Source of the DNA: an uncultured Gammaproteobacteria bacterium | Lineage (GTDB): Bacteria; Pseudomonadota; Gammaproteobacteria; Pseudomonadales; UBA5518 | Reading direction: 5' to 3' | Length of the DNA stretch: 64,000 bases | Assembly (NCBI GenBank): GCA_903928015.1 | Contig: CAIYPF010000043.1 | Span: forward strand, 1 to 64,000 | Shown: piece after piece, positions 1 through 64,000 of the stretch | Layout: each line of letters starts with the position of its first letter | Position numbering within the stretch: the first letter of the stretch is position 1 | Made by a program: the position numbers and the translations under genes | The notes under the pieces: model-generated | The model's database searches: none | What the model was told of the DNA's origin: nothing | What the model saw: the letters and a program-made list of their open reading frames with translations, nothing else

Positions 1-204
1 CACCTGGCGTACGAGGTAGACGATGTCTATGCCCTGTGTGCCAAATTGAGTTCCAAAGGCGTCATCATCAATCGGCCGCCGCGCGACGGCAGGATGGCGT
101 TCATCCGCTCGCCCGATGGCATCTCCATTGAGCTTCTCCAAAAGGGTACGGCCCTGCCCCCGCAAGAGCCCTGGCTATCGATGCCCAACACCGGCGTCTG
201 GTGA
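1..204 (+). CDS. VOC/glyoxalase-fold protein, C-terminal part (partial)
   Basis: The reading frame is open from base 1 to a TGA at 202-204, so the gene begins outside the window; 67 residues remain. The visible part reads like the last beta-alpha-beta-beta-beta module of a vicinal oxygen chelate protein (lactoylglutathione lyase, dioxygenase and related). It has a 'F(I)[10 protein letters not shown]' stretch where the family carries its last metal-ligand glutamate. The exact reaction cannot be assigned from this fragment. It is followed after 43 bases by the NfeD gene on the same strand. Confidence 0.6.
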
Positions 205-247
205 TCACCCAAACGCTTTGCAACATCACCTGAGGAGGTGGCTCTCG

Positions 248-694
248 ATGGACCTGGCGTATTGGCACTGGCTGGTCTTCGGGATGCTGCTCATCGTCTT
301 CGAGATCTTCGTACCGAGCTTCACGGCGCTCTGGTTCGGGCTCGGCGCGCTCATCATCGGTGTACTCATGCTGGTCGAACCGGGCATCACTCTGCTCTGG
401 CAGATGGTTGTTTGGCTTGCTGCATCCATTTTCTTTACGTGGGCGTGGTTCCGTTTTTTCAAACGTATCGCGCCGGATCGCACAAACGCGGGTCTGGCAC
501 GCGAAGCGATAGTCGGAGAGACCGCGCACGTGATCCGCGCACCACATGACAGCGTGCGCGGAAGGCTGCGGTTCACGACTCCCAAGCTCGGATCGGACGA
601 GTGGGAGTTCATCTGCGAGCAACCGGTAGGCATCGGCGACCGGGTCGCGGTGAAAGACGTGTCAGGCAATACGTTGATCGTTACGCGGCGTTGA
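248..694 (+). CDS. NfeD-family membrane protein
   Basis: A 148-residue protein of the short NfeD type. The N-terminal half (about residues 5-75) is made of hydrophobic membrane segments, and the C-terminal half is a small beta-barrel (OB-like) domain of the NfeD type. The start at 248 is chosen because TGAGGAGG lies 8-15 bases upstream; an upstream in-frame ATG at 116 lacks such a site and would overlap the previous gene. NfeD proteins pair with SPFH proteins in membrane quality control and microdomain organisation. The next gene is such a protein, 32 bases downstream, so the two are very likely one operon. Confidence 0.85.
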   Translation: MDLAYWHWLVFGMLLIVFEIFVPSFTALWFGLGALIIGVLMLVEPGITLLWQMVVWLAASIFFTWAWFRFFKRIAPDRTNAGLAREAIVGETAHVIRAPHDSVRGRLRFTTPKLGSDEWEFICEQPVGIGDRVAVKDVSGNTLIVTRR

Positions 695-726
695 TGCGCC
701 TGCAAAACAACCCAGGAGAAACCTGA

Positions 727-1575
727 ATGGACAGTTTGTTCGTGGTCTTCGTACTAACCGTGCTTGTTCTGGTCACTATCGTGAAGGGGGTCAGGACGGT
801 GCCCCAAGGAAGCGGATGGGTGGTTCAACGCTTTGGCAAATACCATTGCACGTTGAAACCTGGCCTGAACCTCATCGTCCCCTATTTCGACGTCGTTGCG
901 TTCAAGGTGACCACGAAGGACATCGTCCTCGACATCCCCTCCCAGGAAGTCATCACCAAGGACAACGCTGTGATGATCGTGAATGCGGTTGCGTACATAA
1001 ATATATTGCAGCCTGACAAGGCCGTGTACGGCGTTGAAGACTTCCGCGTCGCGATACAGAACCTCGTGCAGACATCTCTTCGCTCGATCATCGGTGACAT
1101 GGACCTCGATGATGCATTGAGTTCCCGTGACCAGATCAAAGCCCGACTCAAACAGGCTATTTCCGATGACATTTCCGACTGGGGCATCACCTTGAAGACG
1201 GTCGAGATACAGGACATTCGCCCCTCCCCCGGCATGCAGGCAGCAATGGAAGAGCAGGCGTCCGCAGAGCGGCAGCGTCGCGCGACGGTAACGCGCGCGG
1301 AAGGAAGCAAGACAGCGGCGATTCTCGAGGCGCAGGGTCGCCTGGAGGCTTCACGGCAGGACGCCGAAGCGCAGATCGTGCTCGCACAGGCGAGCCAGCG
1401 CTCCATCGAGATGGTGACCTCTGCCGTGCAGGACAAGGAACTTCCCGTAATGTATCTGCTTGGCGAGCGCTATATCGATGCCGTCAAACAGCTCGCGGCT
1501 TCGCAGAACAGCAAACTGGTATTGGTGCCCGGGGACATACAGGCCTCGATTCGCGGCATTCTCGGCAAGGGTTGA
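727..1575 (+). CDS. SPFH/band-7 (stomatin, QmcA-like) membrane protein
   Basis: A 282-residue protein with an N-terminal membrane anchor (about residues 3-18) followed by the band-7/SPFH domain: the 'VPQGSGWVVQRFGKY' opening and the 'TKDNAVMIVNAVAYINI' core are typical. A charged coiled-coil stretch rich in Ala/Glu/Arg follows at about residues 175-230. An AGGAG motif stands just ahead of the ATG. Stomatin-type proteins oligomerise at the membrane and regulate FtsH-like or other proteases. The gene directly follows the NfeD partner, the standard two-gene arrangement (E. coli qmcA-ybbK type). Confidence 0.9.
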   Translation: MDSLFVVFVLTVLVLVTIVKGVRTVPQGSGWVVQRFGKYHCTLKPGLNLIVPYFDVVAFKVTTKDIVLDIPSQEVITKDNAVMIVNAVAYINILQPDKAVYGVEDFRVAIQNLVQTSLRSIIGDMDLDDALSSRDQIKARLKQAISDDISDWGITLKTVEIQDIRPSPGMQAAMEEQASAERQRRATVTRAEGSKTAAILEAQGRLEASRQDAEAQIVLAQASQRSIEMVTSAVQDKELPVMYLLGERYIDAVKQLAASQNSKLVLVPGDIQASIRGILGKG

Positions 1576-1584
1576 GGTGCTGCG

Positions 1585-2208
1585 ATGCGGATGTTGGACA
1601 TCGCCCGGCTTGAGGCTGCGCCCATTGGCATCGATCCCTGTACCTTTATCCATGTGCCGGGCTTCGTTCGAGCTGATGCCCTGCGCGAGATCAACCGTGA
1701 CTATCCTGACATTCGCGAGCGCGGCAATTTCACCCCCGAGGAACTCAGCTACGGGCCGTCCTTTTCCCGCCTCCTCGAGGAACTCTCTTCGGCTGAATTG
1801 AAAGCCGTCTTCGCGCGGAAATTCGACATCGATCTCACCGACAACCCATTGCAACTCACTGCGCGCAAGTTCGTCGATGAAACCGACTCCGGCCTGCACA
1901 ATGACTCGCGTACAAAAGTGATCACTGTGCTGATTTACCTCAACGAGAGGTGGGAGCAAACAGGTGGCAAATTGCGCCTCACACGCAATGAGCACGATTT
2001 TTCCGATTACACCGTCGAATGCGAGCCCAAAGAAGGCAATTTGCTTGCCTTCGTTCGATCGGCCACTTCATTTCACGGATACCTTCCGTGCAGCGCAGAG
2101 CGCAGATCCATCCAGATGTATTGGGTGAAGTCCAAGCGTGAGCAGCGCGACGCCGGAAAAGCCGGCTCCATGTTCAAGAAACTGAAACGGTTCCTGAAGC
2201 GAGGCTGA
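1585..2208 (+). CDS. 2OG-Fe(II) oxygenase superfamily protein
   Basis: A 207-residue protein. The central part shows a prolyl-4-hydroxylase-like double-stranded beta-helix with an HxD iron motif (His-Asn-Asp in 'GLHNDSRTK', near residue 111). A distal His sits in 'SFHGYLP', and a following Arg-rich strand ('ERRSIQMYWV') could bind 2-oxoglutarate. It probably hydroxylates a protein or small-molecule substrate, which I cannot name. It starts 9 bases after the SPFH gene with GAGGTG ahead of its ATG, so it appears to be third in the nfeD-SPFH operon. The C-terminus ends in a basic tail (KKLKRFLKRG). Confidence 0.75.
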   Translation: MRMLDIARLEAAPIGIDPCTFIHVPGFVRADALREINRDYPDIRERGNFTPEELSYGPSFSRLLEELSSAELKAVFARKFDIDLTDNPLQLTARKFVDETDSGLHNDSRTKVITVLIYLNERWEQTGGKLRLTRNEHDFSDYTVECEPKEGNLLAFVRSATSFHGYLPCSAERRSIQMYWVKSKREQRDAGKAGSMFKKLKRFLKRG

Positions 2209-2222
2209 TGGCAGCGCACGTT

Positions 2223-3365
2223 TCAGGCGATCACGCCCGCAGTCCGCAACTCGGCAATCTCCCCGGAAGAAATCCCTAGCGCCGCCAGTTCCGCCTCCGT
2301 GTCAGCGCCGACCGAGGCTGCAACCGTCGGGTGCGCTGGGCGTGTCCTGCTGAAGCGCGGCGCGGGTGACGGCTGCCAGACGCCGCCTTCGTGCAGAAAG
2401 TTTCCACGCGCTGCCAGATGCGGATGCGAGGCCACCTCGTCGAACGCCAGGACAGGCGCAAAGCAAATGTCAGTTCCCTCCATCATCTCGCACCATTGCG
2501 CTCGAGTGCGGGTCCGGAATATGGAGGCAAATCTCTCGCCGAGTGACTGCCAGTGTCGCGGGTCCATCTGATGCGGGAGGTCTGCGGGGTCGATTCCGAG
2601 TTTTTCGAGCAGAAGCGAATAGAACTGGGGCTCGATCGAGCCGATAGATACGAATTTCCCGTCCGAGGTTTCGTACACGCCGTAGAAGTGAGCGCCTCCG
2701 TCGAGCATGTTCGAGCCGCGGTCGTTACTCCAGAAGCCCGACTGGAAAGCCGCATACATCATCGCCATCAGTGTCGATGCACCATCAACCATTGCAGCGT
2801 CTACCACCTGTCCCGTTGCGGAGCGGGAGGCTTCGAGCAAGGCGCACACCATTCCGTAGGCGAGGAACATCCCGCCCCCGCCAAAATCCCCAACAAGGTT
2901 GAGTGGCACGACGGGTTTGCCGCCACGCTCCCCGATGGCATGAAGCGCCCCCGAAAGCGCGACGTAATTGATGTCGTGTCCGGCAGCCTGCGCAAGCGGA
3001 CCATCCTGCCCCCAACCCGTCATCCGGCCGTAGACGAGCCGTGGATTGCGCGCGAGACACACATCGGGACCGAGCCCCAGTTTCTCCATGACGCCCGGAC
3101 GATAGCCCTCAAGAAGAGCGTCTGCTCCCTCAAGCATTCGCAGAGTCAATTCGGTAGCTCGCGGGTCCTTCAGGTTGAGCGCAACGCAGCGCTTGTTACG
3201 ATTGAAAAAATCGAGATCCGGCCGGGCCGCCATCGACATGCCGGTCGAACCGACACGAACAATCCTGACAACCTCGGCCCCCATGTCGGCCAGCATCATC
3301 GCTGCGAAGGGGCCGGGCCCGATGCCCGCTATCTCGATTACGCGCACACCTTTCAAAGGCCCCAT
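2223..3365 (-). CDS. Class III CoA-transferase / alpha-methylacyl-CoA racemase-like enzyme
   Basis: A 380-residue protein of the CaiB-BaiF family, closest in motifs to alpha-methylacyl-CoA racemase. It has the N-terminal '[29 protein letters not shown]' type opening. It also has a His in '[11 protein letters not shown]' and an Asp in 'VGDFGGGGM', matching the His/Asp catalytic pair of the racemase branch; a transferase Asp nucleophile is not distinguishable by eye. The start at 3365 is preferred because CAGGAG lies about 10 bases upstream; an in-frame start at 3407 would add 14 residues unlike the family. Racemisation of 2-methylacyl-CoA is the likely reaction. It stands alone on the minus strand. 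Confidence 0.85.
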
Positions 3366-3426
3366 CGTCTTCTCTGCTCCTGAGGGTTGATTCCGGACGG
3401 ATTGCATAGGGAAAAACGTGTTGCCC

Positions 3427-3720
3427 CTAGGGCAGAAGACACTGAGTGGCGTAGTTTTTCGCGTCGTTGGCGCTCCAGTCAGCCTTCGGCTTCTGCACGA
3501 TATCCTTGCACCACTGCTCGCTCCCCACCTTCGCGGACACCGTGATCACGCAAGACGTCGCGTAACTGCCTGCGTCCTTGATGCTCCATTCTGTCTTGGG
3601 TTTCTCCTCCATGCTCTTGCACCAGCTCTCGCTTCCGACCTCAGGCGCGCAGCCGGTAACGCCTGCAAGCGTGAGGACGTACACCATCCACTTGGGGAAC
3701 CGGGCAATAGCCTTGCGCAT
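3427..3720 (-). CDS. Small lipoprotein with two tandem DUF3012 repeats
   Basis: A 97-residue protein with a signal peptide and lipobox-like end ('[12 protein letters not shown]', Cys near residue 24). After the Cys come two copies of a short module. Copy one runs from VGSESWC to a final ATSC, copy two from VGSEQWC to ATQC. Each has the pattern VGSExWC(K)xxxxKPKxxWSxxDAxxYATxC. This is the DUF3012 family signature, which usually occurs once in a protein of about 60 residues. It is probably anchored in the outer or inner membrane facing the periplasm. The function is unknown; paired Cys in each module suggest disulfides. GAGGA lies upstream of the ATG. Confidence 0.75.
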
Positions 3721-3755
3721 GGAGAAGATCCTCGTGAATCCAATGAGGCCCGAGC

Positions 3756-4397
3756 TTAACCAATATGCTCAGGACTGTCCCCAAACCCGATACACCGCCC
3801 TGCCGCCACTTCGTACTCAGCCCTGGTGTTCAGGTTGAAGAAGGGGTCGAAGTCGCCCACAGGCCAGTCTGCGCAGGTCAGCCCGAATCGAGACTGGAAT
3901 CCGCCAACTCCCAAATCGCTACCGGACGCCAGAGTCTCCTTCAACAGAGGAAGCACTGTAACGGGCCACAACGCGAACACAGGATGTCGGCGTCCTCCTG
4001 AAGTAGCCACGGCGATTGCCGCTTTGTCGGCCGTGTCCCTTGCGTGAGCGAGCCGCGAAGCAAGGTCCCGTGGAAACCAGGGCGTATCTGCGGCGAAACT
4101 GCAGAGCCAGCCTACATCGGTGTGGGACGCCAGCAGGAACTCCATTGCTGTTGCAATGCCCGCGAGAGGGCCACGGAACCCCGGGAGGGAATCTGCGAGG
4201 ACCGGGCAAGCAGGATGGCCGAGTTCAGCGGGCGACAGGTTCGAACTGAGCAATAGCAGATCGACCTGCCTTGCTGCCCGGCGCAACGCGCGTTCGACCA
4301 GACTGGTGCCGTCAAGCCTGAGCAGGACCTTGGGCTCCACGCCCATTCGGCTTCCCCTGCCACCCGCGAGTACAACGCCTGCAATGCGTCCAGTCAT
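3756..4397 (-). CDS. mobA: Molybdenum cofactor guanylyltransferase MobA
   Basis: A 213-residue nucleotidyltransferase that attaches GMP to molybdopterin to give the bis-MGD cofactor precursor. Visible are the N-terminal 'VVLAGGRGSRMG' nucleotide-binding loop, 'KVLLRLDG', the metal-binding Asp in 'FAADTPWFP' (the family usually has a CD.P motif here), and 'PFFNLNTRAE' near the C-terminus. The start at 4397 puts the protein at the usual family length; the frame stays open upstream to 4706 but that extension is unlike MobA and overlaps the oppositely oriented gene at 4473. No other Mo-cofactor gene is nearby. Confidence 0.88.
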   Translation of the reverse strand: MTGRIAGVVLAGGRGSRMGVEPKVLLRLDGTSLVERALRRAARQVDLLLLSSNLSPAELGHPACPVLADSLPGFRGPLAGIATAMEFLLASHTDVGWLCSFAADTPWFPRDLASRLAHARDTADKAAIAVATSGGRRHPVFALWPVTVLPLLKETLASGSDLGVGGFQSRFGLTCADWPVGDFDPFFNLNTRAEYEVAAGRCIGFGDSPEHIG

Positions 4398-4472
4398 CGA
4401 ATCGTCTTCCTGACTTGACCGAGCCGCCGGGGTCGGGTTTTGATGCTCCCAGAGTCCAAGGAGGGACCTGCC

Positions 4473-4682
4473 ATGAAGTTGACCGCTTGTTTCGCTTTCA
4501 CGTTTGCCTTGAGCCTCTCCACCTGCGCTTGGGGCAAGAGCGCTCCCGATTGCTCCCGCCTTGAAGCCTCCCGGGAACGCGTCTGGCAGCAGTTGCGCAG
4601 ACCACACAGTGCCGAGCAAGCCAACCGGCTTCACGCGCGCGTGCGGGAGTTGAACGAGCAGATCGCCGAACACTGCCGCTGA
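4473..4682 (+). CDS. Small exported protein of unknown function
   Basis: A 69-residue protein with a clear signal peptide (MKLTACFAFTFALSLS, cleavage likely after 'AWG'). A short, charged, probably helical mature part holds two Cys, one near each end (PDCSR ... EHC). AAGGAGGG precedes the ATG, and it stands divergent from mobA. I do not recognise the family. The mature part of about 45 residues could form a disulfide-stapled helical hairpin in the periplasm. The next gene downstream is the first secretin. Confidence 0.6.
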   Translation: MKLTACFAFTFALSLSTCAWGKSAPDCSRLEASRERVWQQLRRPHSAEQANRLHARVRELNEQIAEHCR

Positions 4683-4689
4683 GTCTCCC

Positions 4690-4717
4690 TTGGCAGTGGC
4701 CAGCAAGCAACTATGCT
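4690..4717 (+). promoter_or_regulatory. Candidate sigma-70 promoter for the left-hand gspD
   Basis: TTGGCA at 4690-4695 and TATGCT at 4712-4717 are spaced by 16 bases, directly ahead of the secretin gene at 4739. Five and four of six bases match the consensus hexamers. This is pattern matching only. Confidence 0.3.
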
Positions 4718-4738
4718 TGGCGGTATAGCTTCAGCCGG

Positions 4739-6688
4739 ATGGTATCGATATTGCTTTGCCATGAGGCCCGTGACAAGGAATCGCCGTCCCCGGTGTCATA
4801 TCAGCCAGCCGTTACGCCACCCTGCCCCCGCAGTCGCCGCCCCCTCGCGGCGGCGCTGCTGGGCTGCGCCTTTGCGCTTGGGGCCATGGCTGAGGATCCG
4901 GCGCGCATCACGCTGAACATGCGCAATGCCGACATCGGTTCTGTGCTGGAGTGGCTGGCCGAGACCAGCGGTAAGCGCGTGGTCGTGGATCCCAGGGTCC
5001 GCGGCACTGTCACGATCCTGGCCCGCGATCCGCTCACCGCCGACGAAGCAACTCGCGTCGTGCTGGCCTCGCTCGCCGTGTACGGCTACACCGCGATCGA
5101 TCAGGGTGACATCCTCGAGGTTGTCCCCGCAGCAAATGTTCGATCGGGTGCCACCCGGTTTCTCGAGTCACTTCGTGAACCCGCAGCTGATCTGCCGGTG
5201 AACGAAGTCGTGCGCCTGGGTTTCGTGCCCGCGGAACAGATGGCTGCAACGCTGAAACCCATGATGCCGCCGCAAGCCGGTATCGTCGCATTGCCCGGGC
5301 AGAATGCCCTGCTCATCACAGATGTGGCGAGCGGTGTCAAACGGATCGTCAGCATCGTCAGGGAGCTCGACAACAGCGGCTCACTCGAATTCGATGCGGT
5401 CCAGCTGCAGCACGCTACGGCTGCAGACATGCTCAAAGTGCTTCAGGGCCTGCTGGGAAAGACCGGAAGCGAAGGGCTTCAACTGGTTGCCGACGAACGC
5501 TCCAACGCTGTCCTGATGGCCGGCTCCCCGGAGATCCGGGCAAAGGCGCGCGAGCTTCTGTCACGGCTGGATCAACCGCAGGTCGCAGAGGGCAGCATAA
5601 AGGTCGTGTACCTGCATTACCTCAAGGCCTCCGAGATGGTGCCTGTGCTCAAGGGAATTCTGGAGCAAAAAGACAAAGGCGACCCTGCCGCAAGGCAGTC
5701 GCGGATGTCCATCGAGGCAAGCGAGTCCACCAATGCGCTCGTGATCAATGCACCACCCGACCGTATGGAAGACCTCATGGAGGTGGTGCGCAAACTCGAC
5801 ATCCGCCGCGCCCAGGTGCTCGTCGAGGCGATCATCGCCGAGGTCGATGCAAAGCTCGTGCGGGATCTCGGCGTGGAATGGAAGACTTCTTTCAACGGCG
5901 ATGGCACCCAGGCAATCAGCAGGTTTCCAGGGGGACAGCTTCAGGCGGCTGATTCAGTGCTTGAACAAGTCGGCTCCGGTCTCACGCTCGGGTATTTCCA
6001 TAACGGCTCGCTGAGGGCGGTGCTTCAGGCGCTGGACACTACGGGCAACTCCAACATTCTCTCGACGCCGTCGATCGTCACCTTGGATAACCAGGAGGCC
6101 GAGATACTCGTTGGCTCCAATGTTCCCTTCAAGACCGGCGAGGCAACCAGCGCCGGCGCTCCCGTCGAGAATCCATTCACCACCATTGAGCGTCAGGACA
6201 TCGGCGTCACACTGAAGGTGAAACCGCAAGTAAACCAGGGCGATGCGATCACGCTCGACATCCAGCAAACCATCGAGACACTTACCGACGCCACGACGGC
6301 ACAGGACATCGTGACCGACAAGCGGAGCGTCCACACATCGGTAATGCTCGGTGATGATGACATTCTCGTGCTCGGGGGCCTGATGCAGGACGAGCATCGG
6401 AAGTCCGAGCGGAAGGTACCGATCCTCGGTGACATCCCCTTTCTGGGCGCACTGTTTCGCAGCACCAGCGATACAGTCGAGAAGAAAAACCTGATGGTTT
6501 TCGTACGCACGAGGATCCTGGGAGACTTCGCAACATCCGAACAGGAAACCCGCGACCGCTACGACAGAGTAAGAGAGTTGCAGCAGTCTCCGACCGCCGG
6601 CGTCGGGGCGAGTTCCAAAGCCCTTGAATCCTCGCCCTCACTTCCCCCGCTACCTCAGGCCACGTCGGGCAGCGAGGCGCCTCAGTAG
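4739..6688 (+). CDS. gspD: Type II secretion secretin GspD, first copy
   Basis: A secretin of up to 649 residues that forms the outer-membrane channel of the T2SS. An N0 domain starts after the signal region at 'ITLNMRNADIGSVLEWL'. N1, N2 and N3 modules follow, then the secretin core with 'LVEAIIAEV', 'GLTLGYFHNGSL', 'NILSTPSIVTLDN', 'VPFKTGEATS' and the closing 'VPILGDIPFLGALF'. A Ser/Pro-rich tail ends the protein. The start is uncertain: ATG 4739 gives a long, unusual leader, while an in-frame GTG at 4793 gives a shorter, more conventional signal peptide ending in 'ALGAMA'. It is convergent with, and overlaps by 7 bases, the gspB gene. A second gspD lies at 16418-18367. Confidence 0.9.
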   Translation: MVSILLCHEARDKESPSPVSYQPAVTPPCPRSRRPLAAALLGCAFALGAMAEDPARITLNMRNADIGSVLEWLAETSGKRVVVDPRVRGTVTILARDPLTADEATRVVLASLAVYGYTAIDQGDILEVVPAANVRSGATRFLESLREPAADLPVNEVVRLGFVPAEQMAATLKPMMPPQAGIVALPGQNALLITDVASGVKRIVSIVRELDNSGSLEFDAVQLQHATAADMLKVLQGLLGKTGSEGLQLVADERSNAVLMAGSPEIRAKARELLSRLDQPQVAEGSIKVVYLHYLKASEMVPVLKGILEQKDKGDPAARQSRMSIEASESTNALVINAPPDRMEDLMEVVRKLDIRRAQVLVEAIIAEVDAKLVRDLGVEWKTSFNGDGTQAISRFPGGQLQAADSVLEQVGSGLTLGYFHNGSLRAVLQALDTTGNSNILSTPSIVTLDNQEAEILVGSNVPFKTGEATSAGAPVENPFTTIERQDIGVTLKVKPQVNQGDAITLDIQQTIETLTDATTAQDIVTDKRSVHTSVMLGDDDILVLGGLMQDEHRKSERKVPILGDIPFLGALFRSTSDTVEKKNLMVFVRTRILGDFATSEQETRDRYDRVRELQQSPTAGVGASSKALESSPSLPPLPQATSGSEAPQ

Positions 6689-7305
6689 GGCTGCGGGTTC
6701 GCCAGGTGCACCAGTTGGCCCTGGAACTCCAGAATGATCCCGTCTGGAACTATCTCTTCGAGACGCAGGTCCTCGCCGAGAGGCTGGCCTTCACGCGCGC
6801 GAAGTCCGTTGATGATTACAGCTCGCTTGGCCGGATCGTTGGAGTGGACATGGAAACTCACATCCAGCCCCTGCAGGTATTTCTGCTCGGCATCCGTGAG
6901 TTGCCATACCTCCAGCAAGCCCTCTCGAGAGCCCGCCCCCGCTTCGGCAGAGCTCCCGGCTTGATCGTTTGCCGCGGTGGCAACCGGGGCCGAAGATGCG
7001 GGCGGCGCGACGGGACCCGCGGCGGGTGATTGAGCGCTGGGCACTTCGATTCGAGGTGTGGTGACGGGCATTGGCGGCGCAGTTGCAACTGCAGCCCTGA
7101 GCTCCGCCTCACTCGCAGAACGCGCGATCCAGGCCCCGGCCGCAGCTGCGGCGAGCACAAGCACGATCATGCCCAACACAACCATGGCCCGGCCTGATCG
7201 ACGTGGCCGGGCACGAAACCCGGGGACCTCGTGTACGGGTACGGATTGCGACTCACGAGGCCTTTCGCGATCGGATTTCTTCAATGCGTCGAGAATGTAT
7301 GACAC
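6682..7305 (-). CDS. gspB: Type II secretion protein GspB (ExeB-like)
   Basis: A 207-residue inner-membrane protein. It starts with the family signature 'SYILDALKKSDRER' at a GTG (7305), one base after the gspA stop; this decides the start, since the upstream extension does not match. One membrane segment (about residues 40-60) leads into a Pro/Ala-rich periplasmic linker. A C-terminal domain holds 'VSFHVHSNDPAKRAVIINGLRAREG', typical of GspB. With GspA it helps insert or localise the secretin across the peptidoglycan. It is the last gene of the minus-strand gsp operon. Confidence 0.88.
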   Translation of the reverse strand: MSYILDALKKSDRERPRESQSVPVHEVPGFRARPRRSGRAMVVLGMIVLVLAAAAAGAWIARSASEAELRAAVATAPPMPVTTPRIEVPSAQSPAAGPVAPPASSAPVATAANDQAGSSAEAGAGSREGLLEVWQLTDAEQKYLQGLDVSFHVHSNDPAKRAVIINGLRAREGQPLGEDLRLEEIVPDGIILEFQGQLVHLANPQPY

Positions 7306-7306
7306 G

Positions 7307-8161
7307 TCAGCGCCCCCGGATGAGACGAAGAAAACGACGCCATCCACGATCCGGTTGCGGCAACACCTCGGTGATTGCGCGGCGCAGATGGCGGCGTGAG
7401 AGCGAGCGAGCGCTTTCCGCGTAAACGCCCAAGAGCACGCGATCACACAGCACGTTGATCAACCTCGGCACACCGCCGCTCGCCCTGTGTATCTTTCGCA
7501 GCGACCAGTCCGGGAAGATCTCGTCATATACCCCGGCGACGGCCAACCGGTGGTGCACGTAGCCTCTGCTTTCGGCAAGGCTCAGAGGGCCGAGGTGATA
7601 ACGGGCGGTGATCCGCTGTGCGAACTGACGCAGCTCCGGGAGCGAGAGCTTGACGTTCAATTCGGGCTGCCCGATCAATACAAGCTGCAGGAGCTTGGTC
7701 TCATCTGTCTCGAGATTCGTGAGCAGCCGGATCTGTTCCATCGTCTCGACCGGCAGGTTCTGTGCCTCGTCAATCAGGACAACCGTGCGAAAACCGCGCG
7801 CGTGTGTATCGATGAGGTGAGCAAGGAGTCGGTCGGTCTGCTTGCGGATGTTTGCGGGATCATCCGCGGAGGGCAGGCGCAATTCATCACAGATGGACGC
7901 AACCAGATCAGTGGGAGACTGCATCGGGTTGATGATGAAAGCGACCTCTGTGCCTTCAGGGAGCTGCTGCAGCAGACACCGGCAGACCGTCGTCTTGCCG
8001 GTCCCCACTTCTCCGGTGAGCAACACGAAACCACCGCTGGCGCTGACGCCGTAAAGGAGGTGGGCGAGCGCTTCCCGGTGCTGGTTGCTCAGATAGAGAT
8101 AGTGCGGGTCAGGAGCGATCGAGAAAGGCAACGCCCGCAAACCGAAGTACTGCTGGTACAT
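7307..8161 (-). CDS. gspA: Type II secretion ATPase GspA (ExeA-like)
   Basis: A 284-residue AAA-type ATPase beginning with the family opening 'MYQQYFGLRALPFSIAPDP'. Walker A is GEVGTGKTT near residues 49-57; Walker B is 'VVLIDEAQNL'. It is shorter than Aeromonas ExeA, which has an added transmembrane segment and a peptidoglycan-binding domain; here the protein ends after the AAA part ('FLRLIRGR'). The C-terminal periplasmic region is therefore absent or supplied by GspB. The GspAB complex is linked in Aeromonas and Vibrio to secretin assembly. It sits between gspM and gspB. Confidence 0.88.
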   Translation of the reverse strand: MYQQYFGLRALPFSIAPDPHYLYLSNQHREALAHLLYGVSASGGFVLLTGEVGTGKTTVCRCLLQQLPEGTEVAFIINPMQSPTDLVASICDELRLPSADDPANIRKQTDRLLAHLIDTHARGFRTVVLIDEAQNLPVETMEQIRLLTNLETDETKLLQLVLIGQPELNVKLSLPELRQFAQRITARYHLGPLSLAESRGYVHHRLAVAGVYDEIFPDWSLRKIHRASGGVPRLINVLCDRVLLGVYAESARSLSRRHLRRAITEVLPQPDRGWRRFLRLIRGR

Positions 8162-8168
8162 AGGCTCC

Positions 8169-8720
8169 TCAGCCGCGCAGGGTGATGCGCACGCTCACCT
8201 TCCCGGGTTCATCCTGCCGCTCTATGGTGAACTCCGAAGCGCGAATACCGTGCGACCCTTCGAGTACAAAAAGCCATTTCACCAAGGCGTTGAAACTCAC
8301 CGCCTCCATCCACAACCGCACCCCGTCGTCTCCCGCAGGCTCATATCGACGGATGGACAAGCCTTCCTGATCCGCTGTGGAGTTGACCACCGTCGCAAGC
8401 GGTTCGTCCCTGGCTGAACTCGCCGGGGCGCCGCTTCCGGCCTCGGCTTCGTGGGACTGCAGCCACGCAAGCAGACTGCGCTCACCCTCGAGACGGCGCG
8501 CGGCAGATTCGACATGCGCCACAAGCGGGGCGATGGTCAGGAAATACAGAACGACCGCGCTACCGAACCAGCCGAGCATGCGCAGCGCTAGACGATCGCG
8601 CTCACCGAGTTGTTCGTACAAGGCAAGCAGTCTCTGCCCGGGATCGGAGGCCATCACTTTGCTGGCCAGATCCTCCGCCTGCCGACGCATCTGGGCCCGG
8701 AATTCATGGATGTCGGCCAT
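8169..8720 (-). CDS. gspM: Type II secretion inner-membrane protein GspM
   Basis: A 183-residue bitopic protein: a short cytoplasmic N-terminus, one membrane helix (about residues 50-70, 'MLGWFGSAVVLYFLTIAPLV'), a coiled-coil stretch ('ESAARRLEGERSLLAWLQ') and a small ferredoxin-like periplasmic domain. It joins GspL, GspC and GspF in the inner-membrane platform. Its ATG directly abuts the gspL stop (TGA then ATG), indicating coupled translation. Confidence 0.85.
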   Translation of the reverse strand: MADIHEFRAQMRRQAEDLASKVMASDPGQRLLALYEQLGERDRLALRMLGWFGSAVVLYFLTIAPLVAHVESAARRLEGERSLLAWLQSHEAEAGSGAPASSARDEPLATVVNSTADQEGLSIRRYEPAGDDGVRLWMEAVSFNALVKWLFVLEGSHGIRASEFTIERQDEPGKVSVRITLRG

Positions 8721-9992
8721 TCAATCGCTCCTCAATTCGAGGCGGGCGCTGGCGACGCCATTTTCCTCGCTGGCAGACAGTACACGTGCGCTTGCGCCCT
8801 GCCCACCAAGTACCTGCCCGAGTTTGTCGAGGCGGGCCATGTCGGGGGAACTGACCTCCGCGCCAAGACTCCCCGTCGTCGCATCGAAGCGCAGGCTCTT
8901 CACCACAACTCCCGCAAGTTCGGGGGTCGCCATGGCCGCTGCGAGCGTTGCCAGAGCGCGCACTCCCGCGCCACCGCGGGAGGTGCCTGCCGCGAGACGA
9001 CGCTCTGCCTGGCGTCGGAGATTCACGATCTTGTGTTCGTCGGGGAACATGCGCCTGAACTGCTTGACCGAGTCGTCATACGTGTCCCGCGCCTTCGCAT
9101 CAAGGTTCCACGCAACGCCGAGGCTCACCGCGGCAAACAGCGCAAAACCGGCGGCAGCGGCTGACCAGGCCATTCCCCAGTCTTGTGCCGAATCGCCGCG
9201 GCCCGAGGAGGGACGGTAGCCGCCTTGGCAGAGATTCAGCACGGGGTCTCCTCCCCGCGCCTGATGCGCCAGAAGTTCGACCAGCGTCTCGCTGTAGTTG
9301 GTACGACGAACCGGCAATTGCAGGCTCTGCTCGACCTCCGAGGCAAGCAGGTCTGCCCGGGCAATATCTTCCGGGCTCGCGGCGCAGGCACTTATCTCTA
9401 TGCGCGAGCAGGGCATGGCACGCTGCTTCAGGGCCAGCCCGAGCATCAGCGCGACATTTTCATTTTCGACAACGATGCCGCGCGAGATTCCGAGTTTGAT
9501 ATGGGACCGGGACCAGTGGACGTGGACAAATATCGAGCCCGGTTCTCGCGGCAAGAGAAGATGCTCGGGAATCATTGAAACCGGTGACAGGCCGGCAGAA
9601 TGGAGCACCTCCAACCACGCAATCATCTGGGCGTGCGCCACGATGCCGACGGGCACACTGTCACCGAAACGCTGCGCCGATATGGCGAGATGCGTCTGTC
9701 GAAGATCCCCGGCGACATGATCTTCGATCATGTAGGGAAGCGCCTTGCGCAAATGAGCGCTCTGACGCGACGGGATGTTGACTTCAGCAAGGTTTACCGC
9801 ACTGCCCGGCACGAAGACGACAACTTCTGCGCGCTCCGCAGCGTGCCCCGCCTGCACACGGACCCGCCCCAGCGGCCCCTGCCCCTGATTGATCAGTTTG
9901 TTCGCAGGGTCCATCAAAGCCCATGCCACGACGGTGTTCTCGTCGGGCAATTTGTGCTCAAGATGTACTGCCAGCCAGTTCTTCCCGGCCAT
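8721..9992 (-). CDS. gspL: Type II secretion inner-membrane protein GspL
   Basis: A 423-residue protein with the actin-like cytoplasmic domain of GspL ('LPYMIEDHVAGDLRQTHLAI' region). A single membrane helix lies near residues 270-290 ('AAAAGFALFAAVSLGVAWNL'), followed by a periplasmic ferredoxin-like domain. GspL anchors the GspE ATPase to the membrane. It follows gspK by 8 bases and is followed without a gap by gspM. Confidence 0.88.
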   Translation of the reverse strand: MAGKNWLAVHLEHKLPDENTVVAWALMDPANKLINQGQGPLGRVRVQAGHAAERAEVVVFVPGSAVNLAEVNIPSRQSAHLRKALPYMIEDHVAGDLRQTHLAISAQRFGDSVPVGIVAHAQMIAWLEVLHSAGLSPVSMIPEHLLLPREPGSIFVHVHWSRSHIKLGISRGIVVENENVALMLGLALKQRAMPCSRIEISACAASPEDIARADLLASEVEQSLQLPVRRTNYSETLVELLAHQARGGDPVLNLCQGGYRPSSGRGDSAQDWGMAWSAAAAGFALFAAVSLGVAWNLDAKARDTYDDSVKQFRRMFPDEHKIVNLRRQAERRLAAGTSRGGAGVRALATLAAAMATPELAGVVVKSLRFDATTGSLGAEVSSPDMARLDKLGQVLGGQGASARVLSASEENGVASARLELRSD

Positions 9993-10000
9993 GGTTGTCC

Positions 10001-10957
10001 CTATATGCCTGTGGCGTCACTGCGCCCGAGAATTATCGTGTTGCCCTTGCGGGGATCGCGCATCACTCTTGTCTCGAATCTCGCGTGGCGCCCCCGGTAC
10101 TCCGCGTGGACCACCATCGCAAAGTAACTGCTGCGCACACCCATCAAAGGAACTGCAGTACCGAAAAGCGTCGCCACACGGGGATCTGCGGCGTCACGAA
10201 ACGGTTGCCCCTGACGAAGCTGCACAAAGCGTTCCATTTCCGAGGGGGTCGCCTTTTCCGCGTAGGCGAGCAGGACTTCGGGTGGTGCTGTGTTGAGATT
10301 CAGTAGCGTGCCCGTCGGCAAAGCGCTCACCAGTGGTGCCAGGCGTTTCCAGCCATCGGCGTCCATGCCGGGCATAGCCCGCAGTTCTGAAGGATCCACC
10401 ATCGCTTTGTTCGGCAGGAATCGCAGCCCGTAAGCGTTGGCCTCGGATCCGCCGCGGTCCGTAGAGCCGTCGGTATCCACCCAGTCCGAAGCGGCCTGCG
10501 CCACGCGCGGATCAATATCAAGTTGGCGCAAAAGTCGGCCGAAACGGGCGTTTTCCGCCGGGAGCGCCTTGCCGTTGCGGTCCACCAGCCCGTTGACATT
10601 GAAGCGACCTGCAAGATCGCTGATGCGAACATCGATAGTGGCATCGTTTTCGGCGTCCTCGAAGTTGAGCTGCCCGGAGGCCCAGCTCTCCTGGAGGGTG
10701 TCAGTACCCTCCCCGCCCACGCTCGACTTGAGGTCGTTGAAGAGCAACTGGCGCCCGAGTTCCTCGGCGCCGAGTGCGTAGTAGCGTGCCTGGGTCGACT
10801 CGATGACGTTGCCCGTTCTTTTCAGTGCCAGGTAGCTGGTTCGCAGCATCTGCGTCGCAAGAAGCGTCGCGATGACAAACACCAGCAAGACGGTGATAAG
10901 CGCAACGCCACCCTGGCGACGAGGAAGAGAAAGCGCGTCAGCGCAGCGGAATGACAC
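10001..10957 (-). CDS. gspK: Type II secretion minor pseudopilin GspK
   Basis: A 318-residue protein with a prepilin-like N-terminus: basic leader, 'RRQGGVALITVLLVFVIATLLA' with cleavage after the second Gly. As usual for GspK, position +5 is not Glu (the mature protein starts V-A-L-I-T), which suits its place at the tip of the pseudopilus. A large globular C-terminal domain with a helix-hairpin region follows. The likely start is a GTG at 10957, overlapping gspJ by 20 bases. Confidence 0.9.
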   Translation of the reverse strand: MSFRCADALSLPRRQGGVALITVLLVFVIATLLATQMLRTSYLALKRTGNVIESTQARYYALGAEELGRQLLFNDLKSSVGGEGTDTLQESWASGQLNFEDAENDATIDVRISDLAGRFNVNGLVDRNGKALPAENARFGRLLRQLDIDPRVAQAASDWVDTDGSTDRGGSEANAYGLRFLPNKAMVDPSELRAMPGMDADGWKRLAPLVSALPTGTLLNLNTAPPEVLLAYAEKATPSEMERFVQLRQGQPFRDAADPRVATLFGTAVPLMGVRSSYFAMVVHAEYRGRHARFETRVMRDPRKGNTIILGRSDATGI

Positions 10958-11579
10958 GGCTCAACTCTCCGATACGCAGTTGGGACAGCCGCACCTCGAC
11001 CGCTATGGGAACTGGCTCAATCGCAGCAGTTCCAGCGGGCGCGGTGGCGCCGCTGCTCTGGGGGCGTGCCTCCACTGCAGACTCCGGCGGCCACTCCTCA
11101 AACCACTTTCCTTTTTCATCCAGATAGCGGATCTCGAAAGACTCAACCTGCGAGACATAGATTCGCTCGACCTGCTCCTCAGGGTCGTTGTCGTCGATGG
11201 AGCGCCGATAGCGACGCAGCAGACGCCCCTCGTCATCAAGTGCCCAGGCAACGCGTTGCAAACCGGAGCGCGGCATGCCCTCAGGGTTCCGCCAACCCGA
11301 TCGCGTGAACTCGACGACGGCATCCTCCGGCGCTGCATCGAGCGCAGGACTGTCGTCACTACCGCCGCCAATCGCCCTCGGCGCGAACTGGGAGAAGTCC
11401 TCGTCAAGTTGACGAAGAGCAAGCTGTACACCGGCAAGCGCCTCATAGCCTGCGTCCCCGCTCTCTTTCAGTCGGCCTGTGGACGCGAGGAGCGTGTACG
11501 CAGCCACACCGATGAAGGAGAAAATCGCCATTGCCACCAACGCCTCGAGGAGCGTGAATCCACGCTGGCAACCCTTCAT
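10938..11579 (-). CDS. gspJ: Type II secretion minor pseudopilin GspJ
   Basis: A 213-residue pseudopilin: leader MKGCQRG then FTLLEALVAMAIFSFIG, with the conserved Glu at +5. The globular part contains the 'ALAGVQLALRQLDEDFSQF' motif characteristic of GspJ. It forms the tip complex with GspI and GspK. Its start overlaps the gspI stop by 4 bases (ATGA). Confidence 0.92.
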   Translation of the reverse strand: MKGCQRGFTLLEALVAMAIFSFIGVAAYTLLASTGRLKESGDAGYEALAGVQLALRQLDEDFSQFAPRAIGGGSDDSPALDAAPEDAVVEFTRSGWRNPEGMPRSGLQRVAWALDDEGRLLRRYRRSIDDNDPEEQVERIYVSQVESFEIRYLDEKGKWFEEWPPESAVEARPQSSGATAPAGTAAIEPVPIAVEVRLSQLRIGELSRVIPLR

Positions 11580-11956
11580 CGAACATCCGCCCTGAAGCCC
11601 GTCAGGGTCAGAACCGGGTCATCCTCTCCCTCACGTGCGACGCTGACTTCAAGTCGCGCAAAACCGGGCCGAGGCGTGGCCTGGGACTTCAGGCTCACGA
11701 TCCATGTTCGTCCGCCCATCTCGACCTGAACCGGTTTGCTTGCGGAAGGAGGACGTTCCGCCACCCTGCTCTCGTCAAGCGCGTTCTGCGCGACCCAGAG
11801 AGCAATGCTTTTGTCCTCGAGGCGGAAGAGCTGGGAAGAATAGGTGCCACTCTGCGAGACAAGAGTGCTGGCGAGCACGGCAAGAATCGCCAGAGCAACG
11901 AGGACCTCGATCAAGGTGAAGCCGCGGGCTGGATCAGAGATCCTGAAGCGTGCCAC
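11576..11956 (-). CDS. gspI: Type II secretion minor pseudopilin GspI
   Basis: A 126-residue pseudopilin when started at GTG 11956: short leader ending in 'DPARG', then FTLIEVLVALAILAVLAST with Glu +5. The open frame extends upstream to 12124, but GspI proteins are about 125 residues with a short leader, so the GTG is preferred. It overlaps the end of gspH by 23 bases. GspI starts assembly of the pseudopilus tip. Confidence 0.85.
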   Translation of the reverse strand: MARFRISDPARGFTLIEVLVALAILAVLASTLVSQSGTYSSQLFRLEDKSIALWVAQNALDESRVAERPPSASKPVQVEMGGRTWIVSLKSQATPRPGFARLEVSVAREGEDDPVLTLTGFRADVR

Positions 11957-12455
11957 TGCCGTCGCTCCCGAGACTCGCCACAGGGTCGTTGCTGTCAGCA
12001 AGACGGATATCAAGCCTGAAACCGCTGATCTCGCCACTGGAGGAAACAAGGACGTCCGGTTGCAGCTCGGCGTCATCGGAACGTGAGCGGGCTCGGTTGG
12101 GGGCATCCGGGAGGCTGAGCTCAAGGCTCAAACCAGCCGGCAGCGCATGCCTCTCCAGAGGTTTTTCGGTGATCTCTGCCCACGTCATGGCTTCGGGATC
12201 GAAGCGCAGTACACGGTATGCAATTTCGTCGTCGACAATGAACCCGAGTTCCTCACCCTGCATCGTAGCCTCGTCACGCGCAAAGGCGAGAAGCTCGCGG
12301 ATGCGAGCCATCTCGTCACGCGCTCCACGCTGCGCGTTGCCTCCAGCCGACACGGTGGCCAGCCCTGCAAGCAAGGCCATGATGACCAGCGTCACCAGCA
12401 TCTCTACGAGGGTGAACCCCCCGACGTGATCACTCGCCCGAGGTGATGTCGGCAT
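11934..12455 (-). CDS. gspH: Type II secretion minor pseudopilin GspH
   Basis: A 173-residue pseudopilin: leader 'MPTSPRASDHVGG' then FTLVEMLVTLVIMALLAGL with Glu +5. The mature domain has 'ELLAFARDEATMQGEELGFIV', typical of GspH. It overlaps gspG by 26 bases. It is a minor component linking the tip complex to the GspG fibre. Confidence 0.88.
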   Translation of the reverse strand: MPTSPRASDHVGGFTLVEMLVTLVIMALLAGLATVSAGGNAQRGARDEMARIRELLAFARDEATMQGEELGFIVDDEIAYRVLRFDPEAMTWAEITEKPLERHALPAGLSLELSLPDAPNRARSRSDDAELQPDVLVSSSGEISGFRLDIRLADSNDPVASLGSDGSGTLQDL

Positions 12456-12864
12456 CGTAACTCTCGCCGCCTTCGCGGCCGTCCGCGCCGAGGCTCACGA
12501 TGTCGAAGCGACCGTCGGGATAACGCACGTACTGGTAGTCATTGGCCCAGGGATCTTTCGGCAGGGTCTTCTTCTTCATGTATCCCGAAGGATTCCAGTT
12601 GCGCGGTTCGGGTGTTCCGCCGGGCTTCTCGACAAGCGCCTGCAGGCCCTGCTCGGTTGTGGGGTAACTGCCATTGTCGATCCGGTACATCTCCAGAGCC
12701 TGCGACATGGTTGCGATATCGGCCTTTCCTGCGGTTACTTTCGCCTGGTCGACGCGCCCCATGATGTTCGGTGCCACGAGACCGATCAGCACGCTGATGA
12801 TCACGACGACGACCATGATCTCGATGAGCGTGAAGCCACGACTGCGCTGGATTCGGGATTCCAC
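12430..12864 (-). CDS. gspG: Type II secretion major pseudopilin GspG
   Basis: A 144-residue protein: leader up to 'QRSRG', mature start FTLIEIMVVVVIISVLIGLV with Glu +5. The conserved GspG core follows ('YRIDNGSYPTTEQGLQALV', 'KDPWANDYQYVRYPDGRFDIVSLGADG'), including the Ca-binding Asp-rich C-terminus. GTG 12864 is chosen because AGAGG lies about 8 bases upstream; GTG 12873 and an upstream ATG at 12933 are alternatives. It builds the pseudopilus shaft. Confidence 0.92.
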   Translation of the reverse strand: MESRIQRSRGFTLIEIMVVVVIISVLIGLVAPNIMGRVDQAKVTAGKADIATMSQALEMYRIDNGSYPTTEQGLQALVEKPGGTPEPRNWNPSGYMKKKTLPKDPWANDYQYVRYPDGRFDIVSLGADGREGGESYDADITSGE

Positions 12865-12875
12865 GATTGGCACCT

Positions 12876-14093
12876 CTATTTGATCAACTGGTTGAGGGAG
12901 AAGATGGGCTGCAGGATCGCAACGACGATGCATAGTACCGCCACTCCCATGAAGAGCAGAACAGCGGGCTCCAGCAACCCGAGCATCGTGGCGATCCTGT
13001 TATCAAGCTCCGATTGCTGGCTCTCGGCGACGCGCGCAAGCATGCGCTCGAGTTCGCCGCTCTGCTCACCGCTGGCGATCATGTAGATCATCATGGGCGG
13101 GAACTTGCCGCTGCGTTCCAGTGCGGCTTTCAGGCTGCTGCCCTCTCGCACCTGCCCCGCGGCCTCCCCGACCACACGTTTGAGCGAGGTGTTGGTGAGA
13201 ACCGCTGCCGCGATATCGAGAGCGTCCACCAGCGGCACGCCGCTCGAGACAAGCGTGCTCAAGGTGCCCGCAAACCTTGCGCTGTTTGCTGCAAGACTCA
13301 TCCGGCCGGCGAGCGGTAGCCGCAACAAAACAGCGTCCGCCGACTCGCGTCGCCCCTCGTCCCGCAGCAAGGCACGGAACGCGAAGACCGCAAGCACGAT
13401 CCCGGCAAGCGCCCAGACTCCCCAGTGCACGAGGAAGTCACTCGCGTCGAGCATGGCCTGTGTGAGGGGCGGCAGCGCTTGCCCCTGGTCGGCGAATACC
13501 TTCACGACGTCGGGAACGATGTAGGTCAGAAGCCCCGTCACCACCAGCACTGCAAGCCCGAGCAGGACGCTCGGATAGATCAGCGCGAGCTGGACCTTCT
13601 GCCGTGATTTGTGGCTCGCCTCGGTGTAGTCCGCAAGTCGGGAGAGCACGAGATCAAGGCGGCCCGTATGCTCTCCGGCCGCAACGGTCGCGCAGTACAT
13701 CGACGGGAATGCACGGGGATATTGACCCATCGCCGCGGCAAGTGAACGGCCCTCGAGCACCTGGGATCGCAAACTGGAGACCAGCGCTTTTGTCTCGGAG
13801 CGCTCGCTTTGCTGGGCAATGGCCATCAGGGCGTCGGCTATAGGTAGCGCGGACTGCAGCAATGTCGCCAGCTGGCGGGTGAACAACGCGACATCCGAAA
13901 CCGGGAGCGATGCGCGCGATGCAACAGCCTTCTCGCGGCCTCGTCGGTTGTCGGCGTTGACCGCGGCAACGTCAAGGGGAACCAGTCCACGATCACGCAA
14001 CATCTGCCGCGCATGGCGCGGGTTGTCGGCTTCGAGAGTGCCCTTGCGCTGCTTGCCACCGGCGTCGAGCACCGCATAACTGAAAACTGCCAC
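12876..14093 (-). CDS. gspF: Type II secretion platform protein GspF
   Basis: A 405-residue polytopic inner-membrane protein with two copies of the GspF domain, each beginning with a 'FTRQLATLLQSALPIADAL' or 'FAGTLSTLVSSGVPLVDAL' type segment. Three membrane helices are visible (about residues 175-195, 225-245 and 375-400). The start is GTG 14093, four bases after the gspE stop. It couples the GspE motor to pseudopilus growth. Confidence 0.93.
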   Translation of the reverse strand: MAVFSYAVLDAGGKQRKGTLEADNPRHARQMLRDRGLVPLDVAAVNADNRRGREKAVASRASLPVSDVALFTRQLATLLQSALPIADALMAIAQQSERSETKALVSSLRSQVLEGRSLAAAMGQYPRAFPSMYCATVAAGEHTGRLDLVLSRLADYTEASHKSRQKVQLALIYPSVLLGLAVLVVTGLLTYIVPDVVKVFADQGQALPPLTQAMLDASDFLVHWGVWALAGIVLAVFAFRALLRDEGRRESADAVLLRLPLAGRMSLAANSARFAGTLSTLVSSGVPLVDALDIAAAVLTNTSLKRVVGEAAGQVREGSSLKAALERSGKFPPMMIYMIASGEQSGELERMLARVAESQQSELDNRIATMLGLLEPAVLLFMGVAVLCIVVAILQPIFSLNQLIK

Positions 14094-14097
14094 CCGA

Positions 14098-15576
14098 TCA
14101 GTCCTCCCGCGTCACGCGCAGGACTTCTTCAACCGTCGTCCTTCCGCTCAGAACCTTCGCCCGGCCGTCGGCACGCAGTGATTGCTGGCTCTTGCGCGCC
14201 TGGGCAACGATGTCCTCTTCGGGTGCTCGCTTGTGGATCAACGAGCGAATGGTGTCGTCAACCACCAGAACCTCGTAAAGCCCCATACGCCCCCTGTAGC
14301 CGCGGTCATTGCAGGCCGAGCAGCCCTTGGGGCGGAACAGCAGATGCTCCTCCGGGCGGCGGATCTGCAACAACTCCATTTCTGCCGCGTCCGGTACGTG
14401 GGGTTGCTTGCACTCGTTACAGAGCAGCCGAACCAGACGCTGCGCGATGATCCCGTTGATGCTCGAGGCAAGAAGAAAGGGCTCGATCCCCATGTCCTCG
14501 AGGCGGGTGACTGCGCCAGCAGCGGTGTTTGTATGCAGAGTGGACAGCACAAGGTGTCCCGTAAGGCTCGCTTGCACCGCTATTCCTGCAGTCTCGGCAT
14601 CGCGTATCTCGCCCACCATCACGATATCCGGATCCTGACGGAGCATGGCTCGCAATCCCGACGCGAAAGTCATGCCTGCCTTGACGTTCACCTGGGTCTG
14701 CCCGAGACCCTCGATGTTGTATTCGATGGGGTCCTCGACGGTGAGTATGTTGCTGCTGCCATCGTTCAGGTGATTGAGGCAGCCGTAGAGGGTGGTGCTC
14801 TTTCCGGAACCCGTCGGCCCGGTGACAAGGATGATGCCGTGAGGGCGTTCCAGGAGCCCCTTGAGTCCGCTCAATGCCGCGGGGTTGAAGCCGAGTCGAT
14901 CGAGGTCGAGACGCGCCTGGTTTTTCTCGAGGATACGCATGACGACGCGTTCGCCGTTCGCAGACGGAAGGGTGGAAACCCGCAGGTCGATTTCGCGCCC
15001 GCCGACGCGGATGGATATCCGCCCGTCCTGAGGCACTCGTTTTTCGGCGATATCGAGCCGGGACATCACCTTGATGCGCGATATGAGCAACGGAGCAAGC
15101 TCGCGACGCGGTTCGAGCACCGACCGAAGCATTCCGTCCACCCTGAAGCGGACCACCAGGCGCTTTTCATAGGGTTCGACGTGTATGTCGGATGCCCCTT
15201 CCCTGATGGCCTGGGCGAGTATCGCGTTTATGAGCAGGATGATCGGCGAATCTTCCTTCTCTTCCAGAAGGTCGGTGTCCGTCTCGTGCACATTCTCGAG
15301 AAGGCTGTTGATATCGACGTTCTCGGCCAGGCCGGCTGCCATGCGTTGCGCGGCGCCGCTCTTCTGCTCATAGGTGTCGGATAACGCGCGGTCGAAATCC
15401 TCATCACTCAGAGGCTCGCAGGTGAATGCTACCCCCGTAAGGCGCTGGATCTCGGCTACGGCCTGTACCGGAACATTGGCCCGGTGCAACAACCGTGGCT
15501 TGTCCGCAGAACCCTCGTCCGGCATGCGCAGCAGCGCGCCATGACGTTTCGCATATGCATAGGGAATCGTTTGCAT
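14098..15576 (-). CDS. gspE: Type II secretion ATPase GspE
   Basis: A 492-residue hexameric ATPase. It has an N-terminal GspL-binding part, Walker A GPTGSGKST (about residues 252-260), an Asp box, Walker B-like 'MVGEIRD', a His box ('TGHLVLSTLHTN'), and a zinc-binding CxxC pair ('CNEC' near 385 and 'CSAC' near 420). All catalytic elements are intact. It is first in the eleven-gene operon E-F-G-H-I-J-K-L-M-A-B and is divergent from gspC. Confidence 0.95.
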   Translation of the reverse strand: MQTIPYAYAKRHGALLRMPDEGSADKPRLLHRANVPVQAVAEIQRLTGVAFTCEPLSDEDFDRALSDTYEQKSGAAQRMAAGLAENVDINSLLENVHETDTDLLEEKEDSPIILLINAILAQAIREGASDIHVEPYEKRLVVRFRVDGMLRSVLEPRRELAPLLISRIKVMSRLDIAEKRVPQDGRISIRVGGREIDLRVSTLPSANGERVVMRILEKNQARLDLDRLGFNPAALSGLKGLLERPHGIILVTGPTGSGKSTTLYGCLNHLNDGSSNILTVEDPIEYNIEGLGQTQVNVKAGMTFASGLRAMLRQDPDIVMVGEIRDAETAGIAVQASLTGHLVLSTLHTNTAAGAVTRLEDMGIEPFLLASSINGIIAQRLVRLLCNECKQPHVPDAAEMELLQIRRPEEHLLFRPKGCSACNDRGYRGRMGLYEVLVVDDTIRSLIHKRAPEEDIVAQARKSQQSLRADGRAKVLSGRTTVEEVLRVTRED

Positions 15577-15624
15577 GAGGAGACCGGCCTCTTTATTGCG
15601 TCTCTACTGTAGCACCGGGCATCA

Positions 15625-15640
15625 CCCGTATCGTCACGGG
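15625..15640. repeat. Inverted repeat in the gspE leader
   Basis: CCCGT and ACGGG are separated by six bases, about 50 bases upstream of the gspE ATG. It could be an operator or a small hairpin in the leader. With 5-base arms it could also be chance. Confidence 0.25.
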
Positions 15641-15680
15641 ACTTCCCCATCGGATCGGAGACAGAAAACCGCCGCTGGCT

Positions 15681-15691
15681 TGCAATTTGCA
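15681..15691. promoter_or_regulatory. Palindrome in the gspE/gspC divergent promoter region
   Basis: TGCAATTTGCA is a perfect odd-centred palindrome near the middle of the 191-base spacer between the divergent gspE and gspC starts. The symmetry and position fit an operator for a dimeric regulator; no protein can be named. Confidence 0.3.
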
Positions 15692-15708
15692 CAAGTCATG
15701 CCCGGCGA

Positions 15709-15735
15709 CGGCTTTTCGCCACTGTGCGAAAGCCG
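15709..15735 (+). promoter_or_regulatory. Strong hairpin in the gspC leader
   Basis: CGGCTTTTCGC (15709-15719) pairs with GCGAAAGCCG (15726-15735) around the loop CACTGT, giving a stem of ten pairs with one bulged T. It lies 32 bases upstream of the gspC ATG. No U-run follows, so it does not look like a simple terminator. Confidence 0.4.
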
Positions 15736-15767
15736 GAAGCGTTGATTCATGGACGGAGTCCACGGAG

Positions 15768-16421
15768 ATGCAGGCATCGATGCGTGAATTCTTGGAGGAC
15801 AGGCTGAACATCACGGCGCCCAATGCGCTCACGGCTGTTGTCGCCGTTCTTGCGCTGTCGGCCTCTGGATGGCAGGCCCTGCGCTGGTACGGCTCGGTCG
15901 ATGCGAGCCTGCCGCTTGACGCCCACCCACCCGTGGTGGCCGCAGCGGCACCGGACCCCCTGCCCGTGATCCTCAGCGCCAACGTCTTCGGCGCAGCAGC
16001 AAGCGCTGTCGCCGACTCTACGTCCGCCACTCCTGTCGCCCGCGAATCAACGGGATTCATCCTGCGCGCCGCCTTCGCCGAGGCAGATGGCGGAGGTGGC
16101 GCAATCATCGAGAACAGCTCAGGTCAGGCCGACTGGTACGCCGTTGGCCAAAGCGTGGCGCCGGGCCTGACACTCCGTGAGGTACGCCCTGACCACGTGG
16201 TCCTCGATCGCGGGGGAAGTCCCGAGCGCCTCCAGTTCGAACGCCTGGCTGAGGTCGCCATGAACCCGAGTCCTTCCCCGTCCGATCAGGCGGGAGGCAC
16301 ACCGACTTTCACGGTGGAGCCAGGACAACCGCAGCCGATACCCCGCGATATGGCACCCGAAGACAAGGCCAACCTCATCCGTCAGCGTCTTGAAGAGCTC
16401 CGCAACCGGACACGCAAATGA
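15768..16421 (+). CDS. gspC: Type II secretion inner-membrane protein GspC
   Basis: A 217-residue bitopic protein: short cytoplasmic N-terminus, one membrane segment (about residues 17-35, 'ALTAVVAVLALSASGWQAL'), a linker, and the homology-region domain ('FILRAAFAEADGGGGAIIENSSGQADWYAVGQSVAPGLTLREV'). No PDZ domain follows; the C-terminus is a Pro-rich stretch and a charged helix. ATG 15768 has CGGAG just upstream; an in-frame ATG at 15780 is an alternative. GspC links the platform to GspD, and its last bases overlap the gspD start (ATGA). Confidence 0.9.
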   Translation: MQASMREFLEDRLNITAPNALTAVVAVLALSASGWQALRWYGSVDASLPLDAHPPVVAAAAPDPLPVILSANVFGAAASAVADSTSATPVARESTGFILRAAFAEADGGGGAIIENSSGQADWYAVGQSVAPGLTLREVRPDHVVLDRGGSPERLQFERLAEVAMNPSPSPSDQAGGTPTFTVEPGQPQPIPRDMAPEDKANLIRQRLEELRNRTRK

Positions 16422-18367
16422 ACACCACAACCCGCACATTCATGTATCGCAGCCGGCAGCATCTCGCCGCGCTGGGGATCGTTCTTGCCGCCGCCTGCCA
16501 CACGGGCAACGCCCTGGCCGAGGCAGGCAAGCTGGTCCTCAACATGCGCGACGCCGATATCCGCTCCATGGTCCAGTGGGTCGCGGACGTCACCGGCAAG
16601 AACCTGATCGTCCACAAGGACGTCCAGGGCAAGGTCACGGTGCTGTCTGCGGAGCCGGTAACTCCGGAGCAGGCCTACCAGGTGTTCCTGTCTGCTCTTG
16701 AGGTCAATGGTTTCGCGGCCGTGGAATCCGGGGGGGCGATCAAGATCGTTCCCCAGGCGATGGCCAACTCGAGCAGCCCGCAGGTCTCTCACGGTGTAGG
16801 CGGTGAAACCGTCATTACGGTGATCCGCGCCAAGAACGTACCCGCGAGCCAGCTCGCAACGAACCTCCGGCCACTGGTCCCGCAGGCAGGCATGCTGACG
16901 GCCTATCCCGAGACCAACAGCCTGATCGTCGCATCCAGCGCAACCAATGTTCAGCGCATCAACGAGCTGGTGAAAATTCTCGATCAGGCAGGCAACCTGC
17001 AGTTCGAGACGATCCGCCTCCAGCACGCGAATGCCCAGGACGTGCAGAAGAACCTGGAACAACTCATACCCGCCATTCAGGGCAGCGAGGGTTACAAGTT
17101 CGTCAATCTGGCCGTCGATACACGGACCAACACCATTCTCATGGGCGGCGACCCGGCCAACCGGGGCCAAGTCAGGAACATCATCGCGAGTCTCGATCAG
17201 GAAGTGGCCGGAGGGAACACCGACGTCATTTACCTGAAGTACGTGCAAGCAGACGAGATGCTTGCAATCCTGAAAGGCGTTGCCGAAGCGCTGCAGGGCG
17301 ACGCAGGTCCGGCCGCAGGCGGTCAGCAGGGCGGAAGCGGAGGTGGCTCGAAGGTGAGCATCGAGGCGAGCAAGAGCACCAATGCACTCATCGTCAACGC
17401 GCCCCCCGCCATCGTCGCCAAGATGCGCTCCATCGTGGAGCAGGTGGATATCCGTCGCGCTCAGGTTCTGGTGGAAGCGCTGGTCGTCGAGGTCACCGAC
17501 GACGACGCGAAAGACCTCGGCATCTCGTGGATCGGCAGCGAACACAAAGGCTTTCCGTCGGAAGGCGGGAACATCGCCGTGAATACCCTGGGTGCAAACC
17601 TGAAGACCGGCGCCGGGCTTGATGCGAAGGGCAATGTCACCCTTGCGCCTGGCGGAGGTCTTACTCTGGGTTACATCGACAACGGCGATCTCAAGGCTGT
17701 GATGCGTGCACTTTCCACCACCACCAAGGCAAACATCCTGTCCACACCGACGATTGTCGCCCTGGACAACGAGGAAGCCGAGCTTCTGGTAGGGCAGAAC
17801 GTTCCATTCAAGACCGGACAGAGCACCAGTCAGGCCTCGTCCGTAGACAACCCGTTCACCACCATCGAGCGGCAGGACATCGGCATAAATCTGGTTATCA
17901 AGCCGCAGATCAACCAAGGGGACTCCATCACCCTTGACCTGAAGCAGAGCGCCGAAGACATAGCGCCGTCGAACACGTTGCAGGCCGAGACCTCCGACAT
18001 CGTCACGAACAAGCGCATGATCAAAACCAAGGCGCTGATCAAGGACATGCAGACGCTCGTCATCGGGGGCTTGCTGCAGGACAAGGAGAGCGAGCAACGC
18101 ACCAAGACCCCGATCCTCGGCGACATTCCGCTGATCGGCGGACTGTTCTCCAGCAAGGGCAAAACCCGGGGGAAGACGAACCTGATGGTGTTCATACGTC
18201 CGACGATCCTGAAGGACGACGCCCAGATCGCGGAACTGACCAAACAGCGTTATGAATTCATGCGCAGCGCGCAGGACACGGCGCTGAAACCCGAGCAGCC
18301 TTTCGCAAAGGAAAGCAGCCCCATCCTGCCGGAATTCGAGACCTTCTCGCCGGCCGGCAGTCGCTGA
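16418..18367 (+). CDS. gspD: Type II secretion secretin GspD, second copy
   Basis: A 649-residue secretin with a standard signal peptide (about residues 1-35). N0 ('LVLNMRDADIRSMVQWVAD'), N1, N2 and N3 domains follow; N3 carries a Gly/Ser-rich insertion near residues 295-310 (AGGQQGGSGGGS). The C-terminal channel domain has 'GLTLGYIDNGDLKAVMRAL', 'NILSTPTIVALDN', 'VPFKTGQSTS' and 'PILGDIPLIGGLF'. It is translationally coupled to gspC, so this copy is the canonical GspC partner. Block by block it is clearly related to the copy at 4739 but not a recent duplicate. The absence of a Gsp pilotin gene nearby fits a GspAB-dependent system. Confidence 0.95.
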   Translation: MNTTTRTFMYRSRQHLAALGIVLAAACHTGNALAEAGKLVLNMRDADIRSMVQWVADVTGKNLIVHKDVQGKVTVLSAEPVTPEQAYQVFLSALEVNGFAAVESGGAIKIVPQAMANSSSPQVSHGVGGETVITVIRAKNVPASQLATNLRPLVPQAGMLTAYPETNSLIVASSATNVQRINELVKILDQAGNLQFETIRLQHANAQDVQKNLEQLIPAIQGSEGYKFVNLAVDTRTNTILMGGDPANRGQVRNIIASLDQEVAGGNTDVIYLKYVQADEMLAILKGVAEALQGDAGPAAGGQQGGSGGGSKVSIEASKSTNALIVNAPPAIVAKMRSIVEQVDIRRAQVLVEALVVEVTDDDAKDLGISWIGSEHKGFPSEGGNIAVNTLGANLKTGAGLDAKGNVTLAPGGGLTLGYIDNGDLKAVMRALSTTTKANILSTPTIVALDNEEAELLVGQNVPFKTGQSTSQASSVDNPFTTIERQDIGINLVIKPQINQGDSITLDLKQSAEDIAPSNTLQAETSDIVTNKRMIKTKALIKDMQTLVIGGLLQDKESEQRTKTPILGDIPLIGGLFSSKGKTRGKTNLMVFIRPTILKDDAQIAELTKQRYEFMRSAQDTALKPEQPFAKESSPILPEFETFSPAGSR

Positions 18368-18376
18368 TCCGCAGTC

Positions 18377-19426
18377 TCAGCGCTGCCAGGGTCCCGGGAA
18401 CTGCAAACGGTCCAGGACCCTCTCGACAGACCGGCTCACTGTGCTCTCCATCAGTGAGCCGAGGCGCTCTCCCAAGCCCTTTCGTTCGGTGTAACTCACC
18501 TCCAGAAGAACCTGCCTGGAATCCGCTGCATCCTGCAGCCATTGGTCACTGGTCCCAATGGCATCGATCAGACCCAGCGAGACGGCACGGCTCCCATACC
18601 AGGTTTCGCCGGTAGCGACAGCATCCAGATCAACGGCCGGCCGCCACTTGCCGACGTGCTCCTTGAACAGGGTATGGGTTTCCTCGAGTTCTTCCGTGAA
18701 CTTGCGCCGCCCCTCCTCCGTGTTGCGACCGAAGATCGTGAGCGTGCGCTTGTACTGGCCCGCAGTGAGCATCTCGTAGTCGATATCGTGCTTGCGCAGC
18801 AGCCGGTTGAGGTTCGGCAACTGTGCGAGAACGCCGATGGAGCCGAGAACCGCGAAGGGCGCTGCAATCAGTTCGGTGGCCATGCAGGCCATCATGTAGC
18901 CACCACTGGCTGCGACCTTGTCGACGCACACCACGAGTTTCAGTCCCCTTGCGCGCAGTCGTTCAAGCTGCGCCGCCGCAAGGCCATAACCATGAACAAG
19001 TCCGCCGGGGCTCTCCAGCCTCAGAAGCACGCTGTCTTGCGTCCCCGCGAGCGTCAGCACCGCGCTAACCTCTTCGCGGAGCGCCTCGACGGCCGCGGCG
19101 CGCAGATCGCCCTCGAAGTCGAGCACGAAAACGCGCGGGAGATCGGGAGTATCTCCGGATGCCTTTGCAGCGCGCGCCTTCTCCTTGCGCTCACGTTTGA
19201 GGAGCTTCCGATAGGCCTTGGGATCGAGGCTCGCGCCCCTCAATGCATCACGCATCGCCTCGTAGCGCTCGTCGAGCCGTCGCACTTCGATCTGCCCGCC
19301 TTCCTGCGGCCGGATACGCTGGCTTGCAACGGCGATGCCCCCGATAACAACCAGCACTGAAGCCACAACAGTGAGCGCTTGCGCGAGAAACATGCCGTAC
19401 TCGGCAAACCATTCGATCACGGACAT
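18377..19426 (-). CDS. sohB: Inner-membrane S49 peptidase SohB
   Basis: A 349-residue serine peptidase of the S49/signal-peptide-peptidase family. An N-terminal membrane helix (about residues 8-32) and a charged linker are followed by the peptidase domain. The nucleophile Ser is in 'KVAASGGYMMA' and the general-base Lys in 'AGQYKRTLTIFG'. The SohB N-terminal domain ('SLDPKAYRKLLKRERKEKARAAK') separates it from SppA. It is convergent with the second gspD, with a gap of 9 bases. Confidence 0.92.
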   Translation of the reverse strand: MSVIEWFAEYGMFLAQALTVVASVLVVIGGIAVASQRIRPQEGGQIEVRRLDERYEAMRDALRGASLDPKAYRKLLKRERKEKARAAKASGDTPDLPRVFVLDFEGDLRAAAVEALREEVSAVLTLAGTQDSVLLRLESPGGLVHGYGLAAAQLERLRARGLKLVVCVDKVAASGGYMMACMATELIAAPFAVLGSIGVLAQLPNLNRLLRKHDIDYEMLTAGQYKRTLTIFGRNTEEGRRKFTEELEETHTLFKEHVGKWRPAVDLDAVATGETWYGSRAVSLGLIDAIGTSDQWLQDAADSRQVLLEVSYTERKGLGERLGSLMESTVSRSVERVLDRLQFPGPWQR

Positions 19427-19462
19427 TCCCCCGGAGGATGAGCAGGACAGCTGCCTGACGAC

Positions 19463-21124
19463 TCAAGCTGCTGCTTTGACGCTCGAGCGCATCGCAAGAA
19501 GACTCTCCTGTCCGAGCTTGAGCATGAGCGGATCAGGATCCTCCGAATGCTCCAGCGCAGTCAGGTAGTACTCGAGACAGATAAGGAGATCAGCCAGGGC
19601 CTCTGCGAAGGCCTCTGCTGCCACCACCACCCGCACGGCTGCGACATCGGACACCATAGCGGATGTCTCGGCCGTGAGGCTTGCGGCAACGGCACGGTCG
19701 AGGATGAGCAAAGCCCCCCTGACACCGGCAAGTTGATCTGCAGCGGGGGAAAGTGCGCCCGGTTCGAAACCGCCGTCGACATAGCCGGTCACGCAGTTCT
19801 TGACCAGATCAACTGCCTCGCGCGCGGTGCGCAGCATGGTGATGCGGGCTTCGTCGAGCAACTGCCGCCCTACCCCTTCGCCGCCGCCACCACGCATCTG
19901 TTCACGCAACACCCTGGCGAGACCCTGTGCGCTCGACAGCCCGGCAAGAGTCGCTTCCACACCCATCAGCGCGTCGGCGATCGACGTGATCTCATCGCGG
20001 CTCAACTCGGTGCCCGAACTTATGATGCGATCGAGTTGTGCCTCGAGCGTGGTGGCTGTACCGGCCAGACCTCCGTCGCGCAACGTTCCTGCAACGCGCC
20101 GCAGAGTGTCGCGAATACCGGATGCGGCAGAAGCTGCCAGAGAACCTGCCGCAGCGGCTTGCTCGAGTTCGCTCTTGACCGCGTGAACATCACCGCGCAG
20201 CGCCCGGGCCATGGAATCCACGGACGCAACCGATGTGCCCATGAGCAATCGCCGCTCCTCGGCGAGTTCCCTGTCGCCGGGTGATACCCGCGCGACACCA
20301 AACGCGGACAGCACGGCCTGCGCCTTGGGAGAATGTCTCGACTTCGACAGGAGCAGGAGGAACGCAATACGCTGTTCCTCATCGAGCCCGGTCGACCGAC
20401 CCGCGTCCCGGAATTGACGGTCCGCACGACTGAGGAGTCGGAGTCGCGATTGCGTGAGCGGAAAATCACCCTGGGCGACGACCTCGAGCAAGGCATCGAG
20501 AAGCCACCAGAAATCAGCCTGCTCGCCGCCGCCCGCGATACGGAGCATCCTGCTGGCTGCACGCTGCACCAGATGGTGATTTACGGAGTCCTGCCGTCCC
20601 TTTATCAGGCCAAGAAGTCCGACTTGATACATATGCCTAAGGCGCCGCACCGTCGCGGGATCAACATCAGCCCGCGAACCACCTGGCGCATGGGCAATCC
20701 CCGGGAATTCGGCTGCTGCGAAATGCCATTCATGCAGCGCCGGCTTGGCCTGCAGCATGCGAATTGCGTTGATTTCGTCGAGCAGAAGTTCGGGCACGGC
20801 GTGGCGTCGACCCGCGAGATAATCGAGGTAACGGGAAAGTACGAAAAAGACGTGCACCGCCGCCTGCGCCGCACGGGAGCCCGGCTCCGGAGGGTTTGCG
20901 AGCAGGTCAAAGAGTTCCCTCGCGAGGCTGGCTGCATCGCCGAGCTCGATCAGCCTCAACACGCCATCCACCTGGGCAAGTATCGAGCGACAGGCTTCGA
21001 GGCCGCGCACGGCATCGGGCTGCATCGCCAGATCGAACTCGCCCTGCGCCTGTTTGATGAGAACGGAGAGCTCCGGACGCACCAGATTCAGGGAACCGGG
21101 ATTCAGGCTCACTCGTGAAGACAC
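19463..21124 (-). CDS. ChpA/PilL N-terminal-like helical protein without kinase domains
   Basis: A 553-residue, almost wholly alpha-helical protein starting at a GTG. The first 250 residues resemble the N-terminal module of the type IV pilus chemosensory kinase ChpA/PilL ('LNLVRPELSVLIKQAQGEF', 'VDGVLRLIELGDAASLARELFDLL'). The C-terminal half has two further helical-bundle, HPt-like repeats ('AVDLVKNCVTGYVDGGFEPGAL'). No CheA dimerisation, ATPase or receiver domain is present, and the gene ends well before that size. At the expected first HPt site a His appears to be replaced by Ala ('SILAQVDG'). It may be a stand-alone scaffold for a pilus or surface-sensing pathway. This is a motif judgement. 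Confidence 0.55.
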   Translation of the reverse strand: MSSRVSLNPGSLNLVRPELSVLIKQAQGEFDLAMQPDAVRGLEACRSILAQVDGVLRLIELGDAASLARELFDLLANPPEPGSRAAQAAVHVFFVLSRYLDYLAGRRHAVPELLLDEINAIRMLQAKPALHEWHFAAAEFPGIAHAPGGSRADVDPATVRRLRHMYQVGLLGLIKGRQDSVNHHLVQRAASRMLRIAGGGEQADFWWLLDALLEVVAQGDFPLTQSRLRLLSRADRQFRDAGRSTGLDEEQRIAFLLLLSKSRHSPKAQAVLSAFGVARVSPGDRELAEERRLLMGTSVASVDSMARALRGDVHAVKSELEQAAAAGSLAASAASGIRDTLRRVAGTLRDGGLAGTATTLEAQLDRIISSGTELSRDEITSIADALMGVEATLAGLSSAQGLARVLREQMRGGGGEGVGRQLLDEARITMLRTAREAVDLVKNCVTGYVDGGFEPGALSPAADQLAGVRGALLILDRAVAASLTAETSAMVSDVAAVRVVVAAEAFAEALADLLICLEYYLTALEHSEDPDPLMLKLGQESLLAMRSSVKAAA

Positions 21125-21186
21125 GTTCTCGCACCCCTTGCGCCGCTAGCGCCGCCGATTTAACGACGCATGCAGCGATCCAAAGC

Positions 21187-21936
21187 TCAAAGTATAACTG
21201 CGCCCTCAGCCCCACAGTCTCCCGCAGGCCAGACGCATTTGCCCCCGCTCGCCTTGGCAATCTGCGCAAGACGCTCGCGGTGCCGGGTCCACTCCTCCGG
21301 GCTCGCTCGCACCACCATGAGAGCGGGTCGATCGGCTAGCAGCGCACGAATCTCGATTTCAGCGCCACCGCCTGCGTGTCCGGCCTCGCCCTGACCATCC
21401 AGCGCAAGCGCGGTCTGGCCGCCCGTCATCAGGAGGTAAACGTCGGCGAGGATCTCGGCATCGAGAAGCGCACCGTGCAGCTCGCGCTGGGAATTGTCGA
21501 CGCCATAACGCCGGCACAGGTCGTCGAGCCGGTTCTTTTGCCCCGGATGCCGGGCGCGTGCCATTGCGAGTGTGTCGACGACACCGCATCGTTCGGTGAT
21601 GCGTCGCGGGCCCTGCCCGAACAGTCCGAGCTCGTAGTCGATGAAGCCGATGTCGAAAGCGGCGTTGTGGATGATCAGCTCGGCACCGGAGACGAAATCG
21701 AGGAACTCCTCCGCAACCTGCGCGAACACCGGCTTGTCCGTCAGGAACTCGTTGCTGATCCCGTGCACCTCGAGCGCTCCGGGATCCACCTCGCGCCGGG
21801 GGTTGATATAGCGATGGAAATGGCGCCCTGTCAGCTTGCGGTCAACAAGTTCGACGCAGCCGATCTCGATGATCCGGTGCCCCTGCGAGACCTCCAGCCC
21901 CGTGGTCTCCGTGTCGAGAATGACCTGCCGGCTCAT
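21187..21936 (-). CDS. dnaQ: DNA polymerase III epsilon subunit (3'-5' exonuclease)
   Basis: A 249-residue proofreading subunit. Exo I 'LDTETTGL', Exo II '[13 protein letters not shown]' and Exo III '[14 protein letters not shown]' are intact. A clamp-binding-like QTALAL motif follows the exonuclease domain, and the C-terminal part could bind the alpha subunit. The ATG at 21936 overlaps the rnhA stop (ATGA), which sets the start; the frame stays open upstream but not meaningfully. Confidence 0.95.
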
Positions 21937-22400
21937 GCCCTTCCTCCACGCCCTTCGGCGCGCAGAGCATCGTCGAGGCCGCGATTGGCAAGTGCGTCGG
22001 CGCGCTCGTTGCCCGGGTGCCCCGCATGGCCCTTGACCCAATGCCAACTTACGCGGTGGCGCGAGGCCTCTGCATCGAGCTCACGCCAGAGGTCGGCGTT
22101 TTTCACGGGCTTACGATCGGCGGTTTTCCAGCCATTGAGACGCCACTTGGCCATCCATTCGGTGATACCCCGCCGAACGTACTCCGAATCCGTGAAGAGC
22201 TGCACGACACACGGCTGTCTCAGCGCTTCGAGGCCACGAATGGCTGCCATCAGCTCCATGCGATTGTTGGTTGTCGCCAGTTCTCCTCCGCAGATCTCCC
22301 TCTCCGTGTCGCCGTAGCGGAGCAAGGATCCCCAGCCGCCGGGGCCAGGGTTCCCGCGGCAAGCGCCATCGGTGTAGATCACGACTTCTTTGTGGGTCAT
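21933..22400 (-). CDS. rnhA: Ribonuclease HI
   Basis: A 155-residue enzyme that cleaves the RNA strand of RNA-DNA hybrids. The catalytic carboxylates are all present: Asp in '[13 protein letters not shown]', Glu in '[10 protein letters not shown]', Asp in 'LFTDSEYV' and Asp in 'NERADALAN', with the family's basic protrusion ('[21 protein letters not shown]'). It lies between yafS and dnaQ and is translationally coupled to dnaQ. Confidence 0.96.
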
Positions 22401-22403
22401 GGT

Positions 22404-23168
22404 TCAGTGCAGTGTGCGGTTGCGGGTGCTGGGTGTGGCGATCTGCACCGCGCTGAAGCGCGGGGCGCGCCAGCGCAGGCCCCGCACGGGCGTGAGGACA
22501 CTTTGCTGCTTGCGCGCATGAATCATGTACACAGCGCCACCGGGCAAGGGCCACTTCGCCGCTACCCTGTCCACCGCGCGGAACCTCTGCAGTGTGCCCT
22601 CATGGTCAACCGGTGGTGCAAAAACACGGTACTGCACATCGTGGATGGCGAAGTCGAGCAGTTTCAGCCAGTCGCACACCCGGCGGACACCGAGCAGACG
22701 GCTATTCCATATGGGGTGCCCGAAGCGCCGTCCTGGCAGCGAGCACAGGCCGAAGAGGCTCCAGGGGTTGAAACCCATCACCACCATGTGTCCGTGCGGT
22801 ACTACAACCCGCGCGGCCTCGCGAAGGAGTTGGTGCGGATCGGGGCTGTACTCGAGGGCATGGTGCAGCAAGGCGACATCAATGCTGTCGGCCTCGAAGG
22901 GCAGGCTCTCTGCCGCTGCAACTGCGGCATGATCCAGGCCCCCTGGCTGGCTGGCGATACGGAACTTGTGCCGGACAACGCTCTCGTCGTAGAGGCTGAC
23001 ACGACGACTGATCCCGAGCTGCATGAGGTGGAAGCCGAACAGGCCGGGGAGTTTATCCGCAGCCAGCGAACGCTCGGCCGCAAGCACCTCGCGACCGAAC
23101 CCGGTGTCGAGCCATTCCTCCCGCGCGATGAGCTCTGCCGAATCGGAGTTTTCGGTCACTGGAACCAC
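22404..23168 (-). CDS. yafS: SAM-dependent methyltransferase, YafS-like
   Basis: A 254-residue class I methyltransferase. The N-terminus ('EWLDTGFGREVLAAE') and the motif 'SIDVALLHHALEYSPDPHQLLREAARVVVPHGHMVVMGFNPWSLFG' match the conserved family located between gloB and rnhA in E. coli and Pseudomonas. The glycine-rich motif I is degenerate by eye. The start is GTG 23168, or GTG 23159 three codons later. The substrate is unknown. It ends 3 bases before rnhA and is divergent from gloB. Confidence 0.8.
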   Translation of the reverse strand: MVPVTENSDSAELIAREEWLDTGFGREVLAAERSLAADKLPGLFGFHLMQLGISRRVSLYDESVVRHKFRIASQPGGLDHAAVAAAESLPFEADSIDVALLHHALEYSPDPHQLLREAARVVVPHGHMVVMGFNPWSLFGLCSLPGRRFGHPIWNSRLLGVRRVCDWLKLLDFAIHDVQYRVFAPPVDHEGTLQRFRAVDRVAAKWPLPGGAVYMIHARKQQSVLTPVRGLRWRAPRFSAVQIATPSTRNRTLH

Positions 23169-23259
23169 CGGATAAGAATGTCTGGAATCTGGCCCGGGCT
23201 TGGCTGCCGGGACGGCCGGACTATATCATGGCCGGCCTGGAACCGGCGTCGTGCCACGT

Positions 23260-24045
23260 ATGCTGCAAATCCACCCGGTGCCCGCGTTCAGCGACAACTA
23301 CCTCTGGCTCCTCTTCGACGAGGCAGGAGATGCGTTCGTCGTAGACCCGGGCGATGCCGAACCTGTGCTTGCGTTCCTCGCCGCGCAACGGCTTCGTCTT
23401 GCCGGCATCCTGATCACGCACCACCACCTCGACCATACGGGCGGTGTGGCAGCGCTGCGCGCGCGCCTCGGCAGCATCCCCGTTTTCGGACCTGCCAACT
23501 CGCCGTTCGCGGATATCGACCACCGCCTCAGCCCGGGGGATTCGATCCAGGTCCTCGGACACACCGCAGCCGTACTCGGGGTGCCGGGCCATACCCTGGA
23601 TCACATTGCCTATTTCATACCGTCGCGTGACAACCAGGCACCGATCCTCTTTTGCGGTGACACGCTCTTTGGAGCCGGATGCGGGCGGGTGTTCGAAGGC
23701 GACCCGGCAATGATGCACGCGTCTCTCGCACGGCTGTCTTCGCTCCCGACCGGGACGCGGGTCTGCCCCGCGCACGAGTACACGCTGTCGAATCTCCGCT
23801 TCGCGCTGGCCGTCGAGCCTGAAAACGTGGAACTGAGGGCCAGAGAGGCCCGTGACCGCGCGTTGCGCGCGGAGGGCATTCCCACGGTCCCGTCCCTTCT
23901 GAGCGTCGAAGCCGCCACCAATCCGTTCCTCCGCTGTGCCACCGAATCGGTGCGACAGGCCGCTGCAACCCACGCCGGCAGGGAACTTGGGGGCGACGCC
24001 GATGTCTTTGGAGTGGTCCGCGCCTGGAAAGACGGCTTCCGCTGA
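23260..24045 (+). CDS. gloB: Hydroxyacylglutathione hydrolase (glyoxalase II)
   Basis: A 261-residue metallo-beta-lactamase fold enzyme that hydrolyses S-lactoylglutathione to lactate. The binuclear metal site is visible: 'THHHLDHTGG', 'VPGHTLDHIAY', 'FCGDTLFGAGCGR' and 'PAHEYTLSNLRFA'. The C-terminal substrate-binding helix ends 'FGVVRAWKDGFR'. ATG 23260 is chosen because it begins the conserved 'LQIHPVPAFSDNY'. Its stop overlaps the mltD start by one base. Confidence 0.95.
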   Translation: MLQIHPVPAFSDNYLWLLFDEAGDAFVVDPGDAEPVLAFLAAQRLRLAGILITHHHLDHTGGVAALRARLGSIPVFGPANSPFADIDHRLSPGDSIQVLGHTAAVLGVPGHTLDHIAYFIPSRDNQAPILFCGDTLFGAGCGRVFEGDPAMMHASLARLSSLPTGTRVCPAHEYTLSNLRFALAVEPENVELRAREARDRALRAEGIPTVPSLLSVEAATNPFLRCATESVRQAAATHAGRELGGDADVFGVVRAWKDGFR

Positions 24046-25736
24046 TGAACCCCCTGCGTCTCGTGCCCAGACACGGCACCCTCATGCTGCTCGCCTGCGC
24101 GATCGCGCTCCTCGTGGGCTGCGCCGGGCCAGGCGGGAAGAAATCGCCCTGGTACCTGAGCGAAGATACCGACCTGTACGCGCAATTGCAGTACTGGCCG
24201 AGGGAGGAGCCCGGCGTCGACAGTGGCACACAGTGTGTCCCCGAGTCCCTCCTCGACCCCCGCGCTCTCGCCTACCGGGACGACTCTGCTGCACGGGATG
24301 TCTGGGACCGCGTGCGTGAAGGCTTCGCGATGGACGGCTCGGTAGACGAGCGGCGCGTCGCCCAGCAGGTCGAGCAATTCAACAGCAGCCAGCGGCTGTT
24401 CGACGCGGTGGGCACGAACGCTTCGCCCTATCTCCGCTACGTGGTCGGCGAACTCGATCGCCGGAAGATGCCCCTCGAACTCGCATTGCTGCCGGTCGTC
24501 GAGAGCGCGTACAACCCCGCGGCAACCAGCAGGAGTCAGGCCGCAGGGATGTGGCAGATCATCCCGGATACCGGCAAGCGGATGGGCCTCGAACAAAACC
24601 GCTGGTACGACGGTCGGCGTGATGTGGTCGCCTCTACCGAAGCGGCTCTCGATTACCTCTCGGAACTGCACGAACGCTTCGATGGCGACTGGTATCTGGC
24701 GCTGGCCGCCTACAACACGGGCGAGGGGAACGTCGAGCGGGCGATCGAGCGGAACCGGCGTCTGGGCAAGCCCACCGACTACTGGTCGCTGCCGCTCTCC
24801 CAGCAGGCCTGCGAATATGTACCCAAACTGCTGGCCCTCAGCCGGGTGCTGGAGAACCCCGACGACCATGGCGTGTCGTTTGCGCCGATTCCCGACAAGC
24901 CTGCCGTTGCCGAGGTAGAGGTCGACAGCCATGTCGACCTTCGGAAAGCGGCCGATGAAGCCGGTATCGATGGTGGCGAGCTGCTTCGCCTGAACCCTGC
25001 GCTCAAGCGTGGCATGACCTCCCCAACCGGGAACACCACTTTGCTGGTGCCCGCAGACAGCAAGGACGAATTTCTCGCGGCCCTCGACACACTGCCCGCC
25101 AGCGCCTCGCCTTCCTTGCCCGAGTATCGGGTGAGGCGCGGCGACACATTGAAGGGAATTGCGAGGCTTCACGAAACCAGCACCGAGACGCTGCGGACTC
25201 TGAACGGTATGTCCAGCGACCGCATCGTTGCCGGGGAATATCTCAAACTTCCGGCCGATGCCATCCTTCCCCCCGAGACATTCCCGACCACCGCCTCGGT
25301 GGATCTCGACCGGCGCGGCATCTACCACGTGAAATCCGGCGACAACCTCTGGCGCATTGCCCGACAGCAGCACATGGACCCCGCGGCATTGGCTGCAATG
25401 AACGGTCTCGCAACGGGCGCGGTGCTCAAGCCAGGTCAACTTCTTCACCTTCGAGCACCGGTGATTGCCGCGGCAACGCCAGCAGCAGTCACCAAAGAGA
25501 AAACCAGGACCAAGAGCAGGCCCAGGAAGTCCGCTGCCAAGCCGGGAACACACAAGCTCGCTTACACCGTCCGTCCCGGTGATTCCCTCTACCGCATCGC
25601 CGGCCGCTTCAAGGTGGGTGTCACCCAACTCATGACCTGGAACCGGATAGACCAGCGGCGCCCTCTGATCCACGCAGGTCAGTCACTCGTGGTGTATGTG
25701 GATACCGCGCTCGCGGCCGACAGCAGCGCCATCTGA
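24045..25736 (+). CDS. mltD: Membrane-bound lytic murein transglycosylase D
   Basis: A 563-residue lipoprotein. The signal peptide ends in 'IALLVGCAGPG' (lipobox Cys). The lysozyme-like SLT domain (about residues 110-270) has the catalytic Glu in 'LPVVESAYNPAATSRSQAAGMWQI'. Three clear LysM repeats follow ('YRVRRGDTLKGIA', 'YHVKSGDNLWRIA', 'YTVRPGDSLYRIA'), plus a degenerate LysM-like stretch after the SLT domain. It cleaves peptidoglycan to 1,6-anhydro products in the periplasm. A basic linker (KEKTRTKSRPRKSAAK) precedes the last LysM. Confidence 0.95.
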   Translation: MNPLRLVPRHGTLMLLACAIALLVGCAGPGGKKSPWYLSEDTDLYAQLQYWPREEPGVDSGTQCVPESLLDPRALAYRDDSAARDVWDRVREGFAMDGSVDERRVAQQVEQFNSSQRLFDAVGTNASPYLRYVVGELDRRKMPLELALLPVVESAYNPAATSRSQAAGMWQIIPDTGKRMGLEQNRWYDGRRDVVASTEAALDYLSELHERFDGDWYLALAAYNTGEGNVERAIERNRRLGKPTDYWSLPLSQQACEYVPKLLALSRVLENPDDHGVSFAPIPDKPAVAEVEVDSHVDLRKAADEAGIDGGELLRLNPALKRGMTSPTGNTTLLVPADSKDEFLAALDTLPASASPSLPEYRVRRGDTLKGIARLHETSTETLRTLNGMSSDRIVAGEYLKLPADAILPPETFPTTASVDLDRRGIYHVKSGDNLWRIARQQHMDPAALAAMNGLATGAVLKPGQLLHLRAPVIAAATPAAVTKEKTRTKSRPRKSAAKPGTHKLAYTVRPGDSLYRIAGRFKVGVTQLMTWNRIDQRRPLIHAGQSLVVYVDTALAADSSAI

Positions 25737-25747
25737 GCGATCGCCCC

Positions 25748-26461
25748 TTGGCCCGCAAACCGCAACCCTCCCCTGCTCCCCGCGCAAAGCCCACGCCGCG
25801 CAGACGCAAGAGCGGGGACGCGCCGAGCACGCCCCCCTCCCCTGAGCCCGCCTCGATCAACTGGATCACCGCGCTCTCGGGCATCACTGATTCGGCGCTG
25901 CGGATGGCGGGTATCAGTCGCGAGAGCGCAGTGCGCGGCTTCGCGCGCTCCCCCGAGCAGTTGCGTGTGATGGCCATTGCGGGAGAGTCGCTGCGCGATG
26001 TACGCCAAGTGGCCGGGCTGACGGTTGCGGAAATCGCGAGCGCGCTCGATCTGCGCGACAAAAGCGTCTGGGAGGCCGTGGAGAACGGTCGTGAAGTGCT
26101 CTCCGTCGAACTGATACTGCGGCTCGCCTCGTTGCTGGCGCGCAACGATCCCTTGCCCTTCGTGCTGCGCATGATGCGCAGCTACCAGCCCCGGTTGTGG
26201 GCAGTCCTGCATGAACTCGGCATCGATGGGCTGCCGCTGCAACTCGAGCGCGAGCGCGACTTCATAAACATCTTCCGGCGTCACGATGCTGCGCGGGCCC
26301 TCGATGACGCGCAGTGGGCCCGGCTACTGGCATTTACCCGGCAGGCCTTCGAACTCGGGCTCGGAATGATGGCGGAAGAAACAACAGCGAGCGCTTCTAT
26401 CGCGCCCCGCAGCCCGGCCCGGCAGACATCGGCACGTCGCGGTGCCCGCAAGCCGAAATGA
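25748..26461 (+). CDS. Helix-turn-helix (XRE-like) protein of unknown role
   Basis: A protein of up to 237 residues, starting at a TTG (25748) 11 bases after mltD; the true start may be later, because the first 35 residues are a Pro/Arg/Lys-rich tail. The middle has an XRE-type HTH ('LRDVRQVAGLTVAEIASALDLRDKSVWEAVENGREVLSVELILRLASLLARNDP'), followed by a helical region and a basic, low-complexity C-terminus. It is probably a DNA-binding regulator. The last 65 bases overlap the convergent tag gene. Confidence 0.6.
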   Translation: MARKPQPSPAPRAKPTPRRRKSGDAPSTPPSPEPASINWITALSGITDSALRMAGISRESAVRGFARSPEQLRVMAIAGESLRDVRQVAGLTVAEIASALDLRDKSVWEAVENGREVLSVELILRLASLLARNDPLPFVLRMMRSYQPRLWAVLHELGIDGLPLQLERERDFINIFRRHDAARALDDAQWARLLAFTRQAFELGLGMMAEETTASASIAPRSPARQTSARRGARKPK

Positions 26462-27026
26462 TCTCGGTACGTCTGAAGCAATCGAGCACGTGATCGTTCA
26501 CCATGCCCGTCGCCTGCATGTGGGCATAGCAACTGGTGCTCCCGACGAAGCGGAAACCGCGCCGCTTCAACTCCTTTGCAAGCGCATCCGACACCGGCGT
26601 CGTCACGGGGTAATCGCGAAGGACCCGCCGCTCTTCGATCAGGGGAGCGCCATCCACAAAGCCCCAGAGGAAGCGCGCAAACGAGCCTTCGCGCGCCTGC
26701 AATTCCAGATACGCCCGCGCGTTGCCGATCACAGCCTCGATCTTCGCCCGATTGCGGATGATGCCGGCGTCCGCGAGCAAGCGATCGACATCAGCACCGT
26801 CGAAACCGGCGATGCGTTCGGGTTCGAATCCGGCGAACGCGCGACGGTAGTTCTCGCGTTTCGACAGCACCGTGTACCAGCTCAGTCCCGCCTGTGCGCT
26901 CTCCAGCGCAAGATGCTCGAACATCTGCCGATCGTCGTGCACGGGCACACCCCACTCCTCGTCGTGATACCGGACATACAGGGGCTTGGTGATATCGAGC
27001 CAGGGGCAGCGCGCGGGGGTAGGCAT
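26397..27026 (-). CDS. tag: DNA-3-methyladenine glycosylase I
   Basis: A 209-residue base-excision repair enzyme removing 3-methyladenine. It has the N-terminal 'RCPWL' Cys, the 'YHDEEWGVPVHDDR' signature and 'ALESAQAGLSWYTVLSKRENYR'. The C-terminal zinc site 'GMVNDHVLDC' completes the Cys/His/His/Cys set. The last residues (AGPGCGAR) are encoded within the overlap with the convergent HTH gene. Confidence 0.94.
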   Translation of the reverse strand: MPTPARCPWLDITKPLYVRYHDEEWGVPVHDDRQMFEHLALESAQAGLSWYTVLSKRENYRRAFAGFEPERIAGFDGADVDRLLADAGIIRNRAKIEAVIGNARAYLELQAREGSFARFLWGFVDGAPLIEERRVLRDYPVTTPVSDALAKELKRRGFRFVGSTSCYAHMQATGMVNDHVLDCFRRTEIISACGHRDVPMSAGPGCGAR

Positions 27027-27091
27027 GAGTCGAATCCGGTGGCAGTCTGGCGCGAGTCTAGGTCACGGCCCATTCATTGGGGAGAGCGCGG

Positions 27092-27790
27092 ATGCTGCGA
27101 CAGCTGATGGCGGGTTTGCTGTTCCTGAGTCCGGTTGTACTCGCCGACACCCGGGTGATCGAGTTGCAGAGCGCAGCCCCGGAGTCCCTGGTTCCCGTGG
27201 TAAAGCCCCTTCTCGGCCCCTGGGAATCGGTATCGGTGTTCCGCCAGAGTCTGGTGGTGAACGCTGCGCCCGAAACGCTGGACCGCGTCGAATCCCTGGT
27301 GCGGGAGCTCGACCGCCCATTGCGCAATCTGCGCATCAGTTTGCGACGCGCGTCCTCGGATGAGTCGGGGATCGACACCCGCGACGCGTCGGTCACGAGC
27401 ACCCGCGCCCGCGAGGAAGTGCAGGAAATCCGGACGCTCGAAGCGACACCCTTGCTGCTGCGCGACGGCAGTCTCGTACCGCTGCCCGCCGGAGGGGTGT
27501 TCGGCCCGGAGATCCTCTGGGAATCACTCGAAAACGGCTTTGCTGTTACCGCCCGGGTGAGTGGCGAGACGGTCACGGTAGACGTAGAGGTACGGGACGA
27601 CAATCTGCGCTCCGGCACGGTGCGCAAGACCACGCTGCAGAGTTCGGTCAGCGGTCAGCTGGGAGAATGGATCGCGCTTGGCAGCACGAAGGACACATCG
27701 AACCGGAGTTCTCTCTCATCAGGCGCGGACATCAGTACCCGCAAGCGCGCGAGCGGGAGCTATGAACTTCTCGTTGAATTGCTGCCCTGA
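27092..27790 (+). CDS. Exported protein with a secretin N-domain (NolW-like) fold
   Basis: A 232-residue protein with a short signal peptide (MLRQLMAGLLFLSPVVLA). Residues about 20-75 ('RVIELQSAAPESLVPVVKPLLGPWESVSVFRQSLVVNAAPETLDRVESLVRELD') read as one secretin N1-type ring-building module. The rest is a beta-rich domain, and there is no secretin channel domain. GGGGAG stands 8 bases before the ATG, which sets the start over a TTG at 27077. It could be a periplasmic accessory of a secretin machine. It is the only gene between tag and ppsA and is convergent with ppsA. Confidence 0.6.
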   Translation: MLRQLMAGLLFLSPVVLADTRVIELQSAAPESLVPVVKPLLGPWESVSVFRQSLVVNAAPETLDRVESLVRELDRPLRNLRISLRRASSDESGIDTRDASVTSTRAREEVQEIRTLEATPLLLRDGSLVPLPAGGVFGPEILWESLENGFAVTARVSGETVTVDVEVRDDNLRSGTVRKTTLQSSVSGQLGEWIALGSTKDTSNRSSLSSGADISTRKRASGSYELLVELLP

Positions 27791-27798
27791 GGCGTCAG

Positions 27799-30156
27799 TC
27801 AGCGCTCCGCCGCAACCCGTCCGAGCATCATCCAAGTATCGGCGATCACGTCGGGATTGAGCGAGATGCTCTGTATCCCCTGCTCCAGCAGCCAGGCCGC
27901 CAGGTCGGGATGGTCAGAAGGGCCTTGCCCACAGATACCGACGTAACGTCCTAGCTTGTTGCAGGCACCGATCGCCATGCCAAGCAGCATCTTCACCGCC
28001 GCGTCGCGCTCGTCGAAAAGCTCAGCCACCAGACCGGAATCACGGTCGAGCCCGAGCGTGAGTTGGGTGAGATCGTTGGAGCCGATCGAGAAACCGTCGA
28101 AGTGCGCAAGGAATTGCTCGGCAAGCAGTGCGTTGGACGGGATCTCGCACATCATGATGAGCTTCAATCCGCGCTCGCCACGGCGCAGGCCGTTCGCAGC
28201 AAGAAGCTCCACGACACGCGCGGCCTCGGACACAGTCCGCACGAAAGGCACCATCACCTGTACGTTGTCGAGACCCATCTCCTCACGCACATAGCGGAGC
28301 GCACGGCACTCGAGCTCGAAGCAGTCACGGAACCCCTCATCCACATAACGCGATGCGCCTCTGAACCCGAGCATCGGATTTTCTTCGACCGGTTCGTACT
28401 GCTGGCCGCCTACAAGGTGCGCGTACTCGTTCGATTTGAAGTCAGACAGACGCACGATGACGGGCTTGGGGTGGAACGCAGCCGCGATGGTGCCGATGCC
28501 TTCGGCAAGCTTGGAGACGAAATACTCCGTCGGCGATCCGTAGCCATGGATTCGCCGCTCCACCGCCTGGCGCAAATCGCCCGTCAGCGCATCGAAGCCC
28601 AGGAGGGCCTTGGGGTGAACGCCGATCATGCGGTTGATGATGAATTCGAGCCGTGCGAGCCCGACACCATCATTGGGCAACTGGCAGAAATCGAAAGCGC
28701 GGTCGGGGTTGCCCACGTTCATCATCAATTTTACGGGCAGCTCGGGCATTTCGCCCGCACCGTCCGCGCTGACCTGGAACTCGAGGCGTCCCGCGTATAC
28801 GTGCCCGGTGTCGCCCTCGGCGCAGGACACGGTTACGGCAACGCCGTCCTGGAGGCGCTCGGTAGCGTCACCGCATCCGACCACGGCGGGAATGCCGAGT
28901 TCGCGCGCGATGATCGCTGCGTGACAGGTGCGGCCTCCGCGATTGGTCACCACAGCTGCGGCGCGTTTCATGATCGGCTCCCAGTCGGGATCCGTCATGT
29001 CGGTAACGAGCACATCGCCGTCGCGCACGCGGGACATGCCCGATGCGTTCGCGATCACACGCACAGTCCCCGCCCCGATGCGATGCCCGATCGCCCGCCC
29101 TTCGCACAGCACGGCACCGCGTTCCTTCAGGAGGTAGCGCTCGACGGTGCCACCTGCCATGCGGCTCCTCACGGTCTCCGGGCGCGCCTGAAGCACATAG
29201 AGCAGACCGTCATCGCCATCACGGGCCCACTCGATATCCATGGGCCTCCCGTAGTGTTCCTCGATGCTGATCGCGATGCGCCCAAGCTCCACAACCTCCG
29301 CGTCGCTCAGGCAGAAGCGCTGTTGCAGTGCCTCCGGGACCGGCTCGATTGCCGTGCCCTGCGCGGCATAGACCATGCGCTGTTTCTTGTCGCCGAGGTT
29401 ACGGCGCAGGATCGGGTCGTGGCCGGTGCGGATCGCATGCTTGAACGCGTAAAACTCGTCGGGGTTCACGGCCCCCTGGACGACCATCTCGCCAAGCCCC
29501 CAGGAGGCGGTGATGAACACAACGCCGTCGAAGCCGGACTCCGTGTCCAGCGTGAACATGACGCCACTGGCCCCGGTACCGGCCTGCACCATGCGCTGCA
29601 CACCTGCCGATAGCGCGACCTCTGCGTGGCGGAAGCCCTTGTGAACGCGATAGGCAATCGCCCGGTCGTTGTAGAGCGATGCGAACACCTCGTGAATCGC
29701 GTCTATGACGGCGTCTTCGCCACGCACGTTGAGGAAGGTTTCCTGCTGTCCGGCGAAGGATGCGTCCGGCAGATCTTCTGCCGTTGCAGAGGATCGCACT
29801 GCGACCGCAATGTCTGCCCCGGCGGAAAGGCTGTGCCAGGCGGTGATGATCTCGGCCCGCAGGGCATCGGGAAAGGGCGCGAGCCGTATCCAGTTGCGGA
29901 TATCTCCGCCGGCCGCGGTGAGCGCGCCCACGTCGTCGGTATCCAGACCCTCCAGCCTCGCCGCTATGCGCGCGTCCAGCCCGTCGTGCGCAAGGAACTC
30001 GCGATAGGCCTCTGCAGTGGTGGCAAAGCCATCCGGCACCCGCACGTGGGCGGCTGCGAGCCCACGGATCATCTCTCCCAGGGACGCGTTCTTCCCGCCG
30101 ACCCTGCCAACATCGCCCATTCCGAGCGTATCCAGCGCAAGTACCCGAGTGTCCAT
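27799..30156 (-). CDS. ppsA: Phosphoenolpyruvate synthase
   Basis: A 785-residue enzyme converting pyruvate, ATP and water to PEP, AMP and phosphate. It has the N-terminal ATP-grasp domain ('[15 protein letters not shown]'), the phospho-His loop '[21 protein letters not shown]' (His near residue 410) and the C-terminal PEP-binding barrel with '[12 protein letters not shown]' and '[12 protein letters not shown]'. The start at 30156 has GGGAG upstream and begins the family's conserved N-terminus. It is divergent from its regulator ppsR, 85 bases away. Confidence 0.96.
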
Positions 30157-30241
30157 CGTGTCTGCTCCCGTGTGCTGGTCGTGTGCCATGGTAACCGAGC
30201 GCTGTGTCAGAATCGCCCGCACCGGATCAGGAAATCCCACC

Positions 30242-31057
30242 TTGAAACGCACGGCCTTTTTCGTGTCGGACGGCACCGGCATCACCGCCGAAACCCTGGG
30301 CGAAGCACTGCTCGCGCAGTTCGAAGGGCTGGAGATGGAGTATGTGCGGATGCCCTATGTCGACACGCAAGACAAGGCGCGGGCCGCCGTGGAGCGCATT
30401 GACGCGGCCGCCACGCGCGATGGCGCCGCTCCGCTTATCTTCGACACCGTGGTGGACCAGAGCCTGCGCCAGATTCTCGGTACCTCGCGCGGCTGCATGT
30501 TCGACATTTTCGCAACCTTCCTGTCTCCGCTGGAGCAGGCACTCGGCACACCTTCGAGCTTCACGGTCGGTGGCTTCCATCACACCCAGCACCACCAGTA
30601 CCACCAGCGCATCGATGCCATCCACTACGCCATGGCCAATGACGACGGGGCCAGTGGCAGCGAATACGCCAAGGCCGACGTGATTCTCGTGGGCGTCTCA
30701 CGCAGCGGCAAAACGCCCTCCTGCGTGTACCTCGCAATGCAGTTCGGAGTACACGCGGCAAACTATCCGATTACCGAGGACGATCTGGACAGCGGGCGCT
30801 TGCCGCCCGTCCTGGGCCCCTTTCAGGATCGCCTGTTCGGGCTGAGTATCGATCCGGTACGGCTGGCGTCCATTCGCGACGAGCGTCGTCCGGACAGCCG
30901 TTATGCATCACTGCGCCAGTGCGAGGACGAGGTGCGGCAGGTCGAGGGCCTGTTCAGGCGGCATCGGATCCCCTTCCTCGACACCACCCGGATGTCAGTC
31001 GAGGAGATCGCAACGCGCGTGATGATGCAAAAAGGCATTCACGGACGAAAACGCTGA
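30242..31057 (+). CDS. ppsR: PEP synthase regulatory kinase/phosphorylase
   Basis: A 271-residue DUF299 protein that reversibly inactivates PpsA by ADP-dependent phosphorylation and Pi-dependent dephosphorylation. It starts with '[19 protein letters not shown]' and has the P-loop 'GVSRSGKTP' (about residues 151-159) and '[14 protein letters not shown]'. The start is a TTG at 30242 with AGGA upstream; an ATG at 30188 would add 18 residues not typical of the family. Confidence 0.93.
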
Positions 31058-31066
31058 AATCCTGCC

Positions 31067-32011
31067 TCAGGGCAGAAGGCGGCGGGCCGCTGCGCGCGGC
31101 GTGAGATCACCCCGCAGGACCTGCTGCTCGAGCAGCGGAAGCTCCGCGCGTACATGAGGATCGGAGCGGAAGCGCTGCTCGAGGAGCTCGGCGATCAGCC
31201 GCTTGAGCCAGGCACCGTTCTGTCGTGCGCGCCGAGCGGCAAGTACGCCGCAGGCCTCGGCCTCGTTGCGGTACTCGCAGATCATTTCCCAGACCGCATC
31301 GATGCCCTGGTTCTCGAGCGCCGAACAGCAGAGCACGCGCGGCGCCCAGAAACTCCCGTGTCTCAGCAGGTGAAGGGCGTTCTGGTAATGCTGTCGGGTA
31401 CGTTGCGCGAGACCCGCGCTCTCGCCATCGGACTTGTTGATGACCAGTGCATCGGCCAGTTCCATGATGCCGCGCTTGATGCCCTGGAGCTCATCGCCCG
31501 CGTTGGGCAGCATGAGCACGAGGAAGAAATCGACCAGTTCCGCCACCTCGTACTCCGACTGCCCCACTCCGACTGTCTCGACCAGTATCACGTCGAAACC
31601 AGCGGCCTCGCAGAGCAGGAGGCTCTCTCGGGTGCGGTGCGCCACGCCCCCGAGAGCGCCTGCCGAGGGTGAGGGGCGGATGAACGCCGCTTCTTCACGC
31701 GAGAGTCGCTCCATGCGCGTCTTGTCACCGAGGATGCTGCCGCCGGCAACAGGCGAACTCGGGTCAACCGCAAGCACCGCCAGGCGATGGCCCTGCCGCA
31801 GCAGGTGGAGGCCGAAGGCTTCGATGAACGTGGACTTGCCTACGCCGGGCACGCCGCTCACGCCGATGCGGATGCTGCGCCCGGTGTGGGGAAGCAGTGT
31901 GTCGAGCAGGGCGTCGGCCGCTCGCCGGTGTTCCGCACGGGTGCTCTCGACCAGCGTTATCGCCTTGGCGAGAGCGCGGCGATTACCCGCGAGAATCTGC
32001 TCTGCATCCAT
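31067..32011 (-). CDS. meaB: Methylmalonyl-CoA mutase-associated GTPase MeaB
   Basis: A 314-residue G3E-family GTPase (ArgK/MeaB) that guards and reloads the B12 cofactor of methylmalonyl-CoA mutase. Walker A 'GVPGVGKSTFIE' is near residues 51-62, with 'AVDPSSPVAGGSILGDKTRM', the switch 'VETVGVGQSE' and the guanine motif 'INKSD'. It starts 11 bases after the mutase stop, last in the propionyl-CoA operon. Confidence 0.94.
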   Translation of the reverse strand: MDAEQILAGNRRALAKAITLVESTRAEHRRAADALLDTLLPHTGRSIRIGVSGVPGVGKSTFIEAFGLHLLRQGHRLAVLAVDPSSPVAGGSILGDKTRMERLSREEAAFIRPSPSAGALGGVAHRTRESLLLCEAAGFDVILVETVGVGQSEYEVAELVDFFLVLMLPNAGDELQGIKRGIMELADALVINKSDGESAGLAQRTRQHYQNALHLLRHGSFWAPRVLCCSALENQGIDAVWEMICEYRNEAEACGVLAARRARQNGAWLKRLIAELLEQRFRSDPHVRAELPLLEQQVLRGDLTPRAAARRLLP

Positions 32012-32022
32012 CGCGGCGCCGT

Positions 32023-34179
32023 TCAGCCCGTGCTCGCGCGGATGGCGTCGAGCACCTCCCGGGCGGCAGCGGGTATGCGCGTGCCGGGACCGAATATGCA
32101 GCGCACCCCCGCCTCGTGGAGGAAGGCGTAGTCCTGACGGGGAATCACTCCGCCTGCGACCACGACGATCTCGCCAGCCCCCTGCGCGCGCAAGGCCTCG
32201 ATCAGTTGCGGTATCAGGGTCTTGTGACCGGCAGCGAGGCTGGACGCACCCACAACATGCACATCGTTCTCGCTGGCCTGACGGGCGACCTCCTCGGGGG
32301 TGGAGAACATGGGCGACAGGTCGATGTCGAAACCCACGTCGGCAAAAGCGCTGGCGATGACCTTGGCGCCGCGGTCGTGACCGTCCTGACCCATCTTGCA
32401 CACGAGCATGCGCGGACGCCGGCCCTGCAGTTCGACGAACTCGGCGATCTCGGCGCAGAGCGCCTGCCAGTCGGCGTCCTTCTCGTAGGCGCTGCCGTAC
32501 ACCCCGGACACCGTGTTGGCCGATGCGCTGTACCGGCCCCAGACCTCTTCGAGTGCGGATGAGATCTCACCGACGGTAGCGCGGGCCCGTGTTGCGTCCA
32601 CGGCAAGCGCAAGAAGATTGCCGGAGCCATCACGCGCTGCGGTGGTAAGCGCAGCAAGCGCGGCCAGCACCGCCGCCTCGTCGCGAGCAGCACGGACAGA
32701 AGCAAGACGCCGCAACTGTGCGTCCCGCACCGCTGCGTTGTCGATCTCGAGGATATCGACCACCTCTTCCTTCGCAGGCGGGTATTTGTTGACGCCGACT
32801 ATCACGTCTTCGGCGCGATCTATCCTCGCCTGCTTGCGTGCGGCGGACTCCTCGATGCGTAGCTTCGGCATCCCGGTCTCGATGGCACGTGCCATACCGC
32901 CCTGCTGCTCGACGTCGGAGATGATCTCCCATGCGCGGTCCGCGATGTCCTGGGTGAGCGACTCCATCATGTACGAGCCACCCCAGGGGTCGATGGTCGC
33001 CGTGATGCCGGTCTCCTCCTGGAGGATCAGCTGCGTGTTCCGGGCGATCCGCGAGGAGAACCCGGACGGGAGCGCGATCGCCTCGTCGAGCGCGTTGGTG
33101 TGAAGCGACTGCGTGCCACCGAATACCGCGGCCATCGCTTCTATCGTGGTGCGCACCACGTTGTTGTAAGGGTCCTGCTCGGTAAGGGACCAGCCGGAGG
33201 TCTGGCAGTGGGTGCGCAGCATTCTGGACTTCGCACTCTTCGCGCCGAAGCCGTCGACGATGCGCGCCCACAGCAATCGCGCCGCACGCAGCTTGGCGAT
33301 CTCCATGTAGAAGTTCATGCCGATGCCGAAGAAGAACGACAGGCGTCCGGCAAATTCGTCGATGCCGAGCCCCGAGGCGATGGCGGTCCGGATGTATTCC
33401 TTGCCGTCTGCGAGCGTGAAGGCGAGTTCCAGCGCCGCATCCGCGCCGGCTTCCTGGATGTGGTAGCCGGAGATCGATATCGAGTTGAAGCGCGGCATGT
33501 TGCGCGCGGTGTAGGAAATGATATCGCCGATGATCCGCATCGAAGGCGCGGGCGGGTAGATGTAGGTGTTCCGGACCATGAACTCCTTCAGGATGTCGTT
33601 CTGGATGGTCCCCGACAGCTGCTCCTGCGAGACGCCCTGTTCTTCGGCCGCAACGATATATCCGGCAAGTACCGGGAGGACCGCACCGTTCATGGTCATC
33701 GAAACCGAGACCTGGTCGAGCGGTATGCCGTCGAAGAGGATTTTCATGTCCTCGACGCTGTCCACCGCAACGCCGGCCTTGCCCACGTCGCCCACGACGC
33801 GCGGGTGGTCCGAGTCATAGCCACGGTGCGTTGCCAGATCGAAGGCGACGCTCACGCCCTGCCCGCCAGCGGCGAGTGCTTTGCGGTAAAAGGCGTTGGA
33901 CTCCTCTGCGGTGGAGAAGCCCGCGTACTGGCGGATGGTCCAGGGGCGGCCTACATACATCGTCGCCTGAGGGCCCCGCACGAAAGGCTCGAAGCCGGGC
34001 ATGGTATTGGCGAAGGGCAGATCCGCGGTGTCGGCCGCGGTGTAGAGCGCCTTCAGCCGGATGCCTTCGGGAGTGATCGTGTCAAGCGTGTCCGGCGAAC
34101 TGCCGCCGAGCTGTTTGCGTACGGCTTTTTCCCAGTCGTCCTGGCCGGCCGTCGACGGGGTGTAATCCTGTGTGCTCAT
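32023..34179 (-). CDS. scpA: Methylmalonyl-CoA mutase (B12-dependent)
   Basis: A 718-residue single-chain mutase interconverting (R)-methylmalonyl-CoA and succinyl-CoA. The N-terminal TIM-barrel has '[21 protein letters not shown]' and '[32 protein letters not shown]'. The C-terminal B12-binding domain has the DxHxxG motif in '[12 protein letters not shown]' (about residue 596). AGGAG precedes the ATG. It follows the epimerase gene by about 55 bases on the same strand. Confidence 0.96.
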
Positions 34180-34234
34180 GCGTATCTCCTGGCAAGCATC
34201 GGCATGACGGGGCGCGAGCCCCGCTGCGCGGGAA

Positions 34235-34645
34235 TCAGTGTTCGGCGGGAGGCTGGCTGAGTTCGATCAGTACGCCGTCACAACTCTTCGGATGGATGAA
34301 AATCACGCGGCAGCCGTGGGCACCGGGCCCTGGGGAATCCGACAGGAACTGGTAGCCCTTGGCGCGCAGGCGCTCGACATCCGCGTCGATGTCGTCGCTG
34401 CGAAAACAGAGGTGGTGGATGCCGCCGCCTTTCTTCTCGAGATACTTGGCGATCGGGCCCTGACCACGCAGCGGATGGACCAGTTCGATGTGCGTGGCAG
34501 GCAAGGGGAAGAAGGCGGTACTGGTCTGCGCGGACTCCACGTCTTCGGTGCCATCGAGGGGAAGACCGAAGTCATCGAGAAAGCGCCGGATGGCGCGTTC
34601 GAGGTCAGGAACGGCGATGGCGATATGGTCGAGTGCGGTGATCAT
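34235..34645 (-). CDS. mce: Methylmalonyl-CoA epimerase
   Basis: A 136-residue VOC-fold enzyme that interconverts (S)- and (R)-methylmalonyl-CoA. Metal ligands of the family are visible: 'LDHIAIAV' (His 7), 'HIELVHPL', 'GIHHLCFR' and 'GVLIELSQ'. It overlaps the upstream carboxylase alpha gene by 4 bases (ATGA) and so is translationally coupled to it. Confidence 0.92.
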
Positions 34646-37509
34646 GAGGCCTCCAGACTCTTAAGGAAGGCGGCAGTGGCCTCCACTCGGCGCGCACGCA
34701 GTTGCTCGGGGGTATCAAGGACGATCTGCTCGTCAGGCACGACCTTGAACAGCGGCTGCCCCTTCTTGATGATCACGCCCTCTCCATGCAGCAGCACCTT
34801 CTCGATGGTGCCGCTGAAAGGGGCATACACGCGATTGAACATCTTCATGACTTCGACGATGTACAAGGGATCGCCGGCCTTGAAATGCTGGCCTTCTTCG
34901 ACAAAAGCAGGCGCACCTGGCGCCTCCCGCGGATAGAACATACCTCCGCTCGCCGCCAGAATCTCGTCGGCACGGGCTTCGGGCGGGGGCACAAGGACCT
35001 TCGCCATGTCGGCCTGGTGCTTGGGATCGAGAAGCGCCTCGGGGATGTCGATCGACAGGTCGTCCCGGACCGACAATGCGTGAAAGCCGGTGGCGATCGC
35101 AATGTATGGAAGCACCAGCAGCACGGAGGTTCCGGCCTGATAGCCAAGGTGCGCGGCGCGCACCGAACTCCAGTCCTCGACCGCCGCTCCGGCCGGTGCG
35201 GAGTCTGCGCGCAGGACCGCGTCGAGTTCGATCCAATCGGCAATACCGGTGAGTTCAGCCGCTCGACGGTAGAACGCCAATGCCTGCTGGAGCACGGCGT
35301 TATCGTGGTCCCAGATCATGTAGGCCGGCGGTGTGGCGGCACGGAAGTCCATGTTGAGGTAGTGATAGGTGTCCGCGAGCAACTGCACGGGGTTCACGGC
35401 GAAACGGATCTGTTCCCCGGACGACGTGAACGCAGAGCGGTTGAGGCTCAACCAGCCCGCAAGCATATGCGGCTCGGCAAAGAGCTTGTGGACGGGGCGC
35501 AGAAGCAGGGATTGCTTGCGATCGATGCACTCCGCAAGTGCGCTGCGTCGGGCGGCATCGGGCTCGGCGGCCAACAGCCGGCGACGGATATCGCCAAGCG
35601 CGGGTTCCACGTCCAGCGCTGCGGCACGTTGGCGCAAGCGGCCAACCGCCGTCAGGTACGGAACGATGAAACGCGTGGTGGGACGCGCCTGCACATTGGC
35701 GCCCAGGAACCAGTTGACCAGTCCGTAATGGAATTCGAGGTTGGTGGCCAGATCCTTGCCCGCGAGGTGCGTCACGCGGAGTATCTCGGCGAGTCTGCGA
35801 TACACGTCCGGGCGGTCGTCACCCACGGTGAGAAGCAACGCGATGTTGCTGTCGTAGGCACCGGCGAGGGTGTAGGACATGAACACATCGGTATCGGGGT
35901 TGTGGATGCTGATGCCCTGATCGTCGCGGATCTCCCCGGGGACAGCATTCGACCAGGTACGGATCACGCCGCCGGCATGCGGTACAAGAGCCTGGTTGGT
36001 GGCGTTCAGACGAGCCTCGAGCGAGGCGTTGTGCCGGTGCACCCGCTCCGGCCGCGGCAGCCGCTTGCCATGGCGCGCAAGCAGGACCATTGCCTCGACC
36101 AGCGACTCGACCACGAAGGCATCGTCGGGATCGGCAGGGTTGCGGAAGCGCAGGCCATAGCAGAGCTCCGTCACGCGGTGCTCAACCTGGATGCGGGTGT
36201 TCATTTCCATGAAGAAGTGGTGGTCGCGCTCGACGATGCACTCGAAGGTGGAGACAGAATCCAGACCCACCGCCGCACCGAAGCGTGATGCCTCTTCTTC
36301 CATGCGCTGAAGGATCAGCAGGTCCTGCCGCAATACCTTCGCCTGCGCATCGTTGCCCGCGGCCTCCGCCGCCGCGATGGCGATCCCGAGTTCCTCCTCG
36401 GTGACCGAGACTTCAAGCAGTTTCTGCTCGTGCATCTGCAGCGAGCAATCCCGACCACCGAGCGTGGTGCACCACTCACCATTCCCGATCACCTGTATTT
36501 CCTGGTGCCGGGTGGTCTCGATGTTCAGTTCGAGCAGGATGTTCTTGTTGTCGCCGACGCCGGTCGACTTCACCTCCGCGAGGATCTCGCGGGCTTTTTC
36601 GGGAGCCGGAGCTGCGGCTTTCGCGATGCGCTCTTCGAGCGTTGCGCCTTCGCAGGAAGACGGGGAGGCAAGAATGCGCTGCCCTTTGCCGCCGCCACCG
36701 CCGATGGCCTTCAGGCGGATCCTGTTTTCCGGGTAGCGCGCATAGAGTTCGCGCAGGCGTATGAGCAGTTCGGCGCACAACTCCTCAACCGAATAAACGT
36801 CCACGCCCTTTCGGCAGGCCGCATTCAGCACCGCATCAACCTGGGATTCGAGCGCCACACCGGCGTCGAAAATGCCCGCAGGGACATCGAGCGCCCGGGC
36901 TGCAGCCAGCGCGCGAAGGGCGGCTGCGTCAGGGTGCTTGCGCAGCAAGGTGAGCGTAGTGAGGTTGTCTATGCCCGGCGTGACGCTGACGCCCACGGCA
37001 AGCGCCGTGCGCTTGGCCTCATCCTTGAAACCCGCGCCGCGGACAGTGCGGCTGCAGGGGCCGATGAAGCGCAGGCCGGCCTCCTCGATGGACTTGACCA
37101 GTTCCTCGTCCTCGGACATGAAACCGTAGCCCGCGAAGATCGAGTCATAGCCGTTGTCATGGGCGATGGCGATGATCTGCCGGATGCGCTGCGTGCGCTC
37201 CTCTCTGCTCGCACCGGTGTAGTCAGGCACGCGGTGGACGCGGCGCGGATCGGTGAGCGTGCGCAACTCGGGCGCAAGCGCATTGGAAAAGGTGATCGAG
37301 TCCTTCTCTGAGAGCAGGATCCCGTAGCCATGGATGCCCATCTCGTCGAAGACATCCATCGCCTCGCGCCGGATCGGCCCGCGGCAGATGATCAGGGGAC
37401 GCATGTCAACGCAGGCGAAGCCGCGAACCCAGGCCGAAGCCTGGTTGTCGAGGCGGCGATCGCGGTGTACGAGCGGGTTGCCGAGATAGTGTTCGTTGCT
37501 GCTGCGCAC
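34642..37509 (-). CDS. Atypical acyl-CoA (propionyl-CoA) carboxylase alpha chain with biotin carboxylase and biotin carrier domains
   Basis: A protein of up to 955 residues, much longer than usual alpha chains (about 660). A biotin carboxylase N-terminal domain is followed by an ATP-grasp with 'KAIGGGGGKGQ' (about 265-275), 'RHQEIQVIGNGEW', 'GGRDCSLQMHEQKLLE' and 'FFMEMNTRIQVEHRVTELCYGL' (about 432-452). A roughly 430-residue middle region follows. The C-terminus is a biotin carrier domain with the biotinyl-Lys motif EVMKM (Lys near 886). The stretch before the Gly-rich loop is about 50 residues longer than in AccC. The start is GTG 37509; an ATG at 37404 is an alternative. Paired with the beta gene 33 bases upstream, it should carboxylate propionyl-CoA. 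Confidence 0.8.
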   Translation of the reverse strand: MRSSNEHYLGNPLVHRDRRLDNQASAWVRGFACVDMRPLIICRGPIRREAMDVFDEMGIHGYGILLSEKDSITFSNALAPELRTLTDPRRVHRVPDYTGASREERTQRIRQIIAIAHDNGYDSIFAGYGFMSEDEELVKSIEEAGLRFIGPCSRTVRGAGFKDEAKRTALAVGVSVTPGIDNLTTLTLLRKHPDAAALRALAAARALDVPAGIFDAGVALESQVDAVLNAACRKGVDVYSVEELCAELLIRLRELYARYPENRIRLKAIGGGGGKGQRILASPSSCEGATLEERIAKAAAPAPEKAREILAEVKSTGVGDNKNILLELNIETTRHQEIQVIGNGEWCTTLGGRDCSLQMHEQKLLEVSVTEEELGIAIAAAEAAGNDAQAKVLRQDLLILQRMEEEASRFGAAVGLDSVSTFECIVERDHHFFMEMNTRIQVEHRVTELCYGLRFRNPADPDDAFVVESLVEAMVLLARHGKRLPRPERVHRHNASLEARLNATNQALVPHAGGVIRTWSNAVPGEIRDDQGISIHNPDTDVFMSYTLAGAYDSNIALLLTVGDDRPDVYRRLAEILRVTHLAGKDLATNLEFHYGLVNWFLGANVQARPTTRFIVPYLTAVGRLRQRAAALDVEPALGDIRRRLLAAEPDAARRSALAECIDRKQSLLLRPVHKLFAEPHMLAGWLSLNRSAFTSSGEQIRFAVNPVQLLADTYHYLNMDFRAATPPAYMIWDHDNAVLQQALAFYRRAAELTGIADWIELDAVLRADSAPAGAAVEDWSSVRAAHLGYQAGTSVLLVLPYIAIATGFHALSVRDDLSIDIPEALLDPKHQADMAKVLVPPPEARADEILAASGGMFYPREAPGAPAFVEEGQHFKAGDPLYIVEVMKMFNRVYAPFSGTIEKVLLHGEGVIIKKGQPLFKVVPDEQIVLDTPEQLRARRVEATAAFLKSLEAS

Positions 37510-37542
37510 GGTCAGGTGTCTCTCCGCGGAAGGAAGTTCGCG

Positions 37543-39264
37543 TCAGTGGAATTCGCGCTGCACGCCCGTGAAAGGGCCGGGCTCGTAGTGACGCAGATGG
37601 AAGAGCAGGTTCTCGGCGAGCACTTTCCGCAGATCCGAGGGCATGACGATCTGCGAGATCGAACCGAGGCTGAGAGCCTCGTTCGGGTTCATGAGCTCAC
37701 GTTCGTAGCGCGCTGCAAGCGCGGCCTCCTGCTCCTTCGCCCAGGCATCGACCAGAGCCTTTGCCTCGGCCTCGGGATCGGCTGCGCCGGCCGCACGAAG
37801 GCTCTTCAGCGCCTCTGACAGGCGCGACTGACGTGCCGAACGCACCGCACGCAGTTCGTCCTTGTACACGAACTCCACGCCCGCAGGCCCCATCACCGCC
37901 GCGCGAGTGGTGGGGAGCGCGATCACGAGGTCCGCCCCCGTCGGGTAATTGTTGAAGGAGGCATAGGCGCCGCCAAAGGCGTTGCGCAGGATCAGCAGGA
38001 AACGCGGAGTGCGAAGATCGATGATCGCGTCGAGCATCGCGCGGCCCGCCTGCACGATACCGCCGGTCTCCTGCTCACGACCTGGCAGGAAGCCGGTGGT
38101 GTCTTCCATGAAGACGACGGGGATGTTGTAGACATTGCAGAACCGGATGAAGCGGGCGTTCTTGTAGGCCGCCGCGATGTCGATCTGCCCGGAGGCGACG
38201 GCGCTGTTGTTCGCGACGAATCCGACCACCTGACCACCGAGACGACCAAAGGCCGTGATGGTGTTGCGTGCCCGGTCCGGCTGCACCTCCATGAAGTCGC
38301 CGTGATCGCAGAGCTGCTGGATGATGATGCTGACGTCGAAGGGCGTGTTGAAGCCCGTCGGCGAATTGAAGGCCTTGCGCAGCAGGATATCCACGTCCCA
38401 GGTCTTGCGATCGACCGGATCGGATGTCGGCTGGTACCGCGCCAGTTCGCTGTTGTTGTTGGGAATGTAGTTGAGGATTTCCCGCACTTTCATCAATGCG
38501 CCGACTTCGTCCTCGACCACGAAATCGGTGACGCCACTCTGGGAATGAACGCCCGGCCCGCCAAGTTCGTCGGGGGTCACGTCCTCCCCGAGGACGGACT
38601 TCACGACGCCCGCCCCGGTCAGCCCGAAGAATGTGCCGCGCGGCTGGATGACGAAGCTGCCCTGGCGCGGGAGGTAGGATCCGCCCCCGGCATTGAAGCC
38701 GAACATGCACATGATGCTGGGAACCACGCCACTCACCTTGCGCAGCGCGGTGAAGGCCTCGGCGTAGCCGTCCAGACCGCCCACGCCCGCAGGCACGTAT
38801 GCGCCGGCACTGTCATTGAGCCCGACCAGCGGTATGCGACGCTTGGCAGCGAGTTCGAAGAGCCGCGCAAGTTTGCGACCGTTGGTCGCGTCCATGGATC
38901 CGGCGCGGACAGTGAAGTCATGGCCGTAGAGCGCCACGTCGCGACCGTTCACCTTGATGATGGCGGTCACGAGCGAGGCGCCATCGAGGTTCTCACCCCA
39001 GTTCTGGAACAGCACGGTGGGCTCGCCGTCGGCGAGAACCGCGATGCGCTCCCACACCGTCATGCGGTCTTTCTGGTGCTGGCGCTCGATGTTGACCACG
39101 CCCGCCGCCTGACGCGGACGTCGCTGCAGCGCGAGCCCCGAGGCCAGGGTCTGCTCGTACAGGCCAGGCTGATAGCCGACCTGTCCGGGCACCGTGAAGG
39201 CCTGCTCCGGTTCGTCGTGGAAGGGATTCTGCAGGGAGTAGGCGGGACTCCGCTCGTCGCTCAT
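37543..39264 (-). CDS. Acyl-CoA (propionyl-CoA) carboxylase beta chain
   Basis: A 573-residue carboxyltransferase of the crotonase-like fold. '[13 protein letters not shown]' opens the domain. The CoA-binding oxyanion loops are seen in '[24 protein letters not shown]' and '[36 protein letters not shown]'. Start 39264 is preferred; the open frame continues to 39351 but without family similarity. It is the first gene of the operon beta-alpha-epimerase-mutase-meaB. Confidence 0.88.
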
Positions 39265-39458
39265 CGTGCCGCAGTCCTTGTACAAAGGAGAAAAAACTTC
39301 ACGCCGCGCGCAGGCCGCGCAGCCCCTGAAAACTGGCACACTGCGGGCCAAGTTGACATGGCCTACGTTGTGCCCGGCAAGCCGCTGGGCCGACCGGCAA
39401 AAAACCCCGCAAGATTAGGCAGTTAGAGCGGCAATTTCAACCGCTGGAGGCGAATCGA

Positions 39459-40865
39459 TTGCGCGTGCAGGACGTAGTCCCCCTGCCCTACCTCGAGGAT
39501 CCCTGCACCTACTTCGCCAGGATCCGCCATCGGCCCTGCGCGGTGCTGCTCGACAGTGCACGCCCGTTCAGTCAGGAGGGGCGCTTCGATCTGATGTCCA
39601 GCGACCCTCTGGCAGTGCTGGAATCCCGCGCCGACCTGAGTTCGGTGTGGCGCGCGGGGGATGTACGCGCCGCCTCGGGCTCGCCCTTCGAGATTCTCGG
39701 CGAACTGCTGACCGAATTCGCCCCCGACGACAGACAACTCCCGGGGGAATGGCCCTTCGCGGGCGGAGCGATCGGCTACTTCGGCTACGGACTCGGAGCA
39801 GGAATCGCGCGCACCGCGCCCCGCAACTCCGGCCCACTCCCCGACCTGCACGTGGGGATTCACGGCTGGGCCCTGATGCAGGATCACGAGCTGCGCCGCA
39901 GTGCGGCGGTCTTCACGCCAGGCTTTGATCCGCTCCTGCGCAAAGGCATCCTCACGGCGCTCGCCACGCCCGAACTGGCACCCAAGCCCTTCGCACCCAC
40001 CGCGCCCTTCCGCTCGAACATGGGTCGCGCCACCTACTCGCGCGCTTTCTCCCGCATCAGCGAGTACATCCTCGCGGGCGACGTCTACCAGGTGAACTTT
40101 GCCCAGCGCCTGAGCGCTCCAGCCCGGGGAGATCCTTGGGAAGCCTATCTCCGTCTTCGGCGGCGCATGGCCTCGCCTTTCTCGGCATACATGCCGATCG
40201 GGGACGCCGCGGTGCTCAGCCTCTCCCCCGAACGCTTCCTGCGCGTCAACGGCGACCGGGTGGAAACCCGGCCCATCAAGGGAACACTTCGGCGCGGACC
40301 GGACCCCGCAACGGATCGTGCCCAGGCCGAAAAACTGCTCGCATCGACAAAGGACCGTGCCGAGAACGTGATGATCGTCGACCTGATGCGCAACGACATC
40401 GGACGCTCCTGCAGAACGGGAAGCGTACACGTCGAAAAGCTCTGCGCGCTCGAGAGCTACGCCAACGTCCACCATCTGGTGAGCGTCGTCACAGGAAGCC
40501 TCGCGCCGGGGGAAACGCCGGTCCGGCTGCTCGGGAACTGCTTTCCAGGAGGCTCCATCACCGGTGCGCCGAAGATACGGGCAATGCAGGTCATCGATGA
40601 ACTCGAGCCCGATGCCCGCAGCATCTATTGCGGTTCGGTGGGATACATTTCCTTCGACGGCAACATGGACACCAGCATCACGATCCGCTCGCTGGTGTGG
40701 GACGGCAAGGAAATCCATGCCTGGGGTGGCGGCGGCATCGTCGCTGACTCGGCGTGCGACACCGAATACCGCGAGAGCCTCACAAAAGTGGAGCCCCTGC
40801 TCGAGGAGCTGCAGCCCGGATCGATAGAGGCCTTGCTCAGAGATCCCGGATGCTCGCAGACCTGA
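39459..40865 (+). CDS. pabB: Aminodeoxychorismate synthase component I
   Basis: A 468-residue chorismate-utilising enzyme making 4-amino-4-deoxychorismate for folate. It has 'FDLMSSDPLAVLE', 'AGDVYQVNFAQRL', 'RPIKGTLRRGPDP', 'DLMRNDIGRSC' and 'FPGGSITGAPKIRAMQ', all typical of PabB/TrpE. The start is a TTG at 39459 with GGAGG eight bases upstream. The 3' end overlaps the convergent thrH by 29 bases. Confidence 0.94.
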   Translation: MRVQDVVPLPYLEDPCTYFARIRHRPCAVLLDSARPFSQEGRFDLMSSDPLAVLESRADLSSVWRAGDVRAASGSPFEILGELLTEFAPDDRQLPGEWPFAGGAIGYFGYGLGAGIARTAPRNSGPLPDLHVGIHGWALMQDHELRRSAAVFTPGFDPLLRKGILTALATPELAPKPFAPTAPFRSNMGRATYSRAFSRISEYILAGDVYQVNFAQRLSAPARGDPWEAYLRLRRRMASPFSAYMPIGDAAVLSLSPERFLRVNGDRVETRPIKGTLRRGPDPATDRAQAEKLLASTKDRAENVMIVDLMRNDIGRSCRTGSVHVEKLCALESYANVHHLVSVVTGSLAPGETPVRLLGNCFPGGSITGAPKIRAMQVIDELEPDARSIYCGSVGYISFDGNMDTSITIRSLVWDGKEIHAWGGGGIVADSACDTEYRESLTKVEPLLEELQPGSIEALLRDPGCSQT

Positions 40866-41448
40866 AGGCCTCCTGCAGCAGCGGATAGCCGACCACCGAG
40901 GGAAACTGGGGGAATTCAGCGATCACACGGTCAGGAGCGTTGAAGAGAATCCCGGCATCGGCCTCTGCCAGCATCGTCGTGTCGTTGTACGAGTCCCCCG
41001 CCGCAATGACACGGAAGTTCAGGGACTTCAGGGCTTTTACGGCCTGCCGCTTCGGGTCCTTCTGGCGGAGCACGTAGTTCGTGACGCGCCCGTCGGCATC
41101 GGTTTCCAGGCGATGGCACAGCAGGGTCGGATTGCCCAGTTGACGCATCAGTGGCGCGGCAAATTCATAGTAGGTGTCCGACAGGATGAGCACCTGGAAT
41201 CGCTCGCGCAGCCAGTCGAGAAACGCTGCCGCTCCGTCCAGGGGGCTCATCGTCTCTATTACGGCCTGGATATCAGGCAGGCGGAGCCCATGCTGGTCGA
41301 GCAGACGCAAGCGTTGCTTCATCAGGACGTCGTAGTCCGGAACATCGCGCGTGGTGGCGCGTAACTCCGGGATTCCGGTGCGATCGGCGAATTCGATCCA
41401 GATTTCTGGAATCAGGACCCCTTCGAGGTCCAGGCAGGCAAGTTCCAT
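40837..41448 (-). CDS. thrH: Bifunctional phosphoserine phosphatase/homoserine phosphotransferase ThrH
   Basis: A 203-residue HAD-family enzyme. Motif I 'ACLDLEGVLIPEIW', motif II 'LILSDTYYEF' and motif III/IV 'KDPKRQAVKAL ... AAGDSYNDTTML' match ThrH of Pseudomonas, which transfers phosphate from phosphoserine to homoserine. It follows cysB on the minus strand and converges with pabB. In P. aeruginosa the same genes lie together with cysH, which is absent here. Confidence 0.92.
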   Translation of the reverse strand: MELACLDLEGVLIPEIWIEFADRTGIPELRATTRDVPDYDVLMKQRLRLLDQHGLRLPDIQAVIETMSPLDGAAAFLDWLRERFQVLILSDTYYEFAAPLMRQLGNPTLLCHRLETDADGRVTNYVLRQKDPKRQAVKALKSLNFRVIAAGDSYNDTTMLAEADAGILFNAPDRVIAEFPQFPSVVGYPLLQEAFRSASIRDL

Positions 41449-41483
41449 TGTCTTCCTCGGTAACAGTGCCGCGTCGCGGCAGT

Positions 41484-42539
<1,056 letters not shown>

Positions 42540-43439
42540 TTAGCGGTTGGCGATGCCATGCGGCACATGTCCGGTCGGAACCAGTTCGCTCGCGGGTTCG
42601 CAGTGCACCTTCTGATCGTCGAAAAACACATCGGCGCCGTAGGCAGCGAGGAACTCGGCCTTGGTCATGCCACCGAGGAAAAGCGACTCGTCTATGCGGA
42701 TGTTCCAGGCCCTGAGCGTCCGCACAACGCGCTCGTGGGCAGGCGCGGCACGGGCGGTGACGAGCGCTGTGCGAATCGGGCAGGCGTCGTGGGGGAACTC
42801 GTGCTGCAGGCCGTGGAGTGCTGCAAGGAAGGCCTTGAACGGCCCGCCTGAAAGAGGCTCCCGTGCGGACTTCTGCTCGCTGCGGGTAAAGGCAGCAAGT
42901 CCCTGGCTCTTGTAGACCTGCTCCGCTTCATCCGAAAACAGGACCGCGTCGCCATCGAAGGCGAAACGCAATTCCGCGTCGTTCGCTGCCGCCGCACCCG
43001 AAGGAAGGAACGTAGCGGCTGCAACGCCCTGCTCGAGTGCTTGCCTTACATCGCCCGCTTCGGTGGACAGGAAGAGATGGCAGCCGAACGCGCTCACATA
43101 GCGCCAGGGGCTGCGCCCGCCGCAAAAGGCAGCCCGCGATATCTTCAGCCCATGGTGCTGGATGCTGTTGAAAACCCGAAGTCCGGTGTCGGCGGTGTTA
43201 CGGGAGAGGAGGATCACCTCCACGCGCGGCTCCCCGGAGAGAAGCTCGTTCAGTCGCAGGAGTTTCTGCACCAGCGGGAAGGCATCGCCCGGGGCGAGAA
43301 TCTGGTCTTCGTGCTCAACCTGATAGCGGTGGTAGGCGTCGACGCCATCGCGCTCGAAAATCTCGTGACTGGCGTCCAGATCGAAGAGCGCGCGCGAGGA
43401 GATGGCGATGACCAGTTTGTTGTCGGCAATGGCGCTCAT
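42540..43439 (-). CDS. 5'-nucleotidase (cytosolic type)
   Basis: A 299-residue protein of the 5'-nucleotidase family found in many proteobacteria. 'LVIAISSRALFDLD' opens the HAD-like fold, followed by 'VEVILLSRNTADTGLRVFNSIQHHGL', 'AFCGGRSPWRYVSAFGCHLFLS' and 'FLGGMTKAEFLAAYGADVFFDDQ'. It dephosphorylates nucleoside monophosphates. It lies upstream of cysB on the same strand with an 81-base gap; co-transcription is possible. Confidence 0.85.
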   Translation of the reverse strand: MSAIADNKLVIAISSRALFDLDASHEIFERDGVDAYHRYQVEHEDQILAPGDAFPLVQKLLRLNELLSGEPRVEVILLSRNTADTGLRVFNSIQHHGLKISRAAFCGGRSPWRYVSAFGCHLFLSTEAGDVRQALEQGVAAATFLPSGAAAANDAELRFAFDGDAVLFSDEAEQVYKSQGLAAFTRSEQKSAREPLSGGPFKAFLAALHGLQHEFPHDACPIRTALVTARAAPAHERVVRTLRAWNIRIDESLFLGGMTKAEFLAAYGADVFFDDQKVHCEPASELVPTGHVPHGIANR

Positions 43440-43648
43440 GCCGGGAGCCGCCGGGATGGCGGCGGCACTGCGCGGGACAGCGCGCCTGAAGGCCCCGCGT
43501 GGACGCCCCTCAGGGAGATGCGTTGCCGCCCGATGTGCGCCTCACGCATCCGTGACCTATCGGTGCGGCCGGTTGTTGCCATGGCGGATGATCTCCGGGT
43601 TTCCGGGCGGTAGTGTCGCACTCCTGCGGCGCTGCGAGAACCCGAGCC

Positions 43649-44644
43649 TCAGTTCGCGACCCCGAGGATCTCGAGGCGCTGCGGGAACATGCCGAAAATG
43701 CCACCTGTATGAACGAAAACGATATCGTCGGCATCACACATCCGGCCGGCCGCGAGCTCCTGCAACAGCCCATGGAATGCCTTGCCTGTGTACACGGGAT
43801 CGAGGAGCAGACCCTCCGTACGCGCCACCCTGCGAATGGTCGCGAGAGTGTCGGCGTCGGCGTGTCCGTAGCAGGGACCGATGTAGGCGTCGAGGGTGTC
43901 GATACGCAGCGCATCAAGATCGAGCGAACTGCCGAAGCGGGATTGCCAATCGGCCAGATCAGCCCTCACTTTGCGCTGGAACCAGGCCGCATCGTCGCAG
44001 ACCGCTATGCCGTGAACCTCGCAGGACGGCACGTGCAGGTGCAGGCCGGCAGTGAGGCCTGCCTGGGTTCCGCCCGAACCCGTGGCCACCACCAGATGCC
44101 TGGGGCGGATTCCGACTGCCCGGAAATCCGCCGCCAGTTCTTCGCTGGCCTCGAGGTAGCCCCACACGCCCAATCCGTCGCTCGCTCCGGTGGGAATCGT
44201 GAAGGGACGGGCACCCCGGCGGCGCAGCGCCTGCGCGTGGGTATCGAGAAGCGCCGGCAGTTCGGCCTGATAGCGCCGTGCGCTGTAAATGTGAACGCTG
44301 GCTCCGGCGAGGAGATCGAGGAAGTGGTTGCCCTCGGGTGAGGCGCCGGAATGCCCGCGCAGCACCAGCTCGACCGCAAGCCCCAGCTTTGCACCGAGCA
44401 GCGCCGTCGCGCGGCAGTGGTTGGACTGAAGACCGCCACAGGTGAGAAGCGTATCTGCGCCCCGATGAATCGCCTCGGCGATCACGAACTCGAGTTTGCG
44501 AACCTTGTTTCCGCCAGCCCCGGACTCGCTGAGATCGTCGCGTTTGACCCAGATGCGCGGACCACCCAGTTCCTCCGAGAGTCGGTCGAGCGGCTGCAGC
44601 GGCGTCGGCAGGCGCGCCAGCGCGATCCTGCGCGGCGCGCGCAT
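43649..44644 (-). CDS. dcyD: D-cysteine desulfhydrase / ACC deaminase-family PLP enzyme
   Basis: A 331-residue fold-type II PLP enzyme. The PLP Lys is in 'GAGGNKVRKLEFVIAEA', with 'TCGGLQSNHCRATA' and the phosphate loop 'ATGSGGTQAGLTAGL'. The C-terminus ends 'DDIVFVHTGGIFGMFPQ'. It resembles D-cysteine desulfhydrase more than ACC deaminase. The start at 44644 lies 6 bases after the yajC stop; the frame continues upstream within yajC without similarity. It probably shares the yajC transcript. Confidence 0.82.
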   Translation of the reverse strand: MRAPRRIALARLPTPLQPLDRLSEELGGPRIWVKRDDLSESGAGGNKVRKLEFVIAEAIHRGADTLLTCGGLQSNHCRATALLGAKLGLAVELVLRGHSGASPEGNHFLDLLAGASVHIYSARRYQAELPALLDTHAQALRRRGARPFTIPTGASDGLGVWGYLEASEELAADFRAVGIRPRHLVVATGSGGTQAGLTAGLHLHVPSCEVHGIAVCDDAAWFQRKVRADLADWQSRFGSSLDLDALRIDTLDAYIGPCYGHADADTLATIRRVARTEGLLLDPVYTGKAFHGLLQELAAGRMCDADDIVFVHTGGIFGMFPQRLEILGVAN

Positions 44645-44649
44645 ATGGG

Positions 44650-45000
44650 CTACTTCTTCTCGCCCGCGGCGCCGACGCCTTTCAGGGTGCCCTTGGGAAG
44701 CAGGCTCTGGACGGCCCACTTCTGCACCTTGATCTCGACGTTTTCCGCGATCTTGACCACCACGAAACCCTCCTCGATCGCGGTGATGCGGCCAAGGATG
44801 CCACTCGAAGTCGCGACTTCGTCTTTCACTTGCAGCGCTCCGAGCATGTGCTCGTGCTCCTTCTGGCGCTTGCGCTGCGGACGGATCGCGATGAAGTAGA
44901 ACAGGACGAAAATCCCGGCCATGAAGGCAAAGGAGATCATGGGGTCAGAGCCGGGCGGGGCACCCGCGGCCTGGGCGTGAGCTAGGGAAAAGAAAGACAT
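44650..45000 (-). CDS. yajC: Sec translocase accessory protein YajC
   Basis: A 116-residue small membrane protein with one membrane helix (about residues 20-42, 'MISFAFMAGIFVLFYFIAIRPQRKR') and a short cytoplasmic domain with 'VATSSGILGRITAIEEGFVVVKIAENVEIKVQK'. It is normally next to secD-secF; here the neighbours are xthA upstream and dcyD downstream, so it is detached from the secDF locus. Confidence 0.93.
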   Translation of the reverse strand: MSFFSLAHAQAAGAPPGSDPMISFAFMAGIFVLFYFIAIRPQRKRQKEHEHMLGALQVKDEVATSSGILGRITAIEEGFVVVKIAENVEIKVQKWAVQSLLPKGTLKGVGAAGEKK

Positions 45001-45056
45001 TGCTTACTCCTGCAGTGAACGGGTCAGGGCATCGGCCCCCATTGTGACGCCGAGCG

Positions 45057-45830
45057 TCAGAGCGGCCAATCGAAATCCATCGTGAGCGGTGCATGATCCG
45101 AGAACCGTACATCGCGAAACACCGATTCGCTCTGGACGCGCGCGGCAATGCCCGGGGTAGCGGCCATGTAGTCGAGGCGCCAACCGACGTTGTTCTCGCG
45201 GGCGCGCCCGCGATTCGACCACCATGTGTACTGGTCAGGCGCAGGGTTCACGACCCTGAACGCATCCACGTAGCCGACCGGGCCGAAGAGTTCGTCCAGC
45301 CAGGCCCGCTCCTCGGGCAGGAAGCCCGAGTTCTTGCGGTTACCACGCCAGTTACGCAGATCGATTTCCTTGTGGCAGATGTTCCAGTCGGCACAGATCA
45401 CCCACTCCCGCCCGCTCTCACGCAGTGCACGCAGGTGCGGCATGAGGCGGTCCATCATCTCGATCTTGCGAGCCTGGCGCTCCGGCCCCGAACTGCCCGA
45501 AGGCATGTACAGCGAGACCACCGACAAACCGGGGTAATCGGCCTGCAACCAGCGGGCCTCGCTGTCGACGGGCTCCCAGCCCAAGCCCTGCAGCAGCGCA
45601 TCCGGCTTCCGGCGCGAGTAAATGGCGGTGCCCGCGTAACCGGGGCGCTCCGCATCGAAGTAAGAGCAGTGGTATCCCTCCGGCCTGAAATGCCCGTCAT
45701 TCAGCTGGTCGTTCCGGGCGCGGGTCTCCTGGACGCAGACCACGTCGGCATTCTGCTGCGACAGCCAGCCGAAGAACCCCTTGTCGGCCGCCGATCGGAT
45801 GCCGTTGGCGTTGAAGGTGATGATCCTCAT
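45057..45830 (-). CDS. xthA: Exodeoxyribonuclease III
   Basis: A 257-residue AP endonuclease/3'-5' exonuclease for base-excision repair. It has 'MRIITFNANGIRSAADKGFF', the catalytic Glu in 'VVCVQETRARND', 'GYAGTAIYSR', 'WVICADWNICHKEIDLRN' and 'DYMAATPGI ... FSDHAPLTMDF'. The ATG at 45830 overlaps the preceding thioesterase stop (ATGA). A longer frame to 45947 has no similarity. Confidence 0.94.
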   Translation of the reverse strand: MRIITFNANGIRSAADKGFFGWLSQQNADVVCVQETRARNDQLNDGHFRPEGYHCSYFDAERPGYAGTAIYSRRKPDALLQGLGWEPVDSEARWLQADYPGLSVVSLYMPSGSSGPERQARKIEMMDRLMPHLRALRESGREWVICADWNICHKEIDLRNWRGNRKNSGFLPEERAWLDELFGPVGYVDAFRVVNPAPDQYTWWSNRGRARENNVGWRLDYMAATPGIAARVQSESVFRDVRFSDHAPLTMDFDWPL

Positions 45831-46234
45831 GGGCGTGCCATCACCATGAACGTGCCACTCGCCTTGAATTGCAGTGCATCGCCAAGAAAGACCTCTGATT
45901 CCGCGACCGCCGTGGTGCGGCCGAGGTGCAGCACCCGGGAGCGGCAACGCAGTGTGCCTTCGCGGGCGCCCTGCAGATAGCGGCAGCTCATCTCGGCGGT
46001 TACGGCGAAACGGTCTGGAGGCAGGCGGCCATAAATGGCAGCACCAAGGCCGGTATCTGCAAGGCTGGCGTACACGCCGCCGTGGACTACGCCAACGCTG
46101 TTCAGGAATTCGGGACGAATCTCCAGTTCGAGCTCGGCAGCGTCGCTACCTACTGACACGAAGCGTATGCCAAGGTGTTCGATGAAGGGGCTCGGGAACC
46201 TGCGCTCTGTGCGCCGGTCTGCGTCGGCGGACAT
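45827..46234 (-). CDS. Hotdog-fold thioesterase (PaaI-like)
   Basis: A 135-residue single hotdog-domain protein. 'NSVGVVHGGVYASLADTGLGAAI' is the signature helix with the catalytic Asp region, and 'VTAEMSCRYLQGAREG' is the following strand. It probably cleaves aryl- or acyl-CoA thioesters. The start at 46234 overlaps the tdh stop (TGATG); it is also coupled to xthA. Confidence 0.82.
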   Translation of the reverse strand: MSADADRRTERRFPSPFIEHLGIRFVSVGSDAAELELEIRPEFLNSVGVVHGGVYASLADTGLGAAIYGRLPPDRFAVTAEMSCRYLQGAREGTLRCRSRVLHLGRTTAVAESEVFLGDALQFKASGTFMVMARP

Positions 46235-47265
46235 CAGGCTGACTCCCAATCGAGGATGATCTTCCCGGACTGACCGGAGGCCATGGTCTCGAAACCTTCC
46301 TGGAAGCCGGAGAGCGGCAACCGGTGCGTGATCACAGGCTCCAGATCCAGGCCCGACTGTATGAGCCCGGCCATCCGGTACCAGGTCTCGAACATCTCGC
46401 GTCCGTAGATGCCCTTGACCGTGAGGCCCTTGAAGATGATCCGGCTCCAGTCGAGGCTCATCTCGGCGGGCGGGATCCCCAGCGCAGCAACGTGTCCGCC
46501 GTGATTCATGGTGTCGAGCATGGCGCGGAACGCGCTCGGCACGCCCGACATCTCAAGACCCACATCGAAACCTTCCGTCATGCCGAGCTCCGCCATGACG
46601 TCCTCGAGACTGCGCTCGTTGACGTTCACCGCGAGGGTCGCCCCCATGCGTCGCGCAAGGGCGAGTCTGTATTCGTTCACGTCGGTGATCACGATATGAC
46701 GCGCCCCGCAATGTCGGGCAACGGCCACCGCCATGATCCCGATGGGACCGGCGCCGGTGATGAGCACGTCCTCGGCAACGAGATCAAACGAAAGCGCGGT
46801 GTGCACCGCATTGCCGAAGGGATCGAAGATCGACGCGAGATCATCGCTTACCGCGGCGGGGAGCTTGAAGGCGTTGAACGCGGGAATCACCAGGTACTCG
46901 GCGAAGCAACCCTGGCGGTTCACTCCCACCCCGACCGTATTGCGACACAGGTGGCGTCGACCCGCACGGCAGTTACGGCAGTAGCCACAGGTGATATGCC
47001 CCTCACCGGTCACACGATCCCCGACCTTGAAACCTCCAACCTCCTGACCGACCTCTACGACCTCGCCTACGTATTCATGGCCAATCACCATCGGCACACG
47101 GATGGTGGCGCGCGACCATGCGTCCCAGTTGAAGATATGGGTGTCGGTGCCACAGATGGCGGTCTTGCGAATGCGGACCTTGATGTCGTTATGACCGGTC
47201 ACGGGTTCCGGCACATCCGTCATCCAGATGCCGGGTTCGGCCTTGAGCTTTGCGAGTGCCTTCAC
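46234..47265 (-). CDS. tdh: L-threonine 3-dehydrogenase
   Basis: A 343-residue zinc-dependent medium-chain dehydrogenase oxidising threonine to 2-amino-3-ketobutyrate. It has '[14 protein letters not shown]', the catalytic zinc Cys in '[13 protein letters not shown]', 'IGHEYVGEV', the structural zinc lobe '[15 protein letters not shown]' and the NAD loop 'GAGPIGIM'. Its usual operon partner kbl is not adjacent but 10 kb away at 57342-58562. Confidence 0.96.
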
Positions 47266-47340
47266 AGACGGCGCTCCGATCCTGAGGCGGGGTCGGCATG
47301 ATACCCGCAGAGGGCGTGCGCTTGCGCCCCCGGAAGTTCC

Positions 47341-49464
47341 TCAGATCCGACTGGCCAGATCGAATCCCGCGCGAATCGCGCCATCGATGTACCCAACGCC
47401 TGCGCAATCGCCGATTTCGTGGACCGGCACGCCGGTCGCGCGAAGTTGGTTGGCCGGGCCGGGGTTGGGCCCCGCTCCAGAGGTGAGGATCACCTGGTCT
47501 GCAGGGATACGACGCTCTTGCCCTGCGGCGTTGCCATAGACGAGTGAGCCGCTCTCGATGCGAAGAAGCCTGGCGGAAGTGAGCATCTGAACGCCCAGAC
47601 GCTTGCAGTCTGCGATGTTCCGCCAGCGCCGCACGAGCTTCAGTCCGGCGCCCAGCACAGGCCCTTCCTCGAGAATCGTCACTTTGCGCCCGCGCTCGGC
47701 AAGGAACTCCGCGAGCTCGATGGCAACGAGGCCACCACCGACCATCACGATCCTGTCCCCGAGCGGCATCCAGATCCGGGAAAGGGCCCGCATCCAGTCC
47801 GGACGGTCGAGGATGCCGAGGCATTTTCCTGCCCACATCAGCGCGCGCGTCACTGCGCCGGTGTTGCCACCCGCGCTACCGCCCTCGCCCGTCAGCATGC
47901 TGCGGAGGTCATCGCCGTCCAGCACGTGCGGGAGATCGATGCCTGACAGCGCGGCCCGGGTGCGCGACGCACCGACTGCAACCACAAGCTCGTCGGGCTG
48001 CTCGCGACGTACCAGCTCAGGTGTGAGTTCAGTGCCCAGGCGCACGTCGACGCCAAGGATGCTCATCTGTCCCGCCAGATAGCGCACTAGCCGGCCATTG
48101 GGCTCGTAGGAGGCCGCGCTGAAAAACGCTGTGCCGCCTAGGCGGGAGGCCTTCTCGCACAGGATGACCTTGTGCCCGCGCAGACTCGCTACACGCGCGG
48201 CTTCCATGCCGGCAGGACCACCGCCAGCGATCATGATGCGTTTACTGCGCGGCGCAGGTGACAGAACCGTCTCCCACTCTCGCCCGGTACGCGCGTTGAC
48301 GGCGCACTGGGTCGTGCCGTTTACAAAAATCTGGCTGATGCAGGTGTAGCAATAAATGCACGGGCGGACCTCAGCAGCGCGCCCTGTGGCGAGCTTTGCG
48401 GGCAGCTCGGGGTCGGCGAGGAGTTTGCGTGCCATGGTCACGAAATCGATGCTGCCGCGGCGGATGAGATCGTCGGCCAGTTCGGGTTCGATGCGGCCCG
48501 CCGTGATGACCGGTATGCCGACAGCCGCCTTGATACCGGCTGCATACGGTACGAAACCTGCGGGCGTGTGAACGGCATGCGCAACCGTAAAACTCTCACC
48601 TTTGGAAGCATCTGCGTAAGCACTGACGTGGATGGCATCGGCGCCGGCGGCCTCCGCAAGTTGCGCAGCGGAGCAGGCGTCTTCGTGCGTGATTCCACCC
48701 TCCGTCATGAACTCGATACCGTCGACGCGACACCACACGGGATAGTCATCACCGCAACGCGCCTTGATGGCCTTGATCACCTCGACCAGAAGCCGCGCGC
48801 GGTTCTCCAGCGATCCTCCCCAGCGGTCATCGCGGGTGTTCACCGAGGGATTGAGGAAGCTGTGAATCAGATAGCCGTGTCCTGCGTGCAATTCGACCGC
48901 ATCAATACCGGCGCGCTTGGCCCGGTCCGCTGCCATCGCGAATTCGGAAATCACCCAGGCAAGGTCCTCCTCCGTCGCGACCTGGTAACCCAATTTGGCC
49001 GCCGGCGAACTGTAGGGCGTGGACATGCGCTCCACTTCGTCAGGGAAGAGGTAAGGCCCCATGTCACCGTCTTTCATGACCGGCACCGAGGGCGTCAGCA
49101 GCGGACGACCGTCACGGATGTCGTTCATGGCTGTCAGGCCAGCGTGCTGCAACTGCACGGCGAGCCTCGCGCCGTGCGCGTGCACCTCGTCCGCGACTGC
49201 TTTCAGGCCAGGGATGAAGCGGTCGTCGCTGATCGCGACCTGACGGAAATTCGCCGAGCCCACGGGCCAGCTGATCGCAACAGACCCCATGATGAGCAGC
49301 GCCGCTCCGCCCTCTGCTCGCGCCGCGTAGTACTTGCGCAGACGCTCGCCGCAATAGCCCTCCGGATCGGCGGTATTCGACCCCATGGGGCTCATGAAGA
49401 TGCGGTTGCGCAGCGTCATGCCGCCGATGCGACCAGGCGAGAGCAGATGATCGAAACTGGACAT
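47341..49464 (-). CDS. Old-yellow-enzyme / 2,4-dienoyl-CoA reductase-type iron-sulfur flavoprotein
   Basis: A 707-residue protein of the FadH/BaiCD/BaiH type. The N-terminal FMN TIM-barrel has 'LRNRIFMSPMGSN', 'LAVQLQHAG', 'VELHAGHGYLIHSFLNP' and 'DRWGGSLENRARL'. A 4Fe-4S site follows with cysteines spaced C-x2-C-x2-C then C about 12 residues later ('CIYCYTC ... QCAVN'). The C-terminal FAD/NAD(P) domain has 'IAGGGPAGMEAARVA' and 'VMVGGGLVAIELAEFL'. It reduces conjugated enones or dienoyl thioesters. It is the first gene after tdh in the catabolic island. Confidence 0.88.
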   Translation of the reverse strand: MSSFDHLLSPGRIGGMTLRNRIFMSPMGSNTADPEGYCGERLRKYYAARAEGGAALLIMGSVAISWPVGSANFRQVAISDDRFIPGLKAVADEVHAHGARLAVQLQHAGLTAMNDIRDGRPLLTPSVPVMKDGDMGPYLFPDEVERMSTPYSSPAAKLGYQVATEEDLAWVISEFAMAADRAKRAGIDAVELHAGHGYLIHSFLNPSVNTRDDRWGGSLENRARLLVEVIKAIKARCGDDYPVWCRVDGIEFMTEGGITHEDACSAAQLAEAAGADAIHVSAYADASKGESFTVAHAVHTPAGFVPYAAGIKAAVGIPVITAGRIEPELADDLIRRGSIDFVTMARKLLADPELPAKLATGRAAEVRPCIYCYTCISQIFVNGTTQCAVNARTGREWETVLSPAPRSKRIMIAGGGPAGMEAARVASLRGHKVILCEKASRLGGTAFFSAASYEPNGRLVRYLAGQMSILGVDVRLGTELTPELVRREQPDELVVAVGASRTRAALSGIDLPHVLDGDDLRSMLTGEGGSAGGNTGAVTRALMWAGKCLGILDRPDWMRALSRIWMPLGDRIVMVGGGLVAIELAEFLAERGRKVTILEEGPVLGAGLKLVRRWRNIADCKRLGVQMLTSARLLRIESGSLVYGNAAGQERRIPADQVILTSGAGPNPGPANQLRATGVPVHEIGDCAGVGYIDGAIRAGFDLASRI

Positions 49465-49494
49465 CGTCCGGACTCCGCGCGGAAATGGAATGGG

Positions 49495-50244
49495 CTAGAG
49501 CAGTTGGCCGCCGTCGATGCCGAAACTGACACCGTTGACGTAGCGCGCCTCGGTAGAGGCGATGTACGCGACGGCAGCGGCGATCTCACCGGGCTCGGCC
49601 GCCTCGCAGAGCGGGAAGAGCCGCTGCACAAGGGCCGGATCGATACCGTCCGGAATGCTGTAGGTGGATGCCAGGCCTGTGTTGACGCCGCCCGGACAAA
49701 TCGCGTTCGCCCGCACGCCATCACCGGAGAACTCGACCGCGAGGGCGCGCATCAGGCTTGCCACCGCAGCCTTTGATGCGCCGTAGGCGCTCCAGTAGGC
49801 AGCACCGGCAATGGCCGATGCGGAGGAGATCGTCACGATGTTGCCGCGCGTTTTCTTCAGGTGCGGTATGGCGGCCTGGCACAGCACCATCACGCTGCCC
49901 ACGTTGATGCGGAACATCCGCTCCCAGTCGGAGAGCTTCAGATCAAGGAAGTGATCGGCGCGACAGGCGCCAGCGATGTTGCACAGGACATCGAGTTGCC
50001 CGAAGTGCTCCACGGTTCCCGCCACGAGACTCCGGCAGGACTCTTCATCCATGGCATCGAAGCGCAACGACTCGCAGCGAGCACCGCGGGAGCGCAGGAG
50101 TTCAGCGGTTTCGCGAACACCAGCCTCGTTGATGTCCGCGGCGAGGACGGTTGCGCCCTCCTCCGAAAGCCTGATCGCAGTCGCGCGGCCAATACCCGCC
50201 GCAGCGCCCGTCACGAGACATACCTTGCCGTCGAATCTTCTCAT
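49495..50244 (-). CDS. Short-chain dehydrogenase/reductase (SDR) 1
   Basis: A 249-residue classical SDR: cofactor loop 'VTGAAAGIGRATAI', acidic residue in 'LAADINEAG' (prefers NAD), 'NIAGA', catalytic Ser in 'TISSASAIAG', 'YGASK' with Tyr and Lys, and 'CPGGVNTGL'. GGAGGAG is right ahead of the ATG at 50244. The substrate is unknown, probably a hydroxyl/ketone of a cyclic intermediate. It precedes the OYE gene on the same strand. Confidence 0.87.
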   Translation of the reverse strand: MRRFDGKVCLVTGAAAGIGRATAIRLSEEGATVLAADINEAGVRETAELLRSRGARCESLRFDAMDEESCRSLVAGTVEHFGQLDVLCNIAGACRADHFLDLKLSDWERMFRINVGSVMVLCQAAIPHLKKTRGNIVTISSASAIAGAAYWSAYGASKAAVASLMRALAVEFSGDGVRANAICPGGVNTGLASTYSIPDGIDPALVQRLFPLCEAAEPGEIAAAVAYIASTEARYVNGVSFGIDGGQLL

Positions 50245-50273
50245 CGCTCCTCCGGGGTGCGCGCGTGGCGCAT

Positions 50274-51029
50274 TCATTTCGTGATCGAGTATCCGCCGTC
50301 CACCACCAGCGTGTGACCCGAGATGAAACTCGCGGCAGGGCTCGCGAGAAACATCACCGCGTCCGCGATCTCGCGAGCCTCACCCCAGCGCGCAAGCGGC
50401 GTCGCGTCGCAGACCAGCTTGTGGACGTCGGGGTTTTCGGCAAAGGGATTGGTCATGGGAGTCGGGACAGAGCCCGGCAGCACGGCATTGACCCGGATTC
50501 CCCTCGGCGCAAGCGACACGCAGAAACTGCGGGTGAGTTGGACAAGAGCGGCTTTCGCAGCTCCGTAACCGAAAAAATGCGGGCTGGCGAAGAGCGACAT
50601 CTCGGAGGCGATGTTCACCACCGCGGCCCCGCCCCGGAGACGGCTCTCCCCGAGTGATCCGCCAAGTGCTTGTGTCAGATGGAAGACCGCATTGAGGTTC
50701 ACATCCACGGCGGTATCGAAATCGTAGGGCGTGAAGGCGCCACCGGTGCCGCCGGCATTGTTCACCAGAATATCCAGACGTCCGGCCGCGGCCGCGACAG
50801 CCGCGATGTCCTCCCGATGGGCAAGCCGCAACTGGAAGTAACGCGCGTGTGAGGGGAGATCCTCGTAGCTATCCGCAGATTCGGCGCTGCCAGTGATCAG
50901 CACCTCCGCACCCGCGGCGCCGAAAGCTCTGGCGATCGCGGCACCTATGCCCCGCGTACCGCCCGTGACAAGCACCCTGAGCCCTGCGAAGTCGAAATGC
51001 GCTGCACCTGTGCCAGCCGGTCCGGTCAT
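50274..51029 (-). CDS. Short-chain dehydrogenase/reductase (SDR) 2
   Basis: A 251-residue classical SDR: 'VTGGTRGIGAAIARAFGAAGAEVLI', 'NNAGGTGGAF', Ser in 'NIASEMSLF', 'YGAAK' and the C-terminal 'SGHTLVVDGGYSITK'. It differs clearly from SDR 1, so the two are not a recent duplication. It lies 29 bases upstream of SDR 1 on the same strand. Confidence 0.86.
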   Translation of the reverse strand: MTGPAGTGAAHFDFAGLRVLVTGGTRGIGAAIARAFGAAGAEVLITGSAESADSYEDLPSHARYFQLRLAHREDIAAVAAAAGRLDILVNNAGGTGGAFTPYDFDTAVDVNLNAVFHLTQALGGSLGESRLRGGAAVVNIASEMSLFASPHFFGYGAAKAALVQLTRSFCVSLAPRGIRVNAVLPGSVPTPMTNPFAENPDVHKLVCDATPLARWGEAREIADAVMFLASPAASFISGHTLVVDGGYSITK

Positions 51030-51118
51030 GCCCGAATACCATCAGAGTGTGGACTCAGCTTAGCGAGCGGGTGCTGCAAAGGCCGTCATTCGATCGGGTG
51101 AACGCCACGCAGGTCGTT

Positions 51119-52147
51119 TCAGCCAGGAGCACCGATGGCGAGCATCACTTTGACGGACTCGGGACGACTCTGCATCGCAAAGGCCTCGCCAACGTCCTGA
51201 AGTGCGAAGCGGTGAGAGACCAGGCAGGAACGATCAATCCGGCCCGACACCATCAACTCGAGTGCCTCGACCAGTTCCTCGGGTGCATAGCCGTTGGAGC
51301 CCAGAATGGTCGGCTCCTTGTGGATCACGTAGTTGAAGTCGATCAGCATCCGCTCCTCGAATGCCCCGAAACAGATGATCCGGGCACCGCGCGTTGCCAC
51401 AAGCCTCAGCGCGGTTTCCAGCGGTGGAGGCCCCGCCATCTGTGCGATGTAGCCCGCACAATCGAACACGACCTGCACCTTCGCCGAGCGGCCGCGATAG
51501 TCGTTCTCTTCGCCACAGATGGCTGAGATCCGCGTGAACGGATCCTCATCGCGGGCATTCACCGCGTGCGTTGCTCCCACGGCCAGCGCGGCATCAAGAC
51601 GTGTCTGATGAACATCAATGGCGATCACGTGCGCCGGACGCAGCCCTTTCGCGCGGATGCACTGGATCACGCCTAGCCCGATGATTCCAGCACCGAACAC
51701 CACCACGTTCTCGTCGGCCGTGATCTCTGCCTTGCGCAACATCTGCAAGGCGTCGGCGAGAGGTTCGGTTGTCGCGGCTTCAACGAAGCCAAGTCCCTCC
51801 GGCACGCGCACAAGTTGGAACGGATTGACAGGTACCGTAACGAACTCCGCCATTCCCCCGCCCTGCCCTGTCACGCCGACCACGCGCTCACCCACTGACC
51901 AGCCCGTGACGCCGTCCCCGAGGGCTGCAATCCGCCCCGAGAACTCGTGCCCGGGCACCTGATAGCCCTCGGGCGTGGATCGGGAAAGCAGTTCCCTGTG
52001 AATGCCGTTCCGGTACATGTGGAGATCAGAGCCGCAGATGCCGCAGGCTTCCACGGCCACGAGCACCTCGCCTGCGGATGGGGCAGGTCTGGTGGCGTCG
52101 CTGCGGCACTCGATGTGCGAGGGCCCCAGAAAATCCGCAACACGCAT
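51119..52147 (-). CDS. Medium-chain alcohol dehydrogenase family protein lacking the structural zinc lobe
   Basis: A 342-residue MDR enzyme. Catalytic zinc ligands are in 'ACGICGSDLHMY' and 'VPGHEFSG', and the NAD loop is 'VFGAGIIGLGVIQ'. Where zinc ADHs carry four clustered cysteines, this protein has 'GVTGQGGGMAEFVTVPVNP', so the structural zinc is missing. Its substrate may be a secondary alcohol formed in the island's pathway. It is followed on the same strand by SDR 2 after 89 bases. Confidence 0.82.
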   Translation of the reverse strand: MRVADFLGPSHIECRSDATRPAPSAGEVLVAVEACGICGSDLHMYRNGIHRELLSRSTPEGYQVPGHEFSGRIAALGDGVTGWSVGERVVGVTGQGGGMAEFVTVPVNPFQLVRVPEGLGFVEAATTEPLADALQMLRKAEITADENVVVFGAGIIGLGVIQCIRAKGLRPAHVIAIDVHQTRLDAALAVGATHAVNARDEDPFTRISAICGEENDYRGRSAKVQVVFDCAGYIAQMAGPPPLETALRLVATRGARIICFGAFEERMLIDFNYVIHKEPTILGSNGYAPEELVEALELMVSGRIDRSCLVSHRFALQDVGEAFAMQSRPESVKVMLAIGAPG

Positions 52148-52156
52148 CCCGGGGAC

Positions 52157-52657
52157 TCAGCGCGGGCCGAGCCAGTCGGGCGCTTCGTGCCCGCCATGAC
52201 GCGGAAAACCCTGTGGAGCGCCGGTCATGCCGAGTATCGCGGCGTTACCAGACCACCAGACGGCGTTGCCGCTTCGCCGCGAGATGCGCCACCCCGCCGG
52301 GGTGCGACGCAGTTCATCGTTGTACCAAGCGCCGATCAGCAGCGAGGCATCCGGTGCGGCTGCGTTCATGATGTGCTGGGCCACCAGATAACTGCGCGCA
52401 TAGGCGACATCGCCCTCGAGCCGCAGCAACGGCGCATTCACGACGTGATGGGTGGCATCCAGGGCGCCGAGGCCTGCCGTGCATGCGGCCTGGTATCCCG
52501 CGAGATCCACCGTGCCAACCCCCGGGATGTCGATGCGCGCATCCGGCAGGAACACCTGCTCGAGCAAGTGGAGCGCGCGCGAATCGAGAGCGACGGGGTA
52601 AAGCAGCAGGACCTGCTGGATATCGTGGATGTCGGACAGTTCCTGCAGATTGGCCAT
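52157..52657 (-). CDS. SnoaL/NTF2-fold protein 1
   Basis: A 166-residue protein with the cone-shaped SnoaL/NTF2-like fold signature: N-terminal helices 'LSDIHDIQQVLLLYPVALDSRALHLLEQVFLPDARIDI' and the C-terminal strand 'WYNDELRRTPAGWRISRRSGNAVWW'. Family members are dehydratases, isomerases, cyclases or ring hydroxylase subunits. GGAG precedes the ATG. It is upstream of the MDR gene and divergent from the MFS gene. Confidence 0.75.
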   Translation of the reverse strand: MANLQELSDIHDIQQVLLLYPVALDSRALHLLEQVFLPDARIDIPGVGTVDLAGYQAACTAGLGALDATHHVVNAPLLRLEGDVAYARSYLVAQHIMNAAAPDASLLIGAWYNDELRRTPAGWRISRRSGNAVWWSGNAAILGMTGAPQGFPRHGGHEAPDWLGPR

Positions 52658-52816
52658 GGCGGGGATTCTCCTGGGATTTTCACGGAATCGGGGCGATCGT
52701 CTGCGCGCTATCGAACAACCGCATCACCCGATTGCATGAGCGCGAGCTACTACGCAGGCAGTGTACTCTGCGCAACGTGGCCCGCAGCCGCACACAATAA
52801 CGACAGGAGCTGATCG

Positions 52817-54058
52817 ATGGACATCCCGGCCAACACTGCGCAGGCGCCCAGGCCCCCTTCCGGCTTTCTCGGCTGGCGGATGATCGCTCTGGGATTCCTC
52901 GCGTCGAATCTGGCGATCGGCCTGACCTTCGGTACCTTCGGCGTGCTGATCAAGCCCGTCGCGGCGGAGCTCGGAGCGAGCCGCGGCATGGCATCTTTCG
53001 GGATCGCCCTGATCCTGCTGCTGATGGGTGTCGCGGGGCCGGCGCTGGGCGTGGCGTTCAGGCGTTTCCGTATCCGCAGCGTGATGATCACGGGCGCCGC
53101 GCTCATGGTCTGTGGATTCATGCTCGCGGCCCGGGCACAGAGTTTCAGCCTCTTTCTCCTCGGCTACAGCATCCTCGGAGGAGCAGGCTGCGCAATGCTC
53201 GGGATCATTCCCGCATCCACCCTGATGGCCAACTGGTTCGTCGCGCGCAGGGGAATGGCGCTGGGCCTCATAAACGTGCCGCTACTGGTGGCTGCTGCGC
53301 CGCCCGTCGCGGCGTGGCTGGTGGAATCTCACGACTGGCGCTTCGCGTTGACCGCGCAAGCAGCAGTGATCGTCCTGCTTCTGCCCCTGCTGTGGCTGGT
53401 CACAGACCGGCCGGAAGATGTGGGACAGGCGCCGCTCGGCGCGAGCGCCGGCGCGTGTGCACACGGGAGCGAGACTGTCGGGACGGGCTACGGACATCTC
53501 CTGCGCGACCGCTTCTTCTGGGGAATCCTGATCAGCGCCGGGCTCATCACGACCGGGGGCATCGTCATCGTCAGCCACCTGGTGCCCTTCGCCACGGATA
53601 GCGGAATTGCACCCACCAAGGCCGCAGCCCTTCTCAGCGTGAACGGTACCGCCTCGATGGTGGGGGCTTTGTTGTGCGGCGTGATCGCCGACCGGATCGG
53701 GGCACGCCTTACGGTGGGACTGATCGGCGCCGTGCTCGCCGTACTCTGGAGCCTACTGCTCACCTTCCCTCACTACGAGGTGATCGTCGCACTTCTGGTC
53801 GGCATAGGCCCGTGCTCCGGCGGCCTGCAACCCGCTTTCACCGCCCTGCTTGCAAACACCTTCGGACGCGAAGGCTTTGCCCCGGCGCTAGGGTTGGCGA
53901 CGCTGCTCATGCTTCCGTTCACGTTCTTCGCCGCACCGATGGCCGGAGCCATTTACGACGCCACCGGCTCCTACGACACCGCGTTCATGCTCGAGATCGG
54001 CGCCTTCTCGATCGCGGCCACGATCATGCTCGGGCTGTTCTCGCGCCGCCCGGGCTGA
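52817..54058 (+). CDS. MFS transporter
   Basis: A 413-residue protein with about twelve hydrophobic helices and a central loop near residues 200-220. The N-terminal half contains 'LASNLAIGLTFGTFGVLIKPVAAELGASRGMASFG', as in the monocarboxylate/OFA-like MFS families. AGGAG precedes the ATG. It probably takes up the island's substrate, a hydrophobic organic acid or similar. It is divergent from SnoaL 1 and convergent with LLM 1. Confidence 0.85.
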   Translation: MDIPANTAQAPRPPSGFLGWRMIALGFLASNLAIGLTFGTFGVLIKPVAAELGASRGMASFGIALILLLMGVAGPALGVAFRRFRIRSVMITGAALMVCGFMLAARAQSFSLFLLGYSILGGAGCAMLGIIPASTLMANWFVARRGMALGLINVPLLVAAAPPVAAWLVESHDWRFALTAQAAVIVLLLPLLWLVTDRPEDVGQAPLGASAGACAHGSETVGTGYGHLLRDRFFWGILISAGLITTGGIVIVSHLVPFATDSGIAPTKAAALLSVNGTASMVGALLCGVIADRIGARLTVGLIGAVLAVLWSLLLTFPHYEVIVALLVGIGPCSGGLQPAFTALLANTFGREGFAPALGLATLLMLPFTFFAAPMAGAIYDATGSYDTAFMLEIGAFSIAATIMLGLFSRRPG

Positions 54059-54073
54059 ATGCCTCGCTGGCGA

Positions 54074-54943
54074 TCAGAGCTTGGCGATGACGTCGTCGGC
54101 AAAGCGCTTGATGCCGTCGATCTTTTTCTCGACGGGCGAATGGAGCGTCACGCCGTAGTAAAGCCAGGGCATGGTCGAGACCACGGTGACGCCCATGTCG
54201 CGCATGGCGCGATAACCGGCGGCCCCGAAGGCGTCGCTGCAGCCGAAAGACAGAATCTCGAAAGCCTCGGCGCTGCGGCCTTCATCGGCGCGATAACCGC
54301 GGACCCGAGCGATCAGGGCCTCGAGTTCGGCGAGTGTGTGCAGATCGGCGATCCAGCCATCGTTGCGCGCAGCGCGCTTCAGCGCAGGCGTCGAGAAGCC
54401 TCCCACGTAGATCGGGATGGATTCCGACGGCGCAGGTCGCATCTTGAGCGGGGCGAAATCGTAGAACTCGCCGTGATGCTCTACCCAGTCCCCGGTCCAG
54501 AGCTTTTTCATCACATCGATCATCTCGTCTGCACGCGCTCCGCGCCGTGCGAATTCCTGACCGCCAGCCGCGAACTCTTCGGGCATCCAGCCCATGCCAA
54601 CACCGAGCCTCACACGGTTACCCGTGAACTCGGCGGCCGAGCCCATGATCTTGGCCACATGGAAAGGGTTGCGCGCAGGCAGCACATAGATGCTGGTGTA
54701 GAACCAGAGCTTGCGCGTGGCAGCGGCCATGGCGACGGAGGCAAGCCAGGGATCGGGGAAGGGGTCGTTGTCGGTGAAGCGCGGAACGCCGTCCTCGGTG
54801 TAGGGGTAAGGCACCGACAGCTCGCGCGGATAGATCAGGTGGTCCGGCAGCGTGATGGTGGAGAAGCCGTTTTCCTCCGCGGCCACGGCTATAGGCACGT
54901 AATCCGGCGTCTGGCTGAACGCGATCGAAATTCCGAACTGCAT
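54074..54943 (-). CDS. LLM-class (luciferase-like) flavin oxidoreductase 1
   Basis: A 289-residue TIM-barrel protein: 'QFGISIAFSQTPDYVPIAVAAEENGFSTITLPDHL', 'RVRLGVGMGWMPEEFAAGGQEFARRGARADEMI' and 'IPIYVGGFSTPALKRAAR'. It belongs to the subfamily often annotated as F420-dependent, but in a proteobacterium FMN is also possible. It is related to LLM 3 at 62434-63321 in its N-terminal block and its 'PYPY' motif. The start at 54943 has GGGAG upstream. Confidence 0.85.
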   Translation of the reverse strand: MQFGISIAFSQTPDYVPIAVAAEENGFSTITLPDHLIYPRELSVPYPYTEDGVPRFTDNDPFPDPWLASVAMAAATRKLWFYTSIYVLPARNPFHVAKIMGSAAEFTGNRVRLGVGMGWMPEEFAAGGQEFARRGARADEMIDVMKKLWTGDWVEHHGEFYDFAPLKMRPAPSESIPIYVGGFSTPALKRAARNDGWIADLHTLAELEALIARVRGYRADEGRSAEAFEILSFGCSDAFGAAGYRAMRDMGVTVVSTMPWLYYGVTLHSPVEKKIDGIKRFADDVIAKL

Positions 54944-55049
54944 CTGAGGCTCCCGCTGCGTAGACACGAAACGGAGCGGACTCTATCCCAGCATGGGACT
55001 GGCCGCACCACGAACACTGCGATTCAACATGACAAGACTGATAGTCGGG

Positions 55050-55067
55050 ATCACCCGCACGGGTGAT
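55050..55067. promoter_or_regulatory. Perfect inverted repeat, candidate operator
   Basis: ATCACCCG and CGGGTGAT are separated by CA, forming an 18-base perfect inverted repeat; the flanks add further partial symmetry. It lies in the 191-base divergent spacer between LLM 1 (minus) and SnoaL 2 (plus), about 68 bases ahead of SnoaL 2. A LuxR- or GntR-type dimer could bind it. The half-site also occurs at 52723-52730 in the other divergent promoter, but 8-mers recur by chance (another is at 15621-15628). Confidence 0.5.
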
Positions 55068-55134
55068 TCCTTGCGCCGGAGCCGACCGGATACTTGGCCG
55101 CAGACATCCGATAACCGCCTGAGGGGAGCGCCCC

Positions 55135-55611
55135 ATGACTGACGCCGACGCCCTGCGCCGCCTGCTGGATCTCGAAGCCATCCGCAGCCTCAAGCATCGC
55201 TACATCCGCTGCATGACGCAGTCGCGCTGGGACGAGATGGCCACCCTCCTCACTCCTGACGTCAAGACTGCCTACTCGGACGGAAAGTACAGCTTCGACA
55301 ACCGCGACGATCTGATGACCTTCCTGCGCGGCGCCCACGACGCCTCACAGACCCACGTGCTGGGTTACTGGCACGTGACCATGCCCGAGATCGGGTTCAT
55401 CTCGGCGACGGAAGCCACCGGCGTCTGGGCGATGTATCACTTCTATCTGGACAAGCCTGCACTGCAACAGCAGGAAATGTTCGCCTACTACGACGATATC
55501 TACCGCAAGGTCGGCGACGTCTGGCTGATCGCCAGCACCGGCTACCGCCGGGTGATGGAACAGACCTATTCGCGGCGTGACCTGCCGAGCATGGAGCTGC
55601 TCGCAGGCTGA
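55135..55611 (+). CDS. SnoaL/NTF2-fold protein 2
   Basis: A 158-residue protein: 'LRRLLDLEAIRSLKHRYIRCMTQSRWDEMATLLTPDVKTAYSDG', 'HVTMPEIGFISATEATGVWAMYHFYLD' and C-terminal 'YYDDIYRKVGDVWLIASTGYRRVMEQTYSR'. This resembles the NTF2-like subgroup that includes small dehydratases. The ATG follows a GGGGAG site. It converges with the LuxR gene, with a gap of 4 bases. Confidence 0.78.
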   Translation: MTDADALRRLLDLEAIRSLKHRYIRCMTQSRWDEMATLLTPDVKTAYSDGKYSFDNRDDLMTFLRGAHDASQTHVLGYWHVTMPEIGFISATEATGVWAMYHFYLDKPALQQQEMFAYYDDIYRKVGDVWLIASTGYRRVMEQTYSRRDLPSMELLAG

Positions 55612-55615
55612 AGCC

Positions 55616-56752
55616 TCAGAGGAGCCGCGCGCTCGAGTGATTGAGTCGCGCCACGACCTGCGCCTGCTTGTTGGTGCCGAGTTTCTCGTATATCCCGCGC
55701 AAATGGGTCTTCACTGTGTTGATGCTCACGTGCAGGCGCGTGGCGACATCGTTCAGGCAGGTACCCTTGGCGAGCAATGCGCCTATCTGGCTCTCGCAGT
55801 GCGTGAGTCCGTACATCGCCGTAAGGGCTCCGGGATCGAGCTCGATGCCGGGACGCCGGCAATCGTTCAGGTACACAACCACCGCCGGTGCCGAACCCGA
55901 CTCCAGCAGGGAATCCCGCGCCAGAGGCTTCACCACCAGATCGAGAATGGTCATCCCGGGCGCCGATTCAAGCCGCAGCGCGGTGCCAGCGCTGCCCGTG
56001 GCATCACGGTTGCGGGCGGCGAGCGCCGCGTCGATGGCCTTGTTCAGCGCACGGCCGTCCACCGTGTCTACCGCACGGAGACGTCCGTTGCGCACCGCAA
56101 GCGAATCATTCTGTTCGATCAGGCGCCGTGCCCAGGCATTGATCGAGACCACCCTGCCCCGGGCATCGAGCATCAGACAGCCGATGGCGAGTTTCGCCAT
56201 GGCCTCCTCGAAGAAAAAGCGCATGTGGTTGCCGTGGTCGTTGCGCTCGCGCAACCGGATCGCACGCTGGAGGTGGGGCGCGATGGCCTCGAGCAGCGCG
56301 CGCTCGCGCTGTGAATAAGGCTCCTGGTCGGCCGTGCGCTCGAGCGAGAGCTTCACGCGGAGCACCTCGTCACGCACGACATCCCTCCCCAGCAGATAAC
56401 GCAGATTGTGCGGCTTGAGGAACCGGAGATAGAGCTGCGTGCGGAAGAACTCCCCGTCCGGCATCAACTCTTCCGGCGTGCTGGCGCGGGGTTGCGCAAG
56501 ATCGAGGAGCACATTCACGGACATCACACCATCCACGTGCTCGCTACCGGTGAGGTGCGGATCGTCGTTGTCAGTGACCAGAAGGTAGGCACCAGGCGCA
56601 GAGGCGGAGGAGATCACCATCGAGGCATCGTGGGACTCGGAGCGTGCGCTCAACTCGCCCATCAGGGTCTTCCAGGACGCGGCCTCCTCTATGCCTTCGT
56701 AGGCAAGAGCCACCAGATCGTCCAGCCCGCGCAATGCTGCGGCAGAGCCCAT
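55616..56752 (-). CDS. LuxR-family regulator with a PAS-like sensor part
   Basis: A 378-residue protein. The N-terminal 180 residues look helical, the middle ('AIGCLMLDARGRVVSINAWARRLIEQND') is PAS-like, and the C-terminus is a LuxR HTH ('LTHCESQIGALLAKGTCLNDVATRLHVSINTVKTHLRGIYEKLGTNKQAQVVARL'). No receiver domain is present, so it probably senses a ligand directly. The start at 56752 has GGAGG six bases upstream. It is the only transcription factor inside the island and so the most likely pathway regulator. Confidence 0.85.
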   Translation of the reverse strand: MGSAAALRGLDDLVALAYEGIEEAASWKTLMGELSARSESHDASMVISSASAPGAYLLVTDNDDPHLTGSEHVDGVMSVNVLLDLAQPRASTPEELMPDGEFFRTQLYLRFLKPHNLRYLLGRDVVRDEVLRVKLSLERTADQEPYSQRERALLEAIAPHLQRAIRLRERNDHGNHMRFFFEEAMAKLAIGCLMLDARGRVVSINAWARRLIEQNDSLAVRNGRLRAVDTVDGRALNKAIDAALAARNRDATGSAGTALRLESAPGMTILDLVVKPLARDSLLESGSAPAVVVYLNDCRRPGIELDPGALTAMYGLTHCESQIGALLAKGTCLNDVATRLHVSINTVKTHLRGIYEKLGTNKQAQVVARLNHSSARLL

Positions 56753-56944
56753 GATCAACCTCCGGTAAATGCGCCTGTTCTTATGTGCATGGCTCCATCG
56801 TCGCGGGCCACGCCGGCCTATCCTACGACGATGCGCGCCGGCAGGCGATGCCCCTGCAGCACAGCCCGATCACCTGTTCGAATGATGCCGTCAGGCAGCG
56901 CCAGCCTGAGACTCCAGGCATGATCAACCCACGGGTGCACAGAA

Positions 56945-57400
56945 ATGGACGACACGGCCCGGCGCGCCGCAAACAAGGCGATTTTCCTGGCGATGATGCA
57001 CTGCCTGGGGCGCAAGGACTGGGATGCCGGCTTTGCCTTGATGACAGAGGACGTGCTCTGCGACTGGCCATACAAACCCATCCCCGACATGCCGGGTGAA
57101 ATGCGCGGCCGTGATGAGATACGTGCTTTTTTCGATGGCGGACAGGCGCCCTTCGGTGGGCTCAATTACCAGATAGACAGCGTCTACGAATTGCTCGATC
57201 CCGACACGCTGATCTCGGAGTACCGATCGGACTCCAGGCACACGGAGAGCGGGATCCCCTACCGCAACGCCTACCTTGGCATCTTGCGTTTCCGCGAAGG
57301 AAAGGTCTGCTATTGGCGCGAGTACATAAATCCGCAGACCATCAGCGATCTGTTCGCTGCACTGCAGGCAGGACTCCCAGAGCGCGCCCGGCAGCAGTGA
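56945..57400 (+). CDS. SnoaL/NTF2-fold protein 3
   Basis: A 151-residue protein: '[46 protein letters not shown]' and '[32 protein letters not shown]', typical of the SnoaL-like domain family. The plus-strand gene overlaps the 3' end of kbl (minus) by 59 bases, so both end inside the same stretch. No clear ribosome binding site precedes the ATG. Confidence 0.72.
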
Positions 57401-58562
57401 AGGCGGTGATCGCCTGATGGATCTGGGCCGTGGTGTGCGCCGCAGAGAGCTGCACGCGGATGCGCGCCTCGCCCTTCGGCACCACCGGGTATGAAAACGC
57501 GACGGCATAGATGCCCTGTTCGAGCAGACGCTCGGCCATCTGTGCTGCGATCCGCGCGTCGCCCGTCATCACCGGCACGATAGGATGGCCCGCTCCTGCC
57601 AGACGGAAGCCTGCGGCCTCCATTCCCGAGCGGAAGAGCGCGGCGTTCGAATGCAGACGTTCGCGAAGATCAGCGCCCTCCTCCAACATGTCGAGCACAC
57701 GCAGTGATGCCGCGACGATGGGCGGCGCGAGAGAATTGGAAAAGAGGTAGGGGCGGCTGCGCTGCCGAAGGAGCGCGATGATCTCGCGGCGACCGGAGGT
57801 ATAGCCACCTGAGGCCCCACCCAGCGCCTTACCGAGCGTACCCGTGATGATATCCACACGGTCTGTCACGCCGCAGTGCTCGTGCGTGCCGCGACCATTC
57901 GCGCCCATGAATCCCACCGCATGGGAATCATCGACCATCACGGCCGCGTCGAAACGCGCAGCGAGATCGCACACCGCATCCAGACGCGCGACGATGCCAT
58001 CCATGGAAAACACGCCATCGGTGGCCACAAGCACATGCCGGGCGCCGTCTTCGCGTGCGCGCTCCAACTGGCGTTCAAGGTCATGCATGTCGTTGTTGGC
58101 ATAACGGTAGCGCCTGGCTTTGCTGAGCCTGATCCCGTCAATGATGCTCGCGTGGTTCAGGGCGTCGGAAATCACAGCGTCCTGCTCGCCGAGGATGGTC
58201 TCGAAGAGACCGCCGTTGGCATCGAAGCACGACGAATAGAGAATCGTGTCCTCGGTGCCGAGGAAGGCGCTTATGCGCCGCTCGAGCTCCCGGTGAGCGG
58301 TCTGGGTGCCGCAAATGAAGCGCACCGATGCCATGCCGAAACCGTAGTGCTCCAGACCTTCCACTGCGGCGGCCCGCAGCGCCGGATGGTTGGCGAGCCC
58401 GAGATAGTTGTTGGCGCAGAAGTTCAGGAACCCGCCTTCGTTCCCTTCGACGCGGATGGCGGCGTCCTGTGGCGTGCTGATCAGGCGTTCTTCCTTCAGC
58501 AGGCCGTCCGCACGGATGGATTCGAGCTCGGTCGCAAGATGTTGCAGCAATCCCTGGCTCAT
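57342..58562 (-). CDS. kbl: 2-amino-3-ketobutyrate CoA ligase (glycine C-acetyltransferase)
   Basis: A 406-residue PLP enzyme of the alpha-oxoamine synthase family completing threonine breakdown to glycine and acetyl-CoA. It has '[18 protein letters not shown]', '[16 protein letters not shown]', '[18 protein letters not shown]' and the PLP-Lys loop '[17 protein letters not shown]'. It is usually in an operon with tdh, but here tdh is at 46234-47265. It is downstream of the alpha/beta hydrolase gene by 3 bases and so now sits on the island's transcript. Confidence 0.94.
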
Positions 58563-58565
58563 GTC

Positions 58566-59423
58566 TCAACTCCTTGGCGCGTCGGCAAAGCTGGCAATGC
58601 GACCGGCCGTCCAGGCGGGCGCCTCCATGGGAAAGAAGTGCGTATCTTCGGGCAGATGCTCGTCGCGGCCATCACTGAACCGCCCCGCCAGTGAACGCCA
58701 TGTGGGCGAGGGTGAAAAGTCAAAGGGCGCATCGTCGGGACGCCTGTCCCGTGCACGAACGATGTCCACAGGTATCTTCACGTCGGCAATATCGCGGTAG
58801 ATCGTGCGCATGTGAATGCCGATGTAGACCTCGACCTCGAGCTCCGGTGGGCAGGCAAGTTCGAATTGCCCCGAAGCATCCCTGCGCAGCCCGTGCCGAC
58901 AGTAGTCGAGAAGGACCTCGCTGTCCCACCGCGAATAAGGCGGCCGGCGGGAAAAGGATTCCACCATCTGCTCTACGGATGCCCAGCGGTTGCGCCTGCG
59001 CGCGACGGGGTGATCTGCAGCCGACACCACGGGAAACAGCTCAGTTGCAGGCTCAGGATCCACGATCACGGGATCGAGCAGCAGCAACGAGCCGAACACA
59101 CCGTGGGTCTGCGAAGCCGCAACCACCATCGCGTGCCCACCCATGGAGTGACCCACGCCAAGGGCATCGCGCAATCCAAGCGTTTGGGCGACTCGAGCGA
59201 CGTCAGCACCGAATCCTGCCGCCGCGTAGGGCGGCACCCTCCGCGCACTGGCTCCATGGCTTGCCTGGTCCAGCGCGAAGATGCGCCTGCCGGGAAGGCG
59301 ACGCGCCACGGCATCCCAGCACCGGCCGTGAAATCCGGTGGCGTGCACAAGCAGGATCGCAGGCCCCTCGCCGCCCCATTCCCAGACTGCAAGTTCAAGC
59401 CCGTTCGCCGCGATGCGATGCAT
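58566..59423 (-). CDS. Alpha/beta hydrolase
   Basis: A 285-residue alpha/beta hydrolase. The oxyanion region is 'LVHATGFHGRCWD', the nucleophile elbow 'GVGHSMGGHAMV' (Ser), and a late His is in 'EDTHFFPMEAP'. GAGGAG precedes the chosen ATG at 59423. It may hydrolyse an ester, lactone or C-C bond formed in the island's pathway. It is downstream of LLM 2 on the same strand. Confidence 0.82.
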   Translation of the reverse strand: MHRIAANGLELAVWEWGGEGPAILLVHATGFHGRCWDAVARRLPGRRIFALDQASHGASARRVPPYAAAGFGADVARVAQTLGLRDALGVGHSMGGHAMVVAASQTHGVFGSLLLLDPVIVDPEPATELFPVVSAADHPVARRRNRWASVEQMVESFSRRPPYSRWDSEVLLDYCRHGLRRDASGQFELACPPELEVEVYIGIHMRTIYRDIADVKIPVDIVRARDRRPDDAPFDFSPSPTWRSLAGRFSDGRDEHLPEDTHFFPMEAPAWTAGRIASFADAPRS

Positions 59424-59458
59424 CCGTGGCTCCTCGCCGCGGGGGCGAAGTTCCACGA

Positions 59459-60472
59459 TCAGCCGCCTTTGATGGCGCGTACGAGGCGTGACGCCGCGGA
59501 GGCATCTCCACCGTAGACGACCGGACTCACCCGCGTGCACCAACCCTCACAGCGCGCTCTGATCGCTTCGCCCGCTGTCTCGGGATCACCTTGCACCACG
59601 ACGCACTCGAGCAACTCATCGCTCAGCAACGCCGCCATCTGCTGCCACTCACCCTGCTTCGAAAGCACGTTGAGACGCGGCTGCACATCAGCCCATCCAT
59701 GTCTGGCAAGCACCGGCGCGTAGGCGGGCGTAGAGGCATAAAAGGCAACCTGGGCCCGCGCCATCTGCAGGCTGGACGCGCGCTCCGTTGCGCTGTCACC
59801 GGTCGCGACGATCACCTGGCAGGACACCGTGAGTGGCGTGGCGAGTGCTCCGGGCCGCGCCCTGCCCCTTGCCAATGCGGGCAGCAGATCCTCGGCCACG
59901 AAGGCAGGGGTGTTGAAGGGATGCACGAGGAAACCGTCGCCAACCTCGCCTGCCATTTCTGTCATCGCGGGCCCGACACCGGCGAGATGTATCGGGGGCA
60001 GACCATGTGGATTCGGCCCGGGATCAAAGAAAGGCGTCATCAGGGTGTGGGTGTAGAACTCGCCGCGGAAATCGAGCGCTTTGCGCTCCTGCCAGCACGC
60101 CCAGATGCTGCGGATCGCAAGCACCATCTCGCGCATCCTGGCGGCAGGCTGTGACCAGGTTGCACTGAAGCGCTTTTCGATATGCGGACGGATCTGCGAG
60201 CCGAGCCCGAGCACGAAGCGGCCGCCAGAGGCCAGTTGCAGGTCGTAGCCCAGATTGGCAAGCAGCATCGGATTGCGCGCCAGAGCGACGGCGATGCCGG
60301 TGGAGAGCTGCAGTCGTGAGGTGGTGGCGGCTGCGGCGAGCAAGGGCATGAAAGGATCGTGGCGCCCCTCGAAGGTGTAGGCGCCGTCGTATCCGGCCTC
60401 TTCGAGCGCGCGCGCGGCCGGGCCTGCGTCAAGCGGATTGTCTACCAGCAGGCTGGCGTCTACGGAAAGCAT
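59459..60472 (-). CDS. LLM-class flavin oxidoreductase 2
   Basis: A 337-residue luciferase-like TIM barrel: 'ALEEAGYDGAYTFEGRHDPFMPLLAAAATTSRLQLSTGIAVALARNPM' and 'GGRFVLGLGSQIRPHIEKRFSATW' match the TIGR03617-type branch of LLM proteins, different from LLM 1 and 3. ATG 60472 has a GAGGAA site upstream. It lies 14 bases downstream of the CoA ligase gene on the same strand. Confidence 0.84.
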   Translation of the reverse strand: MLSVDASLLVDNPLDAGPAARALEEAGYDGAYTFEGRHDPFMPLLAAAATTSRLQLSTGIAVALARNPMLLANLGYDLQLASGGRFVLGLGSQIRPHIEKRFSATWSQPAARMREMVLAIRSIWACWQERKALDFRGEFYTHTLMTPFFDPGPNPHGLPPIHLAGVGPAMTEMAGEVGDGFLVHPFNTPAFVAEDLLPALARGRARPGALATPLTVSCQVIVATGDSATERASSLQMARAQVAFYASTPAYAPVLARHGWADVQPRLNVLSKQGEWQQMAALLSDELLECVVVQGDPETAGEAIRARCEGWCTRVSPVVYGGDASAASRLVRAIKGG

Positions 60473-60486
60473 GGAATGTTCCTCGT

Positions 60487-62028
60487 TCAAACGATGCGCG
60501 AACCCTGTTTGCCCCAGTAGCGGTCGCGGAGCAGACGTTTGTATAGCTTGCCAGTGGGATGGCGCGGAAGTTCAGCATCGAAATCGATGCTTCGGGGGCA
60601 CTTTATGTGGGAGAGCCGCTCCCGGCACCACGCGATGAGTTCACGCTCGAGATCCGGGCCAGCAGAGGCCATGTCGAGTGGCTGGACGACGGCCTTGACC
60701 GACTCCCCGAACTCTTCGTCCGGCACGCCGAACACGGCAACGTCGACCACCGCCGGATGCATCACCAGCAGGTTCTCGGCTTCCTGCGGGTAGATGTTCA
60801 CTCCGCCGGAAATGATCATGTTTGCCTTGCGGTCCGTGAGGTACAGATAGCCTTCGGCGTCGAGATACCCGATGTCTCCCAGCGTGGTCCACCCCTGGGC
60901 ACTGCGGGATGCAGAGGTCTTGTCGGGATCGTTGTGGTAGACGAACTGCACGCCCTCACTGAAGTAGATCGTTCCCTCCTGCCCCGTCGGTAGCTCGCGG
61001 CCCTCGTCGTCCAGGACATGCGGAACGCCGAAGACAGGGCGGCCCACCGAGCCCTCGTGCTGCAACCATTCGGCGCTGGCGATCGCACAGAGACCGTTGC
61101 CTTCGCTACCGGCGTAATACTCGCGGATGATCGGGCCCCACCACGCGATCATCTGGCGTTTCACGTCTTTGGGGCATGGGGCAGCCGCATGGATCGCGCA
61201 GCAGTGGCTGCCGAGATCATGTGCGAGCCGCTGCTCCTCGGGCAGTTTGAGCATGCGAACGAACATGGTCGGCACCCACTGCGAGTGCGTGACACGGTAC
61301 TTTTCGATCAAGGCGAGCGCAGCCGATGCGTCGAAGCGCTCCATCACCACCACCGTGCCGCCGAAGCGCTGAACCGTCATGCTGAAACGCAGGGGTGCAG
61401 CGTGGTAGAGAGGCGCAGGCGAGAGATAAACGGTATCGCGATCGAAACCGTAGAGCTGCGCAAGCAGGCCTGTGAGCGGTGACACAGCATCCGGCGCCTG
61501 TCCGCTCAAGGCGACCCGGATGCCCTTGGGGCGGCCAGTTGTGCCGGATGAGTAGAGGAAATCGGTACCTGCAGTGGCATCAGGAAGCGGCTCCGCGTTG
61601 AAGCCGTCGCAGGCGTCCTCGTAGTCCCTGTAGCCGTCGATGTGTCCGTCAACCGCAAAGAACTCCGCAACATCCCCGAGGGCGGAGGCAAGTTCGGATG
61701 CGAGCGCACGCTGGGACACAGAGAGGAAGAGCACGCGTGCTCCTGCGTCCCGGACGATGTACTCCACCTCCGGCGCCGTGAGCTTGCTGGAGATGGCGGT
61801 GTAATACAGACCGCTGCGCTGCGCCGCCCAGCACAACTCGAAATAGCGCGGATTGTTGTCCATGCAGATGGCGATGCCGTCGCCGGTGCGAAGGCCCAGT
61901 GCGCGCAACATCCACGCGCAACGCAGGCTGCGCTCTTCGAGTTCCCGGTAGCTGACCGAGATGCCGCTCTCCGCGAACACAAACGCGATACGTTCCGGGG
62001 AACTATGGGCGTGTAAAGACGGATGCAT
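60487..62028 (-). CDS. Acyl/aryl-CoA ligase (AMP-forming)
   Basis: A 513-residue adenylate-forming enzyme: P-loop-like 'FLYSSGTTGRPKGIRV', 'REYYAGSEGNG', hinge 'LGDIGYLDAEGYLYLTDRKANMIISGG', and the C-terminal catalytic Lys in 'RHPTGKLYKRLLRD'. It activates a carboxylic acid substrate to its CoA thioester. It is probably the entry step for the island's pathway. It is followed by LLM 2. Confidence 0.88.
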   Translation of the reverse strand: MHPSLHAHSSPERIAFVFAESGISVSYRELEERSLRCAWMLRALGLRTGDGIAICMDNNPRYFELCWAAQRSGLYYTAISSKLTAPEVEYIVRDAGARVLFLSVSQRALASELASALGDVAEFFAVDGHIDGYRDYEDACDGFNAEPLPDATAGTDFLYSSGTTGRPKGIRVALSGQAPDAVSPLTGLLAQLYGFDRDTVYLSPAPLYHAAPLRFSMTVQRFGGTVVVMERFDASAALALIEKYRVTHSQWVPTMFVRMLKLPEEQRLAHDLGSHCCAIHAAAPCPKDVKRQMIAWWGPIIREYYAGSEGNGLCAIASAEWLQHEGSVGRPVFGVPHVLDDEGRELPTGQEGTIYFSEGVQFVYHNDPDKTSASRSAQGWTTLGDIGYLDAEGYLYLTDRKANMIISGGVNIYPQEAENLLVMHPAVVDVAVFGVPDEEFGESVKAVVQPLDMASAGPDLERELIAWCRERLSHIKCPRSIDFDAELPRHPTGKLYKRLLRDRYWGKQGSRIV

Positions 62029-62037
62029 GCGCAGGAC

Positions 62038-62430
62038 TCAGTTGAGGGAGGGTCCGAACCAGGATTCGAGGCGCTCGCGCGCCCTGGCTTTGACGGCGTC
62101 ATCGATGTGCGTGGCTACCGTGGCGAGCGCGGCTGCCAGCGCGCCCAGATCATCCACATAGCCCACTCCCGGGAGGATGTCGGGCACAGCATCCAGCGGC
62201 ATCACGAAATAGGCCAAAGCACCCCACATCGTGAGCTTTGCCCAGCGCGGCACATCGGGACGCTCCGCCGCGTAGTAAAGCCACAGTGCCTTCTCGACCA
62301 GTTCCCTTCCCGCCGTCGCAGCGTGGCGTGCCAGCTTCTGCCAGAACGCATCGGAAGAGAAATCCTTAGGGCCAAAAGCCCCTCGCTCCGAGTGCATGCC
62401 TGCAGGCGTGACCGAAGGTGGGCGACGCAT
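62038..62430 (-). CDS. DUF1232 (YkvA-like) membrane protein
   Basis: A 130-residue protein with the DUF1232 core 'DVPRWAKLTMWGALAYFVMPLDAVPDILPGVGYVDDLGALAAALATVATHI', a hydrophobic helix pair typical of the family. The function is unknown. It sits between LLM 3 and the CoA ligase on the same strand with gaps of 3 and 9 bases, so it is likely co-transcribed although unrelated to catabolism. Confidence 0.78.
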   Translation of the reverse strand: MRRPPSVTPAGMHSERGAFGPKDFSSDAFWQKLARHAATAGRELVEKALWLYYAAERPDVPRWAKLTMWGALAYFVMPLDAVPDILPGVGYVDDLGALAAALATVATHIDDAVKARARERLESWFGPSLN

Positions 62431-62433
62431 CTC

Positions 62434-63321
62434 TCAGCCCCGCTCCTGACGCAGCGCAGGGATCTGTGTCTCTGCGAAACGATGCACGGCATCGACCCGC
62501 GCCGCGAGCGGCGCCTGAAGCCCGGCTTCTTCGACCCAGGGCATCACAATCAGATCGCTGACGCCTGCGTCGCGCAGACGAGCGAGCACGTCCGGGCGGT
62601 TGCTCGAGGGCATGAACTTGAACTCGAACGCATGACTGCTGCGTCCGTAATCCTCGCGGTAACCATTGATACGCTTGACCATGCCCGCAACGTCGTCGAG
62701 CGGACACTGGGGATTCTCCCACCCTATGTAGCCATCGGCGATTCTTGCCGCGCGACGCAGCACGGGCTCCGCCAGACCACCGAGGTAGATCGGCACCGGC
62801 TGCGAAGGTACCGGCGCGATCTGCATGCGCGGGACGGAGTAAAACCGACCCTCGTAGCCGAACATTCCGCCGGCCATGAGACCGCGGATGATCTCGATCA
62901 TCTCCGCAGAGCGGGGGCCACGATTCGCCCATTCCTGCCGCAGGACCTCGAAGTCCTCCGGCCAGGGGCTGAGGCCAGCGCCCAACCCGACCCGGCCACC
63001 CGAAAGCACCGCGCAACTGCTGAGTTCCTTGGCAACGAGCAAAGGCTCCCGCACGGCGAGCTTGAGAACCGAGGGATAGAACCGGATGCGCTTTGTTACG
63101 GCCGCCATGGCGGTGATCACGACGAAGGGATCGAGGAACTCCGTCTCGGGCGACCAGAAGCGCGAGCCGTCAGGACTGTAGGGATACGGCGTAGACACCG
63201 TCTCGTAGTAGAACAGCCCGTCCGGGACGGCGATCGAGTCGAAGCCGGCCTCCTCCGCTGCAACTGCCAGAGGCAGGTACCACTCGGTGGGACAGAAGCC
63301 GATCGAAAGTGTGAATTGCAT
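62434..63321 (-). CDS. LLM-class flavin oxidoreductase 3
   Basis: A 295-residue luciferase-like protein: 'QFTLSIGFCPTEWYLPLAVAAEEAGFDSIAVPDGL', 'STPYPYSPDGSRFWSPETEFLDPFVVITAMAAVTKRIRFY', 'RVGLGAGLSPWPEDFEVLRQEWANRGPRSAEMIEII' and 'PVPIYLGGLAEPVLRRAARI'. It is the closest relative here of LLM 1. Cofactor FMN or F420 is not decidable from sequence. It lies downstream of SnoaL 4. Confidence 0.85.
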   Translation of the reverse strand: MQFTLSIGFCPTEWYLPLAVAAEEAGFDSIAVPDGLFYYETVSTPYPYSPDGSRFWSPETEFLDPFVVITAMAAVTKRIRFYPSVLKLAVREPLLVAKELSSCAVLSGGRVGLGAGLSPWPEDFEVLRQEWANRGPRSAEMIEIIRGLMAGGMFGYEGRFYSVPRMQIAPVPSQPVPIYLGGLAEPVLRRAARIADGYIGWENPQCPLDDVAGMVKRINGYREDYGRSSHAFEFKFMPSSNRPDVLARLRDAGVSDLIVMPWVEEAGLQAPLAARVDAVHRFAETQIPALRQERG

Positions 63322-63336
63322 CTGCGGACCCGTTAC

Positions 63337-63786
63337 TCAGGAATCGAAGCTCTGGAATTCAGGCGGCACATTGAACACGTAGCCCGGTTCCTCGACGCGC
63401 TCGCAGATACGCCAGCCTTGCGCCGTGCGCACCAGTTTGTCGGCATACCACAGGCCGTAGAACGCCACCTGCGTGCCCCCTTCCTTGAGGGGCATGACCA
63501 TGGGGTTGTGGCACATGGTTCGGGCACGTGCCGTGTCGCCGTCGATCCAGACCCGGCTGTTGGCGATGAGGTGCTGCGTGGACGGAAAGAACGGCAGCAC
63601 CCGCGAGAGGTATTCCTTGGTCTGGGCGAAGTCACCCTTTGCCCCGCCCAGCGCCGTGTAATCGATAAACGCATCGGTCGTGAAGATGTTGTCGAGTCCG
63701 TCCCAGTTGTGGGAATCGATGGCCGTGCAGTAGTCGACAAGCAGATTGTTGATCTCGAGGCGATCGGAGATTTCCTGGATGCTCAT
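63337..63786 (-). CDS. SnoaL/NTF2-fold protein 4
   Basis: A 149-residue protein: 'QEISDRLEINNLLVDYCTAIDSHNWDGLDNIFTTDAFIDYTALGG', 'STQHLIANSRVWIDGDTARARTMCHNPMVMP' and C-terminal 'WYADKLVRTAQGWRICERVEEPGYVF'. This is the subgroup often annotated nuclear transport factor 2 family/SnoaL_4, which includes dehydratases. The start at 63786 is favoured over the long upstream frame. It is first in the string SnoaL 4-LLM 3-DUF1232-ligase-LLM 2-hydrolase-kbl. Confidence 0.8.
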   Translation of the reverse strand: MSIQEISDRLEINNLLVDYCTAIDSHNWDGLDNIFTTDAFIDYTALGGAKGDFAQTKEYLSRVLPFFPSTQHLIANSRVWIDGDTARARTMCHNPMVMPLKEGGTQVAFYGLWYADKLVRTAQGWRICERVEEPGYVFNVPPEFQSFDS

Positions 63787-63883
63787 GGTCACGGCAAGGC
63801 CCTCGTGTCGTTGTTTGGCGGGATCATCGCACGCTGCGCGGAGCGGCCGCCAGCATTGGCGCCGGGGGCGCTGAGCACCTGAG

Positions 63884-63897
63884 TTGATCGGTATCAA
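63884..63897. promoter_or_regulatory. Perfect FNR/ANR/DNR-type box
   Basis: TTGAT-CGGT-ATCAA matches the consensus TTGATNNNNATCAA exactly and is a perfect inverted repeat (one more G/C pair outside). It lies 98 bases upstream of SnoaL 4 on the minus strand. It could equally serve a plus-strand gene beyond base 64000. Orientation is unresolved because no convincing -10 is seen on either side. Confidence 0.6.
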
Positions 63898-64000
63898 CGC
63901 CCATCCGGGCCCGGAGAGCGCAACCTGCGGTGACGCGGCAGCACCGCCGCGCAGTCGCAGGAATCGGACAGGAAAATGCAGGAGAGCGGGATCCAGCATC

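What the first reader, a model, noticed from the sequence alone, without database searches (positions are those of the whole stretch)
4739..18367. Two different secretin genes flank one T2SS operon
gspD copies sit at both ends of the gsp locus. One is coupled to gspC, the other is alone and convergent with gspB. They share all domains but differ widely in sequence (for example FHNGSL versus IDNGDL after GLTLGY, and different tails), so this is an old duplication or separate acquisition. A second secretin could form a dedicated channel for other substrates, mix into hetero-oligomers, or depend specifically on GspAB.
Basis: partly seen in the sequence, partly recalled or inferred. Interest (0 to 1): 0.58.

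Follow-up and report, generated by a model that had tools for sequence, protein, structure and literature searches.

The report
Second secretin beside a T2SS operon
This bacterium's protein-secretion machine comes with two quite different versions of the outer-membrane channel protein instead of one, and related bacteria have kept both for a very long time, which suggests each does a separate job that has not been worked out.

Summary
A complete T2SS operon (gspA-M) is flanked by two intact gspD genes that are 43% identical; both pass the GspD equivalog cut-off. The pair is not local. The same map (D> <B<A<M...<E C> D>) occurs in four Pseudomonadales families, Dasania and Oceanicoccus among them; two further families carry both secretin types with the left-type gene unlinked. 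Left-type and right-type proteins form two clades with largely parallel branching, so the two types are older than these families. Of 30 genomes in which I found the right type, 26 also had the left type. Six genomes with exactly one GspC and one GspL still have two GspDs. The left copy is under strong purifying selection (dN/dS 0.06-0.11). Most likely it is an alternative secretin for the same inner-membrane platform, analogous to Pseudomonas XphA/XqhA but without its own GspC. A bolder reading, not excluded: it is specialised for GspB while the right copy serves GspC, which would resolve the reported GspB/GspC conflict over one N0 domain. Synteny does not prove that: the left-type gene is unlinked in two families, GspB is common without it, and my co-evolution test was inconclusive. 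New variant of a known kind.

The parts
4739..6688 (+). left gspD (second secretin, left type)
   Evidence: TIGR02517 477.7 bits, N0 + 3x Secretin_N + Secretin; single left clade in tree
6682..7446 (-). gspB ORF (likely coding start near 7305, at the SYILDALKK peptide); C-terminal HR domain, convergent with left gspD
   Evidence: PF16537 T2SSB 56.6 bits; start inferred from relatives such as the Dasania locus
7307..8161 (-). gspA, short form (284 aa), AAA ATPase domain only
   Evidence: PF13401; relatives in other families have 547-578 aa, one with PG_binding_1
8169..8720 (-). gspM
   Evidence: PF04612
8721..9992 (-). gspL
   Evidence: PF05134, PF12693
10001..10957 (-). gspK
   Evidence: PF21687, PF03934
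10938..11579 (-). gspJ
   Evidence: PF11612
11576..12124 (-). gspI
   Evidence: PF02501
11934..12455 (-). gspH (by position, methylation motif and similarity to relatives)
   Evidence: PF07963 only; BLAST to relatives
12430..12933 (-). gspG
   Evidence: PF08334
12876..14093 (-). gspF
   Evidence: PF00482
14098..15576 (-). gspE
   Evidence: TIGR02533 683.5 bits, above cut-off
15687..16421 (+). gspC, single copy in the locus, with HR domain
   Evidence: PF11356 58.3 bits; weak T2SSB match in the HR region
16418..18367 (+). right gspD (secretin coupled to gspC, right type)
   Evidence: TIGR02517 533.8 bits; single right clade

Best explanation
The locus encodes one T2SS inner-membrane platform, one GspC and one GspAB pair, but two anciently diverged secretins. 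Shown: both are full-length GspDs; the two types are older than six families; they are co-retained; the left type brings no extra GspC or GspL; it is under purifying selection. Inferred: the left protein assembles its own ring and serves as an alternative outer-membrane channel for the same platform, used under different conditions or for different substrates, much as XphA/XqhA forms a hybrid with the Xcp system of Pseudomonas aeruginosa. Its separate transcription (own upstream region, far end of the operon, unlinked in two families) would let the cell change the ratio of the two channels.
For: Both pass the GspD equivalog model. Six genomes (G004, G005, G070, G057, G090, G117) have 1 GspC and 1 GspL over cut-off but 2 GspD over cut-off; among all 20 genomes counted, GspD = GspC + 1 in 19 and + 2 in one. 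Left type found in 26 of 30 genomes that have the right type, and never without it in those examined. Left and right subtrees branch largely in parallel. dN/dS of left 0.06-0.11 against 0.03-0.10 for right in five comparisons. The XphA/XqhA hybrid with Xcp is a precedent (passage of PMC6567927).
Against: No expression, assembly or secretion data. The left copy is less conserved in every domain beyond the signal peptide, and the left copies of f1, f4 and the Dasania genus lack the C-terminal [DE]Fxx[FY]xP-like tail seen in all 17 right copies (read by eye), so it could have drifted to a role outside T2SS. Four genomes have the right type with no left type found (G035 97% complete, G206 88%, G266 73%, G274 64%). 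An unrecognised platform elsewhere cannot be ruled out as its partner.
Confidence: 0.5

Rival explanations
1. Division of labour by HR domain. The left secretin is specialised to bind the HR domain of GspB (with GspA, for assembly and anchoring) and the right one to bind the HR domain of GspC (for secretion), either as two kinds of ring or as subunits of one mixed ring. This would remove the competition of GspB and GspC for one N0 domain.
For: GspB-HR and GspC-HR take equivalent places on GspD N0 and are described as spatially incompatible (PMC9239104, passages and sections 14, 15, 17). Here left gspD sits beside gspB and right gspD beside gspC in 4 families. At the N0 position matching OutD Y42, left and right differ in 17 of 17 genomes (mapping partly from recalled OutD letters). 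N0 residue 84 is D in 17 of 17 left and H in 17 of 17 right copies. No AspS or PulS pilotin in 11 of 11 genomes tested.
Against: Left gspD is unlinked from gspB in f12 and f31 and two unrelated genes separate them in Dasania. GspB is widespread without left-type GspD. The five mapped interface positions as a set do not differ more than other N0 positions (0.48 versus 0.54; 67% of random draws as high). Mirror-tree: GspB-HR correlates hardly better with left N0 (partial r 0.26) than with right N0 (0.20).
Confidence: 0.15
2. Mixed rings without HR specialisation: the two paralogs co-assemble into hetero-oligomeric rings, with left subunits tuning gating or assembly.
For: Secretin domains are on average 57% identical within a genome, the best conserved part. 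Co-retention in 26 of 30 genomes.
Against: No direct evidence; the bacterial pore is described as an oligomer of a single polypeptide (PMC10128026 passage). Separate transcription and faster evolution of the left copy do not suggest fixed stoichiometry.
Confidence: 0.13
3. The left secretin serves another export apparatus (a second pilus-like or T2SS-like platform) and its place beside the operon is historical.
For: Unlinked in f12 and f31. The window genome has another GspC-GspD pair on contig C191.
Against: Six genomes have a single GspC and single GspL. The left type is found only with the right type in the genomes examined. It scores below the cut-offs for PilQ (239.7 of 284.35 bits), SctC, MshL and PilN secretins.
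Confidence: 0.12
4. A relic duplicate with no present role.
For: Lower conservation than the right copy and loss of the tail motif in some lineages.
Against: Intact ORF in all 17 mapped left copies; dN/dS 0.06-0.11; retained since before six families split.
Confidence: 0.04

Closest known systems
XphA/XqhA (PaQa) with the Xcp T2SS of Pseudomonas aeruginosa
   Same: An extra secretin encoded outside the core operon that forms a functional hybrid with the resident system (passage of PMC6567927; the Michel 2007 paper itself not read).
   Different: XphA/XqhA is a GspC+GspD pair; here there is an extra GspD alone. The left type does not group with the GspC-GspD pairs lacking adjacent gspE-M from four Pseudomonas genomes; that these are XphA/XqhA is my reading of their map.
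P. aeruginosa Xcp operon layout (xcpPQ divergent from xcpR-Z; recalled)
   Same: gspCD divergent from gspE-M.
   Different: Here gspA and gspB are added at the far end, followed by a second gspD.
GspB/OutB scaffold of Dickeya dadantii (PMC9239104)
   Same: GspB with a single HR domain encoded with T2SS genes, here paired with GspA.
   Different: Dickeya OutD must bind both GspB and GspC; here there are two secretins.
Mitochondrial T2SS with GspD and GspDL (PMC10128026 passage)
   Same: Two secretin-type proteins in one system.
   Different: Eukaryotic, with the secretin split into separate proteins; not related in detail.

Membership tests
Type II secretion secretin GspD (TIGR02517) | Passes curated equivalog cut-off (351 bits) | tested here: met
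   Left 477.7, right 533.8 bits; all 17 mapped left copies over cut-off
Type II secretion secretin GspD (TIGR02517) | N0 domain, three Secretin_N repeats, Secretin domain | tested here: met
   predicted fold of the left copy best matches PulD, ETEC GspD, ExeD, EpsD, model pLDDT 71.5
Type II secretion secretin GspD (TIGR02517) | Forms an outer-membrane ring working with a T2SS platform | not testable with these tools
   Needs experiment
Complete T2SS operon | GspC-GspM core components present | tested here: met
   GspH supported only by position, methylation motif and relatives
XphA/XqhA-type alternative GspCD module | Extra secretin with its own GspC | tested here: not met
   GspD = GspC + 1 in 19 of 20 genomes and + 2 in one
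XphA/XqhA-type alternative GspCD module | Extra secretin works with the resident platform | not testable with these tools
   Needs deletion and secretome analysis
GspAB-dependent secretin | Always encoded with gspAB | tested here: inconclusive
   Near gspB in f1, f4, f29 and f47; unlinked in f12 and G073
Pilotin-dependent secretin | AspS (PF16549) or PulS (PF09691) pilotin in the genome | tested here: not met
   0 of 11 genomes each; other pilotins not tested
PilQ / SctC / MshL / PilN secretins | Passes those curated cut-offs | tested here: not met
   Left: PilQ 239.7 of 284.35, SctC 159.1 of 238.45, MshL 125 of 250.2, PilN 24.1 of 287.65 bits

The most novel reading that the evidence does not exclude
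A T2SS that has split the secretin's two periplasmic jobs between paralogs: a GspB-dedicated secretin (left) for assembly and anchoring and a GspC-dedicated secretin (right) for secretion, working as two ring types or one mixed ring, conserved since the ancestor of six Pseudomonadales families.
Probability: 0.14. Interest if true: 0.8.

Novelty: new variant of a known kind. Interest (0 to 1): 0.52.

Why it matters
Bacterial secretin rings are described as built from one polypeptide, and GspB and GspC are reported to claim the same N0 surface of that polypeptide. A lineage that has kept two GspDs around one platform is a natural experiment for asking how channel identity, GspB binding and GspC binding can be separated. 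Cultured carriers such as Dasania make deletion tests possible.

Tried and rejected
Relic or pseudogene: rejected on intact ORFs and dN/dS. Recent duplication: rejected, since left and right are separate clades over six families. Non-T2SS secretin: rejected by family cut-offs. Lipoprotein (self-piloting) left secretin: considered from a cysteine at the signal peptide end, but its context is not conserved in G003, G004 and G005, so dropped. Mirror-tree co-evolution of HR domains with N0 was inconclusive, and so was the interface-position test. Origin by duplication versus acquisition: unresolved (AU p 0.204). The promoter scan found one sigma-70-like site just upstream of left gspD (4690-4717), but fewer sites than shuffles give (1 versus 2.3), so no evidence. 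No Rfam family or tRNA gene in the window. No left type found outside the order: in 369 genomes drawn from the class, no genome apart from the window's own scored as high as its right copy. Literature: ten searches gave no description of two gspD genes on one T2SS operon; papers of subscription journals are mostly missing from that library. PMC6971210 (GspD1/GspD2 of Shewanella vesiculosa, passages) concerns two separate clusters.

Rows dropped: the tree left out 5 of 73 rows for size, and one search left out 14 of 73. The mirror-tree used 16 of 17 genomes, as G073 has no gspB mapped on its T2SS contigs. Not all 293 genomes were classified as left or right; the 30 counted are those of families f1, f4, f12, f29, f31 and f47 whose secretins I placed by tree, by best hit or, for the G214 left copy, by its place beside gspB. 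G234 (f47) and G002 (f1) were looked at and have neither type.

Full report
What is there. The window carries a T2SS locus from 4739 to 18367. From left to right: gspD (+), then on the minus strand gspB, A, M, L, K, J, I, H, G, F, E, then gspC and a second gspD (+). The two gspD products are 649 aa each, intact, 43% identical, with the same domains, and both exceed the GspD equivalog cut-off. Right gspD overlaps gspC by 4 bases; left gspD converges on gspB with a 7-base overlap.

It is not a local accident. The genome has seven Secretin-family matches. Three are over the GspD cut-off: the two here and one on contig C191 that has its own GspC. A search of 55 relatives and of 293 genomes of the order showed other genomes with two close matches about 12 kb apart. 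Fetched loci gave the full map D> <B<A<M<L<K<J<I<H<G<F<E C> D> on one contig in 14 genomes, the window's included: G000, G003, G004, G005, G008, G033, G070, G071, G102, G129, G153, G174, G194, G254. G001, G051 and G214 show the two halves on separate contigs. The named scan ties these to lake MAGs, Oceanicoccus, Dasania sp. GY-MA-18, HTCC2143 and Cellvibrionales MAGs, which I read as the order Pseudomonadales; linking handles to names rests on matching contig lengths.

Two ancient types. In trees of 28, 65, 68 and 59 rows all left copies form one clade (SH-aLRT 93-99) and all right copies another (98-100). In family f12 (G057, G090, G117) and in G073 (f31) the left type exists but lies elsewhere in the genome. 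In the three f12 genomes the T2SS operon has the same <B<A...<E C> D> layout; the G073 operon contig ends within gspA. The branching inside the two clades is largely parallel (f12 first; f29 with f47). Holding left and right together as one clade is not rejected (AU p = 0.204), so I cannot say whether the left type arose by duplication in this lineage or came from another GspD line.

Co-retention. In families f1, f4, f12, f29, f31 and f47 I found right-type GspD in 30 genomes and left type in 26 of them. The four without a left type are G035 (97% complete; its contig ends soon after gspB), G206 (88%), G266 (73%) and G274 (64%). No examined genome had the left type alone. In the genus of the window, 5 of 6 have both and the sixth (G002) has neither, with no GspL or GspB match. 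In 369 genomes drawn from the class no genome apart from the window's own scored as high as its right copy.

No second platform. Counting over family cut-offs in 20 genomes, GspD exceeds GspC by one in 19 and by two in G033. G004, G005, G070, G057, G090 and G117 have one GspC, one GspL and two GspDs. Known pilotin families AspS and PulS are absent from 11 of 11 genomes tested.

Selection and sequence. dN/dS of the left copy is 0.06-0.11 in five comparisons, the right copy 0.03-0.10, and gspB and gspC 0.08-0.29; two further comparisons were saturated. The left copy is less conserved than the right in every domain beyond the signal peptide (N0 0.53 versus 0.65 mean identity; secretin 0.62 versus 0.70). 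In N0, residue 84 is D in 17 of 17 left copies and H in 17 of 17 right copies. All 17 right copies end in a tail resembling [DE]Fxx[FY]xP (loosely in some, such as G008 and G070); 8 of 17 left copies have it, and those of f1, f4 and the Dasania genus do not (read by eye; the script's own stricter pattern counted 8 right and a looser one 3 left). An AlphaFold model of the left protein (pLDDT 71.5, pTM 0.43) is modest but matches T2SS secretins best.

How it may work. I favour an alternative channel for the same platform (0.5), by analogy with XphA/XqhA, described as a functional hybrid with Xcp (passage of PMC6567927). The most interesting rival builds on the GspB/OutB work (PMC9239104; abstract, passages and sections 14, 15 and 17 read). 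There GspB-HR and GspC-HR occupy equivalent positions on GspD N0 and are said to be spatially incompatible. Two secretins, one beside gspB and one beside gspC, would resolve this. My tests do not support it beyond synteny: GspB-HR tracks left N0 hardly better than right N0 (partial r 0.26 versus 0.20); the five mapped interface positions are not unusually divergent as a set; GspB occurs above cut-off in 105 of 293 genomes; and the left type is unlinked in two families.

Novelty. Ten literature searches found no report of two gspD genes around one T2SS operon. Extra or alternative GspDs are known in principle, so this is a new variant of a known kind.

Noticed in passing
window 7307-8161: GspA in this genus is short (284-286 aa, 373 in G003) and lacks the periplasmic part; relatives in f4, f29 and f31 have up to 547-578 aa, one with a recognised peptidoglycan-binding domain. 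f12 and several f47 members are also short (about 324-343 aa).
   Followed up: partly
L009 17196-19817 (contig C191): Another GspC-GspD pair in the same genome at a contig end; a relative (G003, L052) has further T2SS genes around its counterpart.
   Followed up: partly
L094, L114: Public records titled Klebsiella pneumoniae (CAMAXE010000001) and Verrucomicrobiaceae (JAQGNY010000042) carry this Pseudomonadales locus and look mislabelled.
   Followed up: no
L177 14565-16436: In Dasania a 2-hydroxyacid dehydrogenase-like gene and a UspA-like gene (names by eye) lie between gspB and left gspD, breaking the convergent pair.
   Followed up: partly
L098, L101-L103, L106, L107, L110, L112, L160: Pseudomonas genomes carry a gspC-gspD pair with no gspE-M found within the fetched flank, the layout expected of XphA/XqhA.
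   Followed up: no

Follow-up and report, generated by a model that had tools for sequence, protein, structure and literature searches.

Five genes on the minus strand of the window, the whole 64,000-nucleotide stretch of DNA analysed here, encode a carboxyltransferase (beta), an atypical biotin carboxylase/biotin carrier protein (alpha), a methylmalonyl-CoA epimerase, a methylmalonyl-CoA mutase, and the GTPase MeaB (Table 1). The alpha open reading frame reported by an earlier sequence-only reading was recovered exactly, with 955 codons, and its strand, which that reading left unstated, is the minus strand. Orthologues of alpha are 58 to 91% identical and can be aligned over the whole length. 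These full-length orthologues and the conservation of catalytic residues in 110 aligned members imply that the frame did not arise by chance, and the GTG start is plausible because the N terminus is common to the orthologues. The epimerase start codon overlaps the alpha stop by 4 bases, and the MeaB frame overlaps the mutase gene, its true start being probably near 32010. No tRNA, Rfam, or tandem-repeat feature was found in a scan of the window. The block is adjoined by a divergent pabB-like gene (39459-40865, plus strand) and a gene for a cysB-like regulator (41484-42464, minus strand), a neighbourhood that is long-conserved, being also present in most Halieaceae-type loci. On the other side, reading of the translations identified a PEP synthase-like gene (27799-30285, minus strand) and, divergent to it and with overlapping ends, a gene for a PpsR-like regulatory kinase/phosphorylase (30017-31057, plus strand).

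Table 1. Genes of the block and features of the alpha protein, in window coordinates (residue numbers refer to alpha).
Feature	Position	Strand	Basis
Beta subunit, carboxyltransferase; ORF of 602 aa, true start likely near 39264	37543..39351	-	
Alpha subunit, atypical biotin carboxylase/biotin carrier protein, 955 aa, GTG start	34642..37509	-	
Biotin carboxylase N-lobe, residues 33-184	36958..37413	-	Structural match from residue 33; residue mapping
Helical insert of about 55 residues before Gly-rich loop, residues 207-261	36727..36891	-	AccC alignment; model helices
Lys267 and Gly-rich ATP-binding loop GGGGGKGQR, residues 267-278	36676..36711	-	
Further inserts (367-379, 392-400), part of a helical hairpin, residues 367-400	36310..36411	-	
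EMNTRIQVEH active-site motif, residues 435-444	36178..36207	-	
All-helical middle domain with one beta hairpin, in BT place, residues 598-846	34972..35718	-	
AccB-type biotin carrier domain with thumb, residues 847-926	34732..34971	-	
Biotin Lys889 codon	34843-34845	-	
C-terminal helix behind carrier, residues 934-951	34657..34710	-	Model
Methylmalonyl-CoA epimerase	34235..34645	-	TIGR03081 over cut-off
Methylmalonyl-CoA mutase, 718 aa	32023..34179	-	NF006944 over cut-off
MeaB GTPase	31067..32401	-	NF006958 over cut-off, match from residue 133

Alpha is composed of a biotin carboxylase (BC), a middle domain of 249 residues, an AccB-type carrier, and a C-terminal helix, and its full-length AlphaFold2 model has a pLDDT of 86.8 and a pTM of 0.85. 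The motifs noted by the sequence-only reading are all present, namely GGGGGKGQR (residues 270-278), EMNTRIQVEH, and EVMKM with the biotin lysine. Residues 33-621 superpose on the E. coli BC (PDB 4hr7) with a Z score of 39.5 and 2.6 A over 414 residues, and the C-lobe ends near residue 600-621. The ATP-grasp active site that is characteristic of the superfamily of biotin-dependent carboxylases is complete in alpha: the E. coli catalytic positions K116 (Lys162 of alpha by residue mapping), K159, H209, E211, K238, E276, E288, N290, R292, Q294, E296, and R338 are kept in 110/110 members, and Glu435, Asn437, Arg439, Gln441, and Glu443 of the EMNTRIQVEH motif are invariant. As had been stated, the protein exceeds known propionyl-CoA carboxylase (PCC) alpha chains by about 300 residues (955 versus 662 in a true PccA of the same order), and the approximately 50 additional residues ahead of the Gly-rich loop correspond to a 55-residue insert relative to AccC. 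The middle of about 430 residues described in the same reading stands when counted from the EMNTRIQVEH motif, but about 160 to 185 of these residues form an ordinary BC C-lobe; since the structural match extends to residue 621 and the profile match to residue 615, the unusual middle comprises about 225 to 250 residues, roughly 598-846.

A charge reversal was observed from Glu49, which is invariant (110/110), to Asp52 (108/110), encoded at 37354-37365 on the minus strand. These residues stand at the positions of Arg16 and Arg19 of the E. coli BC; in the canonical BCs compared, the former position is occupied by Arg in all cases and the latter mostly by Arg. Both arginines are part of the E. coli dimer interface. 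An R16E mutant of the E. coli enzyme is present in the PDB (3rv4). Judged from the sequence, the reversal hints at a different packing of the BC domains and possibly at a changed BC dimerisation.

The carrier domain scores over the cut-off of Pfam Biotin_lipoyl, its Met-Lys-Met is invariant, and the biotin lysine is found in 110/110 members. An AccB-type thumb motif is present in 106/110 members, the remaining four having the same motif with one substitution, and is missing from the canonical alphas compared.

It is the middle domain that sets alpha apart from the canonical PCC, MCC, and GCC alpha chains, in which a BT domain is located between BC and carrier; the lack of this feature places alpha outside their family. 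The BT domain consists of a helix within an eight-stranded barrel (PMC4673880, PMC4833862). When predicted alone from 86 sequences, the middle domain of alpha was modelled as helices with one hairpin at a pLDDT of 95.2 and a pTM of 0.90; its first 20 residues or so may still belong to the end of the BC fold. According to the sequence-only reading, an alignment of the middle region with the BT and linker domains of a characterised carboxylase would speak against a new family, and no such BT match was obtained. Neither Pfam PCC_BT nor BT_MCC_alpha matched the alpha family, although both matched their controls, namely the PccA of another genome of the order (G045) and the window genome's own MCC alpha, and hhalign of the domain against seven canonical alpha chains returned a probability of 0.1. 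It appears very improbable that alpha is an ordinary PCC alpha chain with helical insertions whose BT domain has diverged past sequence recognition: such an origin would fit the canonical order of BC, middle, and carrier, and BT sequences show little conservation even between GCC, MCC, and PCC (PMC4673880), but the confident all-helical prediction, the failure of the BT models outside their controls, and the deep separation of the BC domain itself argue against it.

Wider searches with the middle domain were equally negative. Its members gave no convincing Pfam match, its profile retrieved nothing significant among PDB sequences, the best Foldseek hit in the PDB was not significant (E=0.67), and VIA-align reached a best Z of 3.6, a value that alone is no proof of a new fold. 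We read this as pointing to a domain that, as modelled, would be without a close solved relative, which falls short of proving a new fold. Within the order, the domain was found in one copy per genome and in no protein other than alpha.

The BC phylogeny was based on 20 alpha-family members and 16 canonical domains, comprising seven canonical alphas, seven AccC proteins including that of E. coli, and two pyruvate carboxylases, with urea carboxylase and actinobacterial alphas outside its scope. In this tree the alpha family forms a deep clade of its own that is split from the canonical domains, and hence from the PCC/MCC/GCC clade, with a support of 100/100. The two branches at the split measure 1.88 and 2.28 changes per site and exceed the distances among the canonical BC types in the same tree; branches of this length can mislead as to where the clade attaches, but less so as to its separateness. 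Family models and sequence searches gave a similar picture. Alpha passes no curated NCBIfam BC cut-off and scores far under all of them (169 versus 965 bits for the PYC model and 159 versus 597 bits for another BC model), and in a PDB sequence search every known type scored low, the best with 108 bits. Pfam CPSase_L_D2 matches alpha, as it does ordinary alpha chains.

Comparison with known systems reveals resemblances to several of them. The canonical PCC (PccA/PccB; PDB 3n6r, 6ybp, 7ybu; that of G045) likewise has two genes, BC and carrier in the alpha chain, a PccB-type carboxyltransferase as beta, a mutase neighbour, and the same catalytic residues, whereas its alpha chain has about 660 residues and PCC_BT in place of the helical domain, and the two BCs are only about 29% identical in their C-terminal half. 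The window pair differs further in its AccB-type carrier and in a pocket Ala that replaces Asp. The MCC/GCC alpha chains (PDB 3u9s, 8j4z) share the order of BC, middle, and carrier and are the second-best PDB sequence match to alpha, but have their own BT barrel (PMC4673880), of which none was recognised in alpha. The best match, at the 108 bits mentioned above, is bacterial AccC/AccB, including the fused BC-BCCP of Chloroflexus (PDB 8hz4); the carrier with an AccB-type thumb is common to both, whereas AccC and AccB usually come as two chains, lack a helical domain of 250 residues, work with another carboxyltransferase type, and form a separate clade. Pyruvate carboxylase (PDB 5vyz, 7zz3) shares the BC fold and the carrier but bears a pyruvate-type carboxyltransferase domain on its chain, and no such domain was found in the 955 residues of alpha. 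A parallel may be drawn to the central domain of eukaryotic acetyl-CoA carboxylase, which is also a large non-catalytic region within a biotin carboxylase that has no homologues elsewhere; that enzyme possesses a BT domain in addition (PMC4833862), and its central domain is not among the listed fold matches of the middle domain.

Clear links exist between alpha and the methylmalonyl-CoA pathway. A Carboxyl_trans gene is located immediately upstream of alpha in 74 of the 75 loci where the upstream side could be seen, and a mutase gene follows downstream in 59 of 66 loci. The mutase is present in 26 of the 55 genomes of the order, and alpha relatives were found in 25 of these and in 0 of the 29 genomes without it. 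With one genome per family the pattern was 19/1/0/25 (both in 19, mutase only in 1, neither in 25), this being the only correction for kinship applied, and linked genes can move together. In the exceptional genome, G045, the mutase gene is directly followed by genes for a canonical PccB (GGAYDVM) and a 662-residue PccA with Pfam PCC_BT, indicating that two structurally different enzymes fill one slot. Two open frames of 1817 and 1499 aa in distant members had suggested a fusion of alpha with the carboxyltransferase; this candidate was rejected because the sequence upstream proved to be the carboxyltransferase gene, which is read in a different frame of the GC-rich DNA.

Beta is extended at its N terminus, carries a C-terminal insert of about 45 residues, and shows the pocket motif GGAYASFNN, so that both partners are unusual. 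The substrate-pocket Asp of PccB (GGAYD; present in 6ybp and the G045 PccB) is thus replaced by Ala, from which it follows that the substrate specificity may differ, the Asp being a marker of specificity and not a strict requirement. Alpha and beta might consequently carboxylate other or a wider range of acyl-CoAs (acetyl-, butyryl-, branched), with propionyl-CoA as one among them; the Ala is found in the orthologues with a readable motif, and single carboxyltransferase substitutions are reported to shift the preferred substrate (PMC3199775). We consider this unlikely in view of the near-perfect co-occurrence and linkage with mutase and epimerase and of the true PCC in the same slot of G045. 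A transcarboxylase or decarboxylase system in place of an ATP-dependent carboxylase is extremely improbable. Beta does score with the mmdA subfamily model, below its cut-off, and a 2010 analysis of Geobacter bemidjiensis proposed a transcarboxylase route for propionate metabolism with other genes, Gbem_0334-0337 (PMC2996986). Such systems, however, would have no need of the ATP/bicarbonate site that is complete and invariant in all 110 members, and the window's block showed no gene for a 5S-type or membrane decarboxylase.

The proposal that alpha may represent a distinct acyl-CoA carboxylase class is supported in all tests, namely by its own clade, the lack of a recognisable BT domain, the all-helical middle, the low NCBIfam scores, and the methylmalonyl linkage. 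Both the distinct class and the role in the methylmalonyl pathway are well supported. Alpha probably works like a PCC and belongs to the biotin-dependent acyl-CoA carboxylases. With good confidence, it can be regarded as the larger of the two subunits of an ATP-dependent PCC of a distinct class, its helical domain probably serving in docking. We infer the following activity, substrate, docking role, and holoenzyme shape for the alpha/beta pair. The BC of alpha would use ATP and bicarbonate to carboxylate the biotin attached to Lys889 in its own carrier domain, which would then swing to the carboxyltransferase encoded just upstream, where propionyl-CoA would be carboxylated. Epimerase and B12-dependent mutase, the latter kept active by MeaB, would convert methylmalonyl-CoA into succinyl-CoA. 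This predicted chemistry, from ATP-dependent carboxylation of the carrier via transfer to propionyl-CoA up to succinyl-CoA, is highly probable. The helical domain, at the site of the canonical beta-barrel BT, would most likely dock alpha on the carboxyltransferase, probably resulting in a different holoenzyme.

Docking by the helical domain in place of BT is suggested by its position and is somewhat favoured. It is rather unlikely that the domain has mainly a regulatory or allosteric function, as a sensor of a metabolite or protein, and leaves docking to the carrier, the BC inserts, or the carboxyltransferase extensions. The extension and insert of beta would fit such a function, as would a diverged alpha homologue of 747 residues (L021, 5954-8149, plus strand, genome G022), in which the middle has about 114 residues instead of 249 while the operon setting of mutase, MeaB, and carboxyltransferase is kept. 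Against it stand the site between BC and carrier, which is the position of BT and of the PT/allosteric region of pyruvate carboxylase, and the finding that no known ligand-binding family was recognised in the domain. The homologue, whose form may be reduced or ancestral, keeps the operon without most of the domain, so that the domain may not be indispensable. A further-reaching proposal, namely that alpha represents a further major BC lineage next to AccC, pyruvate carboxylase, and the canonical acyl-CoA carboxylase alphas, with a helical domain of new fold standing in for BT and assembling a holoenzyme unlike the alpha6beta6 cylinder, is advanced tentatively, at a little short of even confidence. 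If the role of alpha as a PCC is confirmed, the link between the two half-reactions would have evolved at least two times with unrelated domains, one fold would be added, and a new scaffold for the engineering of CO2-fixing enzymes would become available.

Alpha relatives were detected at 80 loci from genomes that are named or binned, most of them belonging to Halieaceae, Spongiibacter, and other Pseudomonadales, while those of Geobacter and Desulfuromonadales are 58 to 60% identical. The middle domain is present in 53 of the 58 genomes searched of the Geobacter class, of which G411, G656, and G673 have two copies each, those of G411 being two full-length proteins. No alpha relative was found in the plasmid and viral collections. 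At E<=1e-50, class- and phylum-wide searches retrieved no copy other than that of the window, which is weak evidence of absence because only 4 to 6 candidates were scored per genome.

In a survey from 2011, the monofunctional PCCs found were confined to Alpha- and Betaproteobacteria (PMC3199775). Alpha is a concrete candidate for the missing PCC of many Pseudomonadales (Halieaceae, Spongiibacter, and others) and of the Geobacter class, and a distinct carboxylase class could account for the apparent lack of the ordinary enzyme in marine gammaproteobacteria and Geobacter relatives. No prior description of the family was found in the open-access literature, and databases may hold such proteins under generic names. 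As no curated model searched covers alpha, the step may be overlooked or wrongly named when pathways are predicted for these groups.

The biotin carboxylases of Geobacter sp. AOG1 are AccC, pyruvate carboxylase, and a member of the alpha family only. A search of the window genome with alpha matched only AccC/AccB and one canonical alpha; the latter is clustered with an acyl-CoA dehydrogenase and a carboxyltransferase, in what looks like a leucine degradation cluster. Two extra carboxyltransferase genes of this genome, one on the window's contig past the window (L145, 7131-8663) and the other at L146, 5562-7358, have no biotin carboxylase gene alongside, and one of the two sits after an acyl-CoA synthetase-like gene.
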